From: Embleya hyalina
Lineage (GTDB): Bacteria; Actinomycetota; Actinomycetes; Streptomycetales; Streptomycetaceae
Direction: 5' to 3'
Length of the DNA stretch: 64,000 nt
Assembly (NCBI RefSeq): GCF_003967355.1
Contig: NZ_BIFH01000021.1
Span: 154,103 to 218,102, forward strand
Shown: piece after piece, positions 1 to 64,000 of the stretch
Layout of the letters: every line of letters starts with the position of its first letter
Numbering within the stretch: the first letter of the stretch is position 1
Notes under the pieces: generated by a model
The model's database searches: none
The model's input: only the letters and a program-made list of their open reading frames with translations
Told to the model about the DNA's origin: nothing
Position numbers and translations under genes: made by a program

Positions 1-1
1 C

Positions 2-64
2 CTGGGCGGCGTGCGGGTCGGCTTCATCGGCTCGACCTACCCGATCGACGTCTGGGTCAAGTAG
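2..64 (+). CDS. C-terminal end of a probable peptide ABC transporter substrate-binding protein (partial)
   Basis: Only the last 20 codons are present, ending VGFIGSTYPIDVWVK before TAG at 62-64. Family 5 solute-binding proteins of dipeptide/oligopeptide transporters commonly end in a tyrosine- and valine-rich strand of this kind. The gene sits directly upstream of a DppB-type permease and two DppD/DppF-type ATPases, which fits a binding-protein-first operon. The assignment rests mainly on context, because too little sequence is present for a domain call. A permease tail is the main alternative. Confidence 0.5.
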   Translation: MGGVRVGFIGSTYPIDVWVK

Positions 65-204
65 CCCCGGGCGAGGCGGCCCCGGCCCCGGCTTCGGCCG
101 GCGGCGCGAGCGGGAAGGTTCCCCCCTTCCCGCCCGCGGCACCCGCGCCGCCGCCGGGCCGCCCGGCCACTTCCCGGTCCGACCTCCAGTGAGGGCCCAT
201 CCCC

Positions 205-1179
205 ATGTTCCGATTCCTGGTGCAGCGACTGCTCGGCGCGGCGCTGATCCTGTTCGTCGTCTTCACCGTCACCTTCTTCCTGTTCTTCGCCATGCCGGAC
301 GACCCGGCACGGCTGTCCTGCGGCAAGACCTGCACCCCCGAGACGCTGGCACTGATCCGTCGCGACCTCGGCCTGGACGAGTCCGTGCCGATGCAGTACT
401 GGCACTACATCGTCGGCGTCTTCGCCGGCCGCGACTTCGGCACCTCGCACTGCTCCGCGCCGTGCCTGGGCTACTCGTTCGTCAACCACGAACCGGTCCT
501 CGACACCCTGCTCGACCGTTTCCCGGCCACCCTGTCGCTGGCGCTCGGCGCCTCGGTGATCTTCCTCGGCGTCGGCGTCATGATCGGCATGCTCGCGGCG
601 CTGCGGCGCGGCACCTGGCTGGACAAGTCCACCATGGCGCTGTCGCTGATCGGCGCCTCGGTGACGATCCAGTTCCTCGGCGTGATCGCCCGATACGTGC
701 TGGTCGACCAACTGCGCTGGTTGCCCAAACCCGAATACCTCCCGTTCACCGGTGATCCCGGCGGCTGGATGGGCGGGTTGTTGCTGCCGTGGCTGACACT
801 GGCCTGCGTCCAGGCCGCGGTGTACGCCCGACTGACCCGCGCGTCGATGATCGACGCGCTCGGCGAGGACCACGTGCGCACCGTGCGGGCCAAGGGATTG
901 ACGTCGCGTCAGGTCTACCTCAAACACGCGTGGCGCGGCGCGATCACCCCGGTGGTCACCGTGTACGGCATCGAACTGGGCGTGTTGCTCGGCGGCGCGG
1001 TGGTCACCGAGACCACCTTCAACATCCCCGGCATCGGCAAGCTCGCGGTCAACGCGGTCGCCAACTCCGACCTGCCGATGATCACCGGAGTGGTGCTGAT
1101 CGCCGCCACCGCCATGGTGCTCGCCAACGTCGCGGTGGACGCCGTGTACGCCGTCATCGACCCCCGGGTGCGTGTGTGA
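205..1179 (+). CDS. dppB: Peptide/nickel ABC transporter permease, DppB/OppB type
   Basis: Inner-membrane permease of 324 residues for di- or oligopeptide import. It starts MFRFLVQRLLGAA, the usual DppB opening, with a first membrane helix at about residues 9-31. A cysteine-bearing external loop follows (two CxxxC-like pairs at about residues 33-40 and 88-94), then further helices. The cytoplasmic EAA loop, where the ATPase docks, lies around residues 225-250 (VRAKGLTSRQVYLKHAWR). The gene ends in DPRVRV, and its TGA overlaps the next ATG. Only one permease is visible, whereas these transporters normally need a DppB/DppC pair, so DppC may lie upstream of the window. Substrate specificity cannot be read from the sequence. 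Confidence 0.9.
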   Translation: MFRFLVQRLLGAALILFVVFTVTFFLFFAMPDDPARLSCGKTCTPETLALIRRDLGLDESVPMQYWHYIVGVFAGRDFGTSHCSAPCLGYSFVNHEPVLDTLLDRFPATLSLALGASVIFLGVGVMIGMLAALRRGTWLDKSTMALSLIGASVTIQFLGVIARYVLVDQLRWLPKPEYLPFTGDPGGWMGGLLLPWLTLACVQAAVYARLTRASMIDALGEDHVRTVRAKGLTSRQVYLKHAWRGAITPVVTVYGIELGVLLGGAVVTETTFNIPGIGKLAVNAVANSDLPMITGVVLIAATAMVLANVAVDAVYAVIDPRVRV

Positions 1180-2245
1180 TGACCTCTCCGCTGCTTGCGG
1201 TCCGCGACCTGCGGGTCCGCTTCGCCACCGAGGGCGGCGTGGTCAAGGCCGTCGACGGTGTCTCCTTCGACGTCGAACGCGGCCGCACCCTCGGCATCGT
1301 CGGCGAGTCCGGCTCGGGCAAGAGCGTCACCAACCTCACCCTCCTGGGCCTGCACAACCCGGCGCGCACCACCGTCGAGGGCAGTGCCGTCCTGGACGGC
1401 ACCGAACTGGTCGGCGCGTCCGAACGCACCCTGCGGGACCTGCGCGGACAACGCGTGTCGATGGTCTTCCAGGACCCGCTCACCGCGCTCTCCCCCTACT
1501 ACACGGTCGGCGCGCAGATCGTGGAGACCTACCGCCGGCATACCGGCGCCGGCCGCCGCGAGGCGCTCGACCGGGCGATCGAGATGCTGGACCGGGTCGG
1601 CATTCCCCAGGCCGCCCGACGCGCCCGGGAGTATCCGCACCTGTTCTCCGGCGGTATGCGCCAGCGCGCGATGATCGCCATGGCGCTGGTGTGCGAACCC
1701 GACCTGCTGATCGCCGACGAACCCACCACCGCGCTCGACGTCACCGTCCAGGCCCAGATCCTCGACCTGCTCGGCGAACTCCAGGCACAACTGGGCACCG
1801 CGATCATCCTGGTCACGCACGACCTCGGCGTGGTCGCCGACGTCGCCGACGAGGTGCTGGTGATGTATGCCGGGCGGGCGGTCGAACTCGGCCCGGCCAC
1901 CCGGGTGTTGGAGACCCCGAAACACCCGTACACCCGGGGCCTGCTCGCCTCGGTGCCGCGGCTGTCCGATCCGTTGGACCGCCCGCTGCGACCGGTCCCC
2001 GGCGCACCGCCCAGCCTGCTCGCGCCGCCGCCCGGCTGCGCCTTCCACCCGCGCTGCGACCAGGTGATCGCGGGGCCCGGATCGCCGTGCCGCACCCGGG
2101 CGCCGGTGCTCGTCGGGGTGGGCGACAGCGGACACGAGGCCGCCTGTCACCTGGAGGCGGGGGCCGGGGCGGCGGGAGTCGGTTCGGCGGAACGGGAGCG
2201 GGAGCGGGCGCAGGTGCCCGACGCGCGAGAAGGCGGGAAGAACCC

Positions 2246-2249
<4 letters not shown>
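1179..2249 (+). CDS. dppD: Peptide ABC transporter ATP-binding protein, DppD/OppD type
   Basis: ATPase of 356 residues that drives peptide import with its partner encoded next. Walker A is GESGSGKS at residues 42-49. The Q-loop ([10 protein letters not shown]), the signature [12 protein letters not shown], Walker [13 protein letters not shown] and the switch histidine in VTHDLG all appear in order. The C-terminal oligo_HPY region contains [16 protein letters not shown], typical of the OppD/DppD subfamily. The ATG at 1179 overlaps the permease TGA (TGATG), and the gene ends in an ATGA overlap with the second ATPase, so translation of the three genes is probably coupled. The Glu/Arg-rich tail after about residue 325 is variable in the family. 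Confidence 0.92.
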
Positions 2250-3265
<1,016 letters not shown>

Positions 3266-3307
3266 GACCCCGGTCGGACGGGGGTCGGCCGGACGGGGGG
3301 ACGAGGG

Positions 3308-3351
3308 CGGGGCGGGCGGCCGGTCATGGCTTTGGCGGGCCGCCCGCCCCG
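3308..3351. terminator. Bidirectional terminator hairpin between convergent genes
   Basis: A perfect 14-bp stem (CGGGGCGGGCGGCC at 3308-3321 pairing with 3338-3351) encloses a 16-nt loop. It lies after dppF and before the end of the opposing small membrane-protein gene. There is no U-tract, as is usual for actinomycete terminators. Confidence 0.7.
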
Positions 3352-3360
3352 TGAGGGCGC

Positions 3361-3385
3361 CGGTGAAGGGTCCTTCCCTTCACCG
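3361..3385. terminator. Second perfect hairpin overlapping the end of the small membrane-protein gene
   Basis: CGGTGAAGGG (3361-3370) and CCCTTCACCG (3376-3385) form a perfect 10-bp stem with a 5-nt loop. The stop codon of the minus-strand gene lies inside the stem, so the hairpin probably terminates that short transcript. Confidence 0.55.
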
Positions 3386-3649
3386 ACGTTCGGTGTTCCT
3401 GTGCCACCACCGCCAGGCCCGCTCCACCGGCTGCCAGGCGGGGTTGCCCACCGATTCGACGGTGGGCCGACGCGGCGCCGGTTGGTCATGCCGGGCGGCG
3501 TCGGGACCGAACACCGCGGCCGGAACCACGATCACGACCACCACGGCCACCACGATCGGCACCAGCACCCGGTGGGCGGTGCGGGACGGGCGTTTCGGGC
3601 GGCGGGCGTCGGAGCGGCGGGAGTCGCCGTGGCCGGGGGTGACGGACAT
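3380..3649 (-). CDS. Small single-pass membrane protein of unknown function
   Basis: An 89-residue protein with a basic N-terminus (about residues 9-26, rich in Arg, Ser and Lys), one hydrophobic helix at about 27-48 (VLVPIVVAVVVVIVVPAAVF), and a polar tail rich in Trp and Arg (PVERAWRWWHRNTERR). The layout suggests cytoplasmic-in, outside-out topology. It lies 68 bp downstream of the sensor kinase on the same strand and may be the last gene of that operon, though the spacing leaves room for a separate promoter. No family was recognised. Start ATG at 3649 follows a clean intergenic stretch. Confidence 0.6.
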   Translation of the reverse strand: MSVTPGHGDSRRSDARRPKRPSRTAHRVLVPIVVAVVVVIVVPAAVFGPDAARHDQPAPRRPTVESVGNPAWQPVERAWRWWHRNTERR

Positions 3650-3717
3650 GGGGAGAGTGTGGCGCGGGGTTCATGAGGATTTCGTGATGCGGCCGCGGCA
3701 GGCGTCGCCGGGCCGGG

Positions 3718-5076
3718 TCAGGGCTCGCGGGGTTCGGGGGGTTCGCAGGGCGCTTCGGGGTGGGATTCCGGGGCCGGTTCGGCCGGCAGGCGCAGTTCGG
3801 CCACGGCGCCGCCGCCGGGGGCGTCGGTGATGCGGGCGGTGCCGCCGTGCAGGTCGGCCACCCAGCGCACGATCGCCAGGCCGATTCCCGTACCGCCCGT
3901 CGGGCCCGTCGCGCGTCGCTCGAAGACCCGTTCGCGGTCGCCCTCGGCCACCCCGGGCCCGCGGTCGCGCACCCGCACCGCGCCGTCCCCGACCTCGACG
4001 TCGATCGCGGCCTCGCCGCCGCCGTGCTTGAGCGCGTTGTCCACCAGATTGCGCACCGCCTGGGCCAACAACTCCGGATCGCCGCGCACCACGGTCGGCT
4101 CGGTCCGCACCACGAACCGCGCCCCGGAGGGGGGCAGTTCGTCCACCACCTGCTCGACCAGCTGATCGAGCCGCAGCGCCTCGCGCTCCACCTCCTGCGT
4201 CCCGGCCTGGACCCGGGCCCGCACCAGCAACCCGGTGACCAACCGGCCCAGCTGATCCACCAGGCGCGTCGCGCGGGCCAGTTCCCTCGGCGCGGTGTCC
4301 GGCGCCGCCGCGCCCGCCGAGGTGACCAGACGCAACGTGGCCAACGGGGTGCGCAGTTCGTGCGCGGCCTCGGACAGGAACTGCTCCTGCTGCTCCAGGG
4401 TGCGCAGCGCGGGCCGCATGCTGCGCCCGGACAGCAGGTGCCCGGCCAGGCCCGCCGCCGCGGCCAGGGCGAGACAGCCCAGGAACAACCAGCGCACGAG
4501 CCGGTCGTGGTCGCGCCGACCGGGCCCCGGGTCGGCGACGGCGATCAGCGCCGCGTCGATACGATCGGCCTCCCACACCGGCGCCGCGGCCACCCGCACC
4601 GTACGGCCGTCGCGCCCCTCGGCGTCCCAGGCCACCGCCGACTGCGCCTCCCGGGCGTCCGCGCCGATCCGGGTGAGCTGCTCCGCGCTCGGCAGCAGCG
4701 GCGAGTCGGCGGGTTCGGCGTAGGAGCGTCGGGGCACCCCGGCCGGATCCCATTCGACCACGGCGATCGCCACGTCCCCCTCGACGAGTTCGTCCTCGTG
4801 CAGCGAGTCCAGCCGCAGCGTCCCGTCCTCGTAGTAGAGGGCCCGGGACAGGCCCGACACGCGGCGGTCGAGGTCGTTGTCCAGCTCACGGTCCCGGGAC
4901 TGGCCGTCGATGGAGCCGGCGACCACCGCGAGCACGACCAGACAGACCGCCGTGGTGAGGGTGAACAGCGCGGTCAGCGTCCAGCGCAGGCGGCGCAGCC
5001 GGGTGACGGCGGGACGGATGGGCCGGGTGGGCGAGGGGTTCGGTGCCTCGGCCGCCGATCGTGCGCGGGATCTCAC
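3718..5076 (-). CDS. Sensor histidine kinase of a two-component system
   Basis: Membrane sensor kinase of 452 residues. The first helix lies at about residues 27-50 and the second around 185-207, with an extracytoplasmic sensor domain between them. After the second helix comes the HisKA H-box (FLSEAAHELRTPLATLRLV), then the N-box (AVRNLVDNALKHGGG), G1 (VRVRDRGPGV) and G2 (GGTGIGLAIVRW). All catalytic motifs look intact. The GTG start at 5076 overlaps the TGA of the response regulator (GTGA), giving tight coupling; the open frame continues upstream only as an antisense shadow of that regulator. It presumably phosphorylates the adjacent OmpR-type regulator. The stimulus is unknown. Confidence 0.88.
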   Translation of the reverse strand: MRSRARSAAEAPNPSPTRPIRPAVTRLRRLRWTLTALFTLTTAVCLVVLAVVAGSIDGQSRDRELDNDLDRRVSGLSRALYYEDGTLRLDSLHEDELVEGDVAIAVVEWDPAGVPRRSYAEPADSPLLPSAEQLTRIGADAREAQSAVAWDAEGRDGRTVRVAAAPVWEADRIDAALIAVADPGPGRRDHDRLVRWLFLGCLALAAAAGLAGHLLSGRSMRPALRTLEQQEQFLSEAAHELRTPLATLRLVTSAGAAAPDTAPRELARATRLVDQLGRLVTGLLVRARVQAGTQEVEREALRLDQLVEQVVDELPPSGARFVVRTEPTVVRGDPELLAQAVRNLVDNALKHGGGEAAIDVEVGDGAVRVRDRGPGVAEGDRERVFERRATGPTGGTGIGLAIVRWVADLHGGTARITDAPGGGAVAELRLPAEPAPESHPEAPCEPPEPREP

Positions 5077-5753
5077 GGGGCGCCGGTCGCTTCGTCCGCG
5101 CCGATCACGAAGCCGACGCCGCGCACCGTCCCGATCAGGGCCGGCGGGCCGAGTTTGCGGCGCAGTTGGGCGATCACCGCGTCCACGACGTTGGACATCG
5201 GCTCGGCCATCTCGTCCCAGCAGCACTCGATCAGATCGGCACGCGGCACCACCCGTCCGGCGCGGGCCGTCAGCAGTTCCAGGACCGCGAACTCCTTCAC
5301 GGTCAGCGTGAGCAGCACCCCGGCCCGGCGCACCCGGCGCCGGGCGGTGTCGATCTCGACGTCCCCGACCACCGAGACCGGCGGCCGGGGCTGCTCCGCG
5401 CGGCGGCACAACGCACGTACCCGGGCAGCCAGTTCCTCGAAAACGAACGGCTTGACGAGGTAGTCGTCGGCGCCGCCGTCGAAGCCCGCGAGCCGGTCGG
5501 GCACGGCGTCCATCGCGGTCAGCATCAGCACCGGCGTACGTGCGCCCGCCGCGCGCAGCCGGCGGACCAGGTCCAGCCCGTCCCCGTCGGGCAGTCCGCG
5601 ATCGACGACCAAACAGTCGTAGCTGTTGACCGCGATCTTCAGGTCGGCGTCGCCGATGTGCCCGGCCGCGTCCACCGCGAACCCGACCGTCTGCAATCCG
5701 GACACCACGGCCCGACCCAGTTCCGCATCGTCCTCCACCACGAGCACACGCAT
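5073..5753 (-). CDS. OmpR/PhoB-family response regulator
   Basis: Regulator of 226 residues. The receiver domain starts MRVLVVEDDAELG with the acidic pair, has the phospho-acceptor Asp in CLVVDRGLPDGDG and the conserved Lys in DYLVKPFVFEEL. The C-terminal winged helix (about residues 125-215) contains LTVKEFAVLELL and the recognition-helix region MSNVVDAVIAQLRRKLG, as in PhoB/OmpR DNA-binding domains. The start ATG at 5753 is chosen because the receiver begins there; the longer open frame adds only low-complexity sequence from the repeat element upstream. It is cotranscribed with the kinase. Confidence 0.9.
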   Translation of the reverse strand: MRVLVVEDDAELGRAVVSGLQTVGFAVDAAGHIGDADLKIAVNSYDCLVVDRGLPDGDGLDLVRRLRAAGARTPVLMLTAMDAVPDRLAGFDGGADDYLVKPFVFEELAARVRALCRRAEQPRPPVSVVGDVEIDTARRRVRRAGVLLTLTVKEFAVLELLTARAGRVVPRADLIECCWDEMAEPMSNVVDAVIAQLRRKLGPPALIGTVRGVGFVIGADEATGAP

Positions 5754-5765
5754 GGCCGCGAGCCT

Positions 5766-5930
5766 AGGCCCTGTCCGGCGGATCCCGCTGGGGTCGCGCC
5801 GCCCGGCACCGCACCTCGGCGCGCCGGAGAAGCAGCCGAATGGAACCACTATGCGGCTGCTTCTCCGGCACGCCGATGCACGGCACCGGACGACGCGACC
5901 CGATCCACCGGGATCCGCCGGACAGGGCCT
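5766..5930. mobile_element. MITE-like palindromic element with IS-type terminal inverted repeats
   Basis: A 165-bp non-coding element bounded by inverted copies of AGGCCCTGTCCGGCGGATCC (ends at 5766 and 5930). Its two halves pair imperfectly throughout. The centre is a perfect 16-bp hairpin (5823-5838 with 5854-5869) around a 15-nt AT-richer loop. Termini beginning GGCCCTGTCC resemble those I recall on transposase-bearing elements of streptomycetes, so this is probably a non-autonomous derivative. There is no transposase frame. The transposase family is an inference. Confidence 0.6.
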
Positions 5931-5959
5931 GGGCCCTGTCCGGCGGATCCCGGTGGATC
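5902..5959. repeat. Perfect 28-bp inverted repeat at the right end of the MITE-like element
   Basis: The right terminal arm (5902-5929) is followed after 2 nt by an exact 28-bp reverse complement (5932-5959). The element therefore ends in an extra, outward copy of its own terminus. The palindrome lies 7 bp past the stop of the minus-strand hydrolase gene and could act as its transcription terminator. Confidence 0.75.
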
Positions 5960-5966
5960 ACCCGCT

Positions 5967-7091
5967 TCACGCGGGTGCGGGACCTCGGCTGAGCTCCCAC
6001 CACGGGCTCACCTGGCCGGCGTCGTCGGTGTCGACCCGATCCCCGGGGCGGGGCACGGCCAGCCGTACGTCCTTGGCCTTGGCCTCCTGCCACAGCCGAT
6101 CGACCGGTTCGGCCCACGGGTGCAGGGCGAGGTCGAAGGTCGCCCAGTGCACCGGGAGGAGCACCTTGCCGCCCAGGTCCAGGTGGGCGGTGACGGCCTC
6201 CTCGGGGTTCATGTGGATGTCGGGCCAGCTCGGGCTGTACGCGCCGATCGGCATCAGGGTCAGGTCGAACGGGCCGTGCGCGGCGCCGATCCGGGCGTAG
6301 CCGTCGAAGTATCCGGAGTCCCCGGCGTAGAACACCCGGCGCTCGGCGCCCGCGACCACCCACGAGCCCCACAGCGTGTCGTTGCGACGCAGCGTGCGGC
6401 CGGAGAAGTGGCGGGCCGCGGTGGCGGTGAAGCGCAGGCCGGCGACCGTGGCGTCCTCCTCCCAGTCGAGTTCGACGATGCGGTCGGCGGGGACGTCCCA
6501 GCGCTCCAGGTGGGCGCCGATGCCGAGCGGGACGAGGAAGGGCGCGGTCTGGGTCGCGGTGAGCGCGCGCACGGTGGCGCGGTCGAGGTGGTCGTAGTGG
6601 TCGTGCGAGATGACCACCGCGTCCACAGTGGGCAGCGCGGCGAGCGGCACCGGCAGCGGATGCATCCGGCGCGGCCCGACCAGCTGGGACGGGGAGACCC
6701 GGTCGCTCCACACCGGGTCGAAGAGCACCCGGCGCCCCTCGATCTCGACCAGGGTGGTCGCGTGGCCGTACCAGACAGCGCTCACCCCGTGCGCGGACTG
6801 CGGCACGGTCGGGGCGGCGACCAGCGGTACGGGCGCGGCGGGTCGCCGCAGGTCACGGTCGCGGAGCAGGGCCGCGATCAGCCCGGGCGCGCTGCCGGCC
6901 GCGACCAGGGCGGCGGGTACGGGATTGTGGAACGCGCCGTCGCGGAACTGCGGCGAGCGCCGCATGCGGGCCAGTCGTTCGCCGTCGGCCGTGCCGCCGA
7001 GCTCCGCCGGAACATCCCGCAACGCCCAGCCGGCGGCGGCCAGCGCCAGCCCACCCGCGACCAATCGCCCCGCCGATCGGAATCCCGCCAT
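5967..7091 (-). CDS. MBL-fold metallohydrolase of the UlaG / NAPE-PLD-like type
   Basis: A 374-residue hydrolase. It opens with a hydrophobic segment (RLVAGGLALAAAGWALRDV, about residues 9-27), suggesting membrane association or export. The metallo-beta-lactamase core follows: WYGHATTLVEIEGRRVLFDPVWSDR, then the metal-binding HDHYDHLD motif, and the later metal ligands in TAARHFSGRTLRRNDTLWGSWV and FYAGDSGYFDG. This set matches the Zn-dependent L-ascorbate-6-phosphate lactonase / N-acyl-phosphatidylethanolamine phospholipase D-like superfamily. The substrate cannot be deduced. ATG at 7091 is the natural start; the divergent amidase lies 221 bp upstream. Confidence 0.85.
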   Translation of the reverse strand: MAGFRSAGRLVAGGLALAAAGWALRDVPAELGGTADGERLARMRRSPQFRDGAFHNPVPAALVAAGSAPGLIAALLRDRDLRRPAAPVPLVAAPTVPQSAHGVSAVWYGHATTLVEIEGRRVLFDPVWSDRVSPSQLVGPRRMHPLPVPLAALPTVDAVVISHDHYDHLDRATVRALTATQTAPFLVPLGIGAHLERWDVPADRIVELDWEEDATVAGLRFTATAARHFSGRTLRRNDTLWGSWVVAGAERRVFYAGDSGYFDGYARIGAAHGPFDLTLMPIGAYSPSWPDIHMNPEEAVTAHLDLGGKVLLPVHWATFDLALHPWAEPVDRLWQEAKAKDVRLAVPRPGDRVDTDDAGQVSPWWELSRGPAPA

Positions 7092-7263
7092 CGATCACAC
7101 TCTCCTCGTGTCGTCCTCAGGCACTTCAACCGACGACGCGGGTAACACGTTCCCCGATCCGCAAACCGACGCCTCCACCACGACCGCGCCGCTTGCACGC
7201 CCCGCCCCGCCGCCCCGCCGGCCGGCTTCATCGCGCCGGCTGTTGTATTCCCATTTGCTTGAT

Positions 7264-7274
7264 TGCATCATGCA
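7264..7274. promoter_or_regulatory. AT-rich palindrome upstream of the amidase gene (putative operator)
   Basis: TGCATCATGCA is a perfect 11-bp palindrome (5-bp arms around C) within an unusually AT-rich stretch at 7240-7295. It is flanked by outer TTGAT/ATCAA arms. It lies 38 bp before the amidase start and in the divergent promoter region. The size fits a GntR- or TetR-type site, but no cognate regulator gene is adjacent. Confidence 0.35.
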
Positions 7275-7312
7275 GTTGATGGATCAAGTCAAGCGAAGCG
7301 AGGGTGCACGCG

Positions 7313-8758
7313 ATGGACACCGGTGAGTTGCTGGACGACCACGACGCGGTGGGGCTGGCCGATCTCGTCCGGCGCCGAGAGGTCGCGCCGACGGAACTGC
7401 TCGACGCGGTGCTGCGGCGGATCGAGGAGCGTGATCCGACGCTGCGCGCGTTCGTATCGACACGTGTCGACGCGGCCCGGGCGGAGGCGGCCGGGGAGTT
7501 GCCCGACGGTCCGCTGCGAGGGGTGCCGTTCGCGGTGAAGGACCTCGCCTGCGACGTGGCCGGCATGGTGAGCAGCCAGGGCTCCCGGTTGTTTGCCGAC
7601 GCGGTCGCGGCGCGGGACGGTGCGCTGACCACGCGGTACCGGCGGGCCGGGTTGATCGTGGTCGGCAAGACGAACAGCCCCGAGTTCGGCAAGAACGCCA
7701 GTACCGAACCGCTCCTGCACGGCCCCTCGCACAACCCGTGGCGGACCACGCACTCCACCGGGGGCTCGTCCGGCGGTTCGGCCGCCGCCGTGGCCGGGGG
7801 CATCCTGCCGGCCGCGCACGCCAACGACGGCGGCGGCTCGATCCGGATCCCGGCCGCCTGCTGCGGGCTGTTCGGGCTCAAGCCGTCGCGGGGCCGGGTC
7901 CCCGACGACCACGGTCTGTCCGCCCTGGCCTACCCGCTGTCGGTCGCACACGCGGTCACCCGGACGGTCCGCGACTCGGCCGCGCTGCTCGACGTGGTCG
8001 CCGGACCGCTGCCGGGCGACCCGTACGCGGCGCTGCCGGCGCCCGCCGCCGGATCGTTCCTGGCCGCGCTCGAAGCCGCGCCCACCCGGCTGCGGGTGGG
8101 GTTCGCGACGGCCAACGTGGACGGGGTCGCCGCGCATCCGGCGGCGGTGCGCGCGGTGGAGCGCACCGCCGCGCTGCTCGCCGAACTGGGCCATCGGGTC
8201 GAGGAGGCCGCGCCGGTGTGGGACGGACCGGCCACGGGGCAGGCGCTCGGGCAGGTGATGTCGGCGGCGACGCACGTCCAGATCGAGGACCGGTTGGCCG
8301 AACTGGGGCGGGAGTTGCGGGCGGACGACATCGAGCCGTTCACCCGGGTGATCCACGAGCGGACGGCGGCGATGCGGGGGCCGGATCTGGTGCGGGCGCT
8401 GCAGACCGTGGTGCGGATCGGGCGGGAGGTGGCGCCGTTCTTCGAGGCGTACGACGTGTGGCTGAGCCCGACATTGGGTGTGCCGGTGCCCGAACTCGGC
8501 GTGCTGGACACGAGTGACCCGGCGAGCATGTACACGCACGCCGTGCGGATGACCTGGTTCACGTCGGTGTTCAACGTGACCGGACTGCCGTCGGCGAGTG
8601 TGCCGGCGGGCTTCGACGAGGCCGGGTTGCCGGTGGCGGTCCAGCTCACCGGACGGCTCGGCGCCGAGGCGCAACTACTGCGGGTGGCGGCGCAGTTGGA
8701 GGAGGCCGCACCGTGGCCCCGGCAGGCACCGTGGCCGCCGGCGGAGCTCGGCGCTTGA
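7313..8758 (+). CDS. Amidase signature family enzyme
   Basis: A 481-residue amidase that hydrolyses an unidentified carboxamide. The Ser-cisSer-Lys triad is visible: Lys76 in [10 protein letters not shown], the cis-serine near residue 152 in [11 protein letters not shown], and the nucleophile near Ser176 in [11 protein letters not shown]. The common T/S-D-x-GGS context is varied here to AND-GGGS. C-terminal elements such as [14 protein letters not shown] are typical of the family. ATG at 7313 is preceded by GAGGG at 7299-7303; a GTG three codons earlier is possible. Aryl- or enantioselective amidases and 6-aminohexanoate-cyclic-dimer hydrolases share this architecture, so the substrate is open. 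Confidence 0.88.
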
Positions 8759-9250
8759 TGCCGACGCCGCCGTAGCCCCGGACGTTCTCCACCGGGTCAG
8801 GCGGGTCCTCGGGTACGCCGTCCGGGTTTTGGCGCGGACGGATGCCCGGGGGCTCGACCGGGTCGAAACCGTCGAAGCGGGACGGGATGTCGGCGCAGCC
8901 GCGCATGGCCATCGGGCCGAGGCGTTCTGCCGTCCGGCGGCTCCGGCCCGCCCCCGGGCGGGCTCGGCGTCGGAGGAGACGTGCGACAGGATCGGCCTGC
9001 CGCCCGGCGCGAGGGCGTCGCGCAGCGTCGCGACGATTTCCGCCGGGCACTCCACGTCCTCGATCAAGCGCGGGATCGCGATCGGCATGACCGCGACCGG
9101 CGCGGCGAAGTCGATCACGTCGGTCACTCACTCCGCGCGCGGTCGGGATCGCCTTCGGGTCGCGCGGATCGGCCGGGTGAAGGTGGTGCGGCCCGGGCCG
9201 AGGCCGGTCGTCGGCGCGCGTCCGTGCACGAGCACGATCGGGGCCGGGGC
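8756..9250 (-). pseudogene. Decayed SAM-dependent methyltransferase (PF04672/DUF574 family)
   Basis: Pieces of one family appear in order in different minus-strand frames. First comes PIVLVHGRAP (cf. the family's DNDPIVLxHARAL), then DPRDPKAI, then DFAAPVAVMPIAIPRLIEDV...RDALAPGGRPILSHVSSDAEP, and finally RFDGFDPVEPPG...GYGGVGIK in another frame near 8760. At least two frameshifts are needed to join them, and the N-terminal half is missing. The region is therefore a remnant, not a gene. Its 3' end abuts the amidase stop. The family match is from memory of the conserved motifs. Confidence 0.72.
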
Positions 9251-9351
9251 GTGCTCGGCACGGGGCGCTCGGTGCGCCGAAGTGGTGTGACCGGGTGGGG
9301 TATCGGCGTCTGGCACGGCCTTTCGGGGATGACTGCGGCGAGATAGTAGCT

Positions 9352-9372
9352 ATGTACATCATCGCCATGTAC
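9352..9372. promoter_or_regulatory. Paired ATGTAC boxes upstream of the MarR-type gene
   Basis: ATGTAC occurs at 9352-9357 and again at 9367-9372, 15 bp apart, in a local AT-rich stretch 55-75 bp before the MarR-type start. Because GTAC is self-complementary, the pair also reads as an inverted site. It is a plausible autoregulatory operator or promoter region. Confidence 0.35.
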
Positions 9373-9427
9373 TGTATCCGTCATCAGCGCGGCCCTCCCG
9401 GGCCGCCCGAGAACCCACGGAGCAGTC

Positions 9428-9874
9428 ATGACCATCGCCGCGCCCCCAATCACCCCCCGCGCCCTCGCGCTGGCGCACTACGCCGGGCGGGCCCTCCTCG
9501 AACGGGTCCTGGCCCGCCACGGGATCACCTTTCACCAGAGCGTCACGCTGCGGGTCGTCGCCGTCGCGGACGGGCCCGTCGGTCGCGACACGCTCGTCGG
9601 CGAGGTGACCGGTTCGCTGAAGGAGGCCGAGTCCGTGGTGCGCGGCGTCGTCGAGGAACTGGTGGCCGCGAAGCTGGTCGAGGCGGACCCGGCGGACGTG
9701 GCCCGCCTCCGACTCACCGACGCCGGGCGGAGGTCGTACGACACCACCTCGGTCGAGAGCGCCGAGATCTCCGCCCGCGTCTATGCCGACATCCCACCCG
9801 AGGACCTGGCCGCCGCGGGCCGCGTCCTGGCCACGATCGCGGAGCGCGCGAACGCCGAACTGGCCCGCACCTGA
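9428..9874 (+). CDS. MarR-like winged-helix transcriptional regulator
   Basis: A 148-residue DNA-binding protein. The first helices (about residues 8-35) hold ALALAHYAGRALLERVLARHGITFHQ. The winged-helix core covers about residues 35-105: GRDTLVGEVTGSLKEAESVVRGVVEELVAAKLVEA resembles the helix-turn-helix plus recognition helix, and ARLRLTDAGRRSYDT is the wing/turn (compare LTxxGR in MarR proteins). A C-terminal helix completes the dimerisation region. The ligand is unknown. The start at 9428 follows CGGAGCAGTC. The gene stands alone, facing away from the methyltransferase remnant and convergent with the secreted cupin gene. Confidence 0.7.
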   Translation: MTIAAPPITPRALALAHYAGRALLERVLARHGITFHQSVTLRVVAVADGPVGRDTLVGEVTGSLKEAESVVRGVVEELVAAKLVEADPADVARLRLTDAGRRSYDTTSVESAEISARVYADIPPEDLAAAGRVLATIAERANAELART

Positions 9875-9962
9875 GCCGAGTTCGGCGCGGTCGGCGGGTC
9901 GGGGGCGGCCCGGTCGGGCACGGTCGTGAGGGCGGCTCGCGGGTTCTCGAAGGAATGGTGCG

Positions 9963-10463
9963 TCAGTCGGCCGGGTGGAAGTCGTACGGGAGTTCGTCGT
10001 AGACGTAATAGACGCAGTCGGCGCCCGGTGCGCATTGGCCCCAGTGCACGGCCTTGCCCAGGTAGGACAGGAAGTCGCCCGCGCCGACGCGGTGGCGCTT
10101 GTGGCCCTCGACGTTCCAGAGCACGGTGCCCGAGACGCCGACGACGTGTTCGGGGCTGGTGTGCCAGTGGGGGGCGAAGCGGGTGCCCGCCGCGAGCGTG
10201 AACATCGCCTCGGACGGGCCGGTCCTCGGGTCGCCGGCGAGTTGCACGTACGTGCAGCCGGCCAGGCCCTCGCACGGGGTGCCGACGCCGGGGCGGTGGT
10301 GGTGGTAGACGACCTTGTCGCGGCCCGTGGGCGTGGCGTCGGCCGCGGCCGAGGCGACGCTGCCCACGGTGAGGGCCGGGGCGAGGGCCAGGGCGGCCAG
10401 GAGGGCCCGGTTCCGCCGGTGACGTGTCCCTGTCCGTGGACGCGTCGTACGCGTTCGTGGCAT
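9963..10463 (-). CDS. Secreted cupin-domain protein
   Basis: A 166-residue protein with an N-terminal signal peptide: a basic region to about residue 20, a hydrophobic core (LLAALALAPALTVGSV) and an AxA-type cleavage site near residue 40. The mature part is a single cupin barrel. Motif 1 shows RFAPHWHTSPEHVVGVSG (metal-binding His/His/Glu-like spacing) and motif 2 lies around DFLSYLGKAVHWGQC. Cysteines near residues 63/70 and 143/150 could form disulfides outside the cell. GAGGAG precedes ATG 10463. The enzymatic activity, if any, is unknown. A 38-bp palindrome upstream suggests tight repression. Confidence 0.78.
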   Translation of the reverse strand: MPRTRTTRPRTGTRHRRNRALLAALALAPALTVGSVASAAADATPTGRDKVVYHHHRPGVGTPCEGLAGCTYVQLAGDPRTGPSEAMFTLAAGTRFAPHWHTSPEHVVGVSGTVLWNVEGHKRHRVGAGDFLSYLGKAVHWGQCAPGADCVYYVYDELPYDFHPAD

Positions 10464-10501
10464 GACGACTCCTCGAGAGTACGCAGGCCCGAAACGGTAT
10501 T

Positions 10502-10539
10502 CGGACCGTGGTCCGCTTAATTTAGCGGACTGCGGTCCG
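10502..10539. promoter_or_regulatory. 38-bp near-perfect palindromic operator upstream of the cupin gene
   Basis: The segment reads CGGACCG..GTCCGCT..AGCGGAC..CGGTCCG, symmetric about 10520/10521 with only a few mismatches and an AT-rich centre (TTAATTTA). It ends with an inner GTCCGC/GCGGAC pair and an outer CGGACCG/CGGTCCG pair, as expected for two dimers of a TetR-type repressor. It is 39 bp upstream of the cupin start. No regulator gene lies beside it. Confidence 0.6.
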
Positions 10540-10559
10540 TTTGTCTTCGTCGTGGTGCG

Positions 10560-10973
10560 TCATTCGAGGGGTCGGCCCGGTCGGGGTCGGCCGAAGAGCA
10601 GGTCGTAGCCCGGTGGAAGTTGCAGCAGCAGGCGGTTCATCAGGTCTTCGCCGGCGGCGTCGGCCACCACGCTCAGCACCGCCCCGACGTCCCACTGGGC
10701 GGTCTCGTCGGTGGCACCGTCGATCCAGGCGCCGGTCGCGCGGACGAAGCGCTCCGCGCTGAGCGGTTCGTGCGCCGGGAGCGGGTTGAGCAGTACCAGC
10801 GCGCAGGTCTCCGGCAATCGCGGGGCCAGTTCGGCACGTTCGCCGCCGACCAGATGGGCGCCCAGGAGGGCGAGTACGACACGGATGGCGCGTTCGGCCT
10901 CTTCGGGCGAGGAGTATTCGCCCCGTTCCCGGACTGCCGCGAGGAATGGTTCCCATCGCATCGGCATGTGCAT
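10560..10973 (-). CDS. DUF2267-family protein
   Basis: A 137-residue, largely helical protein. MRWEPFLAAVRERGEYSSPEEAERAIRVVLALLGAHLVGGERAELAPRLP matches the pattern of DUF2267, in which a helix pair of unknown function is often repeated (second half: AERFVRATGAWIDG...). ATG 10973 is preceded by AGGAAAAGAAGG; ATGs at 10967 and 10961 are alternatives. The open frame extends upstream through low-complexity sequence that is unlikely to be translated. No partner gene clarifies its role. Members are often found in stress-related actinobacterial loci. Confidence 0.72.
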   Translation of the reverse strand: MHMPMRWEPFLAAVRERGEYSSPEEAERAIRVVLALLGAHLVGGERAELAPRLPETCALVLLNPLPAHEPLSAERFVRATGAWIDGATDETAQWDVGAVLSVVADAAGEDLMNRLLLQLPPGYDLLFGRPRPGRPLE

Positions 10974-11735
10974 CGGACCTTCTTTTCCTATCGGTCTGCG
11001 GTGCTCGGGGCCGCCGGCGGGCACGGGGCGCGGGTGCCTCGGAGCCTCGTTCGGCCCGGGTCGGCGCACGCGTCTTCGGGGCGGGAGCGGCGCGCCCGGG
11101 GTGTCGGGAAACCCCGGGGCCGGTCGCTCCGGGGCTTCCGCTCACGGAGCGGGTGCGTGCGGATGCGCATCGGTATGCGCGCGCCTCCTCGGGTCTCCGA
11201 CGCGCACGGGGGTGGCCCCATCTATTTAACTCTCCACCTGACGCCGGCATGAACATCCACGACATATCGGTCTGGATCGTGCCGCCGAGCACCGCGCCGG
11301 TGTCGTCGCTCCCGGCCGCGGATTCACGCCCACCGGTCTTCGGTGGCGGGACGTGACCGGCCGCCTGCCGTCGGTCGTGGGTTCGAGCGGTCCCGGGGTG
11401 CGCCGGGTCTTCCCGTGAAGCTCGTTCGGGTGTGCGCGGGTGTTCATGTGCCGGACATCGGTCGCCGGCCTACTGAGCCGAACCGTTTGGCCAACTCGAC
11501 TTCTGCCTGGAGTACTTCCGTGCCCACCACCCGTGGCCGCGACATACCGGTCCCCGCCGGTCGCGCGGCCGCGCTCGGGCACGGGTCGGGCATGGCGTGC
11601 GATTGCCGAGTGGTGGTCCTACGCGGCGCCGCCTGCCGGAACGTTCTCGGCTGAGTCTCCCCGAGTCGGTGTGCCGCACCACCCGGATGTCCTCGTACCA
11701 CTGCCACCTCCCCGTACCGGAAAGGAATCGACGAC
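10974..11735. other. 762-bp intergenic region without a supportable gene
   Basis: It holds the upstream regions of the DUF2267 gene (minus) and the nuclease-fold gene (plus). Frames across it are short or low-complexity. One possible remnant reads LGGTIQTDMSWMFMPASG on the minus strand near 11240-11290, but it has no recognisable family. A small hairpin (8-bp stem CCCGGGGT/ACCCCGGG, 11095-11118) is present. Nothing else stands out. Confidence 0.5.
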
Positions 11736-13172
11736 ATGTCTGGGAGCTCGCTCACCCTTGTGCGCCCCACCGCGCCGAAGGAGGGTGATCAACTGACCTT
11801 CCGCTTCGCCACCGACGCGCCGCACCCGAAGAACTGGGTCGGGGTGTACGACGGCGCCCGCGTACCGGGCAACGGGGCTTCGCTGGTCTGGAAGTACGTC
11901 ACCACCGCCGAGGGCGAGGTGACCCTGGAGACCCAGGGGCTCACCGACGGGCCGTACACCGCCTACCTGTTGGCGGAGGACGGCTACGCGATCCTCGCGC
12001 GGAGCGCGCCGTTCGGCTTCGCGGCCCGGCCGGTGCCGCCGCGGCCCCGGTTCGCCGTCGACACCGTCACCACCTCGGCGGTGGTGGCGGGGGAGGCGGC
12101 CGTGGTGCGGTTGGCGGGCCTGTGGACCACGGCCGACGGGCGCCAGAACGGTCGGGGCGTCACGTTCCGGGCCCGCGGCGGCGACGGCTGGCTGAGCGTC
12201 GGCGCCGACGGCACCGTCACGGCCAAGGCCCCGCGCGCCGGCACGCACCGCCCCGGCGTGCTGACCGTCGAGGGCCGTGACGGGGCGACCGGGGCCACGT
12301 CGCAGGTCGCCGTCCAGGTGCCGGTGCGGCGCAACCCGCGCGGCATCGTGTTGAAGGTGGCCACCCTCGACGCCTGGGACGCGGGTCGGCACGTGGACGG
12401 CGCGCTCACCAAGCTGCTCCGACTCGTGCTCATCCAGGGCCTGGACGTGCTCGCCCTCCAGGACACCGGCGGCACGCTGGGTACTTCGCTGGCCGAGGCG
12501 CTGGGGTGGGCGGTGTACGAGGACCCGGGAGGGCTCGCGCTGATCAGCCGGTATCCGCTCGCCGACCCGCGTCCGGAGGGCCCGGATCTACCCGCGATCG
12601 CGGCCACGGTGCGGGCGCCGGGCGTGCGCGCCGTACGGGTGTGGAACGCGCGCCTGGACGAGGGCGACTACGGGCCGCTCGGGATCCGGCGGGGGCGCAC
12701 CCCCGCGCAGGCGGAGGCGGCCGAGTGGGCGAGCCTGCGCTACCGGCAGGCGCAGAACCTGGTCGCCGCGATGGCCCCGGACCTGGGCGCGGCCCGGGAC
12801 ACCCCGGTGCTGCTCGCCGCCGCGCTGTCCTCGCCCTCGCACCTGGACTGGACGGTGCGGACCGCCGGCAGCCACGGCACGACCGGCCCGGTGCGCTGGC
12901 CGGTCACCCAACTGCTCGACCAGGCCCGCCTCGTCGACGTCTTCCGGGCCGCGCACCGCGATCCGGTCCGCGAGCCCGGCAACACCTGGTCGCCGGTGGA
13001 CCCGGCCCAGCCCCAGGACCGGATCGACGCGCTGTACACGGCCGGGCCGCTGTCCGCCGACGAGGCGCACATCCTGGTCACCGGCTGGCCCAAGCCGATC
13101 CCGGACACGGCCGCGAACGGCTGGCCCAGCGACCATGCCGCCGCCGTGGCCACCTTCGGCGTCCGCGCCTGA
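11736..13172 (+). CDS. Endonuclease/exonuclease/phosphatase-fold protein with degenerate active site
   Basis: A 478-residue protein without a signal peptide. Residues 1-95 form a beta-rich domain (WVGVYDG...GPYTAYLLAEDGYAIL) like those preceding secreted phosphoesterases. Residues 100-200 form an Ig-like linker. Residues 205-478 follow the EEP (DNase I-like) fold, including PQDRIDALYT and the terminal SDHAAAV histidine motif. Two usual catalytic motifs are altered: LQE is LQD (about residue 242), and GDFNxPSH is replaced by AAALSSPSH. This suggests weak or lost hydrolase activity. AAAGGAAT precedes ATG 11736. It is followed 38 bp later by an exported phospholipase C, so the two may be cotranscribed. 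Confidence 0.7.
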   Translation: MSGSSLTLVRPTAPKEGDQLTFRFATDAPHPKNWVGVYDGARVPGNGASLVWKYVTTAEGEVTLETQGLTDGPYTAYLLAEDGYAILARSAPFGFAARPVPPRPRFAVDTVTTSAVVAGEAAVVRLAGLWTTADGRQNGRGVTFRARGGDGWLSVGADGTVTAKAPRAGTHRPGVLTVEGRDGATGATSQVAVQVPVRRNPRGIVLKVATLDAWDAGRHVDGALTKLLRLVLIQGLDVLALQDTGGTLGTSLAEALGWAVYEDPGGLALISRYPLADPRPEGPDLPAIAATVRAPGVRAVRVWNARLDEGDYGPLGIRRGRTPAQAEAAEWASLRYRQAQNLVAAMAPDLGAARDTPVLLAAALSSPSHLDWTVRTAGSHGTTGPVRWPVTQLLDQARLVDVFRAAHRDPVREPGNTWSPVDPAQPQDRIDALYTAGPLSADEAHILVTGWPKPIPDTAANGWPSDHAAAVATFGVRA

Positions 13173-13210
13173 CTGCCCGTCAATTCCCTTTCCCGAAAGG
13201 TCGCTTCGCC

Positions 13211-15217
13211 ATGACCGAGTTCAGCCGCCGCTCCTTCGTGGGGGCCTCCGCGGCCGTCGGCGCGGCCGGCGCGGTGGGTCTCACCGCGACGCCCGCGCAG
13301 GCGGATCCGGATCCGGCCGTGGACGCCGCCCGCCGGCCCGCGCCGGGCAGCATCAAGGACGTGCGCCACGTGGTGATCCTGATGCAGGAGAACCGCAGCT
13401 TCGACCACTACTTCGGCGCCCTCGCGGGCGTGCGGGGCTTCGCCGACCGGCAGGGGCTGGTCCTGCCGGGCGGCGGCGACGTGTTCCGCCAGCCGCACCC
13501 GGGCCGCACCGACGGCGGCTACCTGCTGCCGTACCGGATGGACTCCACCAAGTACAACGCGCAGAACGCCGGCGGCCTCCCGCACGACTGGACCACCGGG
13601 CACACCGCGGTCAACAACGGCGCGCAGAACCGCTGGGTGGCGGCCAAGGGCGAGCGGTCGATGGGCTACTTCACCCGGGAGGACATCCCGTACCAGTACG
13701 CCCTCGCCGACGCGTTCACCGTCTGCGACGCGTACTTCACCTCGCTCAACGGGCCCACCGACCCGAACCGGCTCTACCTGTGGTCGGGCACGGCGGGTCC
13801 CGGTCGGGACGGCACCACGGGGCCGTGGATCGACAACACCCCGGTGACGGACAACCCGGTCGCCGACTGGACCACCTACGCCGAGCGGCTGTCCGCCGCC
13901 GGGGTGAGCTGGCGGGTGTACCACAACCCGAGCAAGGACGAGCGCTACGGCGACTACGACGACAACGGACTGTCGTACTTCAAGCAGTTCCACGCCTTCG
14001 CCAAGGACGACCCGCGGTACGTGAACGCGATGACCAAGTGGGACCTGGGCGCGTTCGACGCGCACTGCAAGGACGGTACCCTGCCGACGGTCTCCTGGCT
14101 GGTCGCGCCGTATCTGTTCAGCGAACACCCCGACGCGGGGCCGAACTACGGGGCGCACTGGGTGAACACGGCGCTGCGGTCGCTGTTCGCCAACCCCGAG
14201 GTGTGGAAGCACACCGTGTTCCTGCTGATGTACGACGAGAACGACGGCTACTTCGACCACGTGGTGCCGCCGATGCCGGAGCCGGGTACGCCCGAGGAGT
14301 TCGTCGGCGGGCGGCCGATCGGTCTCGGGTCGCGGGTGCCGCTGTGGGTGGTCTCGCCGTGGAGCCGGGGCGGGCGGGTGAACTCGCAGGTGGCCGACCA
14401 CACGTCGGTGCTGCGCTTTCTGGAGACGGTGACGGGGGTCGCGGAGCCCAACATATCCGCGTGGCGGCGCACCGTCTGCGGCGACCTGACCTCGTGCTTC
14501 GACTTCGCCGGGCCCGACTTCACGATCCCGGCGCTGCCGGACACGAACGAGCTGATCGCGAAGGCGGACGCGGCCAAGGCGCTGCCCGGCGTGCGGTTGC
14601 CCGAGCCCGGCGCCCAGCAGGTGCCGGTCCAGGAACCCGGCTACCGGCCGCATCGGCCGCTGCCGTATCGGCCGTGGGCGGACGCGACCGTGGACCGGGG
14701 CACCGGTCGGGTGGTCTGCACGCTGACCAACGAGGGCACGGTGGGCTACCACTTCACCGTGTTCCCGAACATCGCGCTGCCCTTCGCCGGCACGCCGTTC
14801 ACGGTGGCGGCGGGCAAAAGCGCGACCTACGTGTGGGAGGCGGCGGGCACGGACGGCGCCTACGACTTCAGCGTGCACGGGGCGGACGGCTTCGTGCGCC
14901 GCTTCGCCGGCACCGTCGTGCGCGAGCCGCAGCGCGACATCGCGGTGCCGTCGGTCCGGGCCACGCTGCGCGGGCGCCGGCCGGACTCGGCCCGGCTCGA
15001 CCTGCGGCTGGGCAACGACGGCGACACGGAGGTCCGCTTCACCATCACCCCGAACGACTTCGGCGGCACCGCCCGCGAACACTGGGTCGGCCCGCGCGCC
15101 CACGACTCGGTCTCCTGGCCCACCGACGAACACGGCCGCTACGACATCACGATCACCGCCCCCGACGGCTTCACCCGCCGCTACGCCGGCACGGTCCACC
15201 CCTCCGACCGCGACTGA
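13211..15217 (+). CDS. plcC: Tat-exported phospholipase C (phosphoesterase family PF04185)
   Basis: A 668-residue extracellular phosphatidylcholine-type phospholipase C. The Tat signal RRSFVGASAAVGAAGAVG sits at residues 6-23, with AQA cleavage near 30. The catalytic phosphoesterase domain (about 45-460) shows HVVILMQENRSFDHYFG, the metal/nucleophile region seen in acid-phosphatase-like PLCs, plus SLNGPTDPNRLYLWSG, LLMYDENDGYFDHV and GLGSRVPLWVVSPWSRGG. Two C-terminal DUF756-type beta domains follow (about 490-575 and 580-668), each ending in a DGFxRRxAGT pattern. This is the full-length bacterial architecture. A GAAAGG motif precedes the ATG. Hydrolysis of phospholipid to phosphate head group and diacylglycerol is expected. 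Confidence 0.9.
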   Translation: MTEFSRRSFVGASAAVGAAGAVGLTATPAQADPDPAVDAARRPAPGSIKDVRHVVILMQENRSFDHYFGALAGVRGFADRQGLVLPGGGDVFRQPHPGRTDGGYLLPYRMDSTKYNAQNAGGLPHDWTTGHTAVNNGAQNRWVAAKGERSMGYFTREDIPYQYALADAFTVCDAYFTSLNGPTDPNRLYLWSGTAGPGRDGTTGPWIDNTPVTDNPVADWTTYAERLSAAGVSWRVYHNPSKDERYGDYDDNGLSYFKQFHAFAKDDPRYVNAMTKWDLGAFDAHCKDGTLPTVSWLVAPYLFSEHPDAGPNYGAHWVNTALRSLFANPEVWKHTVFLLMYDENDGYFDHVVPPMPEPGTPEEFVGGRPIGLGSRVPLWVVSPWSRGGRVNSQVADHTSVLRFLETVTGVAEPNISAWRRTVCGDLTSCFDFAGPDFTIPALPDTNELIAKADAAKALPGVRLPEPGAQQVPVQEPGYRPHRPLPYRPWADATVDRGTGRVVCTLTNEGTVGYHFTVFPNIALPFAGTPFTVAAGKSATYVWEAAGTDGAYDFSVHGADGFVRRFAGTVVREPQRDIAVPSVRATLRGRRPDSARLDLRLGNDGDTEVRFTITPNDFGGTAREHWVGPRAHDSVSWPTDEHGRYDITITAPDGFTRRYAGTVHPSDRD

Positions 15218-15229
15218 CCGGCCCGCCTT

Positions 15230-15258
15230 CCCCGGCCCCGGGTGTGCCGGGCCCGGGG
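15230..15258. terminator. Terminator hairpin after phospholipase C
   Basis: A 12-bp stem with one mismatch (15230-15241 with 15247-15258) and a 5-nt loop lies 13 bp downstream of the phospholipase stop. Confidence 0.55.
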
Positions 15259-15290
15259 GAGGGCGGCCCAGGATCGGCCTCGGATCGTTT

Positions 15291-15304
15291 TTGAACATGT
15301 TCAA
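15291..15304. promoter_or_regulatory. Perfect 14-bp palindrome upstream of the epimerase gene
   Basis: TTGAACATGTTCAA is fully symmetric and lies in an AT-rich patch 41 bp before the start of the TIGR01777-type gene. This is the size and position expected of a TetR-like operator. No regulator is adjacent. Confidence 0.5.
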
Positions 15305-15345
15305 CTTTTCCGACCAGAGTTGGCCCCTCGGATCGAGGGGGTTCG

Positions 15346-16296
15346 ATGAAGGTGGTCATTCCCGGTGGCACCGGGCAGGTGGGTGGGATCCTGCGGCGGG
15401 CCCTGGCGGCCGCGGGACATGAGGTGACGGTGTTGTCCCGGCGGGCCGCGGGGGCGGGGGAGATTCGGTGGGACGGGGAGACGCTCGGGGACTGGGTCGA
15501 GGCCCTGGACGGTAGCGATGTGGTGATCAACCTGGCCGGGCGCAACGTCGGTTGCCGCTACAGCGACGCCAACCTGCAGGAGATGATGGACTCGCGGGTA
15601 CGGTCCGCCCGGGTCGTCGGCGAGGCGATCGCGGCGGTGTCGCACCCGCCTCGGGTCTGGCTGCAGGCGAGTACCGCCACGATCTACGCGCACCGCTTCG
15701 ACGCGGCCAACGACGAGACGACCGGCGTCATCGGCGGCGCCGAACCCGGGGTGCCGGATTACTGGGCGTTCAGCGTCGACATCGCCAAGTGCTGGGAGCG
15801 GGCCCAGGAGCAGGCGTACACCCCGCACACCCGCAAGGTGGCGTTGCGCTCGGCGATGGTGATGAGCCCCGATCGGGGCGGGGTGTTCGACGTACTGCTG
15901 TGGTTGGCCCGGCTCGGGCTCGGCGGGTCGGTCGGGGGCGGCGCGCAGTACGTGTCGTGGATCCACGAGCGGGACTTCGTGCGCGCCGTCGAGTTCCTGA
16001 TCGAGCGGGACGACCTGGCCGGGCCGGTGAACCTCGCCGCGCCCGAGCCGCTGCCCCAGCGGTCCTTCATGCGGGCGTTGCGGGACGCGTGGGGGATGCC
16101 GATCGGGGTGCCGGCCACGAAGTGGATGGCCGAGATCGGCGCCTTCGCGCTGCGCGTCGACACCGAACTCCTCCTCAAGAGCCGCCGCGTCGTGCCCGCC
16201 CGCCTCCGGGCCGCCGGCTTCGCCTTCGACCACCCCACCTGGCCCGAAGCCGCCAGGACCCTGACCCACCAGGTCCGCACCACCCGTACCGGCTAG
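15346..16296 (+). CDS. TIGR01777-family NAD(P)-dependent epimerase/dehydratase
   Basis: A 316-residue Rossmann-fold protein. It begins MKVVIPGGTGQVGGILRRAL, the nucleotide-binding glycine motif with Pro in place of the more common Thr/Ser before GGTG. DVVINLAGRNVGCRYSDANLQEMMDSRVRSAR is typical of the TIGR01777 subgroup, and the C-terminal DUF1731 region includes MRALRDAWGMPIGVPATKWM and RRVVPARLRAAGFAF. The usual YxxxK is not obvious: DYWAFSVDIAKCWE has Trp/Phe where Tyr is expected, so the chemistry is uncertain. The gene is monocistronic, with a palindromic operator upstream. Confidence 0.8.
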   Translation: MKVVIPGGTGQVGGILRRALAAAGHEVTVLSRRAAGAGEIRWDGETLGDWVEALDGSDVVINLAGRNVGCRYSDANLQEMMDSRVRSARVVGEAIAAVSHPPRVWLQASTATIYAHRFDAANDETTGVIGGAEPGVPDYWAFSVDIAKCWERAQEQAYTPHTRKVALRSAMVMSPDRGGVFDVLLWLARLGLGGSVGGGAQYVSWIHERDFVRAVEFLIERDDLAGPVNLAAPEPLPQRSFMRALRDAWGMPIGVPATKWMAEIGAFALRVDTELLLKSRRVVPARLRAAGFAFDHPTWPEAARTLTHQVRTTRTG

Positions 16297-16345
16297 GGAA
16301 CCGGTGTCCGGCGCATTCCGGAACGTCTCGGCAGGGGTGCCGGGG

Positions 16346-16362
16346 GAGCCCGCCGCGGGCTC
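16346..16362. terminator. Hairpin between epimerase and MarR genes
   Basis: GAGCCCG (16346-16352) and CGGGCTC (16356-16362) form a perfect 7-bp stem with a 3-nt loop between two convergent genes. It is probably a weak bidirectional terminator. Confidence 0.45.
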
Positions 16363-16401
16363 GGCCGGACGGTCGGGAGGGTGGTGTGCGCGGCGCGCCC
16401 G

Positions 16402-16863
16402 TCAGGGCCGGTTCGGGGTGTGCGACGTCGCGGTCGGGGGATGGTCGGCAAGGAGCGCGGCGATGCGTACGAGCGCGTCCCGGTCCTGCGCCGTCAGGCG
16501 ATCCAGGAGGTGTCTGCGCACCGCGCCGGCATGGACCGGTCGGGCCTGGTGGAGCATGGCGCGTCCGTGATCGGTGAGCACCACAGTGGTTCCGGTCGGT
16601 CCCTTCTCGCGCAGCACCAGGCCGCGTTCGGTCATGCGCGTCAACTGGTGGGACATCGCGCCCTTGGTCAGTTGCATGGACGCGGTCAGGGCCTGCTGGC
16701 CGAGGGCCCCGCCGTGGTCGTCGAGTCGGTAGACGACGCCGTAGTCGGCGCCGGACAAACCGGTACCGGCGGTGATGTCGGTGACGACCCTGCGGGTGAC
16801 CACCATGCCCAGGGTCTTGCAGGCGTGCCACACCGCGAGGTCTTCGCTGCCGAGTGAATGCAT
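16402..16863 (-). CDS. MarR-family transcriptional regulator
   Basis: A 153-residue regulator. N-terminal helices carry DLAVWHACKTLGMVVTRRVVTDITAGTGLSGADYGVVYRL. The winged helix-turn-helix covers about residues 55-105 (QQALTASMQLTKGAMSHQLTRMTERGLVLRE), with the wing arginine/aspartate motif in VLTDHGRAMLHQARPVHA. The C-terminal helix closes the dimerisation domain. ATG 16863 is chosen because it directly follows the operator region; in-frame ATGs further upstream lie inside the operators. It is divergent from an SDR gene, with two palindromic sites between them, so it very probably controls both itself and the SDR. Confidence 0.86.
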   Translation of the reverse strand: MHSLGSEDLAVWHACKTLGMVVTRRVVTDITAGTGLSGADYGVVYRLDDHGGALGQQALTASMQLTKGAMSHQLTRMTERGLVLREKGPTGTTVVLTDHGRAMLHQARPVHAGAVRRHLLDRLTAQDRDALVRIAALLADHPPTATSHTPNRP

Positions 16864-16874
16864 GGGGCCAGCAT

Positions 16875-16892
16875 AGGTTGCCATGGCAACCT
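16875..16892. promoter_or_regulatory. MarR operator 1 (perfect 18-bp palindrome)
   Basis: AGGTTGCCATGGCAACCT is fully symmetric. It sits between the divergent MarR and SDR starts, 11 bp from the MarR ATG. Confidence 0.72.
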
Positions 16893-16908
16893 CGTCCGTG
16901 ATTCCCTT

Positions 16909-16924
16909 GGTTGCCATGACAACC
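16909..16924. promoter_or_regulatory. MarR operator 2 overlapping the SDR start codon
   Basis: GGTTGCCATGACAACC matches operator 1 except at one base, with centres 33 bp apart (about three helical turns). The internal ATG (16916-16918) is the likely SDR start, so repressor binding would cover it. Confidence 0.68.
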
Positions 16925-17644
16925 ACAGTGATCGTGACGGGCGGATCCGGCGGCATCGGCCGCGCGGCATGCCAACGTCTGGCGGGGCAGGGCTGGAACG
17001 TCGCCCTGGCCTATCACCGCGGCGCGCGACAGGCCGCCGAGATCGCGTCCGGGATCGAACGGGCGGGCGGATCGGTGCTCACCATCCGAGCCGACGTCAC
17101 CCGACGACGCGAGGTGAGCGCCCTGTTCGACCGCACCTGCGAGACGTTCGGCCACGTCGACGCCCTGGTCGCGTGCGCCGGTACCAGTGTCGTCCGGTCC
17201 ATCGCCGACAGCGACGACGACGTCGTCGCCGAGCAGATCAACGTCAACCTCCTCGGTACGCTGCACACGTTGCAGGAAGCGGCCACCCGCCTCCGCCCCG
17301 GCGGCGCCATCGTCACCGTCTCCTCCGCCGCCGTCCCGATCGGCATCCCGGGCTTCGGCGCGACCCTCGCGGCCAAGGCCGGCGTCGAAGCGCTGACCCG
17401 GGTGTCGGCCAAGGAACTGGGATCACGCGGCATCCGGGTCAACGCCGTGGCCCCGGGGCTGCTGGACACCCCGACATTCCGCGCGGGCAAGACCGAGCGG
17501 GACCTCCGGCGATTCGCGGCCCGGGTACCCCTGGGGCGCCTCGGCGACTTCCGGGAGGCCGCGGCGGCCATCGCCTACCTGCTCGGCCCCGACGCGTCCT
17601 GGGTCAACGCGCAGATCCTGCGCGTCAACGGCGGATATCCCTAG
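16916..17644 (+). CDS. SDR-family protein lacking the catalytic tyrosine
   Basis: A 242-residue short-chain dehydrogenase/reductase fold. The cofactor motif TGGSGGIGRA lies at about residues 8-17, the NNAG equivalent is ACAGTS, and Ser137 is in TVSSAAV. At the tyrosine position, 13 residues after that serine, there is Thr150 (FGATLAAKAG), while Lys154 is kept. Loss of the proton-donating Tyr argues against ordinary carbonyl reduction. The C-terminus IRVNAVAPGLLDTP and the end motif LRVNGGYP are otherwise classical. ATG 16916 gives the usual MTTTVIVTGG start and may be translated from a leaderless message; ATG 16883 would add 11 residues. It is controlled with the divergent MarR gene. Confidence 0.78.
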   Translation: MTTTVIVTGGSGGIGRAACQRLAGQGWNVALAYHRGARQAAEIASGIERAGGSVLTIRADVTRRREVSALFDRTCETFGHVDALVACAGTSVVRSIADSDDDVVAEQINVNLLGTLHTLQEAATRLRPGGAIVTVSSAAVPIGIPGFGATLAAKAGVEALTRVSAKELGSRGIRVNAVAPGLLDTPTFRAGKTERDLRRFAARVPLGRLGDFREAAAAIAYLLGPDASWVNAQILRVNGGYP

Positions 17645-17878
17645 ACCCGTCGACGACCGGATCCCGAACCCGCCCCGACCCCCCGGTCGTCCGCCGGATG
17701 TGTGTTCGATTCGGACATCGAGGGCAAACGACCGGAGCGTGGTCGAGTCGGTGCGCGGCCGAAGCGGGATCCCGGCCGGCTTCTTTGGCCGTGAGTGCAA
17801 CTGATCGGGGCAGTCTCAGCGTTGATGAACATGACGCACCGTTTCGGGGCGTCGCACCATTCACAGTCAGGAGAGGCC

Positions 17879-18070
17879 ATGACCGGTCCCTTGATCCTCG
17901 GCCGCAGGGCCCCGGTTCCCATGGGTGGGGCGCCCGTGTTGCCCCGTCACCACTACGACCCCGACCTGTGTGTCAACGTCACCGCGGGCGGGAAGCTGCT
18001 GATCCACGCCGTGAACTCCGGCACCTACACCGGCACGCAGGAACCCCGGGGTTACAAGAAGGATGACTGA
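17879..18070 (+). CDS. tgmA: Graspetide (TgmA-like) precursor peptide
   Basis: A 63-residue precursor for an ATP-grasp-modified RiPP. The leader region has LPRHHYDPDLCVNV at about residues 21-34, matching the YDP...V pattern of actinobacterial ATP-grasp targets. The likely core is the last 18 residues, NSGTYTGTQEPRGYKKDD. It holds hydroxyl donors (Ser47, Thr49, Thr51, Thr53), Lys60 and Lys61, and acid acceptors Glu55, Asp62 and Asp63, allowing ester or amide side-chain rings. AGGAG lies six bases before ATG 17879. The gene overlaps the ATP-grasp gene by 8 bp. An in-frame start at 17795 would add residues outside the conserved region. Ring connectivity cannot be predicted from this sequence alone. 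Confidence 0.78.
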   Translation: MTGPLILGRRAPVPMGGAPVLPRHHYDPDLCVNVTAGGKLLIHAVNSGTYTGTQEPRGYKKDD

Positions 18071-19034
18071 TCACGGCGCGGGCGTCGTGATCGTGGCCAC
18101 CGAGGAGGATCTGACCGCCGACATGGTGGCGGCTCACCTCCTCGGCGGTCCGGCGGCCGTCCTGCGTCTGGATCCGGGGCGAATGCGCGAACGCCCGCTC
18201 GTCACCGGGCATTTCAGCGGCGGGCGCTGGCGCACGGTGTTGAGCTCCGGCACCGCGACGGTGACCCTGGACGAGCAGTGCGCCGTCTACTGGCGCAAGC
18301 CCACCCGCCCCGACACACTGGCCCCCGCCGAGGAGCGCTGGCGGGCGGACGAGAACACCACCGCGCTGCTCGGGCTGTTGCGCGCGCAGCCGCTGAAGGT
18401 GTGGATCGACGATCCCACCGTCGTCGAGGCCTCACGACACAAGCCCACCCAGCTGCGGGCCGCCGCGCGGCGCGGCTTCACCGTGCCCGACACGCTGTTC
18501 ACCAGCGACCCCGAGGCCGCGCGCGCGTTCATCGCCGCGCATCGGGACAAGGCCGTGGTCAAGGCGTTGACCCAGCGGCACACCACGTTCATCCCCACCA
18601 CGCGCATCCGGCTCTCCGACGACCTGTCCGGGATCGCCGGGACCCTGCACTACCTCCAAGCCCTGGTCGAGGACCGGCTGTTCGACGCGCGGGTGACGGT
18701 CGTCGACGACCGGGTCTTCGCCGCGGCGATCAGCACCGACGGCGAACTGGACTGGCGCGCCGTGCCCGCCGACGCGTGCGAGCACCGGGTGATCACCCCG
18801 CCGCCGGACCTGGCGCGGGCCTGCGTCGAACACGTCCGCGACCTCGGACTCACCTACGCCGCCCTGGACTTCGTGGTCACCGCCGCCGGGTGGACCTACC
18901 TGGAGACCAACTGCGTCGGCGAGTTCGGCTGGATCGAGAGCGCGACCGGTCTGCCGATCTCCGCCCGGATCGCACACACCCTGCGGCACGGCCGCAGCCG
19001 ACCGGGCGACCCCCTCCGCGCCGTCTGCGGCTGA
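18063..19034 (+). CDS. tgmB: ATP-grasp ribosomal peptide maturase (TgmB/MvdD-like)
   Basis: A 323-residue ligase expected to join side-chain carboxylates of the upstream peptide to hydroxyl or amino groups, using ATP. Residues 1-100 form the pre-ATP-grasp domain, with VYWRKPTRP. The ATP-grasp fold follows: Lys-containing strand KAVVKALTQ, a hinge region near LHYLQALVEDRLFDARVTVVDD, the ALDFVVTAAGWTYLETNCVGEFGWIE metal-binding segment (the usual form is EINPNGQWGWIE), and the end motif GLPISARIAHTL. The ATG overlaps the precursor's last codons, indicating translational coupling. Length and motif order match TgmB. Confidence 0.86.
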   Translation: MTDHGAGVVIVATEEDLTADMVAAHLLGGPAAVLRLDPGRMRERPLVTGHFSGGRWRTVLSSGTATVTLDEQCAVYWRKPTRPDTLAPAEERWRADENTTALLGLLRAQPLKVWIDDPTVVEASRHKPTQLRAAARRGFTVPDTLFTSDPEAARAFIAAHRDKAVVKALTQRHTTFIPTTRIRLSDDLSGIAGTLHYLQALVEDRLFDARVTVVDDRVFAAAISTDGELDWRAVPADACEHRVITPPPDLARACVEHVRDLGLTYAALDFVVTAAGWTYLETNCVGEFGWIESATGLPISARIAHTLRHGRSRPGDPLRAVCG

Positions 19035-19119
19035 GCGCGCGCCCGCCGCGTGACCGGGCGACCCGCCGTCATCCCCCCATGCCGTCCACGGTGTCCCGGG
19101 CGCCTGCGAAGATCGGGGA

Positions 19120-19935
19120 ATGGATCCGCTGCTCGCCGCCGCGCTGGACGCCCTCGGCATCGCCGACCGCCCGCGTCCGCTGACCGCGCACCACACCAAT
19201 GCCTGGCGGGCGGGACAGTGGCGGATCAAGACCGCCGAGACCCCGGCGGAGGCCGTCCCGCTGCGCCACGAGGCGCGTGCGCTGACGCTGTTGCGCAAGC
19301 AGGGGCTGTATCCGGTCTCGGCCACCTACGGGCGGGTGGGCGCCGGACTGTGGACCGCGGTGGAGTGGCGGCCGGGGGTGACCCTGTGGCGGTGGTGCGC
19401 CTCCGCCCGACGCGGCGGACCCGGCCGGGCGCATCACCTGCCGGTCCTGGCGCACCGGGCGTTCGCGGGGCTGGCCCGGCTGCACGCGGCCGGGTGGCAC
19501 CACGGCGACATCCAGCCGATGAACATCCTGGTCACCCCGGGCGGCGAGATCGAGTTCATCGACCACGACCTCGCCCAGCATCCCGAACTGCTCCCGCTGT
19601 CGGTGCCCTACCGGGGCGGTATGGACCTGACCACCGCGCCCGAGATAGCCAGGCGCCTCCTGGACACCGGGCCCGGCGAGCACATCGAGCTCAGCGACGC
19701 CGCCGAGGTGTACAGCCTCGGCGCCTCCTTCCGAGCCGCGTGGACCGGCCGCCCGCCCGCCACCGACCGGCAGGTCGGCGACGGGGTCCGGGCCGCCGAC
19801 ATATTGGAGGACATCGCCACCGGCCGGCGCCGCACCCCGCTGGTCGACGCCCGGCCGTGGCCGGACCCCGATCTGGAGTCGCTGATCGAGGCGACCATGT
19901 CCCTGGACCCGACCCGGCGCGCCAAGGGCGCGTGA
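19120..19935 (+). CDS. Kinase-fold protein in the graspetide cluster
   Basis: A 271-residue protein with the full small-molecule/protein kinase core. Lys37 in WRIKTAE is the beta-3 lysine, Glu51 in RHEARAL the alpha-C glutamate, the catalytic loop is HGDIQPMN (Asp130, Asn135), and FIDHDL supplies the metal-binding Asp148. The glycine loop is not canonical. No membrane helix is seen. It lies 85 bp after the ATP-grasp gene on the same strand, with no obvious terminator between. It might phosphorylate the peptide (Ser/Thr/Tyr in the core), a modifying enzyme or an unrelated small molecule. Membership in the RiPP pathway is an inference from position. Confidence 0.72.
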   Translation: MDPLLAAALDALGIADRPRPLTAHHTNAWRAGQWRIKTAETPAEAVPLRHEARALTLLRKQGLYPVSATYGRVGAGLWTAVEWRPGVTLWRWCASARRGGPGRAHHLPVLAHRAFAGLARLHAAGWHHGDIQPMNILVTPGGEIEFIDHDLAQHPELLPLSVPYRGGMDLTTAPEIARRLLDTGPGEHIELSDAAEVYSLGASFRAAWTGRPPATDRQVGDGVRAADILEDIATGRRRTPLVDARPWPDPDLESLIEATMSLDPTRRAKGA

Positions 19936-19996
19936 CGGCCACCGGGCGACCGGGAAGCACTCCCGGGGGCACGCCGTGCGGTGCCCGTGACGCCCG

Positions 19997-20773
19997 TCAG
20001 GCGACCGGGGAGGACATATCGGCGATCGCGGCGGTGTGCGGCGCCTCGGGCCGCTGTGCGGGTACCAGGTGCGGCCGGCGCGCGGCGGCGACCAGAGCGT
20101 CCGCGACGCGCGTGTCCCGGCCCGCCTCGGGGTGCCACTGCACGCCGAGCACGAACTTCTCGTTCGGAGCCTCCACGGCCTCCACGATGCCGTCCCGGGC
20201 CCGAGCGCACACCACGAGCCCGTCCCCGAGCCGGTCCACCGCCTGGTGGTGGAAGGTCGGCACCTCGTACGCCTCCACCCCCAGGGACCCGAACAGCGTC
20301 CCGGGGATCGGCTCCACCACGTGCGCGCCCATGATCCCGGGCGAACCGAAGTGTTCGCCCGGGCCGACCACGTCCGGCAGGTGTTGGATCAGCGTGCCGC
20401 CGAGCACCACGTTGAGCAGCTGCATGCCCCGGCAGATCGCCAGGAGCGGGGTGTTCGACGCGAGGGCCGCCTCGATCAGCGCGATCTCCCACAGGTCGCG
20501 CGAATCGTTGTGCGGGCCGCTCTCCGGGTGCGGCTGGGCACCGTAGCGCTGTGGCCGTACGTCCGGCCCGCCCGCGATCACCACCGCGTCCAGCCGCGCC
20601 ACCGTCTCGACCGCCGCTTCGGGCTCGTCCGGCGGCAGCAGGACCGCCAGGGCGCCGGCGCGCCGGAAGTGGGACGGGTAGTCGGTCGGGACCAGGACGG
20701 CGGGCTGCCGCCACGCGCCCCATTGGGCGGATTCCTCGAGGTAGGTGGTGATACCGATGAAGGGCTTGGGCAT
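19997..20773 (-). CDS. Class I glutamine amidotransferase-like gamma-glutamyl hydrolase (PuuD-like)
   Basis: A 258-residue hydrolase expected to release glutamate from a gamma-glutamyl conjugate. The nucleophile Cys lies in PLLAICRGMQLLNVVLGG, and His/Glu complete the triad in VLGVQWHPEA. The N-terminal PFIGITTYLE and VIAGGPDVRPQRYG are typical of the peptidase C26/PuuD subgroup. ATG 20773 is used because conserved sequence begins there. It is downstream of an ethanolamine-type permease on the same strand, and a gamma-glutamyl-amide ligase lies close by, placing it at the last step of a gamma-glutamylation pathway. Confidence 0.85.
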   Translation of the reverse strand: MPKPFIGITTYLEESAQWGAWRQPAVLVPTDYPSHFRRAGALAVLLPPDEPEAAVETVARLDAVVIAGGPDVRPQRYGAQPHPESGPHNDSRDLWEIALIEAALASNTPLLAICRGMQLLNVVLGGTLIQHLPDVVGPGEHFGSPGIMGAHVVEPIPGTLFGSLGVEAYEVPTFHHQAVDRLGDGLVVCARARDGIVEAVEAPNEKFVLGVQWHPEAGRDTRVADALVAAARRPHLVPAQRPEAPHTAAIADMSSPVA

Positions 20774-20889
20774 GGTGGCGGCTGGGTTCCTCTCGGTGCG
20801 CGGCGGACGGGGCCGGGGTTCGGCGGGGTCGGGGAGGGGATCGGTCGGTACGGGCGGTCGGTGTGGGCGGGGACGGGCGGGCATCGGGG

Positions 20890-22374
20890 TCAGTCCCGGT
20901 CGAGTTCGGCCTCGGCCGCGGCCAGCGCCGCGAACTCCTCCTCCGGTGCGTTGGCCACCAGGCGATGGCGGCTGTACAGCGCGAAGTACGCGAGCGCGAC
21001 CGCGTAGACACCCAACGCGATGAAGGCCGCCTCCTTGTCCACCAGGAATGTCGCGACCAGCGCGGAACAGGCGAGCACGAAGGCCACCGACGAGGTGAGA
21101 CTGCCACCGGGAGTGCGGTACGGCCGGGGCAGCTCGGGCTCGCGACGACGGAGCACGATGTGCGACAGCGACATCAGCGCGTAGGAGATTGTCGCACCGA
21201 ACACGGCGATATTCAGCATTCGAGCGCCGTCCCCGCTCCAGGCGGCCAGGGTGAAGCCCAGCGCACCCGGAACCACCAGGCCGAGCCAGGGCGCCTTGCG
21301 ACGGCTGGTCAGGGACAGGAAGCGGGGCAGGTAGCCCGCCCGGGACAGGGCGAACAACTGCCGGGATCCGGCATAGATCAGGGAAAAGAACGAGGCTACC
21401 AGGCCGGCCAGACCCGCGTAGTTGACGAACCGGCTCAGCGCGGTCGGATCACCGCCGCCCTGGAGCGCGGTCACCAGCGGGTTGCCCGCGTCCAGGACCG
21501 CGTTCGACCCGTGCGCCCCGGTCGCGGCCAGGAAGGTGAGCACGGCCAGCAGCAGCAACACGCCGATCGACAGGCCCATCGCCTTGGGCAGGGTCCTGGC
21601 CGGATCCCTCGTCTCCTCGGCGGCCAGCGGCACCCCCTCCACACCCAGGAAGAACCACATCCCGAACGGGAACGCCGACCAGATGCCGAGCAGGCCGAAC
21701 GGCAACCACGAGTTGGCGCCGAGCGCGTCGTGGTCGACCGGGATGTCGTTCAGCCCGTCGCCGTCGAACTCGGTGAACGCGCCGACCGCGAAGATCAGCA
21801 GCGCGGCCACCGCGATGCCGGTCACCACGAAGCTGAACCGCAGCGCCTCGCCGACACCCCACAGGTGGATGCCGATGAAGATCACGAAGCAGGCGAGGTA
21901 GACCGGCCACGACGACTCCAGGCCGAACAGGTTCAGCGACTCCACATAGTCGCCGATGAAGATCACGATCGCGGCCGGGGCCAGGACGTACTCGATCAGG
22001 ATCGCGGTCCCGGTCAGGAAGCCGCCCCAGGTGCCGAGGGCGCGGCGCGCGAAGCCGTAGCCGCCGCCCGCGGCGGGCAGGATCGAGGCCAGCTCGGCCA
22101 GCGAGAACACCATGCACGTGTACATCAGGCCCATCAGCGCGGCGGCGATCGCCAGCCCGCCGAAGCCGGCCTCGGCCAGGCCGTAGTTCCACCCGGAGAA
22201 GTCGCCCGAGACCACGTAGGCCACACCCAGGCCGGTCAACAGCAGCCAGCCGGCGCTGCCGCGGCGCAGGGAGCGCTTCTCCAGGTAGGTGTCCGCCGTG
22301 CGGGCCGCGGCGGTCGTGGCGGTCGTGTCGGTGCCGCCGCCCTGCTTCGTGCGCGCTGGTATGTCGTCGACCAC
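20890..22374 (-). CDS. APC-family permease, ethanolamine permease-like
   Basis: A 494-residue transporter with about 12 membrane helices. After an N-terminal cytoplasmic region, the first helices read GSAGWLLLTGLGVAYVVSGDFSGWNYGLAEAGFGG. Together with MYTCMVFSLAELASILPAAGGGYGFARRALG, this matches the EatA/TIGR00908 ethanolamine permease group. The C-terminus YFALYSRHRLVANAPEEEFAAL is cytoplasmic. The GTG start at 22374 is set by CAGGAG six bases upstream. The gene precedes the hydrolase in a minus-strand operon and has an operator-like motif 43-64 bp upstream shared with the ligase gene. Confidence 0.83.
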   Translation of the reverse strand: MVDDIPARTKQGGGTDTTATTAAARTADTYLEKRSLRRGSAGWLLLTGLGVAYVVSGDFSGWNYGLAEAGFGGLAIAAALMGLMYTCMVFSLAELASILPAAGGGYGFARRALGTWGGFLTGTAILIEYVLAPAAIVIFIGDYVESLNLFGLESSWPVYLACFVIFIGIHLWGVGEALRFSFVVTGIAVAALLIFAVGAFTEFDGDGLNDIPVDHDALGANSWLPFGLLGIWSAFPFGMWFFLGVEGVPLAAEETRDPARTLPKAMGLSIGVLLLLAVLTFLAATGAHGSNAVLDAGNPLVTALQGGGDPTALSRFVNYAGLAGLVASFFSLIYAGSRQLFALSRAGYLPRFLSLTSRRKAPWLGLVVPGALGFTLAAWSGDGARMLNIAVFGATISYALMSLSHIVLRRREPELPRPYRTPGGSLTSSVAFVLACSALVATFLVDKEAAFIALGVYAVALAYFALYSRHRLVANAPEEEFAALAAAEAELDRD

Positions 22375-22416
22375 GAGCCACTCCTGACGGGAGGGAGGGT
22401 GAGGGGAGGGGATTAT

Positions 22417-22438
22417 TGGTTCGAGCGCATACCTTTGC
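22417..22438. promoter_or_regulatory. Putative GntR-type operator upstream of the permease
   Basis: TGGTTCGAGCGCATACCTTT lies in this stretch and closely resembles TGGTTCACGGCCATACCTTA upstream of the gntR and glnA-like genes (23852 onward). The repeated TGGTTC...CATACCTT signature suggests one regulator for both transcripts. Confidence 0.55.
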
Positions 22439-22811
22439 TCGTCGAGTCGGGGCGGCGCAAGACCCCTGGGCGAATCGATATCGACACGCGAAACGCCCGG
22501 CGGCCCCGGGAGGGGCGTCACGGGATGCCGCGGTGAGGGGTGGAGGGGCGCACGGGCGGGGCGTCACGGGATGCCGGGGCGAGGCGTCGAGGGGTGTGTG
22601 GTGGGGCGGCCGGGGCCGGGGTCGGGGGCGACGTGGTCGGGCGGGGAAGGACGTCACGTGTTCCGCGGTCACCCTCGACCACGCCGCCGGCCCGACCCTC
22701 GATCGGCCGGAGGCCGGTCGCCCCGGGCGGCCGTGTGCCGGGGCGGCCGGCCACGCTCGTTCGGGCCGCCGGCCGTCTCGGATCCGACCCCCGGGTCGGG
22801 CCGTCGGTCAC

Positions 22812-23067
22812 CCGGCGAGGGTCGTCCGAGCAGACCGGTGGCCGGGGTCCAACCGGCCGGCCCCGGCGGGCGTCGTCCGAGTGGATCGGTGGCCGGGGTC
22901 GAGTCGGCCGGTCATCCGGCGGGGTCGTCCGAACGGATCGGAGGCCAGGTCGAACCGGCCGACTCCCGGCGAGGGTGGCCCGAGTGGGTCGGTGGTCAGG
23001 GGTGAGTCGGCCGGCTCCCGGCGGGGGCCTCCGAGTGGGTCGGTGGTCAGGGGTGAGTCGGTCGGTC
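22812..23067. repeat. Five-unit tandem repeat, about 51 bp per unit
   Basis: Units begin at 22812, 22863, 22916, 22966 and 23018, each opening CCGGCGRGG-like and containing CCGAGYGG..TCGGTGG and a GAGTCGGCCGG-like close. Lengths are 51, 53, 50, 52 and about 50 bp, so no reading frame is kept and the array is non-coding. It fills the 3' flank of the GntR gene inside a 700-bp intergenic region (22375-23077) that otherwise holds only the permease promoter. Confidence 0.78.
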
Positions 23068-23077
23068 GGGTCCTTGG

Positions 23078-23821
23078 TCAGGCCAGAAAACCGCGCAGCA
23101 GGGCTGCCGTTCCCGCGCAGTGTTCGCGCATCACCTCGGCCGCCGCGTCCGGGTCGCCCTCCAGGATCGCCTCGACCAGCGCGGTGTGCTGATGTTGCGA
23201 ATGCTCCAGATTGCGCACCAGCAACGGGATACAGTCCAACAGATCGTTCACGGTGGCCCGGACCGCCGCGTACTGGGTGGCCAGCGAGGGCGAACCGCAC
23301 AACTCCGCGAGGGTCAGATGCAGCAGCGTGTCGCAGCGTCGATATTCCGCGAGCGGCGCGTCCCGGGTCCGGTCGAGCGCCGCCCGCAACCGTGCGGCCC
23401 GCGCCTCGTCCAGGCCCTGCGCCGCGCACAATCCCGCCGCGCCCACCTCCAGCACCTCGCGAAAACGCAGCGTGTCCTCCACATCCACCCGCGCGATCCG
23501 CCGCCGCAGCTCGGCCGCCGATCCGTCGCCCACCGGCCCCGGACGCTCGCGCACGAAGGTGCCGCCGTAGCGTCCCCGACGGCTCTCCACGATGCCCTGA
23601 TCCGCCAAGACCTTCAGCACCTCGCGCAGGGTCACCCGGCTGACCCCCAGCCGATCGGCCAGCTCGCGCTCGGCCGGCAGCCGGCCGCCGTCCGCGACCA
23701 GGCCGAGCCGGATCACCTGGAGAATCTGCTCCAGCGCCTCCTCGAAGCCGTTGCCCGCGCGAACCGGGCGCAGCAGCGGCGACAACCGGTCCCCGTGGTC
23801 CGCCCTCGATCCCTCGGCCAC
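23078..23821 (-). CDS. GntR-family regulator, FadR/FCD subfamily
   Basis: A 247-residue repressor-type protein. The winged helix (about residues 25-90) reads LEQILQVIRLGLVADGGRLPAERELADRLGVSRVTLREVLKVLADQGIVE. The FCD ligand domain (about 110-240) has FREVLEVGAAGLCAA, the metal-binding residues in DTLLHLTLAELCGSPSL and QHQHTALVEAILEGDPDAAAEVMREH. Start GTG 23821 is supported by GGAGGGGAGG just upstream; the longer frame runs back through the divergent promoter. It is divergent from the glutamine-synthetase-like gene, and its binding sites probably lie at 23852-23875 and 22417-22438. Confidence 0.88.
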   Translation of the reverse strand: MAEGSRADHGDRLSPLLRPVRAGNGFEEALEQILQVIRLGLVADGGRLPAERELADRLGVSRVTLREVLKVLADQGIVESRRGRYGGTFVRERPGPVGDGSAAELRRRIARVDVEDTLRFREVLEVGAAGLCAAQGLDEARAARLRAALDRTRDAPLAEYRRCDTLLHLTLAELCGSPSLATQYAAVRATVNDLLDCIPLLVRNLEHSQHQHTALVEAILEGDPDAAAEVMREHCAGTAALLRGFLA

Positions 23822-23851
23822 GATCCCTCCCCTCCAGCTCTTCCCAATCAA

Positions 23852-23875
23852 TGGTTCACGGCCATACCTTATGGC
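23852..23875. promoter_or_regulatory. Putative GntR operator in the gntR/ligase divergent promoter
   Basis: It contains TGGTTC...CATACCTT, shared with the permease promoter, and a perfect inverted repeat GCCATA-CCT-TATGGC at 23861-23875. It lies between the divergent starts at 23821 and 23905. Confidence 0.6.
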
Positions 23876-23904
23876 TTCCGGTTGGACCGACAGGAGGCAT
23901 TCCC

Positions 23905-25272
23905 TTGGCAGACCGAACGCCCCCGCTGTCCGTCGACGAACTGCGCGCACTCGTCGACACCGGGGAAATCGACACGGTAGTCCTGGCCTTCACCGACATG
24001 CAGGGCAGGCTCCAGGGCAAGCGCTTCGCCGCCCGGTTCTTCCTCGACGACACGCTCTCCCACGGCACCGAGGGCTGCAACTACCTCCTCGCCGTGGACA
24101 CCGACATGAACACCGTCTCGGGCTACGCGATGTCGTCCTGGGAACGCGGCTACGGCGACTTCGTACTGCGCCCCGACCTCGCCACACTGCGCCGCACCCC
24201 CTGGCACCCGGGCACCGCGCAGCTGACCGCGGACCTCCTGTGGCACGACGGCTCCCCGGTCGTGGCCTCGCCGCGCCAGATCCTGCGCCGCCAACTCGAC
24301 CGGCTCGCCGAACGCGGCTGGACCGCGCACGCCGGCACCGAACTCGAGTTCATCGTCTTCAAGGACACCTACGAAGCCGGCTGGGACCGCGCCTACCGCG
24401 ACATGACGCCGGCCAACCAGTACAACGTCGACTACTCGATCCTGGGCACCGGCCGGGTCGAACCGCTGCTGCGCCGCATCCGCAACGAGATGGGCGCGGC
24501 CGGGATGACCGTCGAGTCGGCCAAGGGCGAATGCAACCTCGGCCAACACGAGATCGCCTTCCGCTACGACGAGGCACTGGTCACCTGCGACCAGCACACC
24601 GTCTACAAGACCGGGGCCAAGGAGATCGCCGCGCAGGAGGGCATGTCGCTCACCTTCATGGCCAAGTACGACGAGCGCGAGGGCAACTCGTGCCACATCC
24701 ACCTGTCCCTGCGCGACGAGGCCGGCCGGCCCGTGCTCGCCGACGACGACGGCGCATACGGCATGTCGAAGACGATGCGGCACTTCCTGGCCGGACAATT
24801 GGCCGCGATGCGCGAGTTCACCCTGCTGTACGCCCCCAACATCAACTCGTACAAACGTTTCCGTCCCGGCTCGTTCGCGCCGACCGCCGTCGCGTGGGGC
24901 CCGGACAACCGCACGTGCGCGCTACGGGTGGTCGGGCACGGCCACGCGCACCGCTTCGAGAACCGCCTTCCGGGCGGCGACGTCAACCCGTACCTCGCGG
25001 TCGCGGGAATGATCGCCGCCGGGCTGTACGGCATCGAGCACGAGTTGGATCCGGGCGAGGCGTGTACGGGCAACGCCTATACGGGCGACGCGCCGCACGT
25101 ACCGGGCACGTTGCGCGAGGCCGCCGAGTCGTGGGCGGGATCCACGATCGCCCGGGACGCCTTCGGCGCGGAGGTGGTGGAGCACTACCTCCACATGGCG
25201 CGGGTCGAACAGGACGCGTACGACACCGCGGTCACCGACTGGGAGCGCTTCCGCTCCTTCGAACGCATGTGA
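23905..25272 (+). CDS. Glutamine synthetase-like gamma-glutamyl amine ligase (GlnA4/GlnA3 type)
   Basis: A 455-residue ligase of the GS-III-like actinobacterial group that joins glutamate to an amine. The N-terminal beta-grasp region has VVLAFTDMQGRLQGKR. Catalytic-domain motifs are GTELEFIVFKD, ESAKGECNLGQHEI, the ATP/ammonium-site segment GNSCHIHLSL, and NRTCALRVVGHGHAHRFENRLPGGDVNPYLA. Start TTG 23905 follows AGGAGG by seven bases; the upstream ATG of the open frame lies in the operator. The neighbouring ethanolamine-like permease, SDR, aldehyde dehydrogenase and amidotransferase favour ethanolamine as substrate (gamma-glutamylethanolamide synthetase) over polyamines. True glutamine synthetase is unlikely. 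Confidence 0.85.
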   Translation: MADRTPPLSVDELRALVDTGEIDTVVLAFTDMQGRLQGKRFAARFFLDDTLSHGTEGCNYLLAVDTDMNTVSGYAMSSWERGYGDFVLRPDLATLRRTPWHPGTAQLTADLLWHDGSPVVASPRQILRRQLDRLAERGWTAHAGTELEFIVFKDTYEAGWDRAYRDMTPANQYNVDYSILGTGRVEPLLRRIRNEMGAAGMTVESAKGECNLGQHEIAFRYDEALVTCDQHTVYKTGAKEIAAQEGMSLTFMAKYDEREGNSCHIHLSLRDEAGRPVLADDDGAYGMSKTMRHFLAGQLAAMREFTLLYAPNINSYKRFRPGSFAPTAVAWGPDNRTCALRVVGHGHAHRFENRLPGGDVNPYLAVAGMIAAGLYGIEHELDPGEACTGNAYTGDAPHVPGTLREAAESWAGSTIARDAFGAEVVEHYLHMARVEQDAYDTAVTDWERFRSFERM

Positions 25273-25283
25273 GGATCGGAACG

Positions 25284-26696
25284 TTGTCCGAACACCAGGC
25301 ACCCGACGCACGATTCGCGCCGGACGGGCCGCACGAGCACGACATCATCGACCCGACCACCGAGGAGATCGTCGCCACCGTCGCGGCGACGTCCGCGGCC
25401 GAGGTGGACGCGGCGGTGGCCCGGGCCGGCCGGGCCGCGGAACAGTGGGCGGCCCGCGCTCCCGCCGACCGGGCCCGCCTGTTGCGCCGATTCGCCGTCG
25501 TGGTGGACGAACACCTGGAGGAACTGGCCCGATTGGAGGTCCGCGAGGCCGGCCACCCGATCGGCAACGCGCGTTGGGAGGCGGGCAACGTCCGCGACCT
25601 GCTCGACTACGCCGCGGGCGGAGCCGAGCGGCTGACCGGCCGGCAGATCCCGGTGGCCGGCGGCCTCGACGTCACCTTCCACGAACCGCTCGGCGTGGTC
25701 GCGGTGATCGCGCCGTGGAACTTCCCGATGCCGATCGCCGGCTGGGCCCTGGCCCCGGCGCTCGCGGCCGGCAACGCCGTCCTGCTCAAGCCCGCCGAGA
25801 CCACCCCGCTGACCGCGCTGCGGCTGGCCGAACTGGGCCTGGCGGCGGGGCTTCCGGAGGGACTGTTCCAGGTGCTGCCGGGCGCGGGGCCGGTGACCGG
25901 TCGGGCCATGGTGGAGCACCCGGGCGTGGCCAAGGTGGTGTTCACCGGCTCCACGGCCGTGGGCAGGGACATCATGGCCCGCTGCGCCGCAGGGCTGAAG
26001 CGGATCACGCTCGAACTCGGTGGCAAGAGCCCGAACATCGTCTTCGCCGACGCGGACGTGGCGGCCGCCGCGGCCGCCGCCCCGGGCGGATTCCTGGACA
26101 ACACCGGGCAGGACTGCTGTGCGCGCACTCGGATCCTGGTGCAGCGTCCGGTGTACGACCGGTTCCTGGAACTGCTCGAACCGGCGGTGCGGGCCTTCCG
26201 GGTCGGCGATCCGAACGATCCCGACACGCGGATGGGCCCGCTGATCTCCGCGGCCCACCGCGAGCGGGTGCGCTCATACGTGCGCGAGGACGCGCCGGCG
26301 GTGATCCGCGGCGAGGTGCCGGCCGGCAAGGGCTTCTGGTATCCGGCCACGGTGCTCGCTCCGGAGTCCGCGGCGGACCGTACCGCCGTCGAGGAGATCT
26401 TCGGCCCGGTGGCCGTCGTGTTGCCGTTCGAGGACGAGGCCGACGCGGTACGGCTCGCCAACGCCACCGCGTACGGCCTGTCCGGATCCCTGTGGACCCG
26501 CGACGTCGGGCGCGCGCTGCGCGTTTCGCGGGCCGTCCGGGCCGGGAACCTGTCGGTCAACTCGCACAGCAGTGTCCGGTATTCGACCCCCTTCGGCGGG
26601 TTCGGGCAATCGGGCCTGGGCCGCGAACTGGGCCCGGACGCCCTGGTCGCCTTCACCGAGACGAAGAACGTGTTCATCAGCACCGAGGAGAACTAA
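25284..26696 (+). CDS. NAD(P)-dependent aldehyde dehydrogenase
   Basis: A 470-residue ALDH-superfamily enzyme. It shows VVAVIAPWNFPMPIAGWALAPALAAGNAVLLKPAE (cofactor binding), VVFTGSTAVGRDIM, the general-base glutamate in ITLELGGKSPN, the catalytic cysteine in NTGQDCCARTR, and EEIFGPVAVVLPF. All key residues are present. Start TTG 25284 has GAGGA eight bases upstream; GTG 25269, overlapping the ligase stop, is the alternative. It follows the ligase by 11 bp and is followed directly by an SDR gene, so the three are one operon. Oxidation of a gamma-glutamyl aldehyde to the acid is the inferred reaction. Confidence 0.88.
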   Translation: MSEHQAPDARFAPDGPHEHDIIDPTTEEIVATVAATSAAEVDAAVARAGRAAEQWAARAPADRARLLRRFAVVVDEHLEELARLEVREAGHPIGNARWEAGNVRDLLDYAAGGAERLTGRQIPVAGGLDVTFHEPLGVVAVIAPWNFPMPIAGWALAPALAAGNAVLLKPAETTPLTALRLAELGLAAGLPEGLFQVLPGAGPVTGRAMVEHPGVAKVVFTGSTAVGRDIMARCAAGLKRITLELGGKSPNIVFADADVAAAAAAAPGGFLDNTGQDCCARTRILVQRPVYDRFLELLEPAVRAFRVGDPNDPDTRMGPLISAAHRERVRSYVREDAPAVIRGEVPAGKGFWYPATVLAPESAADRTAVEEIFGPVAVVLPFEDEADAVRLANATAYGLSGSLWTRDVGRALRVSRAVRAGNLSVNSHSSVRYSTPFGGFGQSGLGRELGPDALVAFTETKNVFISTEEN

Positions 26697-27482
26697 GTGA
26701 CCGAGCAGACCCCCGTGTGCCGCCGCCTGGTCGGCCGTACCGCCGTCGTCACCGGAGCGGGCAGCGGAATCGGCCTGGCCACCGCCCGGCGACTGGCCTC
26801 CGAGGGCGCCAACGTGGTGTGCGCCGACATCGACGAGGCGTCGGGCAAGGCCGCCGCCGCCGAGGTGGGCGGCCTGTTCGTCCGGGTCGACGTGACGAAC
26901 GAGGAACAGGTCGAGGCGCTGTTCAAGGCCGCGTTCGACGCCTACGGCTCGGTGGACGTCGCGTTCAACAACGCCGGCATCTCGCCGCCCGACGACGACT
27001 CGATCCTGACCACCGGCCTGGACGCCTGGCGCCGGGTTCAGGAGGTCAACCTGACCTCGGTGTTCCTGTGCTGCAAGGCCGCGTTGCCGTACATGCGCCG
27101 GCAGGGCCGCGGTTCGATCATCAACACCGCGTCGTTCGTCGCGGTGATGGGCGCGGCGACCTCGCAGATCTCCTACACCGCGTCCAAGGGCGGCGTGCTC
27201 GCGATGTCGCGCGAGTTGGGCGTGCAGTTCGCGCGCGAAGGCATCCGGGTCAACGCGCTGTGCCCGGGACCGGTGAACACCCCGCTGCTGAAGGAGTTGT
27301 TCGCCAAGGACCCCGAGCGCGCCGCGCGCCGCCTGGTGCACATCCCGGTGGGCCGGTTCGCCGAGCCCGAGGAACTGGCCGCCGCGGTCGCGTTCCTGGC
27401 CAGCGACGACGCGTCGTTCGTGAACGCGGCCGAGTTCCTGGTCGACGGCGGCATCGCGGGGGCGTACGTCACCCCGATGTAG
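26697..27482 (+). CDS. SDR-family oxidoreductase
   Basis: A 261-residue short-chain dehydrogenase with all catalytic residues. The glycine motif is VTGAGSGIGLA (about residues 19-29), acidic Asp in CADID points to NAD(H) preference, NNAG is at FNNAGIS, Ser in TASFVAV, and YxxxK in YTASKGG. The end reads EFLVDGGIAGAYVTPM. GTG 26697 follows the aldehyde dehydrogenase TAA with no gap. In this operon it is the candidate for oxidising the hydroxyl of gamma-glutamylethanolamide to the aldehyde used by the preceding enzyme. That step is inferred from gene content. Confidence 0.88.
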   Translation: MTEQTPVCRRLVGRTAVVTGAGSGIGLATARRLASEGANVVCADIDEASGKAAAAEVGGLFVRVDVTNEEQVEALFKAAFDAYGSVDVAFNNAGISPPDDDSILTTGLDAWRRVQEVNLTSVFLCCKAALPYMRRQGRGSIINTASFVAVMGAATSQISYTASKGGVLAMSRELGVQFAREGIRVNALCPGPVNTPLLKELFAKDPERAARRLVHIPVGRFAEPEELAAAVAFLASDDASFVNAAEFLVDGGIAGAYVTPM

Positions 27483-27502
27483 CCCCGGCCACACGCGGGT
27501 TC

Positions 27503-27547
27503 GCCGCCGCCGACCGTTCGCGCCGTACGCTCACGGTCGGCGGCGGC
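27503..27547. terminator. Terminator hairpin between SDR and IclR genes
   Basis: A perfect 15-bp stem (GCCGCCGCCGACCGT at 27503-27517 pairing with 27533-27547) and 15-nt loop lies between convergent genes and probably terminates both. Confidence 0.75.
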
Positions 27548-27557
27548 ATGTCGCACG

Positions 27558-28346
27558 TCAGCGTGCGATCGTCGCGATCTCCGCGAAGGGCGCGGCGTGG
27601 GTGGCCGCGAACGCCCGGTCGATTTCGAGGGCGGCGGACCGCAGCGGGCGGGCCGCGCGTTGTGCGTCGAAGGAACCGATGCGACCGGTGATACCGATCA
27701 TCCCGACCAACTCGCCGTCGGGAGCGTGCAGTCCGGTGGCCACACAGGAGTAGCCGAGCAGGCACTGCTCCTGCTCGATCGCGGTCCCGGTGTCCCGGAC
27801 CGTGTCGACCGCGGCGTCGAGCCGCGCCCACGAACCGGCGGCGTACCGGGTGAGCGGAGCCGGCGGGCGGGCGCGCAGGTGCTCGGCCAGTTCCGGCCGA
27901 CTCGCCATCAGCACCCGGCCGACGGCGGTGTTCGGGAAGGCGGCGCTGTCGATCGGCAGCGGCCAGCCGCCGCGCCGCACGTCCTGGGCCCGGTTGGCGC
28001 CGAACGCGGTGCCCACCAGGGTCAGGGCGGTCTCGGTGAACGTGGTGATCCAGACGATCTCCCCGGTGCGGGCGAAGAGATCCTGGACATGGGGAGTGCC
28101 GATGCGATGCAGGCCCTGCTGCGCCGCGGCACGCATGCCCAGATCCAGTAATCGGCTGCCGAGCCGATAACGGTGGCCGCAACGGTCCAACAATCTGCGG
28201 CGGACCAGGTCGTGTGCGATGCGTCGCACGGTCGGTTTGGGAATCGTGGTACGGCGGGTCAGTTCGGCCAGCGAAGCGGGGGTGCGCTGGGCGGCGACCG
28301 CGTCGAGTACCGCGATGACACGTCCGGTGACGGTGTGATCGTCCAT
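27558..28346 (-). CDS. IclR-family transcriptional regulator
   Basis: A 262-residue regulator. The N-terminal winged helix (about residues 5-70) reads VIAVLDAVAAQRTPASLAELTRRTTIPKPTVRRIAHDLVRRRLLD. The ligand-binding IclR domain follows, with the usual SAAFPNTAVGRVLMAS and GYSCVATGLHAPDGELVGMIGITG. A hydrophobic C-terminal helix, RSAALEIDRAFAATHAA, completes the fold. ATG 28346 begins the domain cleanly. It is not adjacent to an obvious target operon: it converges with the SDR and shares strand with a DUF1772 gene upstream. A palindrome about 44 bp upstream may be its autoregulatory site. Confidence 0.87.
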   Translation of the reverse strand: MDDHTVTGRVIAVLDAVAAQRTPASLAELTRRTTIPKPTVRRIAHDLVRRRLLDRCGHRYRLGSRLLDLGMRAAAQQGLHRIGTPHVQDLFARTGEIVWITTFTETALTLVGTAFGANRAQDVRRGGWPLPIDSAAFPNTAVGRVLMASRPELAEHLRARPPAPLTRYAAGSWARLDAAVDTVRDTGTAIEQEQCLLGYSCVATGLHAPDGELVGMIGITGRIGSFDAQRAARPLRSAALEIDRAFAATHAAPFAEIATIAR

Positions 28347-28389
28347 TGGCCCACTATGACCGCGCTTCGTCGTTGCCGCTCGGGTACCG

Positions 28390-28406
28390 GGGTCACTCAG
28401 TGACCC
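28390..28406. promoter_or_regulatory. 17-bp palindrome upstream of the IclR gene
   Basis: GGGTCACTCAGTGACCC has perfect 8-bp arms around a central C. It is 44 bp upstream of the IclR start, a likely autoregulatory operator. Confidence 0.5.
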
Positions 28407-28510
28407 GTCCGGCCGGTGTCCGAACACAGCGGGCCACACACTGCTTTCGTGGGCCGTCGCCGCACCGTGCGGGGGCGGGAGCCCTCGGCGGTGCCGCGCC
28501 GGGGTCGAGC

Positions 28511-29050
28511 TCAGACGCGGTTGCGGCGGTGCAGGCGCACGGCCTTGACCATGGCGAGGGCGGCGGCGGTGGAGAGGGCGGCGCGGATGCCGTTCCAGAT
28601 GTTCCAGGTGGTCTCGAAGTCGGTGCGGGTTGTGGTGGGGTCGGTGGTGCCGGCGTGGGCGAGCATCTGGTTGAGGGGGACGTTGATGCCGGAGGTGGTC
28701 AGGACGGTGGTGGTGTAGAGGGCGAGGGCGGCGAGGGCCCACTTCATGGCGGTGCCGCCGCCGAGTCGGCGGAGTTTCCAGGCGGCGACGGCGGGGGCGG
28801 CCATGGCGGCGGTGAAGACGGCGAAGAACAGGGGGTTCTCGATGCCGGTGTTGATGTCCCGCATGGTGGTCACGAAGTCGGCGTCGTCCTTGGTGCCGAG
28901 CCAGGGCATCACGGCCGCGGAGAAGGCGACGTAGGTGCCGGCCATCAGGGTGTTGGCGACGGCGCCGGCGGTGAGCCAGCGGCCGACGGCGGTGCGGGTG
29001 CGGGCCGTGGCGGTCGAGCCGGCGGCGAGGGTGTGGTCGATGGCGGCCAT
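28511..29050 (-). CDS. DUF1772 (anthrone oxygenase-like) membrane protein
   Basis: A 179-residue protein with four predicted membrane helices at about residues 25-47, 74-90, 100-118 and 155-170. The pattern VANTLMAGTYVAFSAAVMPWL, then DINTGIENPLFFAVF and LTTSGINVPLNQMLA, is characteristic of DUF1772, a family related to fungal anthrone oxygenases. FETTWNIWNGIRAALSTAAAL closes the domain. GGGAG lies six bases before ATG 29050. It is isolated, so its substrate is unknown. Many family members are annotated only as integral membrane proteins. Confidence 0.8.
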   Translation of the reverse strand: MAAIDHTLAAGSTATARTRTAVGRWLTAGAVANTLMAGTYVAFSAAVMPWLGTKDDADFVTTMRDINTGIENPLFFAVFTAAMAAPAVAAWKLRRLGGGTAMKWALAALALYTTTVLTTSGINVPLNQMLAHAGTTDPTTTRTDFETTWNIWNGIRAALSTAAALAMVKAVRLHRRNRV

Positions 29051-29184
29051 GGTGAACTCCCTGGTGGCGAGGCGGTGTCGGGTGTCGGGACGCCGGCTTT
29101 CGCGGTGCTCCGCGCTGCCGTTCCTTCCGACACCTCAAGATTCGCGGCTGCGCCGCCCCCGAACAACGATCGATCCCGGAACCG

Positions 29185-29194
29185 GGGTTAACCC
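29185..29194. promoter_or_regulatory. Small palindrome with duplicated GGGGTTA upstream of the DUF1772 gene
   Basis: GGGTTAACCC is symmetric, and GGGGTTA recurs 12 bp later. The site is about 135 bp before the DUF1772 start. It is a possible operator, but the evidence is thin. Confidence 0.25.
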
Positions 29195-29275
29195 AGGGGT
29201 TATCGATGCGGCCGAGGGCCGGGGCGTGGCCGAACGGCACCAGGCCCGACCCGGGAAGCCGTACCCCGTGTGTGC

Positions 29276-30277
29276 TCAGCTCCTCGGCGCGCCGGTGCTG
29301 GTGCGGACGACCAGTTCGGGGTGCAGCAGGTGGCGGGCGGCCCGGGTGCGTTCGCCGCGCAGGCGTTGGAGCAGGGTCTCGGTGGCGAGCCGGCCCATCT
29401 CCTCCCTCGGCTGGTTGATCGTGGTCAGCCCGATGTGCCGGAGCCCGGCCAGGTGGGTGTTGTCGTAGCCGATCACCGACACGTCCTGGGGCACCCGGAC
29501 GCCCGCCTCGGACAACTCGCCGATGATGCCGACCGCGTTGAAGTCGTTGGCCGCGACGATCGCGGTCGGGAGCGTGTCGCCGGCCAGGAGGGCGCGGGCG
29601 GCCTCGGCCCCGCCGATGTCGGTGTACTCGCTCGGCACCACGCGCAGATGGCGGGACAACGCCAGTCGCCGCATCGCCTGTTCGTAGCCCCGGCGACGGA
29701 CCGACGACTGCGAGCCGCCACCGCCGTCCACGTGCACGATGTCGCGGTGGCCGAGCGCGGCCAGATGCTCGACGGCCAGCGCCGATCCGGTGGCACCGTC
29801 GTCGTTGACCGTGTCCACGTGCCCCGCCCGGACGCTGCGGGCGACCAGGACGGTGGGCACCTGGGAGGCGGCCTCCTCGATCGCCGCGGTCTCCACCACG
29901 GGGCCGAGCAGGAGCAGGCCGGCCGGGCGGAACTGGAGCAGGCGCTCGACGCTGCGGCGCTCGTGCGCGGGTCGGCGGCCACCGGTGCCCAGGATGATCT
30001 CCATGCCGTTGTCGTGCGCGGCGGCCTCGACGCCGTCGACCACCTCGGCGAAGTACGGGTTGTGCAGGTCGGAGATCATCACGCCGAGCGTGCCGCTGTT
30101 GCCCGTGGCCAGCGTGCGGGCGTTGAGGTTGGGGCGGTAGCCCAACTCGCGGGCGGCGGCGAGCACGGCCCGGCGCCGGCCCTCGCTGACCTTGGGCGAG
30201 TCGCGCATCACCAACGACACGAGGGAGCGGGAGACCCCGGCGCGGGCGGCGACGTCCTCGAGGGTGGGACCGGACAC
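29276..30277 (-). CDS. LacI-family repressor of the inositol regulon
   Basis: A 333-residue regulator. The N-terminal HTH and hinge read PTLEDVAARAGVSRSLVSLVMRDSPKVSEGRRRAVLAAARELGYRPNLNARTLA (residues 4-57). The ribose-binding-protein-like domain follows, with GVMISDLHNPYFAEVVDGVE, GHRDIVHVDGG and TAIVAANDFNAVGIIGELSEAG. It is divergent from iolG, and the 557-bp region between them carries several TTGGAGCGCTCCAA palindromes, the classic LacI/GalR operator form (CG centre). It probably represses the inositol genes and itself. The inducer is presumably inositol or a derivative. Confidence 0.88.
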   Translation of the reverse strand: MSGPTLEDVAARAGVSRSLVSLVMRDSPKVSEGRRRAVLAAARELGYRPNLNARTLATGNSGTLGVMISDLHNPYFAEVVDGVEAAAHDNGMEIILGTGGRRPAHERRSVERLLQFRPAGLLLLGPVVETAAIEEAASQVPTVLVARSVRAGHVDTVNDDGATGSALAVEHLAALGHRDIVHVDGGGGSQSSVRRRGYEQAMRRLALSRHLRVVPSEYTDIGGAEAARALLAGDTLPTAIVAANDFNAVGIIGELSEAGVRVPQDVSVIGYDNTHLAGLRHIGLTTINQPREEMGRLATETLLQRLRGERTRAARHLLHPELVVRTSTGAPRS

Positions 30278-30530
30278 TGATGCTCACCTTTCTCCCGGAT
30301 GCGGCGTCGTCGATCCGACGGCGCGCCGTCGGCCGGCTTGTGGCGTCGACGCGTGGCGACGACTCGACGACGTCGACGTCACGATGGGAGCGCGACCCGC
30401 ACAACCGCGCCCCGTCCACCCGGCGTCCGAACCTCGGCGCCGTGATCCCCACGATCCCCACACGGCCGGGCCCGGCCACACCGGGACCCGCGACCGACAA
30501 CCTGAACCGAAGATACACGCTTGGAGCGCT

Positions 30531-30560
30531 CCAATGAATGGAGCGCTCCACTCCGATCGG
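30531..30560. promoter_or_regulatory. Tandem LacI operators near the lacI start
   Basis: TTGGAGCGCTCCAA (30531-30544, perfect 14-bp palindrome) is followed by TGGAGCGCTCCA (30549-30560), giving two adjacent dimer sites about 250 bp upstream of the lacI-type start. Confidence 0.78.
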
Positions 30561-30696
30561 GCCCGGGCCGCCGCGACCGACCCGACGAATGGCTGTAATG
30601 CCCACCGATCCGGGTGTGTCGACGACGTTCGGTCAACGTGGCGGGTGACCCTTGACATGCTCGGACGGCGAGTATCAGTCTTGGGGCGTTCTCGGA

Positions 30697-30760
30697 TTGG
30701 AGCGCTCCAAATAGTGGAACGCGCCAACACACGGAGTGCTCCGACGCACGGATCGCTCCG
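30697..30760. promoter_or_regulatory. LacI operator cluster in the iolG promoter
   Basis: A perfect TTGGAGCGCTCCAA lies at 30697-30710. It is followed by degenerate copies: TGGAACGCGCCA (30715-30726), CGGAGTGCTCCG (30732-30743) and CGGATCGCTCCG (30749-30760). The spacing of about 17 bp puts successive sites on neighbouring helical faces before the iolG start at 30835. Confidence 0.7.
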
Positions 30761-30834
30761 TCGGGCGGACCCGGGGAGGCTCCTCGATCGGCTCGACTGC
30801 CAAGTTCCACCTGCCCACTGGAGAAATGAATCTG

Positions 30835-31869
30835 ATGCGTATCGGAGTCGCAGGCGTGGGGCGGATCGGCGCGATGCACGCGCGCAACCTCACCGACCTG
30901 GAGACGGTCGACAAGCTCGTCCTGTTCGATCCCCAACCGGGACGCGCGGACACCCTCGCCCGGGAGATCGGCGCCGAGGCGGTCGCCGACCTCGACACCC
31001 TGCTCCGCGAGGTGGACGGGGTCGTGGTGGCCACGCCCACCGACACCCACCCGGAGATGGTGCGGCGCACCGTCGCCGCCGGCGTCCCGACGCTGTGCGA
31101 GAAGCCGATCGCCTCGGACGTGCCGGCGATGCGCGCGCTGATCGCCGAGGTGGAGGCGAGCGGGGTCCCGGTGCTGGTCGGCTTCCAGCGCCGGTTCGAC
31201 CCGGCGGTGGTCGAGTTGAAGCGACGCCTGGACGCGGGTGAGACGGGTACGCCGTACCTGGTCCGCGCGGTCGGTCAGGATGCCGCGCCGCCCGACTTCG
31301 GCTACCTGCCCGCGTCCGGCGGGATCTTCCGCGACCTGCTGATCCACGACCTGGACGCGGTGCCGTGGCTGATCGGCGAACCCGTGGTCGAGGTGTACGC
31401 CAGTGGATCGGTGCTGGTCGACCAGGCGTTCGCGGACGCCGACGACGTGGACAACGCGGTCGTCGTGCTGCGCTTCGCCGGCGGGGCGCACGCGGTGCTC
31501 ACCGGCGGGCGGCACGACCCGGCGGGATACGACCACCGGATCGAGGTACTGGGCTCGGTCCAGTCGCTCGCGGTGGGTCTGGACCCGCGCACCCCGCTGA
31601 CCTCCCTGGAGGAGGGCGGACCGCAGGCCGGGCCGGACGCCTATCCGGGCTTCCCGGAGCGCTTCGCCCGGGCGTACGGCAACGAGATGCGGGTGTTCGT
31701 CGAGGTGGTCGCCGGACGGATGGCCAACCCGTCGCCGGTGCGCGACTCGCTGGGCAGCCTGATCCTGGCCGAGGCCTGCGAGCGGTCGCGGCGCGAGGGG
31801 CGCCCGGTGGTCCCGGAGCCGTCGGCCGGCGGCCCGGCGGTGACGGCGGTCGGGGAGGCGTCGTCGTGA
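30835..31869 (+). CDS. iolG: Inositol 2-dehydrogenase
   Basis: A 344-residue Gfo/Idh/MocA oxidoreductase that oxidises myo-inositol to 2-keto-myo-inositol with NAD. It opens MRIGVAGVGRIGAMHARNL, the Rossmann motif of IolG. The family lysine is in CEKPIASD, and the substrate-domain residues FGYLPASGGIFRDLLIHDLDAVPWL carry the conserved D-x-x-x-H-D pattern. ATG 30835 is ten bases after GGAGA; ATG 30826 is an alternative. The last codons overlap the next GTG (GTGA). It is the first gene of a plus-strand inositol cluster under LacI control. Confidence 0.9.
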   Translation: MRIGVAGVGRIGAMHARNLTDLETVDKLVLFDPQPGRADTLAREIGAEAVADLDTLLREVDGVVVATPTDTHPEMVRRTVAAGVPTLCEKPIASDVPAMRALIAEVEASGVPVLVGFQRRFDPAVVELKRRLDAGETGTPYLVRAVGQDAAPPDFGYLPASGGIFRDLLIHDLDAVPWLIGEPVVEVYASGSVLVDQAFADADDVDNAVVVLRFAGGAHAVLTGGRHDPAGYDHRIEVLGSVQSLAVGLDPRTPLTSLEEGGPQAGPDAYPGFPERFARAYGNEMRVFVEVVAGRMANPSPVRDSLGSLILAEACERSRREGRPVVPEPSAGGPAVTAVGEASS

Positions 31870-32753
31870 GCGCCCCCGCGGGAGCCGACCTGCGGCTCGC
31901 GGGCGCGCCGATCACGTGGGGGGTGTGCGAGGTGCCCGGCTGGGGCCCGATGCTCCCGGTGGACACCGTGCTCGGCGAGATGGCCGAACTCGGCCTGACC
32001 GCGACCGAACTGGGCCCGCCCGGCTACCTGCCGGACGACCCCGCCGCGCTCAAGGGCGTGTTGGCCGGCCACGGCCTGACCCTGGTCGGTTCGTTCGCCG
32101 CCCTCGTCCTGCACGACCCGCACCGCCTGGCGCGGACGCTGACCGCCGCCGCACACACCGCCGAACTGATCGCCGCGGCCGGCGGCGAGGTATTGGTGCT
32201 GGCCGCCGCCACCGGTCTGGACGGCTACGACACCCGACCGGGGTTGTCCGACGCGGAGTGGGGGCAACTGATCGCCACCGCCGAGGAGATCGGCCGGATC
32301 GCGGCCGGTCGCGGCCTGCGCGCCACGCTGCACCCGCACGTCGGCACCCACGTGGAGAACGCGGCGGAGGTCGAACGTTTCCTCCGGGACAGCACCCTGC
32401 CGCTGTGCCTGGACACCGGCCACCTGCTGATCGGCGGCACCGACCCGCTCGACCTGGTCCGCCGGCACCCCGACCGGATCGGGCACGTGCACCTGAAGGA
32501 CGTGCACGCGGACACCGCCGCGCTGGTGCGGTCCGGCGCGCTGACCTACGCCGAGGCGGTCGGCCGCGGCATATACCGCCCGATCGGCGAGGGCGACGTC
32601 CCGGTCGCCGAGATAGTGGCGACGCTGCGCGCGGCGGGCTATCGGAACTGGTACGTCCTCGAACAGGACATGCGCCTCGGCGACGACCCGGCCGACGCGG
32701 ACCTGCCGCGCCGGGACACCGCGCGCGGCCTGGCCCACCTGCGCGGCGACTGA
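31866..32753 (+). CDS. iolE: Sugar phosphate isomerase/epimerase family protein, inosose dehydratase-like (IolE)
   Basis: A 295-residue TIM-barrel protein of the AP-endonuclease-2 fold. PITWGVCEVPGWGPMLP, ELGLTATELGPPGYLPDD, TLHPHVGTHVENAAEVERFL, LCLDTGHLLIGGTDP and IGHVHLKDVHAD carry the metal-binding His/Glu/Asp residues expected of IolE-type inosose dehydratases. The final segment, REIDVPVAEIVATLRAAGYRNWYVLEQD-like, is also family-typical. GTG 31866 overlaps the iolG stop. The reaction would dehydrate 2-keto-myo-inositol to the diketone used by IolD. Another isomerase of the same superfamily (IolH or IolI) is the main alternative. Confidence 0.78.
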   Translation: MSAPAGADLRLAGAPITWGVCEVPGWGPMLPVDTVLGEMAELGLTATELGPPGYLPDDPAALKGVLAGHGLTLVGSFAALVLHDPHRLARTLTAAAHTAELIAAAGGEVLVLAAATGLDGYDTRPGLSDAEWGQLIATAEEIGRIAAGRGLRATLHPHVGTHVENAAEVERFLRDSTLPLCLDTGHLLIGGTDPLDLVRRHPDRIGHVHLKDVHADTAALVRSGALTYAEAVGRGIYRPIGEGDVPVAEIVATLRAAGYRNWYVLEQDMRLGDDPADADLPRRDTARGLAHLRGD

Positions 32754-32960
32754 CCGGTGGGCGCCGGGCGCGGCGCGGTGGGCGGATTCGCTCGCCCCGT
32801 CGGGGTACGACACACCTACCGGGCCGGGCGTCCGGCACGCCGCGCACGGTACCCACGCCGCACACATCACGCACGTCACGCACTCGTCGCCGCCAGGCAC
32901 CCGACCCTCATCCTCATCACCTCCCCCGAACGTCCCGAACGTCCTGACGAGGAGTATTCG

Positions 32961-33956
32961 ATGCCCCGACGTTCCCTCGGATTCGCCGCAGCCATCGGCG
33001 TGTCCGCACTCGTCCTCGCCGCCTGCAGCAGTCCCTCCGGTTCGGACCCGGACACCAAGAACACCGCGAACAGCGCCCCGACGGTCGCGGCCAAGGGCAA
33101 CAACACGGTGGCCGTGATCACCCACGGCTCGGCCGGTGACGCGTTCTGGAGCGTCGTCCAGAACGGCGCGCAGGACGCCGGCAGGAAGCTGGGCGTCGAC
33201 GTCCAGTACCAGGGCAACGGCGACCCGGCCGGCCAGGCCCGGTTGATCGACAACGCGGTCACCCAGGGGGTGGGCGGGATCGTGGTCTCGATGGCCAACC
33301 CGGACGCGCTGGCCAACTCGATCAAGGCGGCCACCGCCAAGGGCATCCCGGTGATCACCATCAACTCGGGGCAGAGCAGGTCCGCCGAGTTCGGCGCCAT
33401 CGCGCACGTCGGCCAGGACGAGTCGATCGCCGGCGAGGCGGCCGGCGCCAAGCTCAAGCAGGCGGGTCGGACCAAGATGTTGTGCGTCATCCACGAGGCG
33501 GGCAACATCGGCCTGAACCAGAGATGCGACGGTGCCAAGGCCGGCTTCGGCGGCGCGACGCAGACCCTCCAGGTCGACATCGGCAACCCCACCGACACCC
33601 AGGCCCGGATCCGCGGCGCGCTCCAGTCCGACTCCTCGATCGACGCCGTGCTCGCGCTCAACCCGCAGGTCGCCGCGGTCACCGTCGGCGCGGTCGGCGA
33701 CGCGAACTCCAAGGCGCAGATCGCCACGTTCGACCTCAACCCGGACGTGGTCACCGCGATCAAGGGCGGCAAGATCGTCTTCGCGGTGGACCAGCAGCAA
33801 TACCTCCAGGGCTACCTGCCGGTGACGATGATCAAGCTGTACCGGGACAACGCCAACACCGTCGGCGGCGGCAAGCCGGTGCTGACCGGCCCCGGATTCG
33901 TCGACAGGAACAACGTCGACGCGGTGGCCGGATACGCACAGCGGGGGACGAGATGA
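32961..33956 (+). CDS. Sugar ABC transporter substrate-binding lipoprotein
   Basis: A 331-residue exported lipoprotein. The signal peptide ends in lipobox LAAC (Cys at about residue 22). The mature protein is a periplasmic-binding-protein type 1 (RbsB/IbpA-like): [67 protein letters not shown], and [25 protein letters not shown] precedes ATG 32961. The 207-bp gap after the IolE-like gene may hold a promoter. Its TGA overlaps the permease ATG. Myo-inositol is the probable ligand, inferred from the surrounding catabolic genes. Confidence 0.87.
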
Positions 33957-35074
33957 CCACGACGCCACCGTCGAAGCCCGCACCCACCCCTTCGCCCACA
34001 CCCGCGCCGCCCGCGGAGACCTCGGGCGGCGCCGCCCCGGGGCCCGCGGGCGCCGGCGACGAGCGGGTGTCGCCCGTGAACCTGGCCCACCGACTGCTCG
34101 TGCGGCCGGAGTTGGGCTCGCTGATCGGCGCAGTGCTGGTCATGGTGTTCTTCTCGGTCGTCGCCGACGGCTTCTTCACCGCCGCCGGCGCGGCGACCTG
34201 GCTGGACGACTCGGCCACCCTGGGGATCATGGCGGTCGCCGTGGCCCTGTTGATGATCGGCGGCGAATTCGACCTGTCCGCCGGGGTGATGACCGCCTCG
34301 ACCGCGCTGATCACCGCCATGCTCGCCACCCGCGCGGGCTGGTCCGTCTGGCCGGCGCTCGCGGTGTCCCTGCTGTTCGCCCTCGCCGTCGGCGCGCTCA
34401 ACGGCTGGCTGGTGGTGCGTACCGGGCTGCCCAGCTTCATCATCACGCTCGGCACGTTCCTGGCCCTCCAGGGCCTCAACCTCGGCGTCACCCGGCATGT
34501 GACGAACAGCGTCCAGGTCAGCGGGATGCGGGCCACCGACGGCTACGAGTCGGCCGGGCGGTTCTTCGCCTCGACGATGGCCGTGGCCGGCACCGAGATC
34601 CAGGTCTCCGTGTTGTGGTGGCTGCTGTTGGCCGCGCTGGCCACGTGGGTGCTGGCCCGTACCCGGTTCGGCAACTGGATCTACGCCGTCGGCGGCGCTC
34701 CGGTGAGCGCGCGCAACGTCGGCGTCCCGGTGGACCGGACCAAGATCGTGCTGTTCATGAGCACCGCCGCGGCCGGCTGGCTGGTCGGCTCGATCAACAT
34801 CCTGCGCTACACCTCGGTCCAGGCCAATCAGGGCATCGGGCTCGAATTCCAGTACATCATCGCGGCGGTGATCGGCGGCTGCCTGCTCACCGGCGGCTAC
34901 GGGTCGGCGATCGGCGCCGCCCTGGGCGCGCTCATCTTCGGCATGGCCCGGCAGGGCATCGTGTACGCGAAGTGGAACAGCGACTGGTTCCAGCTCTTCC
35001 TCGGCGTGATGCTGCTCGCCGCCGTGCTGGTCAACAACTCCTTCCGGCGCCGCGCGGAAAGGTCCCGCCGATGA
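33953..35074 (+). CDS. Sugar ABC transporter permease
   Basis: A 373-residue BPD_transp_2 permease of the ribose/inositol type. A Pro/Ala-rich cytoplasmic N-terminus of about 40 residues is followed by 8-10 membrane helices. Hallmarks are [52 protein letters not shown], and [32 protein letters not shown]. The cytoplasmic [24 protein letters not shown] matches the ATPase-contact loop. The gene overlaps both neighbours by 4 bp. Confidence 0.9.
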
Positions 35075-35946
35075 CGAACACCACTCCCGAACCCCGGCCG
35101 ACCGGCGCCGAACCGGACACCCCCGCCCCGCTCGGTTCGGGTGCCACCCGGGCCGGCGCCCGGGCCGGACACCTGCTCGAACTGCGCGGAGTGGGAAAGC
35201 GGTTCGGCAATGTGATCGCGCTCGACGACGTGTCCACCTCGGTCGACGCCGGCGAGGTGACGTGTGTCCTGGGGGACAACGGCGCGGGCAAGTCGACGTT
35301 CATCAAGATCCTGGCCGGCGTACACGCCAACGACAGCGGCGAGTACCTCGTCGAGGGTGCGCCGGTGCACTTCCACTCGCCCCGTCAGGCGCTGGACCGG
35401 GGGATCGCCACGGTCTACCAGGACCTGGCCGTGGTGCCGCTGATGAGCGTGTGGCGCAACTTCTTCCTCGGCTCCGAACCCCGAAAGGGACGCGGGCCGT
35501 TCGCCCGGCTCGACATCACGCGGGCGCGCGACACCGCGCGTCGGGCGCTGCTCGACATGGGCATCGACCTGCGCGACGTGGAGCAGCCGGTGGGTACGCT
35601 CTCCGGCGGCGAACGGCAGTGTGTCGCGATCGCCCGGGCCGTGCACTTCGGCGCCAAGGTGCTGATCCTGGACGAGCCCACCGCCGCGCTCGGTGTCAAG
35701 CAGGCCGGAACGGTGCTGCGCTACATCGCCCGGGCGCGCGATCGTGGTCTGGGCGTCGTGTTCATCACCCACAACCCGCATCACGCGCACCCGGTCGGGG
35801 ACCGGTTCCTCCTGCTCAACCGCGGGCGCAGCCAGGGCAGTTACACGAAGGACGAGATCACTCTGGCCGAACTCACCCGGCAGATGGCGGGCGGCGCGGA
35901 ACTCGAGGCGCTGGCACACGAGCTGCATTCGGGAGCCAAGGCATGA
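35071..35946 (+). CDS. Sugar ABC transporter ATP-binding protein (single-domain)
   Basis: A 291-residue ATPase with one ABC domain, unlike the duplicated RbsA type and closer to FrcA. Walker A is GDNGAGKST, the Q-loop [14 protein letters not shown], the signature [17 protein letters not shown] and Walker [13 protein letters not shown]; the switch is [16 protein letters not shown]. The C-terminal [12 protein letters not shown] is also FrcA-like. The first 33 residues form a Pro-rich extension. It overlaps the permease and the downstream PfkB gene by 4 bp each. Confidence 0.9.
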
Positions 35947-36998
35947 CCGGGGACGCGGGCATGACCGGGTCCACGACGGAGCCGGAGCGCGGCGGGCCGG
36001 TCGACACCGGGCCCGAGGTGCTGACCGTCGGACGGGTCGGGGTGGACCTGTACCCGAGGGAGAGCGGGGTCCCGCTCGACCGGGTCGAGACCTTCGCCCG
36101 GTCGCTGGGCGGCACCGCCACCAACGTGGCGGTCGCCGCGGCCCGGCTCGGCCGTCGATCGGCGGTGTTGACCAAGGTCGGCGCGGATCCGTTCGGCACC
36201 TTCGTCCGCGACGCGCTGACCGGGTTCGGCGTCGATCCCGCCTGGGTGTCCACGCACGAACGGCTGCTGACGCCGGTGGTGTTCTGCGCGCTCGACCCGC
36301 CGGAGGATCCGCCGCTGCTGTTCTATCGGCTGCCCACCGCGCCCGACCTCACGCTCACCGACGCGGACGTGCCGTGGGATCTGGTCCGGCGGGTCCCGGT
36401 GTTGTGGGTGACCGGGACCGGCGCCAGTGTCGAGACCTCGCGCGGCACCCATCTGCGGATGCTGGCCGCGCGCGGCCGGCGCGAGCACACCGTGCTCGAC
36501 CTCGACTACCGGCCGATGTTCTGGCCGGACCGGGACACCGCCTCGCGGCACATCGGCGCGCTCGTCGACGAGGCCACCGTGGTGGTGGGCAATCGGGCCG
36601 AGGTGGAGGTCGCGGTCGGCACGGCCGATCCGGACGAGGCCGCGCGGCGGTTGCTCGCCCGGGGGGTGCGGCTGGCCCTGGTCAAGAAGGGCGCCGAGGG
36701 TGTCCTGGTGGCCACCGCCGAGGGCAGCCACACGGTGGCGCCGCGCCCGGTCGAGGTGGTGTGCGGGCTCGGCGCGGGGGACGCGTTCGGGGGCGCGCTC
36801 GTGCACGGTCTGCTCTCCGGGTGGGATCCGGTGCGGATCGCCGAATTCGCCAACGTCGCCGGGGCGCTGGTGGCGGGGCGGCTCGCGTGCGCGGACGCGA
36901 TGCCGACGCCGGAGGAGATGGCGGAATCGGCGACCGCACACGAAGCGAACACGAACCACCCGATCGTGGACCACCCGATGTTGGAGACCCGAACGTGA
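35943..36998 (+). CDS. iolC: PfkB-family 5-dehydro-2-deoxygluconokinase
   Basis: A 351-residue sugar kinase phosphorylating 5-dehydro-2-deoxygluconate in the inositol pathway. PfkB motifs are [42 protein letters not shown] (substrate-binding glycine pair), [10 protein letters not shown], and the catalytic [19 protein letters not shown] with the base Asp. [18 protein letters not shown] at the N-terminus is typical of IolC. ATG 35943 overlaps the ATPase stop; ATG 35961 is possible. It is coupled by GTGA to the aldolase-like gene. Confidence 0.87.
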
Positions 36999-37912
36999 TC
37001 AGCGACCACGACTGGAACACCCTGCTCGCGACCCGGGCGAACCGGCCCGACGCGGTCCTCGCCGCGTACGACGAGCGCCGTCGCCGACCGGGCCTGCTCT
37101 CCCCGCACGGCACCCTCTTCCTGGTCGCCGCCGACCATCCCGGCCGCGGCTCGCTGGGGGTGGGTGGCGACGCGCTCGCCATGGCCGACCGGCGCGACCT
37201 CCTCGACCGTCTGGTCACCGCCCTGGAACACCCGGATGTGGACGGGGTGTTGGGCACGCCCGACGTGATCGAGGAGTTGCTGCTCCTGGGTGTGCTGGAG
37301 GACAAGGTGGTGATCGGGTCGATGAACCGGGGCGGTCTGGCCGGCGCGTCCTGGGAGATCGACGACCGGTTCACCGGGTACGACGCCGAGGCCATCGACC
37401 GCTACCGGCTCGACGGCGGCAAGATGTTGTTGCGCATCGTGGACGCCGACGCCGGCACGATACCCACGTTGGCGGGCTGCGCGCGGGCGGTGAGCGAACT
37501 GGCCGACCGGGGGATCCGGGCGATGATCGAGCCGCTGCCCTATCGGCGCGACGCGTCCGGGCGGCTGGTCCTGGACCGGTCGACCGAGGCCAACGTACGG
37601 GCCGTGACGGTCGCGTCCGCGCTGGGGACGACCTCGGCCTACACCTGGCTGAAGTTGCCCGCGACCGACGAGCCGGACAAGGTGGCCGGCGCCACGACCC
37701 TGCCGACCGTGGTGCTGGGCGGGGTGCCGTCCGCCGATCCGCGGGCCGATCTGTCCTCGTGGGGCCGGGCGCTCGCGCAACCGGCGGTGCGCGGACTGGT
37801 GGTGGGCCGGGCGCTGCTGTATCCGGCCGACGGGGACGTGCGCGGCGCGGTGGACGCCGCCGCGCGGGTCCTGCGTGCGGCCAATCCGCGCGCGGCGGAG
37901 GTGATCGTGTGA
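36995..37912 (+). CDS. (Beta/alpha)8-barrel aldolase-like protein (Cgl0159/IolJ-like)
   Basis: A 305-residue barrel protein. LFLVAADHPGRGSLGVGGDALAMADRRDLLDRLVTALEHPDVDGVLGTPDVIEEL and YDAEAIDRYRLDGGKMLLRIVDADAGT resemble the LacD/DeoC-type aldolase group found beside iolC in actinobacteria. Lysines in GGKMLLRI and TWLKLP are candidates for the Schiff base. It probably cleaves 6-phospho-5-dehydro-2-deoxygluconate to dihydroxyacetone phosphate and malonate semialdehyde, replacing the classical class II IolJ; this role is inferred from position. GTG 36995 overlaps the kinase TGA. Confidence 0.72.
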   Translation: MISDHDWNTLLATRANRPDAVLAAYDERRRRPGLLSPHGTLFLVAADHPGRGSLGVGGDALAMADRRDLLDRLVTALEHPDVDGVLGTPDVIEELLLLGVLEDKVVIGSMNRGGLAGASWEIDDRFTGYDAEAIDRYRLDGGKMLLRIVDADAGTIPTLAGCARAVSELADRGIRAMIEPLPYRRDASGRLVLDRSTEANVRAVTVASALGTTSAYTWLKLPATDEPDKVAGATTLPTVVLGGVPSADPRADLSSWGRALAQPAVRGLVVGRALLYPADGDVRGAVDAAARVLRAANPRAAEVIV

Positions 37913-38811
37913 GCGACGCGCGACTGTTCCACCCGTGGGGTACGGCGGGCGGGGCCGACGACCCGGTGCTGATCACGCCCGAACTGGCGGGCTGGCGCTA
38001 CAGCGGCCTGCGGGTGATCCACCTGCCGCCGGCCGGCCGGCGGGTGCTGGCCACCGGGGACCACGAGGTGGCGGTGATCCCGCTGGCCGGTGGGCTGACC
38101 GTGGAGACCGAGGGCCGTCGGTTCGAACTCGCCGGACGCGAGACGGTGTTCACCGCCGTGCCGGACTTCGCGTACGTCCCGCGCGACGCGGAGCTGCGGT
38201 TGGGCTCGGCGCACGGGTGCGAGGTGGCGTTGGCGTCGGCGCGGGCGACCCGACGGCTGGATCCCGCGTACGGGCCGGCCGCCGCGGTGCCGGTCGAGGT
38301 GCGCGGCGCGGGTCGGGCCACCCGGCAGGCGAACAACCTGCTCACGCCCGACGCGTTCGACGCGGACAAGCTGGTGGTCTGCGAGATCCTGACCCCGGAC
38401 GGCAACTGGTCGTCCTTCCCGCCGCACAAGCACGACGAGGCGAGCGCGCACGAGTGCGTCAACGAGGAGATCTACTTCTTCCGGGTGGCCGGCCGGGACG
38501 GGCGCACGCCCGACCGGGAGGGTTTCGGGCTGCACCGCACGTACACCGCCGACGGCTCGATCGACGAGACGGTGACGGTGCGCGACGGTGACGTCTTCCT
38601 GGTCCCGCGCGGCTACCACGGTCCGTGCGTGGCCACCCCCGGACACCACCTCTACTACCTGAACGTGATGGCCGGACCCGCCGCCGAACGCGCGATGCTC
38701 GCCTGCGACGACCCCGCCCACCACTGGGTACGGGACAGCTGGGCCGGACAGCCCGTCGACCCGCGCTGCCCGCTCACCTCGCCGCCCGCCCCCGACGGAG
38801 GAATCCGATGA
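37909..38811 (+). CDS. iolB: 5-deoxy-glucuronate isomerase
   Basis: A 300-residue bicupin. SGLRVIHLPPAGRRVLATGDHEVAVIPLAGGLTVETEGRRFELAGRETVF forms the first cupin, and the second carries metal ligands in SSFPPHKHDE and NEEIYFFRVAG, with DVFLVPRGYHGPCVATPGHHLYYLNVMAG near the end. These are diagnostic of IolB, which converts 5-deoxy-glucuronate to 5-dehydro-2-deoxygluconate. GTG 37909 overlaps the preceding stop, and the gene overlaps iolD by 4 bp. Confidence 0.93.
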   Translation: MSDARLFHPWGTAGGADDPVLITPELAGWRYSGLRVIHLPPAGRRVLATGDHEVAVIPLAGGLTVETEGRRFELAGRETVFTAVPDFAYVPRDAELRLGSAHGCEVALASARATRRLDPAYGPAAAVPVEVRGAGRATRQANNLLTPDAFDADKLVVCEILTPDGNWSSFPPHKHDEASAHECVNEEIYFFRVAGRDGRTPDREGFGLHRTYTADGSIDETVTVRDGDVFLVPRGYHGPCVATPGHHLYYLNVMAGPAAERAMLACDDPAHHWVRDSWAGQPVDPRCPLTSPPAPDGGIR

Positions 38812-40685
38812 CGACGCCCGGTGCCACCGTGCGGCTGACCACCGCCCAGGCCCTCGTCCGCTGGCTGATCGCCCAGGGGAGCGAACTCGTGGACGGCCGC
38901 CGAGTGCCGCTGTTCCCGGGCGTGTTCGCCATCTTCGGCCACGGCAACGTGCTCGGCCTCGGCGACGCGCTGCACGAGGCGGGTGGGCGACTCCCGGTGT
39001 GGCGCGGCCAGAACGAACAGGGCATGGCGCTCGCCGCGGTCGGCCACGCGCGGGCGACGCAGCGCCGACAGGTGATGGTCGCCACCTCCTCGATCGGGCC
39101 CGGCGCGCTGAACATGGTCACCGCGGCGGGTGTGGCGCACGCCAATCGGCTGCCGCTGCTGCTCCTGGTCGGGGACACCTTCGCGAGCCGGGCGCCCGAC
39201 CCGGTGCTGCAGCAGGTCGAGCACTTCCACGACCCGGGCGGCACGGTCAACGACGCGTTCCGCTCGGTGAGTCGCTACTGGGACCGGATCACCCGGCCGG
39301 AGCAGTTGATCGCCACGCTGCCGCAGGTGGCCCGGGTGCTCACGGACCCCGCCGACTGCGGGCCGGTCACGCTGGCGCTGCCGCAGGACGTGCAGGCGCA
39401 GGCGTACGACTTCCCGGTCGCGATGTTCGCGCCCCGGCTGCACCGGCCGGTGCGCCCGCGCCCGGATCTGGGCGAACTGGCCGACGCGGCGGCACTGGTG
39501 CGGGCGGCCGCGCGGCCGTTGCTGGTGGTGGGCGGCGGGGTGCGGTACGCGGACGCGGCGGCGGAGGTGCTGGCGCTCGCCGAGGCGCACGGGGTCCCGT
39601 TCGCCGAGACGGTCGCGGGGCGCACTTTGCTGCCGCACGAACACCCTTTGCACGCCGGGCCGTTGGGCATCACCGGATCCGCGTCGGCGAACGCGCTCGC
39701 GGCGGACGCGGATCTGATCCTGGCCGTGGGCACCCGCCTCCAGGACTTCACCACCGCGTCCTGGACGGTCTTCGCCGCCGACGCGCGCCTGGTGTCGATC
39801 AACGCGGCCCGGTTCGACGCGGTCAAGCGCGGCGCGGCGCCGGTGACGGGGGACGCGCGGGAGGCGCTGCGCGAACTCGGCCCGCTGTTGGGCGACTGGC
39901 ACCCGGATCCGGCCTGGACCGCGCGCGCCGCGAGCGAACGCCGGGCCTGGGACGACACGATCGACGCCCTGCGCGCGCCGGGCGATCCGGCGGATTTGCC
40001 GACCTACGCGCAGGTCGTGGGCGTGGTCAACCGGGCGGCCGGGCCGCGGGACTACGTACTCACCGCCGCGGGCGGGCTGCCCGGCGAACTGGTGGGCGGC
40101 TGGCGGTCGGTGGGGGCGGTCGGGGCGCCGACGATGGACGTCGAATACGGGTTCTCCTGCATGGGCTACGAGATCGCGGGCGCGTGGGGCGCGGCGATGG
40201 CGCGGCCCGAGGGGGTGGTCACCACGCTCCTGGGCGACGGGTCGTATCTGATGCTCAACTCCGAGGTGTACTCGGCGGTGTTGTCCGGGCACCGGTTCGT
40301 CGCGGTGGTCTGCGACAACGGCGGCTACGCGGTGATCGCGCGGCTGCAGGAGGGGCAGGGGGCGGCGCCGTTCAACAACATGATCACCGACTGCCGGGGA
40401 CCGGGCGCCGCGGCCGACCACCGGGTCGACTTCGCCGCGCACGCCGCCGCGTTGGGCGCCGAGGTGTTCACCGCCGACACGGTGGCCGACCTGGAGAAGG
40501 CGTACGCGGCGGCCCGCGCGTCGCGGCGGCCGGCCGTGGTGGTGGTGCGGACCAGCCCGGACCACTGGACCGAATCCGGCGCGTGGTGGGAGGTCGGCGT
40601 CCCCGAACTCTCCGCCCGCCCGGAAGTGACGGCGGCCCGCCGGCGCATGGACGAGGCGAGGGCGGAACGCGCGGCCCGGGGCTGA
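38808..40685 (+). CDS. iolD: 3D-(3,5/4)-trihydroxycyclohexane-1,2-dione acylhydrolase
   Basis: A 625-residue thiamine-diphosphate enzyme that opens the inositol-derived ring. The N-terminal PYR domain has GVFAIFGHGNVLGLGDALHEAG and VWRGQNEQGMALAAVGHARA with the catalytic glutamate. The middle domain holds RPLLVVGGGVRYADAAAEVLALAE. The PP domain has VEYGFSCMGYEIAGAWGAAMA and the ThDP/Mg motif GDGSYLMLNSEVYSAVLSGHRFVAVVCDNGGYAVI. This matches IolD rather than acetolactate synthase (longer, DNGGY motif). It is the last gene of the coupled chain running from the binding protein; a strong terminator follows 16 bp later. Confidence 0.94.
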   Translation: MTTPGATVRLTTAQALVRWLIAQGSELVDGRRVPLFPGVFAIFGHGNVLGLGDALHEAGGRLPVWRGQNEQGMALAAVGHARATQRRQVMVATSSIGPGALNMVTAAGVAHANRLPLLLLVGDTFASRAPDPVLQQVEHFHDPGGTVNDAFRSVSRYWDRITRPEQLIATLPQVARVLTDPADCGPVTLALPQDVQAQAYDFPVAMFAPRLHRPVRPRPDLGELADAAALVRAAARPLLVVGGGVRYADAAAEVLALAEAHGVPFAETVAGRTLLPHEHPLHAGPLGITGSASANALAADADLILAVGTRLQDFTTASWTVFAADARLVSINAARFDAVKRGAAPVTGDAREALRELGPLLGDWHPDPAWTARAASERRAWDDTIDALRAPGDPADLPTYAQVVGVVNRAAGPRDYVLTAAGGLPGELVGGWRSVGAVGAPTMDVEYGFSCMGYEIAGAWGAAMARPEGVVTTLLGDGSYLMLNSEVYSAVLSGHRFVAVVCDNGGYAVIARLQEGQGAAPFNNMITDCRGPGAAADHRVDFAAHAAALGAEVFTADTVADLEKAYAAARASRRPAVVVVRTSPDHWTESGAWWEVGVPELSARPEVTAARRRMDEARAERAARG

Positions 40686-40701
40686 CCGGGCCCGCGCCGC
40701 C

Positions 40702-40731
40702 GGGCTCGGGTGGATCGCTCCACCCGAGCCC
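40702..40731. terminator. Terminator between iolD and the inositol monophosphatase gene
   Basis: A perfect 13-bp stem (GGGCTCGGGTGGA 40702-40714 with 40719-40731) and a 4-nt loop lies 13-16 bp from both convergent stops, forming a strong bidirectional terminator. Confidence 0.8.
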
Positions 40732-40743
40732 TCGTGCGCGCGA

Positions 40744-41571
40744 TCAGGCCGCGATCGGGCGGGCCGGGAGGCCCGCGCCTGCCCTCGCCTCGGCGAACGA
40801 GCGGAGCAGACGATCGTGGATGGCGCCGTTGGAGGCGACCAACTCCCCGTCGCCGGGCTTCCAGTCGTGGCCCTCGAAGGTGGTGGCCCGCCCGCCCGCC
40901 TCGCGGACCAGGATCGCGCCGGGCGCCCAGTCCCACGGACCGCAGCGCTGCTCCCAGTAGGCGTCGAGCCGGCTCGCGGCCACCCAGGACAGGTCGATCC
41001 CGGCGCAGCCCAACCGCCGCACGTCACGGGTGTCGTTGACCACCGACAGGAACTCGGCCAGGTTGTTGTCCGGGTCGGTGGCCCGGGACGGCGGGAAGCC
41101 GGTGGCGATCACGCTGCGGCCCAGGGTGCGGGTGTCAGAGACGTGCAGGCGCTTGCGGCCCTCGTACGCCCCGCGCCCGGCCTCCGCCCAGTATGTTCGG
41201 CGCCGCGTCGCGTCCGCGACCACGCCGAGGGCGAGTCGTTCGCCGTCCCAGAACGCGATCGCGCAGGCGTAGTGCGGCAGTCCGTGCGCGAAGTTGGTGG
41301 TGCCGTCGAGCGGATCGACGAACCAGGTCGGGCGGGTCAGGTCCAACTCGGCCAGCCCGCCGCCCTCTTCGCCGACCACCGCGTCCTGCGGATAGTGGCT
41401 GCCCAGCCAGGCCCGGACCAGCTTCTCCACGCGCAGATCGGTCGCGGTGACCAGGTCGGCGGACGACGACTTGAGCCGGATCCGCCGAGGCCGCCCGGCT
41501 CGGCGAATGACCTGGGCGGCCTCTCGGGCGACGCGCAGCGCCGCAAGCGTACGGGGGAGGGGGAAGACCAC
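40744..41571 (-). CDS. Inositol monophosphatase family protein
   Basis: A 275-residue Mg-dependent phosphatase. Metal and catalytic motifs are all present: GEEGGG, WFVDPLDGTTNFAHG, and WDWAPGAILVREAGG, plus SVIATGFPPSR. GTG 41571 follows AGGAG by seven bases. It could dephosphorylate inositol-1-phosphate, histidinol phosphate or another sugar phosphate; the location against the iol cluster favours inositol phosphate, but it is convergent and so not part of that operon. Confidence 0.88.
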   Translation of the reverse strand: MVFPLPRTLAALRVAREAAQVIRRAGRPRRIRLKSSSADLVTATDLRVEKLVRAWLGSHYPQDAVVGEEGGGLAELDLTRPTWFVDPLDGTTNFAHGLPHYACAIAFWDGERLALGVVADATRRRTYWAEAGRGAYEGRKRLHVSDTRTLGRSVIATGFPPSRATDPDNNLAEFLSVVNDTRDVRRLGCAGIDLSWVAASRLDAYWEQRCGPWDWAPGAILVREAGGRATTFEGHDWKPGDGELVASNGAIHDRLLRSFAEARAGAGLPARPIAA

Positions 41572-42064
41572 GGTGACGCTCCTTGCCTACGGCGCTCGAT
41601 GAAACCGATGCCCGATCGACCACGGAGCACCCACCGGCCCCCACACCCGACCCACGCCCCTCGCCCCACGCGAAGACCGCCCCGACACCGCCTCGCCGCC
41701 CTGCAACACCTTGCCCCGACATTATGTCGACCCCCACCCCCCCACCACCACCAAGTTGGCCCGCGCACCGACCTCCCGCGGTCGGCGGCTCCGGGACGCG
41801 GAGCCGCACCGCGGTCGTCGCCACGGGTGCGGGCTCGGCCGCGCACGGTGGCCGAGCCGATCGATACCCGCTGTCGGGCGCGGTTACCGGGCGTGGGGTT
41901 TGCGGGGGCTCGGGGTGGTGGTTCGTGCGGGGGTGGGTTGAGGTTGGGCTGGTGGGTCATGATGAGGGGGTAGTGGTATCCGTGCGGCCGGAAGGTGCGA
42001 GCGTTCGGCGGGTGGACTTGGGGTGGGTGGGGCGTCGGAGCGCGTGACAGTCGAGGAGCCCCCC
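41572..42064. other. 493-bp intergenic region upstream of dnaK
   Basis: It carries the divergent promoters of the phosphatase and dnaK genes. Two perfect hairpins are visible: an 8-bp stem (41785-41792 with 41800-41807) and a 9-bp stem GGCTCGGCC/GGCCGAGCC (41832-41840 with 41850-41858). The AT-richer patch ACATTATGTCG near 41720 may be a -10 region. I see no HAIR or CIRCE heat-shock operator and no gene. Confidence 0.5.
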
Positions 42065-43933
42065 ATGGCACGTCCTGTTGGTATCGATCTCGGTACGACG
42101 AACTCGGTGGTCGCGGTTCTGGAGGCCGGTGAGCCCACCGTCATCGCGAACGCGGAAGGGGCTCGGACGACGCCGTCGGTGGTCGCCTTCGCGAAGAACG
42201 GCGAGGTGCTGGTCGGCGAGGTGGCCAAGCGGCAGGCGGTGACCAACGTCGAGCGCACCGCGCGGTCCGTGAAACGGCACATGGGCGACAACACCTGGCA
42301 CTTTCCCGAGACCGGCGACATCGACGGCAAGCGGTACACCGCGCAGGAGATCTCCGCGCGGGTGTTGCAAAAGCTCAAGCGCGACGCCGAGGCGTATCTG
42401 GGCGAGAAGGTCACCGACGCCGTGGTGACCGTGCCGGCGTACTTCGACGACGCCCAGCGGCAGGCCACCAAGGAGGCCGGGGAGATCGCGGGTCTCCAAG
42501 TGTTGCGGATCGTGAACGAGCCGACGGCGGCGGCGCTGGCGTACGGGCTGGACAAGGTGCGCGACCAGATGATCCTGGTGTTCGACCTGGGTGGCGGCAC
42601 GTTCGACGTGTCGCTCCTGGAGATCGGCGAGGGGGTCGTGGAGGTCAAGGCCACGCACGGCGACACGCATCTGGGCGGCGACGACTGGGACCAGCGGGTG
42701 ATGGACCACCTGGTCAAGCAGTTCAAGAACGCGCACGGGATCGACCTGTCCAAGGACAAGATGGCCGTACAGCGGCTGCGCGAGGCGGCGGAGAAAGCCA
42801 AGGTCGAGTTGTCCAGCGCGACCGAGACGTCGATCAACCTGCCCTACATCACCGCGTCGCCCGAGGGCCCGCTGCACCTGGACGAGAAGCTGACCCGGGC
42901 CCAGTTCCAGCAGCTCACGGCGGACCTGCTCCAGCGCTGCCGGGCCCCGTTCCACGCGGCGATCGACGACGCGGGGATCTCGGTCGCGGAGGTCGATCAG
43001 GTGGTCCTGGTCGGCGGGTCGACCCGGATGCCGGCCGTGACCGAGCTGGTCCGGGAGCTGACCGACGGCAAGGAGCCGAACAAGGGCGTCAACCCGGACG
43101 AGGTCGTGGCCGTCGGCGCCGCGTTGCAGGCGGGTGTGCTCAAGGGTGAGGTCAAGGACGTCCTGCTGTTGGACGTGACGCCGCTTTCGCTCGGCATCGA
43201 GACCAAGGGCGGCATCATGACCAAGCTGATCGAGCGCAACACCACGATCCCGACGAAGCGTTCGGAGATCTTCACCACGGCGGAGGACAACCAGCCGTCG
43301 GTGCAGATCCAGGTGTTCCAGGGTGAGCGCGAGATCGCCGCGTACAACAAGCGGTTGGGCATGTTCGAGCTGACCGGCCTGCCGCCGGCCCCGCGCGGGC
43401 TGCCGCAGATCGAGGTGATCTTCGACATCGACGCGAACGGCATCGTGCACGTGTCCGCGAAGGACCTGGGCACGGGCAAGGAGCAGTCGATGACCATCAC
43501 CGGTGGTTCCAGTCTGCCCAAGGACGACATCGACCGGATGATGCGCGAGGCGGAGGCGCACGCGGAGGAGGACCACCTGCGGCGGGAGACCGCGGAGACC
43601 CGCAACCAGGCCGAGCAACTGGTGTACAGCACCGAGAAGTTCCTGGGGGACAACGGGGACAGGGTGCCGGCGGACGTCAAGGGCGAGGTGGAGACGGCGC
43701 TGACCGCGCTCCGCGAGGCGCTCGCGGGCGAGGACACGGCCACGATCCGCGAGGCGGCGGAACGGGTGAGCACGGTCAGCCAGAAGCTGGGCACCGCGAT
43801 GTACGCGAACGCCCAGCCGGGCGCGGAGGGCGCGGCCGGGGCGGCGGGCGGCACCTCGGCCGACGTCGACGAGGACGAGGTCGTCGACGCCGAGATCGTC
43901 GACGACGACAAACGCGGAGGTGGGACCGCATGA
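42065..43933 (+). CDS. dnaK: Molecular chaperone DnaK (Hsp70)
   Basis: A 622-residue Hsp70. The ATPase domain opens with [17 protein letters not shown] and has [12 protein letters not shown] and [11 protein letters not shown] equivalents ([16 protein letters not shown]). The substrate-binding domain carries [35 protein letters not shown]. The C-terminal lid ends in an acidic tail ([17 protein letters not shown]). All hallmarks of an active chaperone are present. GAGGAG precedes ATG 42065. It is followed by grpE in an ATGA overlap, but no dnaJ or hspR lies here, so this may be a second dnaK distinct from the heat-shock dnaKJ-grpE-hspR operon. Confidence 0.93.
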
Positions 43934-44457
43934 ACCGGATCTCCCCCGGCCCGGGACCACTGCCGGTTCCGACCGGGCAGCCACCGTCGCCGATCCTGGC
44001 ATCGCTGCTGGCCGAGATCGCGGCGCAGCGCGAGCAGGTGACCGAGCGGGTCGACGAGTTGTGCCGGCTCCGGGCGGACTACGACGGCTATCGCCGACAC
44101 GTACGGCGGGACCGGCTGGCGGTGCGGGAGGCGGCGCTGGTCAACGTGCTCACGCCGCTGCTGCCGGTGGTCGACGGCTTCGACCGGGCGCGGGCCGCCG
44201 GTGATCTGACGCCGGGGGTGGCGAGTGTCGTCGACGCGCTGGAGGACGCCCTCGCGGCGCTCGGGCTGCGGGCGTTCGGGGCGGTGGGCGATGTGTTCGA
44301 TCCGTACGTGCACGACGCGTTGGCGCTGCACGTGGCGACCGGGGTCGATCCGCCGATCTGCTCGACCGTGCACGAGCCGGGGTATCGGGTGGGGGACCGG
44401 CTGCTGCGTCCGGCCCGGGTGACGGTGACGGGGCCGCCGCCGGCGGGTGCGCGATGA
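43930..44457 (+). CDS. grpE: Nucleotide exchange factor GrpE-like protein
   Basis: A 175-residue GrpE-like cochaperone. A helical region (about residues 25-75: [45 protein letters not shown]) matches the long GrpE dimer helix. [19 protein letters not shown], then [36 protein letters not shown], matches the beta domain that inserts into DnaK to release ADP. It is short at the N-terminus compared with most GrpE proteins. Coupled to dnaK (ATGA) and to the acylphosphatase gene (ATGA), it presumably serves this DnaK specifically. Confidence 0.85.
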
Positions 44458-44756
44458 GTCGCCGGCGGGTGGTCGTGTCGGGGGACGTGCAGGGCGTCTA
44501 CTTCCGGGACACGTGCCGCGGTACCGCGGAGCGGCACGGCGTCGCGGGCTGGGTGCGCAATCTGCCGGACGGCACGGTCGAGGCGGTGTTCGAGGGCGCG
44601 CCGGACGAGGTCGCGCGGCTGACGGCGTGGACCGGGCGCGGGCCGTCGTTGGCCGTCGTCGACCGGGTGTACGTGTACGACGAGGATCCGGTGGAGGAGG
44701 GGCTGGTCGGGTTCGAGATCCGCCCGACACCGGTTCCGCGTGAGCGATTGCGGTAA
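44454..44756 (+). CDS. acyP: Acylphosphatase
   Basis: A 100-residue enzyme hydrolysing acyl phosphates to carboxylate and phosphate. The diagnostic N-terminal motif [43 protein letters not shown] contains the catalytic Arg (in YFRD) and Asn (in VRNLPDG). The length is standard. It starts in an ATGA overlap with grpE, so it is the third gene of the dnaK operon, an unusual association. Its role in chaperone function, if any, is unknown. Confidence 0.9.
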
Positions 44757-44859
44757 AACTACCGATTCGTGGCGGATTGAACCATCCTGGTGGGAGGGGG
44801 GGAAAGCGGCGGCGGCGACGGAGTGGACCGACGGAGTCGGGGGCTTGGAGGCGGCAGGT

Positions 44860-45126
44860 ATGCAGATCGTGGGATGGCACATAGAGATGGAGTTCAAGGA
44901 GGACGGCAAGCGCACCGAGGCCGCGGCGCTGCTGCGCCTGCGCGACGGTACGGAGCTGCGCTCGCACGCGCACGCCAGTCGGTATCCGGACGACCCGGAT
45001 CAGCCGGCGGTCGGCGAAGAGATCGCCGCGGCACGGGCGTTGACCGACCTGACCCGGCAGCTGCTGGACAAGGCGGCGGGCGAGATCGAGTCGTCGACGA
45101 GTCGGCCGGTTCACTCGCTCGCCTGA
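44860..45126 (+). CDS. DUF1876 (dsRBD-like) family protein
   Basis: An 88-residue protein. MQIVGWHIEMEFKEDGKRTEAAALLRLRDGTELRSHAHASRYPDDPDQPAVGEEIAAARALTDLTRQLLDKAAGEIES follows the DUF1876 pattern (beta-beta-alpha fold with a D-P-D-x-P-x-V-G-E-E-I-A-A-A-R-A-L core) common in actinobacteria. ATG 44860 is preceded by GGAG; the longer frame overlaps the acylphosphatase end and is not conserved. The function is unknown. It is 103 bp after the chaperone operon and may share its transcript. Confidence 0.8.
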   Translation: MQIVGWHIEMEFKEDGKRTEAAALLRLRDGTELRSHAHASRYPDDPDQPAVGEEIAAARALTDLTRQLLDKAAGEIESSTSRPVHSLA

Positions 45127-45152
45127 ACGGCGCGGGGCCGACCGGGCTCGAC

Positions 45153-45198
45153 GGGGCCGGTGCCGACCGGCGGCGAACCGCCGACCGGCACCGGCCCC
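45153..45198. terminator. Strong terminator before the CIS locus
   Basis: A 21-bp stem (45153-45173 with 45178-45198) with one 2-bp mismatch and loop CGAA closes the DUF1876 transcript, 26 bp after its stop. Confidence 0.8.
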
Positions 45199-45278
45199 CG
45201 CGCGTTCCGGCCGGGACGGCGGGCGAATGACGGGTGGTCGACGGTGGGTGGTTCTAGGGTGTGTTTCGGGGGATTCGG

Positions 45279-45295
45279 CGGGTATCCACTACCCG
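45279..45295. promoter_or_regulatory. CGGGTA-N5-TACCCG inverted repeat upstream of the CIS regulator
   Basis: A perfect 6-bp inverted repeat with a 5-nt spacer lies 87 bp before the LuxR-type start, next to an AT-richer stretch (ATCGATCGATTACCTTGTG) that may contain the promoter. It is a possible operator. Confidence 0.4.
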
Positions 45296-45381
45296 GGTCT
45301 CTCGATGTGATCGATCGATTACCTTGTGTGCTCACGTGTTGGTTGTTGCGGGCCGCGACCGCGGGGGGTAGAGCAGAGCCG

Positions 45382-46191
45382 ATGAGTGTGGCGATCGAGG
45401 TACTCGTGATCACCCCGGTCCGGATCTATCGCGACGCCACCGTGCGGGCGCTCGCCGACGAACCCGCGTTGCGGCTGGTCGGGTCGGGTGGCTCCGCCTC
45501 CGAGGCGGTCGCCGGCGCACGGCGGCTGCGCCCCTCCGTACTCCTGCTGGACCTGAGCACGCCGGACAGCATTCCCGCGATCCGCGCGATCCGCCGCGGG
45601 TCGCCGCAGACGCGGCTGATCGCGATGGGCGTGGACGAATCCCGCGACGACGTGATCAGCGCGGCCGAGGCGGGCGTGGCCGGGTTCATCGGCCGCGAAT
45701 ACTCGCTCCCGCAGACCGCCGCCGCGATCATCGGCGTGGTGCGCGGCGAGGCCTCGTGCAGCCCGCGGATCGCCGCGCTGCTGCTGCAACGCGTACAGTC
45801 CCCGGCCGTCGTCGCACAGCGCACCGGGCCGGCGCTGCCCGAGACGCTGACCGCGCGCGAGCGGGAGATCCTGTTCCTGATCGCCGAGGGCAGGACCAAC
45901 CACGAGATCGCCCGGGGCCTTTCCATCGGCCTGTCCACGGTCAAGACCCATGTGCACGCCGTACTGCGGAAGTTGGGCGTCCCGCACCGCGAGGCCGCCG
46001 CCGGCCTGCTGCGAGCCACGCCGACCGGCGAACCGCTCGGCCGCGCCCGGGTGGAGGCCGACGGCGCACCGGATCGAGCGCTCGGCGCACCGCGCACCGT
46101 GCCGCCACCCCAGTGGGGCTCGCGCGCGCCGCGCACCCGACGGGCGCCGGACCACGAACAACACGCCGGTGGCGGGCCCGCGGCCGGGTAA
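45382..46191 (+). CDS. LuxR/NarL-type response regulator at the head of the CIS locus
   Basis: A 269-residue regulator. The receiver-like domain (residues 5-120) has Asp57 in LLLDLST, but the acidic pair near the N-terminus is replaced (EVLVITPVRIYRDA), so ordinary phosphorylation is doubtful. The LuxR HTH (about 155-215) reads LTAREREILFLIAEGRTNHEIARGLSIGLSTVKTHVHAVLRKLG. A Pro/Arg-rich tail follows. There is no sensor kinase nearby. LuxR-type regulators commonly open Streptomyces CIS loci, so it probably controls the downstream genes, though the 132-bp gap leaves room for a separate promoter. Confidence 0.82.
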   Translation: MSVAIEVLVITPVRIYRDATVRALADEPALRLVGSGGSASEAVAGARRLRPSVLLLDLSTPDSIPAIRAIRRGSPQTRLIAMGVDESRDDVISAAEAGVAGFIGREYSLPQTAAAIIGVVRGEASCSPRIAALLLQRVQSPAVVAQRTGPALPETLTAREREILFLIAEGRTNHEIARGLSIGLSTVKTHVHAVLRKLGVPHREAAAGLLRATPTGEPLGRARVEADGAPDRALGAPRTVPPPQWGSRAPRTRRAPDHEQHAGGGPAAG

Positions 46192-46323
46192 CCGGGTCCT
46201 CGGGGGCGCGACGGGCCCACCCGATCGGGTGGACGACGCTCTCCATCCGAGGTGGAGGCGGACGGAGTCGGCCGGTGGTGGAGGTCTACTCCTCCGCTCG
46301 GCGAAGATCGACCCGGCGGGTGG

Positions 46324-48396
46324 ATGACGCGCTTCGGGCCGATGATCAACGATCGCGACATGGCTGTTGCCGGCTCGATCGGTTCGAGCGCACCCGTGTT
46401 CCCCGACCTCTCCGACCTGGAGCGGTGGATCGCGGACGTGCTGGCCCGGGCGGTGCAGGCCAACGGGCCGGAATCGGGCGAGAGTTCGTTGGAACGCCTG
46501 TACCCCTCCCACGGCGAGGTGCGCGCGGCGCTGGCGGGCGCGCCACGGCCGGCGCCGGTGCTGATCACCGGCCCGCCGCTGCCCGCCCACCTGGCGCTGC
46601 CGCTGGCCCGGCGCGGCTTCGACCCGTTCGACCTCGCCGCGCTCGCGCTGATCCTCGCCCCCGAACTCGACCCGGCGTACGGCCGGGCGATCGCCTGGCT
46701 GCAACGCGACTCCGGGCAGCCGTACCCGACGCTCGACCTGCTCGCCCGGCTGTGCTGCGAGACCGGGGAGGACCGGGCGGCGGTCGCGGTACGGCTGTCC
46801 GCCGCCGGTCCGCTGCTCCGGTGCGGGCTGGTGGAACCGGTCGGCGGGCGCCCCGGACCCTCCTACGCGGGCGCCGTGCGGCCCTCGGCGGTGCTGCTGC
46901 GCCGGTTGTTCGCGATCAGCCGACTCGACGACGCGCTCGCGCCGTTCGCGACGGTGGACGCCTACACGCCGGTCGAGGCGCCCGACCCGATCGCCGCCGA
47001 AGCGCTGGTCGCCCGGCTGGTCGGCGACGCGCCCTCGCTCACCCACCTGTCCGGCGCGCCCGCCGCGACCTGCCTGGACGTCGCGTGGTGGAGCGTGGCG
47101 CGGGCCGGCCGGCGGGTGCTGACCGTGCGGCCCGAAGCGCTCGCCGATCCGGCCCTGCTGCCCGGCCTGGCCGCCGAGGCGCTGCTGCGCGAGGCCGTAC
47201 TCGTGGTGGACACGCACACCGGCGGCCCGCCCGACGCGGTGTGGGACCGGTTCACCTACGCCGTCGTGGTCGGCGGCCCCGACACCCTCGCGCCCACCGG
47301 GCCCGACGTGCCGGCCGAGCGGGTGGCCGCGCTGTCGGTCCGCCGCGCGGTCGGCGTGCCCGGCGGCCTGGCCACCGCCCTGGCCGCGCACGGCGTCGAG
47401 GTCGCGAGCACGCCGGGCGCCGACCCGCTGGCCGGCTGGACCCACCTGGCCGGGCCGGAGTTGCGGCACACCCTGGACGCGGTCGCCGCCCGGGCCCGCG
47501 GTCGAGCCGAGCCCGGCGCGCCGCTGCGCACCACCGCGACCGAGGTCGCCGACGTCGCGGCCCGGATCACCGGCGGCGAACTGGGCCGACTCGCCACCCG
47601 GTTGGGCACCTCCGACGACTGGTCCGCGCTGATCGTCCCCGACGACGTCGGCGCGCGGCTGCGCGACGTATGCGCCCATCTGAGCGCCCACCGCACGGTG
47701 CTCGACGCCCCCGGCTTCGCCGACCGGCCCGGCCTGGGCCGCGGTGTGTCGGTGCTGTTCGCCGGACCCAGCGGCACCGGCAAGACGCTCGCCGCGCGCC
47801 TGGTCGCGGGCCGGCTCGGGCTGCCGCTCTACCGGGTGGACCTGGCGTCGGTGGTGTCCAAGTACATCGGCGAGACCGAACAGAACCTGGACGCCGTGTT
47901 CACCGCCGCCGCGCGCACCGACGCCGTGCTGCTGTTCGACGAGTGCGACGCGCTGTTCGGCAAGCGCAGCGAGGTGCACGACGCGCGCGATCGCTACGCC
48001 AACCTCGAAGTGGCCTACCTGCTCCAGCGGTTGGAGGACCACGACGGGCTCGCGGTACTGGCCACCAACCTCCTGCACCACATGGACGACGCGTTCATCC
48101 GCCGGCTGACCTACTGCGTGCACTTCCCGTTCCCGGAGGCCGCCGAGCGGCGGCGGATCTGGCAGGGCGCCTGGCCGGCGGCGCTGCCCCGGGACGTGGA
48201 CGTCGACCCGGCCGAACTGGCCGAGCACTACCCGCTCTCCGGCGGCCACATCCACAACGTCGCGGTCGCGGCGGCGCACCTGGCCGCCGCCGAGGGGCGC
48301 GCGGTGGACCGGGCGGTGGTGCTCCGGGCGATGGAGCGCGAATACGACAAGATCGGCCCGTCCCCGCAGGCCCCCGCCACGATCGGGGCGCGGTGA
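46324..48396 (+). CDS. AAA+ ATPase of the contractile injection system
   Basis: A 690-residue protein. The N-terminal 430 residues are a variable helical region rich in Ala and Leu. The AAA+ core (about 440-665) has Walker A GPSGTGKT at 481-488, VVSKYIGETEQNLDAVF, Walker B LLFDECDALF (Asp539, Glu540), a sensor-1-like ATNLLHHMDDAF and the Arg-finger region FIRRLTYCVHFPFPEAAERRRIW. CIS loci usually encode one such ATPase (the Afp15/Pvc15 role), thought to assist assembly or particle disassembly. ATG 46324 is chosen; ATGs at 46342 and 46360 are possible. It is coupled to the next gene by TGATG. Confidence 0.84.
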   Translation: MTRFGPMINDRDMAVAGSIGSSAPVFPDLSDLERWIADVLARAVQANGPESGESSLERLYPSHGEVRAALAGAPRPAPVLITGPPLPAHLALPLARRGFDPFDLAALALILAPELDPAYGRAIAWLQRDSGQPYPTLDLLARLCCETGEDRAAVAVRLSAAGPLLRCGLVEPVGGRPGPSYAGAVRPSAVLLRRLFAISRLDDALAPFATVDAYTPVEAPDPIAAEALVARLVGDAPSLTHLSGAPAATCLDVAWWSVARAGRRVLTVRPEALADPALLPGLAAEALLREAVLVVDTHTGGPPDAVWDRFTYAVVVGGPDTLAPTGPDVPAERVAALSVRRAVGVPGGLATALAAHGVEVASTPGADPLAGWTHLAGPELRHTLDAVAARARGRAEPGAPLRTTATEVADVAARITGGELGRLATRLGTSDDWSALIVPDDVGARLRDVCAHLSAHRTVLDAPGFADRPGLGRGVSVLFAGPSGTGKTLAARLVAGRLGLPLYRVDLASVVSKYIGETEQNLDAVFTAAARTDAVLLFDECDALFGKRSEVHDARDRYANLEVAYLLQRLEDHDGLAVLATNLLHHMDDAFIRRLTYCVHFPFPEAAERRRIWQGAWPAALPRDVDVDPAELAEHYPLSGGHIHNVAVAAAHLAAAEGRAVDRAVVLRAMEREYDKIGPSPQAPATIGAR

Positions 48397-50888
48397 TGGC
48401 GGCGCCGACGAAGGCGGGGGACACCGCTTCGCACCTGCCGGCCGAGTTGGAGGCGCGCGCCGAACGGGCCCGGCCGCTGGACGCCGCGCTGCGCGGCTCG
48501 ATGGAGCGCTCGTTCGGCACGTCCCTGGGCGACGTGGTCGTGCACACCGACGCCGACGCGGCGGCGTCGGCCGAGCACCTCGACGCGAAGGCGTACGCGG
48601 TCGGCCGGCACGTCGTGTTCGGCCCCGGGCGCTACGACCCGCACTCGACCGCGGGCCGGGCGCTGATCGGCCACGAACTCGCGCATGTGGTGCAGCAGCG
48701 CCGCGGCGGCCCGCGGCCGGGGCCGCGCGGCGTGCACCCCTCGGGCACCGCGGCCGAAGGCGCCGCGCACACGGCGGGCGCCCGAGCCGCCGCCGGCCTG
48801 TCCGCCCCGGTCGCGGGCGGCACCGCGCCGGGCGTGTCCCGGGCGCCGAAGAACGAGGCGGAAGAGGAGGCCGAACGCGCCGAACTGCGGGAGAACCGCG
48901 CCGCGGCGATGGTCGCCTTGGGCGCCACCGAGGGCGTCGCGCTGGAGGTCACCGGCGCCGTGGACACCCTGATCGGCCTCGGCTACGGAGCACACGACGC
49001 GGGTCGCCTCGGCGTGCGCAAGGCGGCCTCGCTGCTCGGGCTGTCGGGCGACCAGACGACGGTGGTCCAGGCGTGGTACGAGGGGGCCTCCGGCGGGTTC
49101 GTCCTGGACGCCGTGCGTGACCGGGCCAAGGCGGCGGGGCTGGTCGACCCGTACACCGGCGTACCCGCGCTCTCGCCGGGGGTCACGAAGGCGGGCGACC
49201 TGACCGAGGCGTACTTCGACCGGGTCAGCGGCGGCCACGCGCCCGACGACGGCAGTCTGTTCAGCGACCGCGAGCTGACCCAGATCGCCGTGCAGCTCGG
49301 GGTGAAGACCATCCTCGCCTACACCGGAGGAGAGGAGGTGCTCCTCGCGCTCAAGGTGTTGGGCGTGGCGAGTTCGGTCGAGGCGATCCTGAACGCGATC
49401 AACGCCAATCCGGAGGGCTGGCCGTCCGATTCGCGGTTCTGGCTCCAGGTCGTCGGCGCCGTGCTCAACGTGGCCGGACTGGCCGCGTCGTCGGCGGGCA
49501 AACGATTGGCGGCGTTGCTGCTCGACGCGGCGCTGGCCACGCTGTCGACCGCTCCGGCCGTGCGGAAGTTGTGGGTGGACTGGAAGGGCGCGCACGGCCC
49601 GGACCGCGACGCGGTGCTCGAACAGGACCTCAAGGACGTGGTGCGGGCGCTGATCGCGGTGATGCACCAGATCCTGCTGCACGCCGCCGGCTACCGACGC
49701 TCGAAGGCACCGGGCGGGGGCGGTACGGAAGGCGGCGCCGGCCGCGAGCATGCCGGGCCGCCCGTGAGGCAGCCGCAGCCGGCCGCCGACGCGCATGCCG
49801 GCCCGCCGCCGGCGCCCGCGCACGCCGGTGCCGGGACGGCACCGGCCGGGGCGACCACGGCCGGCCCGGCGACACCCGCGCCGCCCGCCGCCGCGCCGGC
49901 GGCGGCGCCGAAGCCGGCCGGGAAGTCCGGTGGGAAATCGGGCGGCGTATCCGGCGGCGCGAAGGCGCCCGGCAGGAAATCGCCGGGCAGGCCCAAGACC
50001 GCGTCGGCGGACCCGAAACCCGCCCCGTCGACCACCGGACCGGCTCCGATCGAGCCCGCGCCCGGCACGGCCGCACCTGCGGAGGCGACGACGAGCGCCG
50101 CGAAGCCGACAGGCGCGAAGGCCACGACAAAGGCCCCGGCAGCCAAGACCCCCGGCCGCAAGGCGCCCGCACGAAAGGCACCCGCACGGAAGCCGGCCGG
50201 GAAGAAAGCCGCCGCGCGGAAGGCGACCCCGGAGAAGACCGCGGCGGAGCGCAAGACCGCCGCCGGCAGCGGCTCCGCCGAGGCCGGACGGACCGAGGGC
50301 ACCCCGGTCGAGCCGACCCGACGGGAGAGGCGGCAACTGGTCAAGGACGTTCGCGCCCGGGCCAAAGCGCTGCGGGCGGAGGCGCGGAAGGACCCGTCCG
50401 CCGTGGACCGGCTGCGCGATCTGTACGAGGGCCAACCCGACCACGTGCTCGGCGCGTTGAGCGACGACCCGGTGGCCGCGCAGGTCCGGGACCGCCGCCG
50501 GGCGCGGCAGCAGAAGGACGAACTCGCCAGGATCGACGCGAGCGACTTCCGCCCGCCGCACGAGGCCACGGTCCGCGTGCTCGACCCCGACGGGAGCGTC
50601 GTGCACAACGAGTCCCTGCGCAGCGGCGGCGTCACCCCCGAACAGCGTGCGGCACGCGGCCTGAACCGGGCCAACCAGGACAGTCACACCGAGGCCAAGG
50701 CGGTGACGCGGGTCCCGCTGACGGCCGGTCAGCGGATGTACATCACCGGCCAGTACGACCCGTGCGGATCCTGCCGGGCCGCCATGCAGGCGGCGGCCCT
50801 GCGCAGCGGCGGGCGGATCAACTACTGGTGGCCCGGCGGACCACCCGAAGGCATCTGGTTTCCGCTCGGCTCCGGCGGTGCGCGGTGA
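48396..50888 (+). CDS. DUF4157 - deaminase fusion, probable CIS cargo toxin
   Basis: An 830-residue modular protein. Residues 25-105 form a DUF4157 domain with the metalloprotease-like HELAH at 93-97 (GRALIGHELAHVVQQR), a domain repeatedly linked to injection-system cargo. A helical middle part (about 160-430) contains hydrophobic segments (303-330, 350-390). Residues 440-620 are an Ala/Pro/Lys-rich low-complexity linker resembling histone H1 tails. The C-terminal 190 residues end in a cytidine-deaminase-like domain: HTEAK (His764, Glu766) and PCGSC (Cys790, Cys793) are the zinc ligands and proton donor. Together these suggest a delivered, nucleotide- or nucleic-acid-deaminating effector. No immunity gene is evident. 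ATG 48396 overlaps the ATPase stop. Confidence 0.82.
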   Translation: MAAPTKAGDTASHLPAELEARAERARPLDAALRGSMERSFGTSLGDVVVHTDADAAASAEHLDAKAYAVGRHVVFGPGRYDPHSTAGRALIGHELAHVVQQRRGGPRPGPRGVHPSGTAAEGAAHTAGARAAAGLSAPVAGGTAPGVSRAPKNEAEEEAERAELRENRAAAMVALGATEGVALEVTGAVDTLIGLGYGAHDAGRLGVRKAASLLGLSGDQTTVVQAWYEGASGGFVLDAVRDRAKAAGLVDPYTGVPALSPGVTKAGDLTEAYFDRVSGGHAPDDGSLFSDRELTQIAVQLGVKTILAYTGGEEVLLALKVLGVASSVEAILNAINANPEGWPSDSRFWLQVVGAVLNVAGLAASSAGKRLAALLLDAALATLSTAPAVRKLWVDWKGAHGPDRDAVLEQDLKDVVRALIAVMHQILLHAAGYRRSKAPGGGGTEGGAGREHAGPPVRQPQPAADAHAGPPPAPAHAGAGTAPAGATTAGPATPAPPAAAPAAAPKPAGKSGGKSGGVSGGAKAPGRKSPGRPKTASADPKPAPSTTGPAPIEPAPGTAAPAEATTSAAKPTGAKATTKAPAAKTPGRKAPARKAPARKPAGKKAAARKATPEKTAAERKTAAGSGSAEAGRTEGTPVEPTRRERRQLVKDVRARAKALRAEARKDPSAVDRLRDLYEGQPDHVLGALSDDPVAAQVRDRRRARQQKDELARIDASDFRPPHEATVRVLDPDGSVVHNESLRSGGVTPEQRAARGLNRANQDSHTEAKAVTRVPLTAGQRMYITGQYDPCGSCRAAMQAAALRSGGRINYWWPGGPPEGIWFPLGSGGAR

Positions 50889-51796
50889 TCGACATCCTCG
50901 ACCTGATCATCCGCGAGACGCTGATCGCCGGCGTGCCCGGTCTGACCGGTGCCCGGATCGGTTTCCAGCCACCCGACGACGACTGGCGGCAGCGGGTGGG
51001 CGCGAGCCAGGGCGTCTGGGTCAACTGCGCGCTGGTCGATCTGCGCGAGGACCGGCACATGCGGCAGAACATCCGGCGGCGGATCACCACCGGCGCGGTC
51101 ACCGTGGAGCGGCCCGAGCCGGCGCGGATTCGCTGCCACTACCTGATCACCGCGTGGAACGCGGCCAAGGACAGCCCGCAGATGCCCGCGACCGAGCAGG
51201 AACACATGGTGCTCGGCGCGATCCTGGCCGTGCTCCTGCACGCCGACCCGCTGGTCGCCTCCGCCGTGCTGACCCCCGATCAACTGGCCTCTGTACCCGA
51301 GGTGTTGCGCGAGGCGGAACTGCCCGTCGAGGTGGTGCCGCCGGAAGGGTTCGGCAAACTCGCCGAGTTCTGGGGCACGGTCGGCCGGGCCACCTCGTGG
51401 CACCCCGCCGTGTACCTGATCGTCACCATGCCGGTCCCGGAGGCGGACCGGCGGATCGACGGCGTGGTGCACACCGTGCTCACCTCCTACCAGGGCACGC
51501 CGCCCGACGGGCCCGTCGAGCAACTGGCCGACGTGGGCGGACTGGTGCTCGACGCCACGGCCGGCCCGGGGATGCCGCCGGTGCCGGTGGCCGACGCCCG
51601 GGTCGTGCTGCTCGACGCGGCGGGCGGCGAGGCGGTCCGTGCCCGCAGCGGCGCCGACGGGCGCTTCGTGGTGGTCGACGTGCGGCCCGGCGCCTACACC
51701 GCGCTGGTCACCGCCGCCGGACTGCCGCCACCCGCGCCCACCCCCGTCCAGGTCCCCGGTTCCCCCGACGCGCTGATCGAACTGCGCTTCACCTGA
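50885..51796 (+). CDS. DUF4255 (Pvc16/Afp16-like) protein with carboxypeptidase-regulatory-like domain
   Basis: A 303-residue protein. The first 190 residues match DUF4255, the family of tube/sheath-terminating cap proteins in contractile injection systems: VIDILDLIIRETLIAG, RITTGAVTVERPEPARIRCHYLITAWN, EQEHMVLGAILAVLLHADPLV. Residues about 218-303 form an extra beta-sandwich like carboxypeptidase regulatory domains (VADARVVLLDAAGGEAVRARSGADGRFVVVDVRPGAYTALV). GTG 50885 overlaps the cargo stop. Expected function: capping the tail during assembly; the extra domain is an uncommon elaboration. Confidence 0.82.
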   Translation: MIDILDLIIRETLIAGVPGLTGARIGFQPPDDDWRQRVGASQGVWVNCALVDLREDRHMRQNIRRRITTGAVTVERPEPARIRCHYLITAWNAAKDSPQMPATEQEHMVLGAILAVLLHADPLVASAVLTPDQLASVPEVLREAELPVEVVPPEGFGKLAEFWGTVGRATSWHPAVYLIVTMPVPEADRRIDGVVHTVLTSYQGTPPDGPVEQLADVGGLVLDATAGPGMPPVPVADARVVLLDAAGGEAVRARSGADGRFVVVDVRPGAYTALVTAAGLPPPAPTPVQVPGSPDALIELRFT

Positions 51797-51817
51797 TCAC
51801 CTGAGAGGACGTCCGCC

Positions 51818-53785
51818 ATGGCCGTGCAGGTCTCGTACCCCGGCGTCTACATCGAAGAGACCGAGCCCGCCGCGCCCATCCAGGGCGTGTCGACCAGCGT
51901 CGCGGCGTTCATCGGCATCAGCGCGCAGGGGCCGATCGCCGAACCCACCCTGGTGACCAGCCCGGACGCGTTCACCGCGCTGTTCGGCCCGCCCGTCGAC
52001 GGCGGCGACGTGCCCTACTATCTGCCGCTCGCCGTGGACGGCTTCTTCCGCAACGGCGGCACCCAGTGCTTCGTGCTGCGCGTGGGCACCGCGACACCGG
52101 CCGGGATCGACCTGCCGGCGCGGGCGACGGGGGCGCCGGCCGCGGCCCGGGTGGTGGCCCGTCTCGACGGGCCCGACGGCGAGGGCGGTTCCGTGCGGAT
52201 CGCCGACTCCAGCGCGCTGGCCGCCGCGTTGACCGCGGCCGGCGCCGGTACCGACCTGCCCGTGGTCCGGGGCAGCGCGAGCATCACCGCCGTCGACGCC
52301 ACCCGGCGCGTGCTCACCGTGAACGCGGTCGACGGCCTGGCGGTGGGCGATCGGGTGGTGGTGGCCAAGGGCACCGATCGGCAGACGTCGCGGGTGACGT
52401 CGGTCCAGGCGCCGGACACGGTCGTGCTGGCGAGCGGCCTGTCGGGCACGGTCGACTTCGCCGGCGGCACCGTGACCGGTGACGATCTCGCCGCCGGGGA
52501 CACCGTGTTGCGGCTGACCGTGCCCGCCGCGATCGCGCTGCGCCCGCTGGTCCCGGTCGGCTCCTCCGTGCGGATCTCCGACGGCACCAACACCGAGTGG
52601 GGCATCGTCGCGGCGGTCTCCAACGACGCGATCACCCTGCGCAAGCCGCTCGCCAAGGCGTACCGGCTCACCGCGCCGACGCGGGTGGCCACCGCCGAGT
52701 TCGACCTCACCGTCACCGACCGCAACGGCCGGGCCGTCGGGTATCCGGGACTGTCCACCACCCCGTCGCATCCGCGCTGGTGGGGCGGGCCCGCGGTGAC
52801 GAGCGACTACCTGCGGATCGTGATCGCGGCCGACGCGCCGATCCCGGCGGGCGATCCACGCCCCAGGGCCGGGACGTACGCCCTCGCCGGCGCCGTGGCC
52901 GACGTGCCCGCCGGCTCCTGGGCCGACGTGGCGAACAAGATGCCCCAGCACCTGAACCTGCTCCGCCCGATCGACGAGATCAGCCTCGTACTCGCGCCGG
53001 GCTGCACCGACACCGGCGCACAGCGGGCGATCGTCGAGCACTGCGAGTCGTTGTACGACCGCTTCGCGATCCTGGACAGCCTGCCCGGCGTGGACGTGGT
53101 CACGGTCAAGGCCCAACGCGCCGACCTCACCGGCGCGTTGGACAAGGGATTCGCGGCGCTCTACTACCCGTGGATCCAACTCCGCGACCCCGCCAAGCAG
53201 GCGGTGGTCGTGCACCCGCCGTCCGGCCACCTGGCCGGGATCTACGCGCACACCGACGCCACCCGCGGCGTCCACAAGGCCCCGGCCAACGTCGGCATCG
53301 CGGGCGCGCTGGGCCTGGAACGGCGGCTGAGCGACGCGGATCAGGGCCTGCTCAACCCCGACGGGGTCAACGCGCTGCGCATCCTGCCCGGACGCGGATC
53401 GCCGGTGGTGTGGGGTGCGCGCACCACCGCGGGAGATCGCAATTGGCAGTACGTGAACGTGCGACGGTTGTTCCTCTACCTGGAGGAGTCGATCCAACTC
53501 GGGCTGCGCGGAGCGGTGTTCGAGCCGAACGACCTCGAACTGTGGGGCAAGCTCAAGCACACCCTCACCGAATTCCTCACCCGGGTCTGGCGCGACGGCG
53601 CGCTGTTCGGCGCCAAGGCCAAGGACGCCTTCTTCGTCCGCATCGACGAGGCGCTCAATCCGCCGAGCACCCGCAAACTCGGGCTGCTCCACATCGAGAT
53701 CGGCGTACAGCCGGTCTACCCGGCCGAGTTCATCGTGGTCCGGATCGGCATCTGGGACGGCGGCGCGGAGGTCAGCGAGCAGTAG
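51818..53785 (+). CDS. Contractile tail sheath protein
   Basis: A 655-residue sheath subunit. The N-terminus VQVSYPGVYIEETEPAAPIQGVSTSVAAFIGISAQGP is the typical sheath opening. Residues about 90-340 are a variable outer insertion, rich in beta strands. The C-terminal conserved part includes AALYYPWIQLRDPAKQAVVVHPPSGHLAGIYAHTDATRGVHKAPANVG, VWGARTTAGDRNWQYVNVRRLFLYLEESI (around residue 531) and the handshake strand at the end. Its contraction drives the tube. RBS GAGAGGA precedes ATG 51818. One sheath gene is visible in this locus. Confidence 0.94.
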   Translation: MAVQVSYPGVYIEETEPAAPIQGVSTSVAAFIGISAQGPIAEPTLVTSPDAFTALFGPPVDGGDVPYYLPLAVDGFFRNGGTQCFVLRVGTATPAGIDLPARATGAPAAARVVARLDGPDGEGGSVRIADSSALAAALTAAGAGTDLPVVRGSASITAVDATRRVLTVNAVDGLAVGDRVVVAKGTDRQTSRVTSVQAPDTVVLASGLSGTVDFAGGTVTGDDLAAGDTVLRLTVPAAIALRPLVPVGSSVRISDGTNTEWGIVAAVSNDAITLRKPLAKAYRLTAPTRVATAEFDLTVTDRNGRAVGYPGLSTTPSHPRWWGGPAVTSDYLRIVIAADAPIPAGDPRPRAGTYALAGAVADVPAGSWADVANKMPQHLNLLRPIDEISLVLAPGCTDTGAQRAIVEHCESLYDRFAILDSLPGVDVVTVKAQRADLTGALDKGFAALYYPWIQLRDPAKQAVVVHPPSGHLAGIYAHTDATRGVHKAPANVGIAGALGLERRLSDADQGLLNPDGVNALRILPGRGSPVVWGARTTAGDRNWQYVNVRRLFLYLEESIQLGLRGAVFEPNDLELWGKLKHTLTEFLTRVWRDGALFGAKAKDAFFVRIDEALNPPSTRKLGLLHIEIGVQPVYPAEFIVVRIGIWDGGAEVSEQ

Positions 53786-53864
53786 CGGGCGCCCGGCGGC
53801 GCGACACCGACCGGTACGAACACCGACCGGCACGACAGGGCAACGACAGGCAGTGGAGGGCGCC

Positions 53865-54302
53865 GTGAGCACGGGCGATATCCAGGACCCCTTTGTCAAT
53901 TTCAACTTCAAGGTCGAACTCGACGGGATCATCCGCGTCGGCTTCCACGAGGTGAGCGGCCTCGACGCGACGGTGGACGTGGTGGAGCACCGCGAGGGCG
54001 GCTGGAACATCACCCCCTACAAGTTCCCCGGTCAGGCCAAATTCGCCAATATCATGCTCAAGTGGGGCATGACCACCGACACCGAACTGTACGACTGGCA
54101 CCGGCAGATCGTCGAGGGCGACATCGTCCGCAAGAACGGCGCGGTGCTGCTCCTGGACCGGCGCGGCGTGGTCACCTCGCGCTGGAACTTCGTCCGCGCC
54201 TGGCCCACCAAGTACACCGCCCCGCCACTCACCGCCGAGTCCAACGACATCGCGATCGAGACCCTGGAACTGGTCCACGAGGGCCTGGAGCGGGTGCAGT
54301 GA
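53865..54302 (+). CDS. Tail tube protein (gp19/Hcp-like)
   Basis: A 145-residue tube subunit. DPFVNFNFKVELDGIIRVGFHEVSGLDATVDVVEHREGG, YKFPGQAKFANIMLKWGMTTDTELYDWHRQIVEG and ETLELVHEGLERV match phage-tail gp19/Afp1-like tube proteins, which stack in rings to form the inner tube. The GTG start at 53865 is preceded by GGAGGG. Its TGA overlaps the next GTG, coupling it to the chaperone gene. It is the only tube gene seen; many CIS loci carry more than one. Confidence 0.93.
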   Translation: MSTGDIQDPFVNFNFKVELDGIIRVGFHEVSGLDATVDVVEHREGGWNITPYKFPGQAKFANIMLKWGMTTDTELYDWHRQIVEGDIVRKNGAVLLLDRRGVVTSRWNFVRAWPTKYTAPPLTAESNDIAIETLELVHEGLERVQ

Positions 54303-54697
54303 CCATGTTGCGGATCGAACACGACTTCACCCTCCCGGTCGGACTCCTCGGCGACGACGGCACGTTGCACCGCGACGGCACGATGCGGCTGGCCACCGCC
54401 GCCGACGAGATCCTGCCGCTCGCCGACCCGCGCGTGCAGCGCAACCCGGCCTATCTGTCGGTGATCCTGCTCAGCCGGGTGGTCACCAGGGTGGGCGCGG
54501 TCGAGACGGTCACCCCGCGCACGATCGAGACGCTGTTCGCCGCCGATCTGGCCCACCTCCAGGACCTGTACAACCGGATCAACAGCGTGGACGAGCCGGA
54601 CTCGGCGACCGAGGGGTCCTGTCCGAACTGCGGCGAGGAGGTCCGTCCGGGCCACGAGCGCCTGGGGGGATCCGCGGATATCCGGTCGATCGGCTGA
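54299..54697 (+). CDS. Tail assembly chaperone-like protein (zero-frame product)
   Basis: A 132-residue protein just after the tube gene, the usual place for phage-type tail assembly chaperones. The sequence LPVGLLGDDGTLHRDGTMRLATAADEILPLADPRVQRNPAYLSVILLSRVVTRVGAVETVTPRTIETLFAADLAHLQDLYNRIN resembles gp41-like chaperones. A single CPNC motif lies at about residues 108-111. GTG 54299 overlaps the tube TGA (GTGA); ATG 54305 is possible. Near its end lies GGGGGGA (54664-54670) in the right frame for -1 slippage, which would replace the last 8 residues with a 56-residue DUF6760-like extension. Confidence 0.78.
   Translation: MTMLRIEHDFTLPVGLLGDDGTLHRDGTMRLATAADEILPLADPRVQRNPAYLSVILLSRVVTRVGAVETVTPRTIETLFAADLAHLQDLYNRINSVDEPDSATEGSCPNCGEEVRPGHERLGGSADIRSIG
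54664..54670 (+). promoter_or_regulatory. Putative -1 programmed frameshift heptamer GGGGGGA
   Basis: Read in the chaperone frame as G GGG GGA, this is an X XXY YYZ slippery heptamer. A -1 slip re-pairs both tRNAs on GGG codons and continues into the DUF6760-like frame, bypassing the TGA at 54695-54697. A downstream stimulatory structure is possible (GC-rich, palindromic GATATC nearby) but not demonstrated. Confidence 0.6.
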
Positions 54698-54840
54698 GGG
54701 AGGAGATCGCCTTCGTCGCCTACCACCTGCACTGGTCGCACGCCGAACTGATGGACCTCGACCACGCCGAGCGTCGCCGATGGGTGGAGCGGGTGTCGGC
54801 GATCAACCAGCGCCTCAACGAGGCGGCGGGCGGCGGTTGA
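54670..54840 (+). CDS. DUF6760-like frame, probably expressed only by -1 frameshift from the upstream chaperone gene
   Basis: Fifty-six codons ending at TGA 54838-54840: RGYPVDRLREEIAFVAYHLHW, HAELMDLDHAERRRWVERVSAINQRLNE. As I recall, the pattern YPxDRLxEEVAYVAYHxHW with a following RRRWVxE is that of DUF6760 proteins in actinobacterial CIS loci. No ATG, GTG or TTG exists in this frame upstream of the conserved part; the first ATG (54752) lies inside the domain. Either a -1 shift at 54664-54670 fuses it to the chaperone (total about 180 residues), or a CTG at 54694, overlapping the chaperone TGA, serves as start. The conserved YPVDRL before that CTG favours the frameshift. A single-base sequence error is the remaining alternative. 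Confidence 0.7.
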   Translation: MRGYPVDRLREEIAFVAYHLHWSHAELMDLDHAERRRWVERVSAINQRLNEAAGGG

Positions 54841-54956
54841 CGTCGGATGGGGGAGCGCGGAGCGCGAGCCCGCGCGGCGGGCGTGGATGTGCGTACGAGC
54901 ACCGGGCGCATCGGAGCACCGGTCGTGAACGTGGGTATCGGGAAGGGAGTTCGACC

Positions 54957-55718
54957 GTGATCGTCACGGGAGCGCGTCCGCCGTCGGCGGGGTGGCCGGT
55001 TCGGGCGGCGGCCTCCTCGATGCTTGCCGCCGTTCGTGCCCGGGTCGAGCCGGGCGCCGCGCGGGACCGGGCCAAGCGGGTCGAGGGGCGCGTGTCCGGG
55101 GCCGCGTTCGTGCTGCGGGTGGCGCCGCGTGCGCCGAGGCCCCCGAAGGCGCGGGAGATTCCCGTGCGGGTCGCGGACGTTCGGCGGTGTGCGCACGTGC
55201 GGCTCGATGTGCGGGTGAGCCTGCCGCCGATGGTGGCGCTCACGCGGGTCGAGCGGGTCGACGCGGGTGGGGTGGCCGGGTCCGGGGTGGTCGGCGGGCC
55301 GCCGGTACCGGTGTTGCGTACCGGGTCCGCCGGGGGCGGGGTGGTCGAACGGGCGCGTGCGACACGCCGGTTGTACGAGCGGGGGGCCGGGCACGGTCGG
55401 CGGATCGAGGAGCCGGGCGGCCGGCCGACCCCGACGTCGCGCGGCGCGGGACCCACCACGCCCGGGGCGGCGCCCTACGCACGGCCCCGGAGCGTGTTGA
55501 CGTTCGCCGCCCCCGCCCGACCCGAGCCCGCCCCGGCCGCCGCGCCCGGGTATTCGGCCGATCCGATCGCCCGGGACCGGGCCGCGCGGCCGGATCGCGC
55601 CGCCCCGGCCGCGCCCGCGCTCACCTCCGCGGATCTGCCGCGCCTGGTGGACGGCGTGGTGCGGGAGATCGATCGCCGGGTGCTCGCCCGCCAGGAGCGT
55701 CGGGGGTGGAGCCGATGA
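54957..55718 (+). CDS. CIS-associated Pro/Arg-rich protein of unknown function
   Basis: A 253-residue protein. Most of the chain (about residues 15-215) is rich in Ala, Arg, Pro and Gly with few hydrophobic blocks and is probably extended. The last 35 residues form an amphipathic helix, TSADLPRLVDGVVREIDRRVLARQERRGW, typical of the conserved C-terminus of a short structural protein between the chaperone and LysM genes in Streptomyces-type CIS loci. GGGAG precedes GTG 54957 by seven bases. Its stop overlaps the next ATG. The function is unknown; a linking role between tube and baseplate is speculation. Confidence 0.65.
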   Translation: MIVTGARPPSAGWPVRAAASSMLAAVRARVEPGAARDRAKRVEGRVSGAAFVLRVAPRAPRPPKAREIPVRVADVRRCAHVRLDVRVSLPPMVALTRVERVDAGGVAGSGVVGGPPVPVLRTGSAGGGVVERARATRRLYERGAGHGRRIEEPGGRPTPTSRGAGPTTPGAAPYARPRSVLTFAAPARPEPAPAAAPGYSADPIARDRAARPDRAAPAAPALTSADLPRLVDGVVREIDRRVLARQERRGWSR

Positions 55719-56413
55719 CGGTCATGGAACGTGCGACGATCACCGATTCCGTCACCGGCAAGGTCACCCGCGTGTTGTTCAACCCGGAGGACTACACGGT
55801 CGACCGGCAGACCACCTACGCCCAACTCCCGGTGCCCGGACTGTCCGCGCCGATCGTGCAGTTCGTGCACGGCAACGCGCAGACCCTGGAGATGGAACTG
55901 TTCCTCGACTCCCTGGAGGCGAACGACCAGGCGGGCGCGGGCAGCGACGTGCGGATCCTGGTGCGGCGCGTCGTCGACCTGATGAACATCGACCCCACGC
56001 TGCACGCCCCGCCGCCGCTGGTGTTCGCCTGGTCGAGTCTGACCTTCACCTGCGTACTGACCCGGGTCGCGCAGAAGTTCGTGATGTTCAAGCCGGACGG
56101 CACCCCGGTGCGGGCCCGACTGAGCGTCACCTTCAGCGAGTTCCGCAACGTGGACATGGAGGCGAAGGAGGTCAAGCGGCAGACCTCCGACTACACCAAG
56201 GCGCATACGGTCGTGGCCGGCGAGACGTTGCAACTGATCGCCTGGCGCGAGTACGGGTCCGCCTCCGCGTGGCGGCCGATCGCGCTGTACAACGGGCTGG
56301 ACGACCCGCGCGTATTGGCCGTCGGCGACACGCTGCACATCCCGCGCCTGCCGTACCGGGACCGGGGTACCGACGAGGTCTTCGACGCGCCGCCGCCGGA
56401 GGTGCCGGCATGA
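55715..56413 (+). CDS. LysM-domain baseplate protein (Afp7/gp53-like)
   Basis: A 232-residue baseplate component. Residues 1-160 form a tube-like domain (VTRVLFNPEDYTVDRQTTYAQLPVPGLSAPIVQFVHGNAQTLEMELFLD) that packs on the first tube ring. Residues 163-210 are a LysM module (AHTVVAGETLQLIAWREYGSASAWRPIALYNGLDDPRVLAVGDTLHIP), as in Afp7 and P2 gpX-type proteins. It overlaps both neighbours by 4 bp. It should sit between tube and hub and may also contact peptidoglycan. Confidence 0.9.
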   Translation: MTVMERATITDSVTGKVTRVLFNPEDYTVDRQTTYAQLPVPGLSAPIVQFVHGNAQTLEMELFLDSLEANDQAGAGSDVRILVRRVVDLMNIDPTLHAPPPLVFAWSSLTFTCVLTRVAQKFVMFKPDGTPVRARLSVTFSEFRNVDMEAKEVKRQTSDYTKAHTVVAGETLQLIAWREYGSASAWRPIALYNGLDDPRVLAVGDTLHIPRLPYRDRGTDEVFDAPPPEVPA

Positions 56414-57645
56414 CCGTATTCCCGTACTACGCACCGGAGATGCGGCTGCGGTTCGCCGGGCGGCCCGCGCCGGCGGCGGTGCGCGGCTCGGTCACCGGGG
56501 TCACCTGCCAGACGGGCATGGGCGACGCGGACCGCCTGGAGGTCTCGCTCGCCAACGAGGCGCTGCGTTGGCTGGACGATCCGCTGTTCGGGCTCGACAC
56601 CGAGGTGAGCATCGCCCTGGGCTACGCGCCGGACGAGCCGCGCCGGTTGTTCACCGGCGAAGTGGTGGGCAGCGAGGCGACGTTCCCCGCCGACGGCATC
56701 CCGATGTTGCGGGTGATCGCGCAGGACCGTCGGACCCGGCTCGCCGCCGCCTCGCCCGCACGCTGGTTCGGGGTGCCGGTGCCCAAACTCGGCGTGCTGC
56801 CGCTGCCGGACCCGGTGGTCGCCCCGCTGCTCGCGGTCGAACACGGGATGATCCCGCTGCTCGACCCGCTGGGCGCGTTCCTTTCCGCCGCCCTGGGCGT
56901 GGTCGACGTGGTGGCCTCGGTCGAGGACCCGAGCATGCGGCAGCGGGTGGTGCGGCGGCAACACTCGGAGACCACGCTCGACTTCCTGCGGAAGATCGCC
57001 GCGGAGAACGCGTGGGAGTTGATCGTCGAGCACGACAGCGAACCGTCGGGATTCGTGCTGCGGCTGATGTCGCCCGCCGCGTATCTGTCGCCCGACGTGA
57101 GCCTGCGGTACGGGAGTTCGCTGATCGAGTTCAACCCCCGGATCAGCACCGTCGGCCAGGTGGGGCGGGTCTCGGTGCGGGTTTGGCGGTCGGAGGTCGG
57201 CCTGGAACTGACCATCGCGGTCGGCTACGACTGGGACCGCCGGGCGCTGACCATCGAGGTGGTTCCCGGATTCCGGGGGCCGGAGGGTCGGGGCGGGCCC
57301 GCGCGCGAGGTGTTGCTCGTGGACGAACCGGTGACCATCGCCACCGCACCGCGACTGATCGTGTCCAAGCTGCTGCCCCGGCTGAACCGGCGTACCACCG
57401 CGAGCGGTTCGTGTGTGGGCGACCCGCGGATCACGGCGGGTCGGGTATTGCGGATCGAAGGCGTGGGGGAGACGTTCGGCGGCCTGTGGCGAGTGGTCTC
57501 GGCCCAGCACACCCTCGACGGCGGCGGCTACCGCACCTCCTTCGACCTGCGCAAGGAGATCTGGTTCGGCGGCATCCCGCCCGCCGCACAGGGCGCGGTC
57601 CGCGTGCAGGGCGGGCTGTTGTCGCTGCCCGCGCCGAACTCGTAG
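56410..57645 (+). CDS. Phage late control gene D-like hub protein (VgrG N-terminal part)
   Basis: A 411-residue protein of the gpD/gp27 family, which forms the trimeric hub below the tube. MRLRFAGRPAPAAVRGSVTGVTCQTGMGDADRLEVSLANEALRWLDDPLFGLDTEVSIALGYAP opens the first barrel. SETTLDFLRKIAAENAWELIVEHDSEPSGFVLRLMSP and VLRIEGVGETFGGLWRVVSAQHTLDGGGYRTSFDLRKEIW close the fold. It is separate from the spike encoded next, unlike fused VgrG. ATG overlaps the LysM gene stop. Confidence 0.88.
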   Translation: MTVFPYYAPEMRLRFAGRPAPAAVRGSVTGVTCQTGMGDADRLEVSLANEALRWLDDPLFGLDTEVSIALGYAPDEPRRLFTGEVVGSEATFPADGIPMLRVIAQDRRTRLAAASPARWFGVPVPKLGVLPLPDPVVAPLLAVEHGMIPLLDPLGAFLSAALGVVDVVASVEDPSMRQRVVRRQHSETTLDFLRKIAAENAWELIVEHDSEPSGFVLRLMSPAAYLSPDVSLRYGSSLIEFNPRISTVGQVGRVSVRVWRSEVGLELTIAVGYDWDRRALTIEVVPGFRGPEGRGGPAREVLLVDEPVTIATAPRLIVSKLLPRLNRRTTASGSCVGDPRITAGRVLRIEGVGETFGGLWRVVSAQHTLDGGGYRTSFDLRKEIWFGGIPPAAQGAVRVQGGLLSLPAPNS

Positions 57646-57751
57646 GTGGGTGACGCGACTTGCCGCAGACCCGATCCGTCACCGACGACCGGCCGCGCCG
57701 TGCGCGGACCGGCCCGATGTTCCGACCGCTCGACCTCCCGGGAGGACCGGC

Positions 57752-58405
57752 ATGTTCGAACCGCTTTTCGACGCCCTCGACGACATCCACGAGTCGGACA
57801 GCCCCCGGGTGACCGGCGTGGCGCCCGCGACCGTGGTGGACAACCTCGACCTGACCGGGGCCGGGCGGGTGCAGATCCGGTACGCGTGGCTGCCGGGTGT
57901 CGAGCCGTGGGCGCGGGTGTGCGCGACGGTGGCGGGTGACGGGTCGGGCGTGTGGTTCATGCCGCAGCCCGACGACGAGGTCCTGGTCGCGTTCCGCAAC
58001 GGCGACGTGCGCGAGCCGTACGTGCTCGGCGGACTCTGGACGATGACCTCGCGCCCGCCCGCGGCGCTGCCCACCGACTCGATCACCAAGCGCATGATCC
58101 GCACCCCCGTGGGCCACGAGATCGCCATCGACGACCTGGTGCAGAAGCTCACGCTGACCCACACCCTGGGCCACTCGATCGAGATCGCCGCGGACGGGAT
58201 CACCCTGTCGGTGGCGGGCGGCGCGGCGAAGATCTCGCTGAGCGCGTCCGGCGCGGTGAGCATCACCGGCACCCGCTCGGTGGAGGTGACCGGCCTGGAT
58301 GTGAGCGTCAAGGCCGGCAACGGCCTGACGGCGAACGCGACTCGGGCGGACGTCCGGGCCGCCGCCACATGCAGCATCCAGGGCGCGCTCGTGAAGATCA
58401 ACTGA
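57752..58405 (+). CDS. VgrG/gp5-type baseplate spike
   Basis: A 217-residue spike. An OB-fold at about residues 35-105 (GAGRVQIRYAWLPGVEPWARVCATVAGDGSGVWFMPQPDDEVLVAFRNGDVREPYVLGGLW) matches phage_base_V/gp5. The C-terminal region (about 120-217) contains beta-helix-like repeats (ITLSVAGGAAKISLSASGAVSITGTRSVEVTGLDVSVKAG). GGGAGGA precedes ATG 57752. Together with the PAAR protein it forms the membrane-piercing tip. Confidence 0.9.
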   Translation: MFEPLFDALDDIHESDSPRVTGVAPATVVDNLDLTGAGRVQIRYAWLPGVEPWARVCATVAGDGSGVWFMPQPDDEVLVAFRNGDVREPYVLGGLWTMTSRPPAALPTDSITKRMIRTPVGHEIAIDDLVQKLTLTHTLGHSIEIAADGITLSVAGGAAKISLSASGAVSITGTRSVEVTGLDVSVKAGNGLTANATRADVRAAATCSIQGALVKIN

Positions 58406-58483
58406 CTCGCCGGACCGGGCCCGCGCGTGCGCGCGCCGTCGGATCCGAACGCACCCCGACCCACCACACCCGAGGAGGCAGCC

Positions 58484-58762
58484 GTGCCCGCAGCAGCGCG
58501 TGTCACCGACCCCACCGGTCACCCCGGCATGGTCGCGGGACCCGGCGTGGCCACCGTGCTGATCGGCGGCCTGCCCGCCGCCGTCCAGGGCGACATGCAC
58601 GCGTGCGCGTTCCCGCCGCCGGCCGCGCACCCGCCGTCGCCGTTCACCAAGGGCTCCGCGACGGTGCTCGTCGGCGGTCGCGGCGCGCTGCGGCAGGGCG
58701 ATCTCGCCGGCTGCGGTGCGCCCGTGGTGGCCGGCGCGCCGACCGTGCTGATCGGAGGCTGA
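58484..58762 (+). CDS. PAAR-domain spike tip protein
   Basis: A 92-residue PAAR protein, the sharpened cone on the spike. VTDPTGHPGMVAGPGVATVLIGGLPAAVQGDMHACAFPP, the PFTKGSATVLVGGRGALRQGD repeat and GCGAPVVAGAPTVLIGG contain the His/Cys metal ligands. GAGGAGG lies five bases before GTG 58484. No effector domain is fused to it. Confidence 0.92.
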   Translation: MPAAARVTDPTGHPGMVAGPGVATVLIGGLPAAVQGDMHACAFPPPAAHPPSPFTKGSATVLVGGRGALRQGDLAGCGAPVVAGAPTVLIGG

Positions 58763-58764
58763 CG

Positions 58765-59217
58765 GTGGCCGAACCGAGCGCTCCGCTGAATCCGGATCCC
58801 GCGCGGCGCACCCCCGACGACGCCGCCGTGCTGGGGCGGGGCTGGGCCGCGCCCGCGCACCTGGATCCGCTCGGCGAGGCGGCGCAGACGTCCGGGCCGG
58901 AGAAGGTCCGCCAGTCGGTGCTGCTGATCCTGGGCACCAGGCGTGGCGAACGTGTGATGCGCCCCGACTTCGGCGCGGGCCTGGAGGACCTGCTGTTCGA
59001 ACCGGTCACCGCGGCCACCGCCGCCGTGGTGCGGTTGCGGGTGGAACAGGGCCTGATCGCCTGGGAACCGCGGATCGACGTGCTCGGCGTCGAGGTGTCG
59101 GTGACCGACCGCGCGGCGGGACGCCTCGACGTGAGCATCGACTACCGGATCCGCGCCACCAACACCTTCTACAACCTCGTCTATCCGTTCCACCTGCACG
59201 AAGGGGCCGCCGGATGA
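58765..59217 (+). CDS. GPW/gp25-like baseplate wedge protein
   Basis: A 150-residue wedge protein. KVRQSVLLILGTRRGERVMRPDFGAGLEDLLFEPVTAATAAVVRLRVEQGLIAWEPRIDVLGVEV is the gp25 core, including the sheath-initiating strand and the conserved RPDFGxGLEDLLFEP. GTG 58765 follows the PAAR stop by two bases and overlaps the next gene by 4 bp. Confidence 0.93.
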   Translation: MAEPSAPLNPDPARRTPDDAAVLGRGWAAPAHLDPLGEAAQTSGPEKVRQSVLLILGTRRGERVMRPDFGAGLEDLLFEPVTAATAAVVRLRVEQGLIAWEPRIDVLGVEVSVTDRAAGRLDVSIDYRIRATNTFYNLVYPFHLHEGAAG

Positions 59218-62200
59218 GCTCGTCGCGTGGGCGGGGCGAGGTGGTGGCGGCTCTGCTGGCCGTGCGGAACGGGTGGGTGCCCGATTGGCATCCGACGCCG
59301 GGCGGGCCGTCGCTCGGGGTGGCGCACGGGCTCGGGGCGTTGCTGGCCGCGCTGGAGGAGCGACTCCTCGCGCTGCCCGACCGGCAACTCGCCGCGCTCC
59401 TGGACATGGTGGGGGTCTCCCTGCTGCCCGCGCAGGGTGCCGACACCACGGTGCTGCTGCAACCGCTGCCGGGCGTGCCCGACGCCCGGGTCACCGCCGG
59501 CTCGCGGCTCGGCGCCACCGTGCCCGGACAGGACGCGCCGCTCGTCTTCGAGACCCAGGAGACGGTGGCCCTGGCCGGCGCGCCGCTGGTCGAGGTCTGG
59601 AGCGTGGACCCGGGCGCGGACGCCGCCGCCGACCACTCCGCCGACGTACTGGCCCGCCGCCCGGTCACGCTGTTCACCGGACTGCGGCCCGCGGTACGGG
59701 AGTTGTACCTGGCGCACGGCACGCTGCTCGCGTTCGCGGGACGCGCCGTCGTCGAGGTGGCGATCGCCCTCGCCCGCCCCGCGTCGACCGCGCTGCGGGT
59801 CGGCTGGGCCTGGTGGGACGGCGCCGACTGGCGGCCGTTCGCGCCCTGGGGCGACGGCGACGACGCCTCCCGCGACGGTACCGCCGGACTGACCCGCTCG
59901 GGCACGGTGCGGCTCGTCGCCCCCTGCGCGACGGCCGTGACCACGACGGTCGACGGGATCGACGGCTACTGGATCCGGGCCCGACTCGACTCCACACTCT
60001 CGGCGCGACCCGGCTTCGTGGTACCCGAGTTCGCGCACATCCGGCTCGCCGCGGAGAGCACGCATGCCCGGATCGCGCTGTTCGCGAGTCCCGCGACGGG
60101 CGCCGGGACCACGGTGACCGTGCGCGCGCCGTACGGGACGACCGCGCCGCCGACGGTGACGCTGCATGTCGCGGACACCACCGCCGGGGTCAAGGAGGAC
60201 GTGGCCGGGCAGCCCGGCACGCCGCTCGCCGTGGCGGGTGGGCACGAGGGCCACACCGTACGGTTCGGCGTCACCGTGCCGCCGACCGCCGCCGACACCT
60301 TCACCGCCGGCACCGCCGCCCCGAAACCGGGCGTCGACTACTTCCCGCTCGACGACCCCGACGACCTCACCGCGTCGCTCGCCCTGGACACACCGCTGCA
60401 CCTGGACCTGACCCTGCGCGCGGGACTGGCCCCGGACAAGGCGGTCGCCGACGCGCAAGCCGTCGATCTCACCCGGGCGTTCACCCCGCTGGGCCCGGCT
60501 CCGGTGCGCGGCAGCGCGTTCCACGTCGCGTGCGACGCGGCCTTCGGCAAACCCGGCGCCCGGGTGACCGTGGTGGTCGGCCGACCGCGCACCGCGGCGG
60601 AGGAGGCCGACCAGCGCACCGGCGAACTGACCGGCGGCGTCCAGAACGCCAAGGAATTCCGGGACAAGACCGTCGCCGACATCCGCGCCGTGGCGACCAG
60701 ACTGGCCGCGCTCACCGCCGTCACCGGCGACCTCGGCCGGGCCGTCGTCTCGCCGCTGTCCGGCGAGGACCCGGTCGGCTGGTACACCGGGGTCAAGACA
60801 CACATCCGCGACGCGCTCACCGCGCTCGGCACCGCCGCGCAGACCGAACCCGGCCTGTTCGCGGGCGTCGGCAGCGCCCGCGACCACGTCAAGGCCGCGC
60901 AGACCGCGACCGACCCCGGCCCCGACCTCGCCGCCGCGCTGACCGCCCTCGGCGGCGCTCCGCGCGCCAGTGCCGCGCTGCTCCTGGCCACCGCCGACGT
61001 GGCGGCGCAACTGTCCGCCGGGGCAAGCGCGTTGGCCGCACCGCGGGCCGCCCTCGCCCAGGCCCTGGCCGGCGGTACCGATGCCCAAGTGGTCGCCGCA
61101 CACGGGCCGTTGGCGGGCGTACTCGGCACCGTGCTGGCCACGCCCACGCCCTACCTCGCGGACACGCCGCTGCCTTCCTTCCTCGCCGCCGACCCCGTCG
61201 CCTTCGTCGCCGACGTGACCGCCCGGATCGGCACGGCGAAGGCGGCCGTCGACACCCAGGTGCAAACGGCCCGCACGATCGCCACCGACCTGGAGAACCT
61301 GGCCCCCGAGGACCTGCTCAAGGCCGTCGCCGGCGCGCAGACCCCCAATCAGCTCACCGCCCCCGAGGTGACCTGGGAATACTTCGACGGCACCCGCTGG
61401 CGGGCGATCGGCGCCGCCGGCGCCCCCGCCGTACTCGCCCTGCAACGTTCGGGGGCACTGCACTTCACCGTGCCCGACGACTGGGCGAGCGCGAGCGTCA
61501 CCGGCGACGAACGCCGCTGGTTGCGCGCGAGGTTGGAACGCGGCAGCTTCTCGTTCCTGCGGCAGGTCAGCTGGACCGACAAGTCCGGCGTGCTCAACTT
61601 CCTGCCCGTGGTGGAGCCGCGCCCGCCGATCCTGGACCGGTTCGAGGTGTTCTACCGCCACCTCGCCGGACCGGACGACCCGGCCCACACGCTCGCGCTC
61701 GACGACCACACGCTCGCCGACCTGACCGCCGGCCTCGCCTTCCCCGGACCCGGCGCCACGCCGTTTCGACCGATGGCCGAGACGGCCCCGAGCCTCTACC
61801 TCGGCTTCGACGGCGAACTGCCCGCCGACCGCCTCGGGCTCTACGTCGAACCCGCCGACGAGGACCCCGACGCGGTACCGGTGCGGCCCACCTGGGAGGG
61901 CTACGACGGCACCGCGTGGGTGACGCTGGCCACCGACGACGGTACGGAGGGGCTGACCCGCACCGGCGTGATCGGCCTGCTGTGGCCCGGCACCTCCGGT
62001 GCGCCCGGCGCCCCCGTCGCGGGCGCCGCCGACCACACGGTGACCCTGCTCGGGCGCGGTGCCGCGGCCCGATTCGCCCCCGGCGACCGGCTGTTGCTCA
62101 CCGACCTGCGCGGCGGCGAACCGGTGACCGCGGCCGCCGCCGACGGCGAGACGCTGACCGTGCGCGACCGGCTCACCCGCGCCTTCGCCGGCGGCGAACT

Positions 62201-63479
62201 CCGCGACGCGCCACCGGCCCGATTCGGCACCCCCCGCACCTGGATCCGGGCCCGCTTCCCGGCCGAGGCCGACCCGCCGCAGGCGACGCTCACCGCGCTG
62301 GTCCCGGGCGGCGCGCGGGTGCGGCAGGTGCAGACGGTCACCGACGAACTGCTCGGCTCGGCCGACGGCAGCGCCGGACAGGTCTTCCAGGCCCTGCGGA
62401 TCCCGGTCCTGGACGGCGCCGTGGTCGAGGTACGCGAGCTGGACGGCGACCGGGCCGCCGTCGATCTGCCGCTGCTGCAACGGGAGTTGGGCGAGCGAGC
62501 GGCGGGCGCGCTGCGCCTGGTGAGTGACCCGCGCACCGGCCGGACCACCGAGGTGTGGGTGCGCTGGGACGAACTGCCCTCGCTCGGCCTGGCCGGGCCG
62601 GCCGACCGGGTGTACGTGTGCGACCACGCCACCGGACGCCTGCTGTTCGGCGGCGACGGCCACGGCCGGGTGCCGCCGGTGGGCGCGGACAACGTGCGGC
62701 TGCGCAGCTACCGCTCCGGCGGCGGCGTGGTCGGGAACGTACCGGCCGGCGCGATCACCCAGGCGATCAGCGCGGTCGCGGTCGGCGGGGTGGCCAATCC
62801 CCGTGGCGCGAGCGGCGGTACGGACGCGGAGCGATTCCCCGACGTGCTGCGTCGCGGACCGGCGCTGCTGCGGCATCGGCGGCTCGCGCTGACCGAGGCG
62901 GACGTGGCCGCGCTGGCCCGGGAGACGGTGCCGGCGATCGCGGCGGCCCGCGCGCTGGGCGCCCGGGATCGACACGGGCGGGTGCTTCCGGGCGTGGTCC
63001 GGCTCGTGGTGGTGCCGCGCGACGGGACACCCCGGCCGGAGCCGACGGGGGAGTTGTCGCGGCGGGTCCGGGACGCGGTGGGTGCGCGGATGCCGGCGGC
63101 GGCACGTCTGGTGGTCGAGGGGGCCCGCTATTTCCCGGTCGGTGTGGCCGCGACGGTGCGGCCGACGCGGGCCGGCGACGCGGGGCCGGTCAGGGGCGCG
63201 GTGCTCGCCGACCTGGCGCTGTTCCTGCATCCGCTGGACGGCGGGCCGGGCGGGACCGGGTGGCCGTTCGGGCGCGGCGTGTACCTGTCCGATCTGGCGC
63301 GGCGGCTGGAGGCGGTACCGGGGGTGGACGTGGTGACCTCGTTGGAGCTGACCGTGGGCGGTGTGCCGGCCGGGGACGTGGTTCCGGTCGATCCGGACGC
63401 GGTGGTGTGCGCGGGTCCGCTCGCGGTGCGGTTGGCCGGGCCGGCCGGCCGGTCCGCGGGTCCCGGAAGGGAGTACTGA
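59214..63479 (+). CDS. Large putative baseplate assembly protein (Afp11/gp6-like)
   Basis: A 1,421-residue baseplate J-type protein. The N-terminal helix ALLAALEERLLALPDRQLAALLDMVGVSLLPAQGA and repeated strand pairs such as WEYFDGTRWRAIG, TWEGYDGTAWVTLA and LTRTGVIGLLWPGTSG are typical of TIGR02243-like wedge proteins. The C-terminal 250 residues include LRSYRSGGGVVGNVPAGAITQAISAVAVGGVANPRGASGGTDAERFPDVLRRGPALLRHRRLALTEADVAALARE, the conserved gp47/gp6 ring element. It is large for the family, with additional beta domains from about residue 230 to 700. ATG overlaps the gp25-like gene. Confidence 0.85.
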   Translation: MSSSRGRGEVVAALLAVRNGWVPDWHPTPGGPSLGVAHGLGALLAALEERLLALPDRQLAALLDMVGVSLLPAQGADTTVLLQPLPGVPDARVTAGSRLGATVPGQDAPLVFETQETVALAGAPLVEVWSVDPGADAAADHSADVLARRPVTLFTGLRPAVRELYLAHGTLLAFAGRAVVEVAIALARPASTALRVGWAWWDGADWRPFAPWGDGDDASRDGTAGLTRSGTVRLVAPCATAVTTTVDGIDGYWIRARLDSTLSARPGFVVPEFAHIRLAAESTHARIALFASPATGAGTTVTVRAPYGTTAPPTVTLHVADTTAGVKEDVAGQPGTPLAVAGGHEGHTVRFGVTVPPTAADTFTAGTAAPKPGVDYFPLDDPDDLTASLALDTPLHLDLTLRAGLAPDKAVADAQAVDLTRAFTPLGPAPVRGSAFHVACDAAFGKPGARVTVVVGRPRTAAEEADQRTGELTGGVQNAKEFRDKTVADIRAVATRLAALTAVTGDLGRAVVSPLSGEDPVGWYTGVKTHIRDALTALGTAAQTEPGLFAGVGSARDHVKAAQTATDPGPDLAAALTALGGAPRASAALLLATADVAAQLSAGASALAAPRAALAQALAGGTDAQVVAAHGPLAGVLGTVLATPTPYLADTPLPSFLAADPVAFVADVTARIGTAKAAVDTQVQTARTIATDLENLAPEDLLKAVAGAQTPNQLTAPEVTWEYFDGTRWRAIGAAGAPAVLALQRSGALHFTVPDDWASASVTGDERRWLRARLERGSFSFLRQVSWTDKSGVLNFLPVVEPRPPILDRFEVFYRHLAGPDDPAHTLALDDHTLADLTAGLAFPGPGATPFRPMAETAPSLYLGFDGELPADRLGLYVEPADEDPDAVPVRPTWEGYDGTAWVTLATDDGTEGLTRTGVIGLLWPGTSGAPGAPVAGAADHTVTLLGRGAAARFAPGDRLLLTDLRGGEPVTAAAADGETLTVRDRLTRAFAGGELRDAPPARFGTPRTWIRARFPAEADPPQATLTALVPGGARVRQVQTVTDELLGSADGSAGQVFQALRIPVLDGAVVEVRELDGDRAAVDLPLLQRELGERAAGALRLVSDPRTGRTTEVWVRWDELPSLGLAGPADRVYVCDHATGRLLFGGDGHGRVPPVGADNVRLRSYRSGGGVVGNVPAGAITQAISAVAVGGVANPRGASGGTDAERFPDVLRRGPALLRHRRLALTEADVAALARETVPAIAAARALGARDRHGRVLPGVVRLVVVPRDGTPRPEPTGELSRRVRDAVGARMPAAARLVVEGARYFPVGVAATVRPTRAGDAGPVRGAVLADLALFLHPLDGGPGGTGWPFGRGVYLSDLARRLEAVPGVDVVTSLELTVGGVPAGDVVPVDPDAVVCAGPLAVRLAGPAGRSAGPGREY

Positions 63480-63482
63480 ACC

Positions 63483-64000
63483 ATGCCCCTGTTCCCGCCG
63501 AATCCCGACACCAGGCGATGGCCCGACCTCGTCGCCGAGGCGCGGGCGTTGTTGCCGCTGGAGAGTCCGCGGTGGACCGACCACAACCACTCGGATCCCG
63601 GCATCGCGGTGATCGAGATGCTGGCGTGGCTGGTGGACACCGACGTCTACCGGGTCTCCAGGGTGACCGACCGGCATCGCCGCAAGCTGCTCGCGCTGCT
63701 CGGCGTACGACCGGCCGCGCCGAGCGCCGCGCGCGTGGTGTTGTCGATTCGCCCCGGGCCCGGCGCACCGGCCGAACTGCCCGCCGGTCTCGGCTTCGTC
63801 GCCCACGGGGCGGACGCGCCGCTCGGCCTGGAGACCGTGGCGGCAGTACCGCTGACCGGCGCCACGGTGGCGGCGGCGGTGGTGGCGGGCACCGACGAAG
63901 AGTCCAATTGGACCGATCACACCCCCACCCTGCTCGCCGGCACCACCGTGGACGCCCTCGGCCCGGACCCGCACGTCGGCGCCGCACTGCTGCTCGGCCT
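63483..64000 (+). CDS. Second baseplate assembly protein (Afp12-like), 5' part only
   Basis: The first 172 codons of a gene running off the window. PNPDTRRWPDLVAEARALLPLESPRWTDHNHSDPGIAVIEMLAWLVDTDVYRVSRVTDRHRRKLLALLGV has the H-x-x-x-DPG-x-A-V/T-x-I/L-E-M-L-A-W sequence found at the start of wedge proteins, helices that hold the baseplate ring together. It starts 3 bp after the preceding stop. The remaining CIS genes (tape measure, tail fibre and others) should lie to the right. Confidence 0.88.
   Translation, partial: MPLFPPNPDTRRWPDLVAEARALLPLESPRWTDHNHSDPGIAVIEMLAWLVDTDVYRVSRVTDRHRRKLLALLGVRPAAPSAARVVLSIRPGPGAPAELPAGLGFVAHGADAPLGLETVAAVPLTGATVAAAVVAGTDEESNWTDHTPTLLAGTTVDALGPDPHVGAALLLG

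Follow-up and report, generated by a model that had tools for sequence, protein, structure and literature searches.

The G/GT genes of phage lambda are read with a −1 frameshift at GGGAAAG, and T4-like phages have a two-part chaperone in a contractile tail, as at the locus described here, but Vladimirov reportedly found in 2022 that the T4-like pair is made without frameshift. The ratio of gpG to gpGT in lambda is given as 30:1 (PMC5009743, in the part available), and contractile-tailed P2 fuses two chaperone ORFs by a −1 shift at TTTTTTG to form E+E′ (PMC3091744, likewise in part). P2-like sites differ from those studied here in their heptamer and have been reported without a downstream hairpin, whereas most GGGGG loci in our survey carry one. 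In about a thousand annotated SEA-PHAGES frameshift genes, the 'fivetwo' motif has GGGGGAA as its sole sequence, according to the accessible portion of the PRFect paper (PMC10885494), and this heptamer has been proposed as a frameshift site in corynephage phi16 (PMC5506516, in part). Actinophage chaperones share this heptamer and its register with Streptomyces-type loci (98/178 sites surveyed here are GGGGGAA), but they are phage genes. For Archaea, the available part of a 2021 review names Saccharolobus fucA1 as the only chromosomal −1 frameshift reported so far, in addition to halovirus cases (PMC8211752); this is likewise a −1 site in an archaeal chromosome, but in an enzyme gene.

For the chaperones of contractile injection systems (CIS), a literature search covering sources other than subscription journals found no report of frameshifting among the papers listed, and the accessible portions of the CIS papers on Streptomyces and haloarchaea do not mention 'frameshift'. 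A typical tape measure is described as missing from Streptomyces CIS clusters in the available part of Casu 2023, and from haloarchaeal clusters in that of the haloarchaeal CIS paper. Here we describe a CIS junction at which, judging from the sequence and its conservation, −1 programmed frameshifting very probably yields both a phage-type chaperone and a chaperone–DUF6760 fusion, which would tie CIS to phage tails as the best known use of frameshifting and would give DUF6760 a likely role.

The chaperone junction of the Embleya cluster

The window, that is, the whole stretch of 64,000 nucleotides analysed, contains the following features:

46252–48396, + strand: AAA+ ATPase of the cluster (PF00004, E 5.7e-23)
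50882–51796, + strand: Pvc16_N-type protein of the cluster (PF14065)
51818–53785, + strand: contractile sheath protein (PF04984, PF17482)
53865–54302, + strand: inner tube protein, gp19-like (PF06841, E 1e-45), directly upstream of the chaperone
54305–54697, + strand: ORF of the tail assembly chaperone (phrog_508), 0-frame product of 130 aa with a CPNCG zinc-ribbon-like end
54664–54670, + strand: slippery heptamer G GGG GGA, with GGG in the P site and GGA in the A site, both re-pairing in the −1 frame as GGG GGG
54671–54735, + strand: stretch that carries a stem-loop in relatives, the stem-loop being absent in the window
54671–54840, + strand: −1 frame extension with DUF6760 (PF20546 match at 54688–54825), no ATG, GTG or TTG before the core
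54695–54697, + strand: 0-frame stop TGA, 24 nt 3′ of the heptamer (in relatives usually 2–3 codons from the slip)
55715–56413, + strand: CIS_tube/LysM protein (PF19266, PF01476)
57749–59217, + strand: spike (Phage_base_V), PAAR and gp25-like baseplate genes (PF04717, PF05488, PF04965)

The Pfam matches to sheath, tube, CIS_tube/LysM, spike, PAAR, gp25, AAA ATPase and Pvc16-like genes identify the cluster as a chromosomally encoded CIS. The chaperone gene adjoins the tube gene on its 3′ side, as expected for the G/GT type, and its product matches the PHROG family phrog_508, 'tail assembly chaperone' (E 8.5e-9), as do 28/31 aligned homologues. Its ORF runs from ATG 54305 to the TGA at 54695–54697; the initial annotation had placed the start at 54299, a GTG inside the tube stop, and ATG 54305 is the likelier one. 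Two large ORFs of the cluster, 54960–55715 (the next after the chaperone/DUF6760 junction) and 59214–63479, have no Pfam match at E 0.01. The ORF at 48402–50885 (+) encodes an eCIS_core (DUF4157) protein (PF13699, E 1.4e-29) with a C-terminal Pput_2613-like deaminase domain (PF14427, E 5.6e-22), and looks like a cargo of the CIS.

The initial annotation had proposed that a slippery heptamer in exact register joins the chaperone to a startless second frame encoding DUF6760, and each of these elements was recovered. GGGGGGA lies at 54664–54670 (+) in the chaperone codons CTG (54662) GGG GGA, in X XXY YYZ register, the string itself being not rare (5 in 64 kb, both strands counted). From 54073 the −1 frame stays open through the heptamer to 54840, and it holds no ATG, GTG or TTG upstream of the DUF6760 core, its first and only ATG (54751) lying within that conserved core; its match to DUF6760 reaches E 1.9e-16 and 60.3 bits against a Pfam gathering cut-off of 27. 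The conceptual frameshift product has 178 aa, close to the predicted size of about 180 residues.

At such a junction, most ribosomes would stop at 54695–54697 and release the 130-aa chaperone (gpG-like), and a minority would slip −1 at G GGG GGA and read on to 54838, giving the 178-aa chaperone–DUF6760 fusion (gpGT-like). By analogy with lambda, the short form could wrap a partner, either tape-measure-like or cargo, while the DUF6760 tail could bring in tube subunits; the rate of slipping would determine the ratio of short to long form. That slipping occurs, at what rate, and what both products do, we infer. The site in the window shows the testable features of the G/GT family except for an identified tape measure gene. 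Haloarchaeal DUF6760 loci resemble lambda in using GGGAAAN; the differences from lambda are that the machine here is a cell-encoded injection machine, that the extension is DUF6760, and that no tape measure was identified in the window.

Conservation of the slip motif among DUF6760 loci

DUF6760 was present in 34/81 relatives and 23/396 genomes of the phylum, and in three sets from other phyla, each built around one genome, it was present in 28/292 (Cyanobacteria), 16/294 (Methanophagales) and 26/301 (Chloroflexota) genomes. The named loci are the 80 best among 582 relatives and do not form a random sample. Among 210 loci, 208 were anchored by the DUF6760 profile (L053 and L185 were not found by it and were dropped), and removal of 14 loci with an identical junction left 194 distinct loci, which are related, so that counts among them are not independent. 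A locus was tallied when its −1 overlap contained a slip motif in register and the 0-frame stop followed within 12 codons. Phylum labels were assigned by hand from record titles for L054–L133, and some others are those of the survey's centre genome. In the dropped L053 (382–1414), a weak DUF6760 match has as its neighbour a chaperone-like ORF with CxxC whose frame overlaps, an arrangement that recalls T4-like tails.

Of the 194 distinct loci, 178 have a slip motif that lies in register within the −1 overlap: Actinomycetota 78/87, Chloroflexota 37/38, Cyanobacteria 31/34, Archaea 15/16, Proteobacteria (Pseudomonadota) 12/14, and one locus each from four other phyla and from a viral contig. The G-run, its register and the −1 relation are thus conserved well beyond the Streptomyces-type loci, and the suggestion that actinobacterial CIS keep the phage-type −1 device gains support at the sequence level, with a wider range that takes in Chloroflexota, Cyanobacteria, Pseudomonadota and Archaea. 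Seven of the 16 plasmid records (L211–L217), read by eye and kept outside the 194, carried an in-register motif in 7/7 cases and no start after it in 4/7. Searches of phage records by tblastn gave no match to DUF6760 (E 0.01) or to a chaperone relative (E 0.001), the only virus-side relatives being two IMG/VR loci, and a PDB search for relatives gave none at E 1.

The motif belonged to class GGGGGNN at 169 of the 178 sites and to GGGAAAN at 9, as GGGGGAA (98), GGGGGAG (34), GGGGGGG (23), GGGGGGA (12), GGGAAAT (5), GGGAAAG (2), GGGAAAC (2), GGGGGGC (1) and GGGGGCT (1); Embleya has GGGGGGA where the Streptomyces type has GGGGGAA, and in Archaea the motif is GGGAAAN in 8/15 slip loci with the −1 relation kept. 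The distance from slip to domain takes one fixed value in 165/178 loci, and the 0-frame stop lies within three codons of the slip in 162/178. Upstream of the junction, the chaperone ORFs of the 178 loci have GGGGG in register at 15/19,582 codons, compared with 169/178 at the junction itself, in a set preselected for a slip motif; without preselection, any motif is found in 178/194. At the A site, glutamate is encoded by GAA in 71/71 actinobacterial GGGGGA[AG] sites, although GAA accounts for 77/624 of the Glu codons in these ORFs; the choice of this base changes nothing in the 0 frame and has no bearing on a GTG start, but it completes GGGGGAA and gives the −1 frame an Ile codon (ATC) before GTG. 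Transcriptional slippage on the G-run, yielding mRNAs with seven Gs, would have the same protein outcome and could draw on the homopolymer, but with only five Gs in GGGGGAA (98/178 sites) and with GGGAAAN at 9 sites it is a very improbable source of the fusion. Runs of five Gs or of the GGGAAAN type are short for polymerase slippage.

The exceptions amount to 16/194. Seven deep actinobacterial loci (L044, L045, L047, L048, L049, L051 and L052) lack a slip motif and possess an ATG or GTG; L038 lacks a start as well as any of the heptamers listed above, but its stem is perfect; L086 has no G-run, and L184 has GGGGAAA with ATG. Reading by eye found GGGAAAC in L095 and L114 and GGGGGAA or GGGGGAG in L115, L163 and L166, with the stop further away. 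The remaining one, L209 (Chloroflexota, 748–1653), is a natural single-frame fusion of a chaperone and a DUF6760-like domain, 301 aa long and located after a tube gene; this in-frame fusion, the one seen, indicates that the chaperone and DUF6760 parts belong in one protein. The chaperone-like halves of L209 are duplicated, ahead of its DUF6760-like end.

The downstream stem-loop and the Embleya sequences

Most GGGGG loci can form a hairpin from about 5 nt 3′ of the heptamer, and two alternative registers occur. The GYP type, with 80 loci of which 75 are distinct, has GGCTACC.CCCTC opposite GAGG.GGTAGCC. The TYA type comprises 73 loci, 54 of them distinct; here ACGTACGCGAC is paired to GTCGCGTACGT, in a register offset by five nucleotides from that of GYP. 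Left out of both groups were 12/165 loci at −29. The paired fraction was 0.884 in GYP loci versus 0.661 (maximum 0.688) in 200 synonymous shuffles, and 0.897 in TYA loci versus 0.747 (maximum 0.771) in as many. Against synonymous shuffles, fold energy z was under −2 in 29/31 cyanobacterial, 9/12 proteobacterial, 25/37 chloroflexotal, 7/14 archaeal and 44/78 actinobacterial loci, L177 being left out of this test and of the anti-Shine-Dalgarno shuffle test below.

Cells changed on both sides of the stem numbered 35 versus 12.3 in shuffles of the 78-sequence alignment and 16 versus 9.2 in those of the 57-sequence alignment (0/500 shuffles each). Two of the five measures, pairs with both-side change and pair types, were not above shuffles in the 78-sequence alignment (239 and 365 of 500), and were weakly above them in the 57-sequence alignment (30 and 15 of 500). 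On the GYP alignment, RNAalifold preferred a helix between the G-run and a C-run over the stem-loop, with no covariation. In alignment A3, the slippery G-run (columns 1–5) can pair with a conserved downstream CCCCC (columns 18–22), and a switch between this pairing and the stem-loop is conceivable.

The archaeal GGGAAAN loci had no stem-loop as a group (z below −2 in 1/8), and none of the seven own-start loci that lack the slip motif had z below −2, L047 pairing at 0.82 in one register. Perhaps a full XXXYYYZ heptamer has less need of the stem-loop, though as a strict rule this misfits L004 and many Chloroflexota, which have both. As to signals on the other side of the slip, mean anti-Shine-Dalgarno energy dips 8–12 nt upstream in Proteobacteria, Archaea and Cyanobacteria, some of these means being spoiled by unpaired placeholders. 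An internal Shine-Dalgarno stimulator was rejected, since only 3/172 loci beat synonymous shuffles at 5% (0/78, 2/37, 1/31, 0/14 and 0/12 in the five groups).

The sequence CTG GGG GGA TC and the −1 relation are common to four Embleya sequences (L001, which is the window, L008/L054, L009 and L211). A count of seven Gs, which would make a simple fused ORF and had been named as a possible flaw in the original proposal, occurs in none of them, and the identical count excludes a miscounted G. Although a homopolymer in a 73% G+C genome invites sequencing or assembly error, this agreement, together with the −1 relation in 178/194 loci, leaves a true single fused ORF next to no probability.

The DUF6760 segment (46 codons) differs among three Embleya pairs by 6 synonymous and 1 nonsynonymous, 5 and 0, and 6 and 1 codon changes, respectively. 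Because these changes are mostly synonymous, the startless −1 frame is kept as a protein in Embleya and is under purifying selection there; the chaperone itself is less constrained in the pair L001/L009, with 6 nonsynonymous and 4 synonymous codon changes. One could propose that the Embleya locus is decaying, having lost a start, so that DUF6760 is no longer made there though made in relatives. The stem-loop is indeed lost in the window and in Embleya (z +1.37; 0.55 and 0.58 paired), as is the early 0-frame stop, and one of the three congeners searched, G003, gave no DUF6760 match. A DUF6760 frame almost without amino-acid change, a heptamer improved to full XXXYYYZ, and other CIS genes still recognised by Pfam nevertheless speak against decay, which we consider decidedly unlikely.

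In a wider reading, which we hold to be evenly balanced between right and wrong, DUF6760 would be made mainly by frameshifting, as part of an old CIS −1 recoding cassette (a G-run heptamer, a stop within 2–3 codons and a 7–12 bp stem-loop in one of two registers) that spread with CIS through bacterial phyla into archaeal genomes. If so, Archaea would gain further −1 cases beside the one with experimental proof, as counted in the available part of the 2021 review (PMC8211752), and the ratio of short to long chaperone would set tube building around cargo where a typical tape measure is missing, as in Streptomyces and haloarchaea. The junctions would supply candidate −1 sites in archaeal chromosomes, and the predictions are testable in Streptomyces coelicolor, Anabaena and Halogeometricum. 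Our results also suggest that systems reported without a typical tape measure still use the chaperone pair that in phages acts on the tape measure.

Start codons and annotation of DUF6760

Between slip and core, no ATG, GTG or TTG was found in 85/178 slip loci, distributed as Actinomycetota 6/78, Chloroflexota 26/37, Cyanobacteria 28/31, Archaea 9/15, Proteobacteria 11/12 and others 5/5; in 55/178, the open −1 frame offers no start at all ahead of the core. The initial annotation had asked whether the startless second frame is conserved in Streptomyces-type loci, and had held that homologues with their own conserved DUF6760 start and ribosome binding site would count against frameshifting. The frame is indeed startless in Embleya and in most loci outside Actinomycetota, but not in most Streptomyces-type loci, and to that extent the objection applies in part: in 72/78 actinobacterial slip loci an ATG, GTG or TTG follows the slip, usually a GTG that shares bases with the stop (GTGA), as in the Streptomyces type, CTG GGG GAA TCG TGA C. 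In Actinomycetota, TCG outnumbers TCC by 63 to 3 as the codon before TGA, compared with 133 to 74 at other positions of the ORFs, a bias that may reflect a favoured, or an inherited, GTG start.

These starts would suit translational coupling, in which the chaperone ends at TGA, translation restarts at the overlapping NTG with the G-run as Shine-Dalgarno sequence, and DUF6760 is a separate protein. The TCG preference, the RefSeq annotation of DUF6760 as its own gene and the seven deep actinobacterial loci with own starts and no slip motif point the same way. Such coupling is impossible as written in Embleya and in the other startless slip loci, however, and it leaves unexplained the invariant GAA, the conserved I/V codon before NTG, the archaeal GGGAAAN and a stem-loop starting at the supposed initiation codon; as a general account we regard it as unlikely, and −1 frameshifting as the better explanation. 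Since 72/78 actinobacterial loci do have a start, coupled initiation may supplement slipping there or take its place, and both routes may operate in Actinomycetota.

RefSeq gives DUF6760 as a separate gene wherever a start is obtainable, and frameshifting would explain this annotation together with its odd starts. In Nostoc sp. UHCC 0926 (plasmid pn3; L216, 1492–1662), the RefSeq DUF6760 CDS begins at ATA, probably because no other start is available there. Translation might instead begin at a non-standard codon (ATC in the window, ATA in Nostoc), as this CDS would suggest, but such starts are rare, the annotated one looks forced by the absence of any other, and the motif and stem-loop would be left unexplained, which makes this route extremely improbable. 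The genome of the window has three DUF6760 loci (L001, L002 and L003, on contigs C21, C25 and C53) with three junction types: GGGGGGA without a start, GGGGGAA with GTG, and GGGGGAA with ATG.
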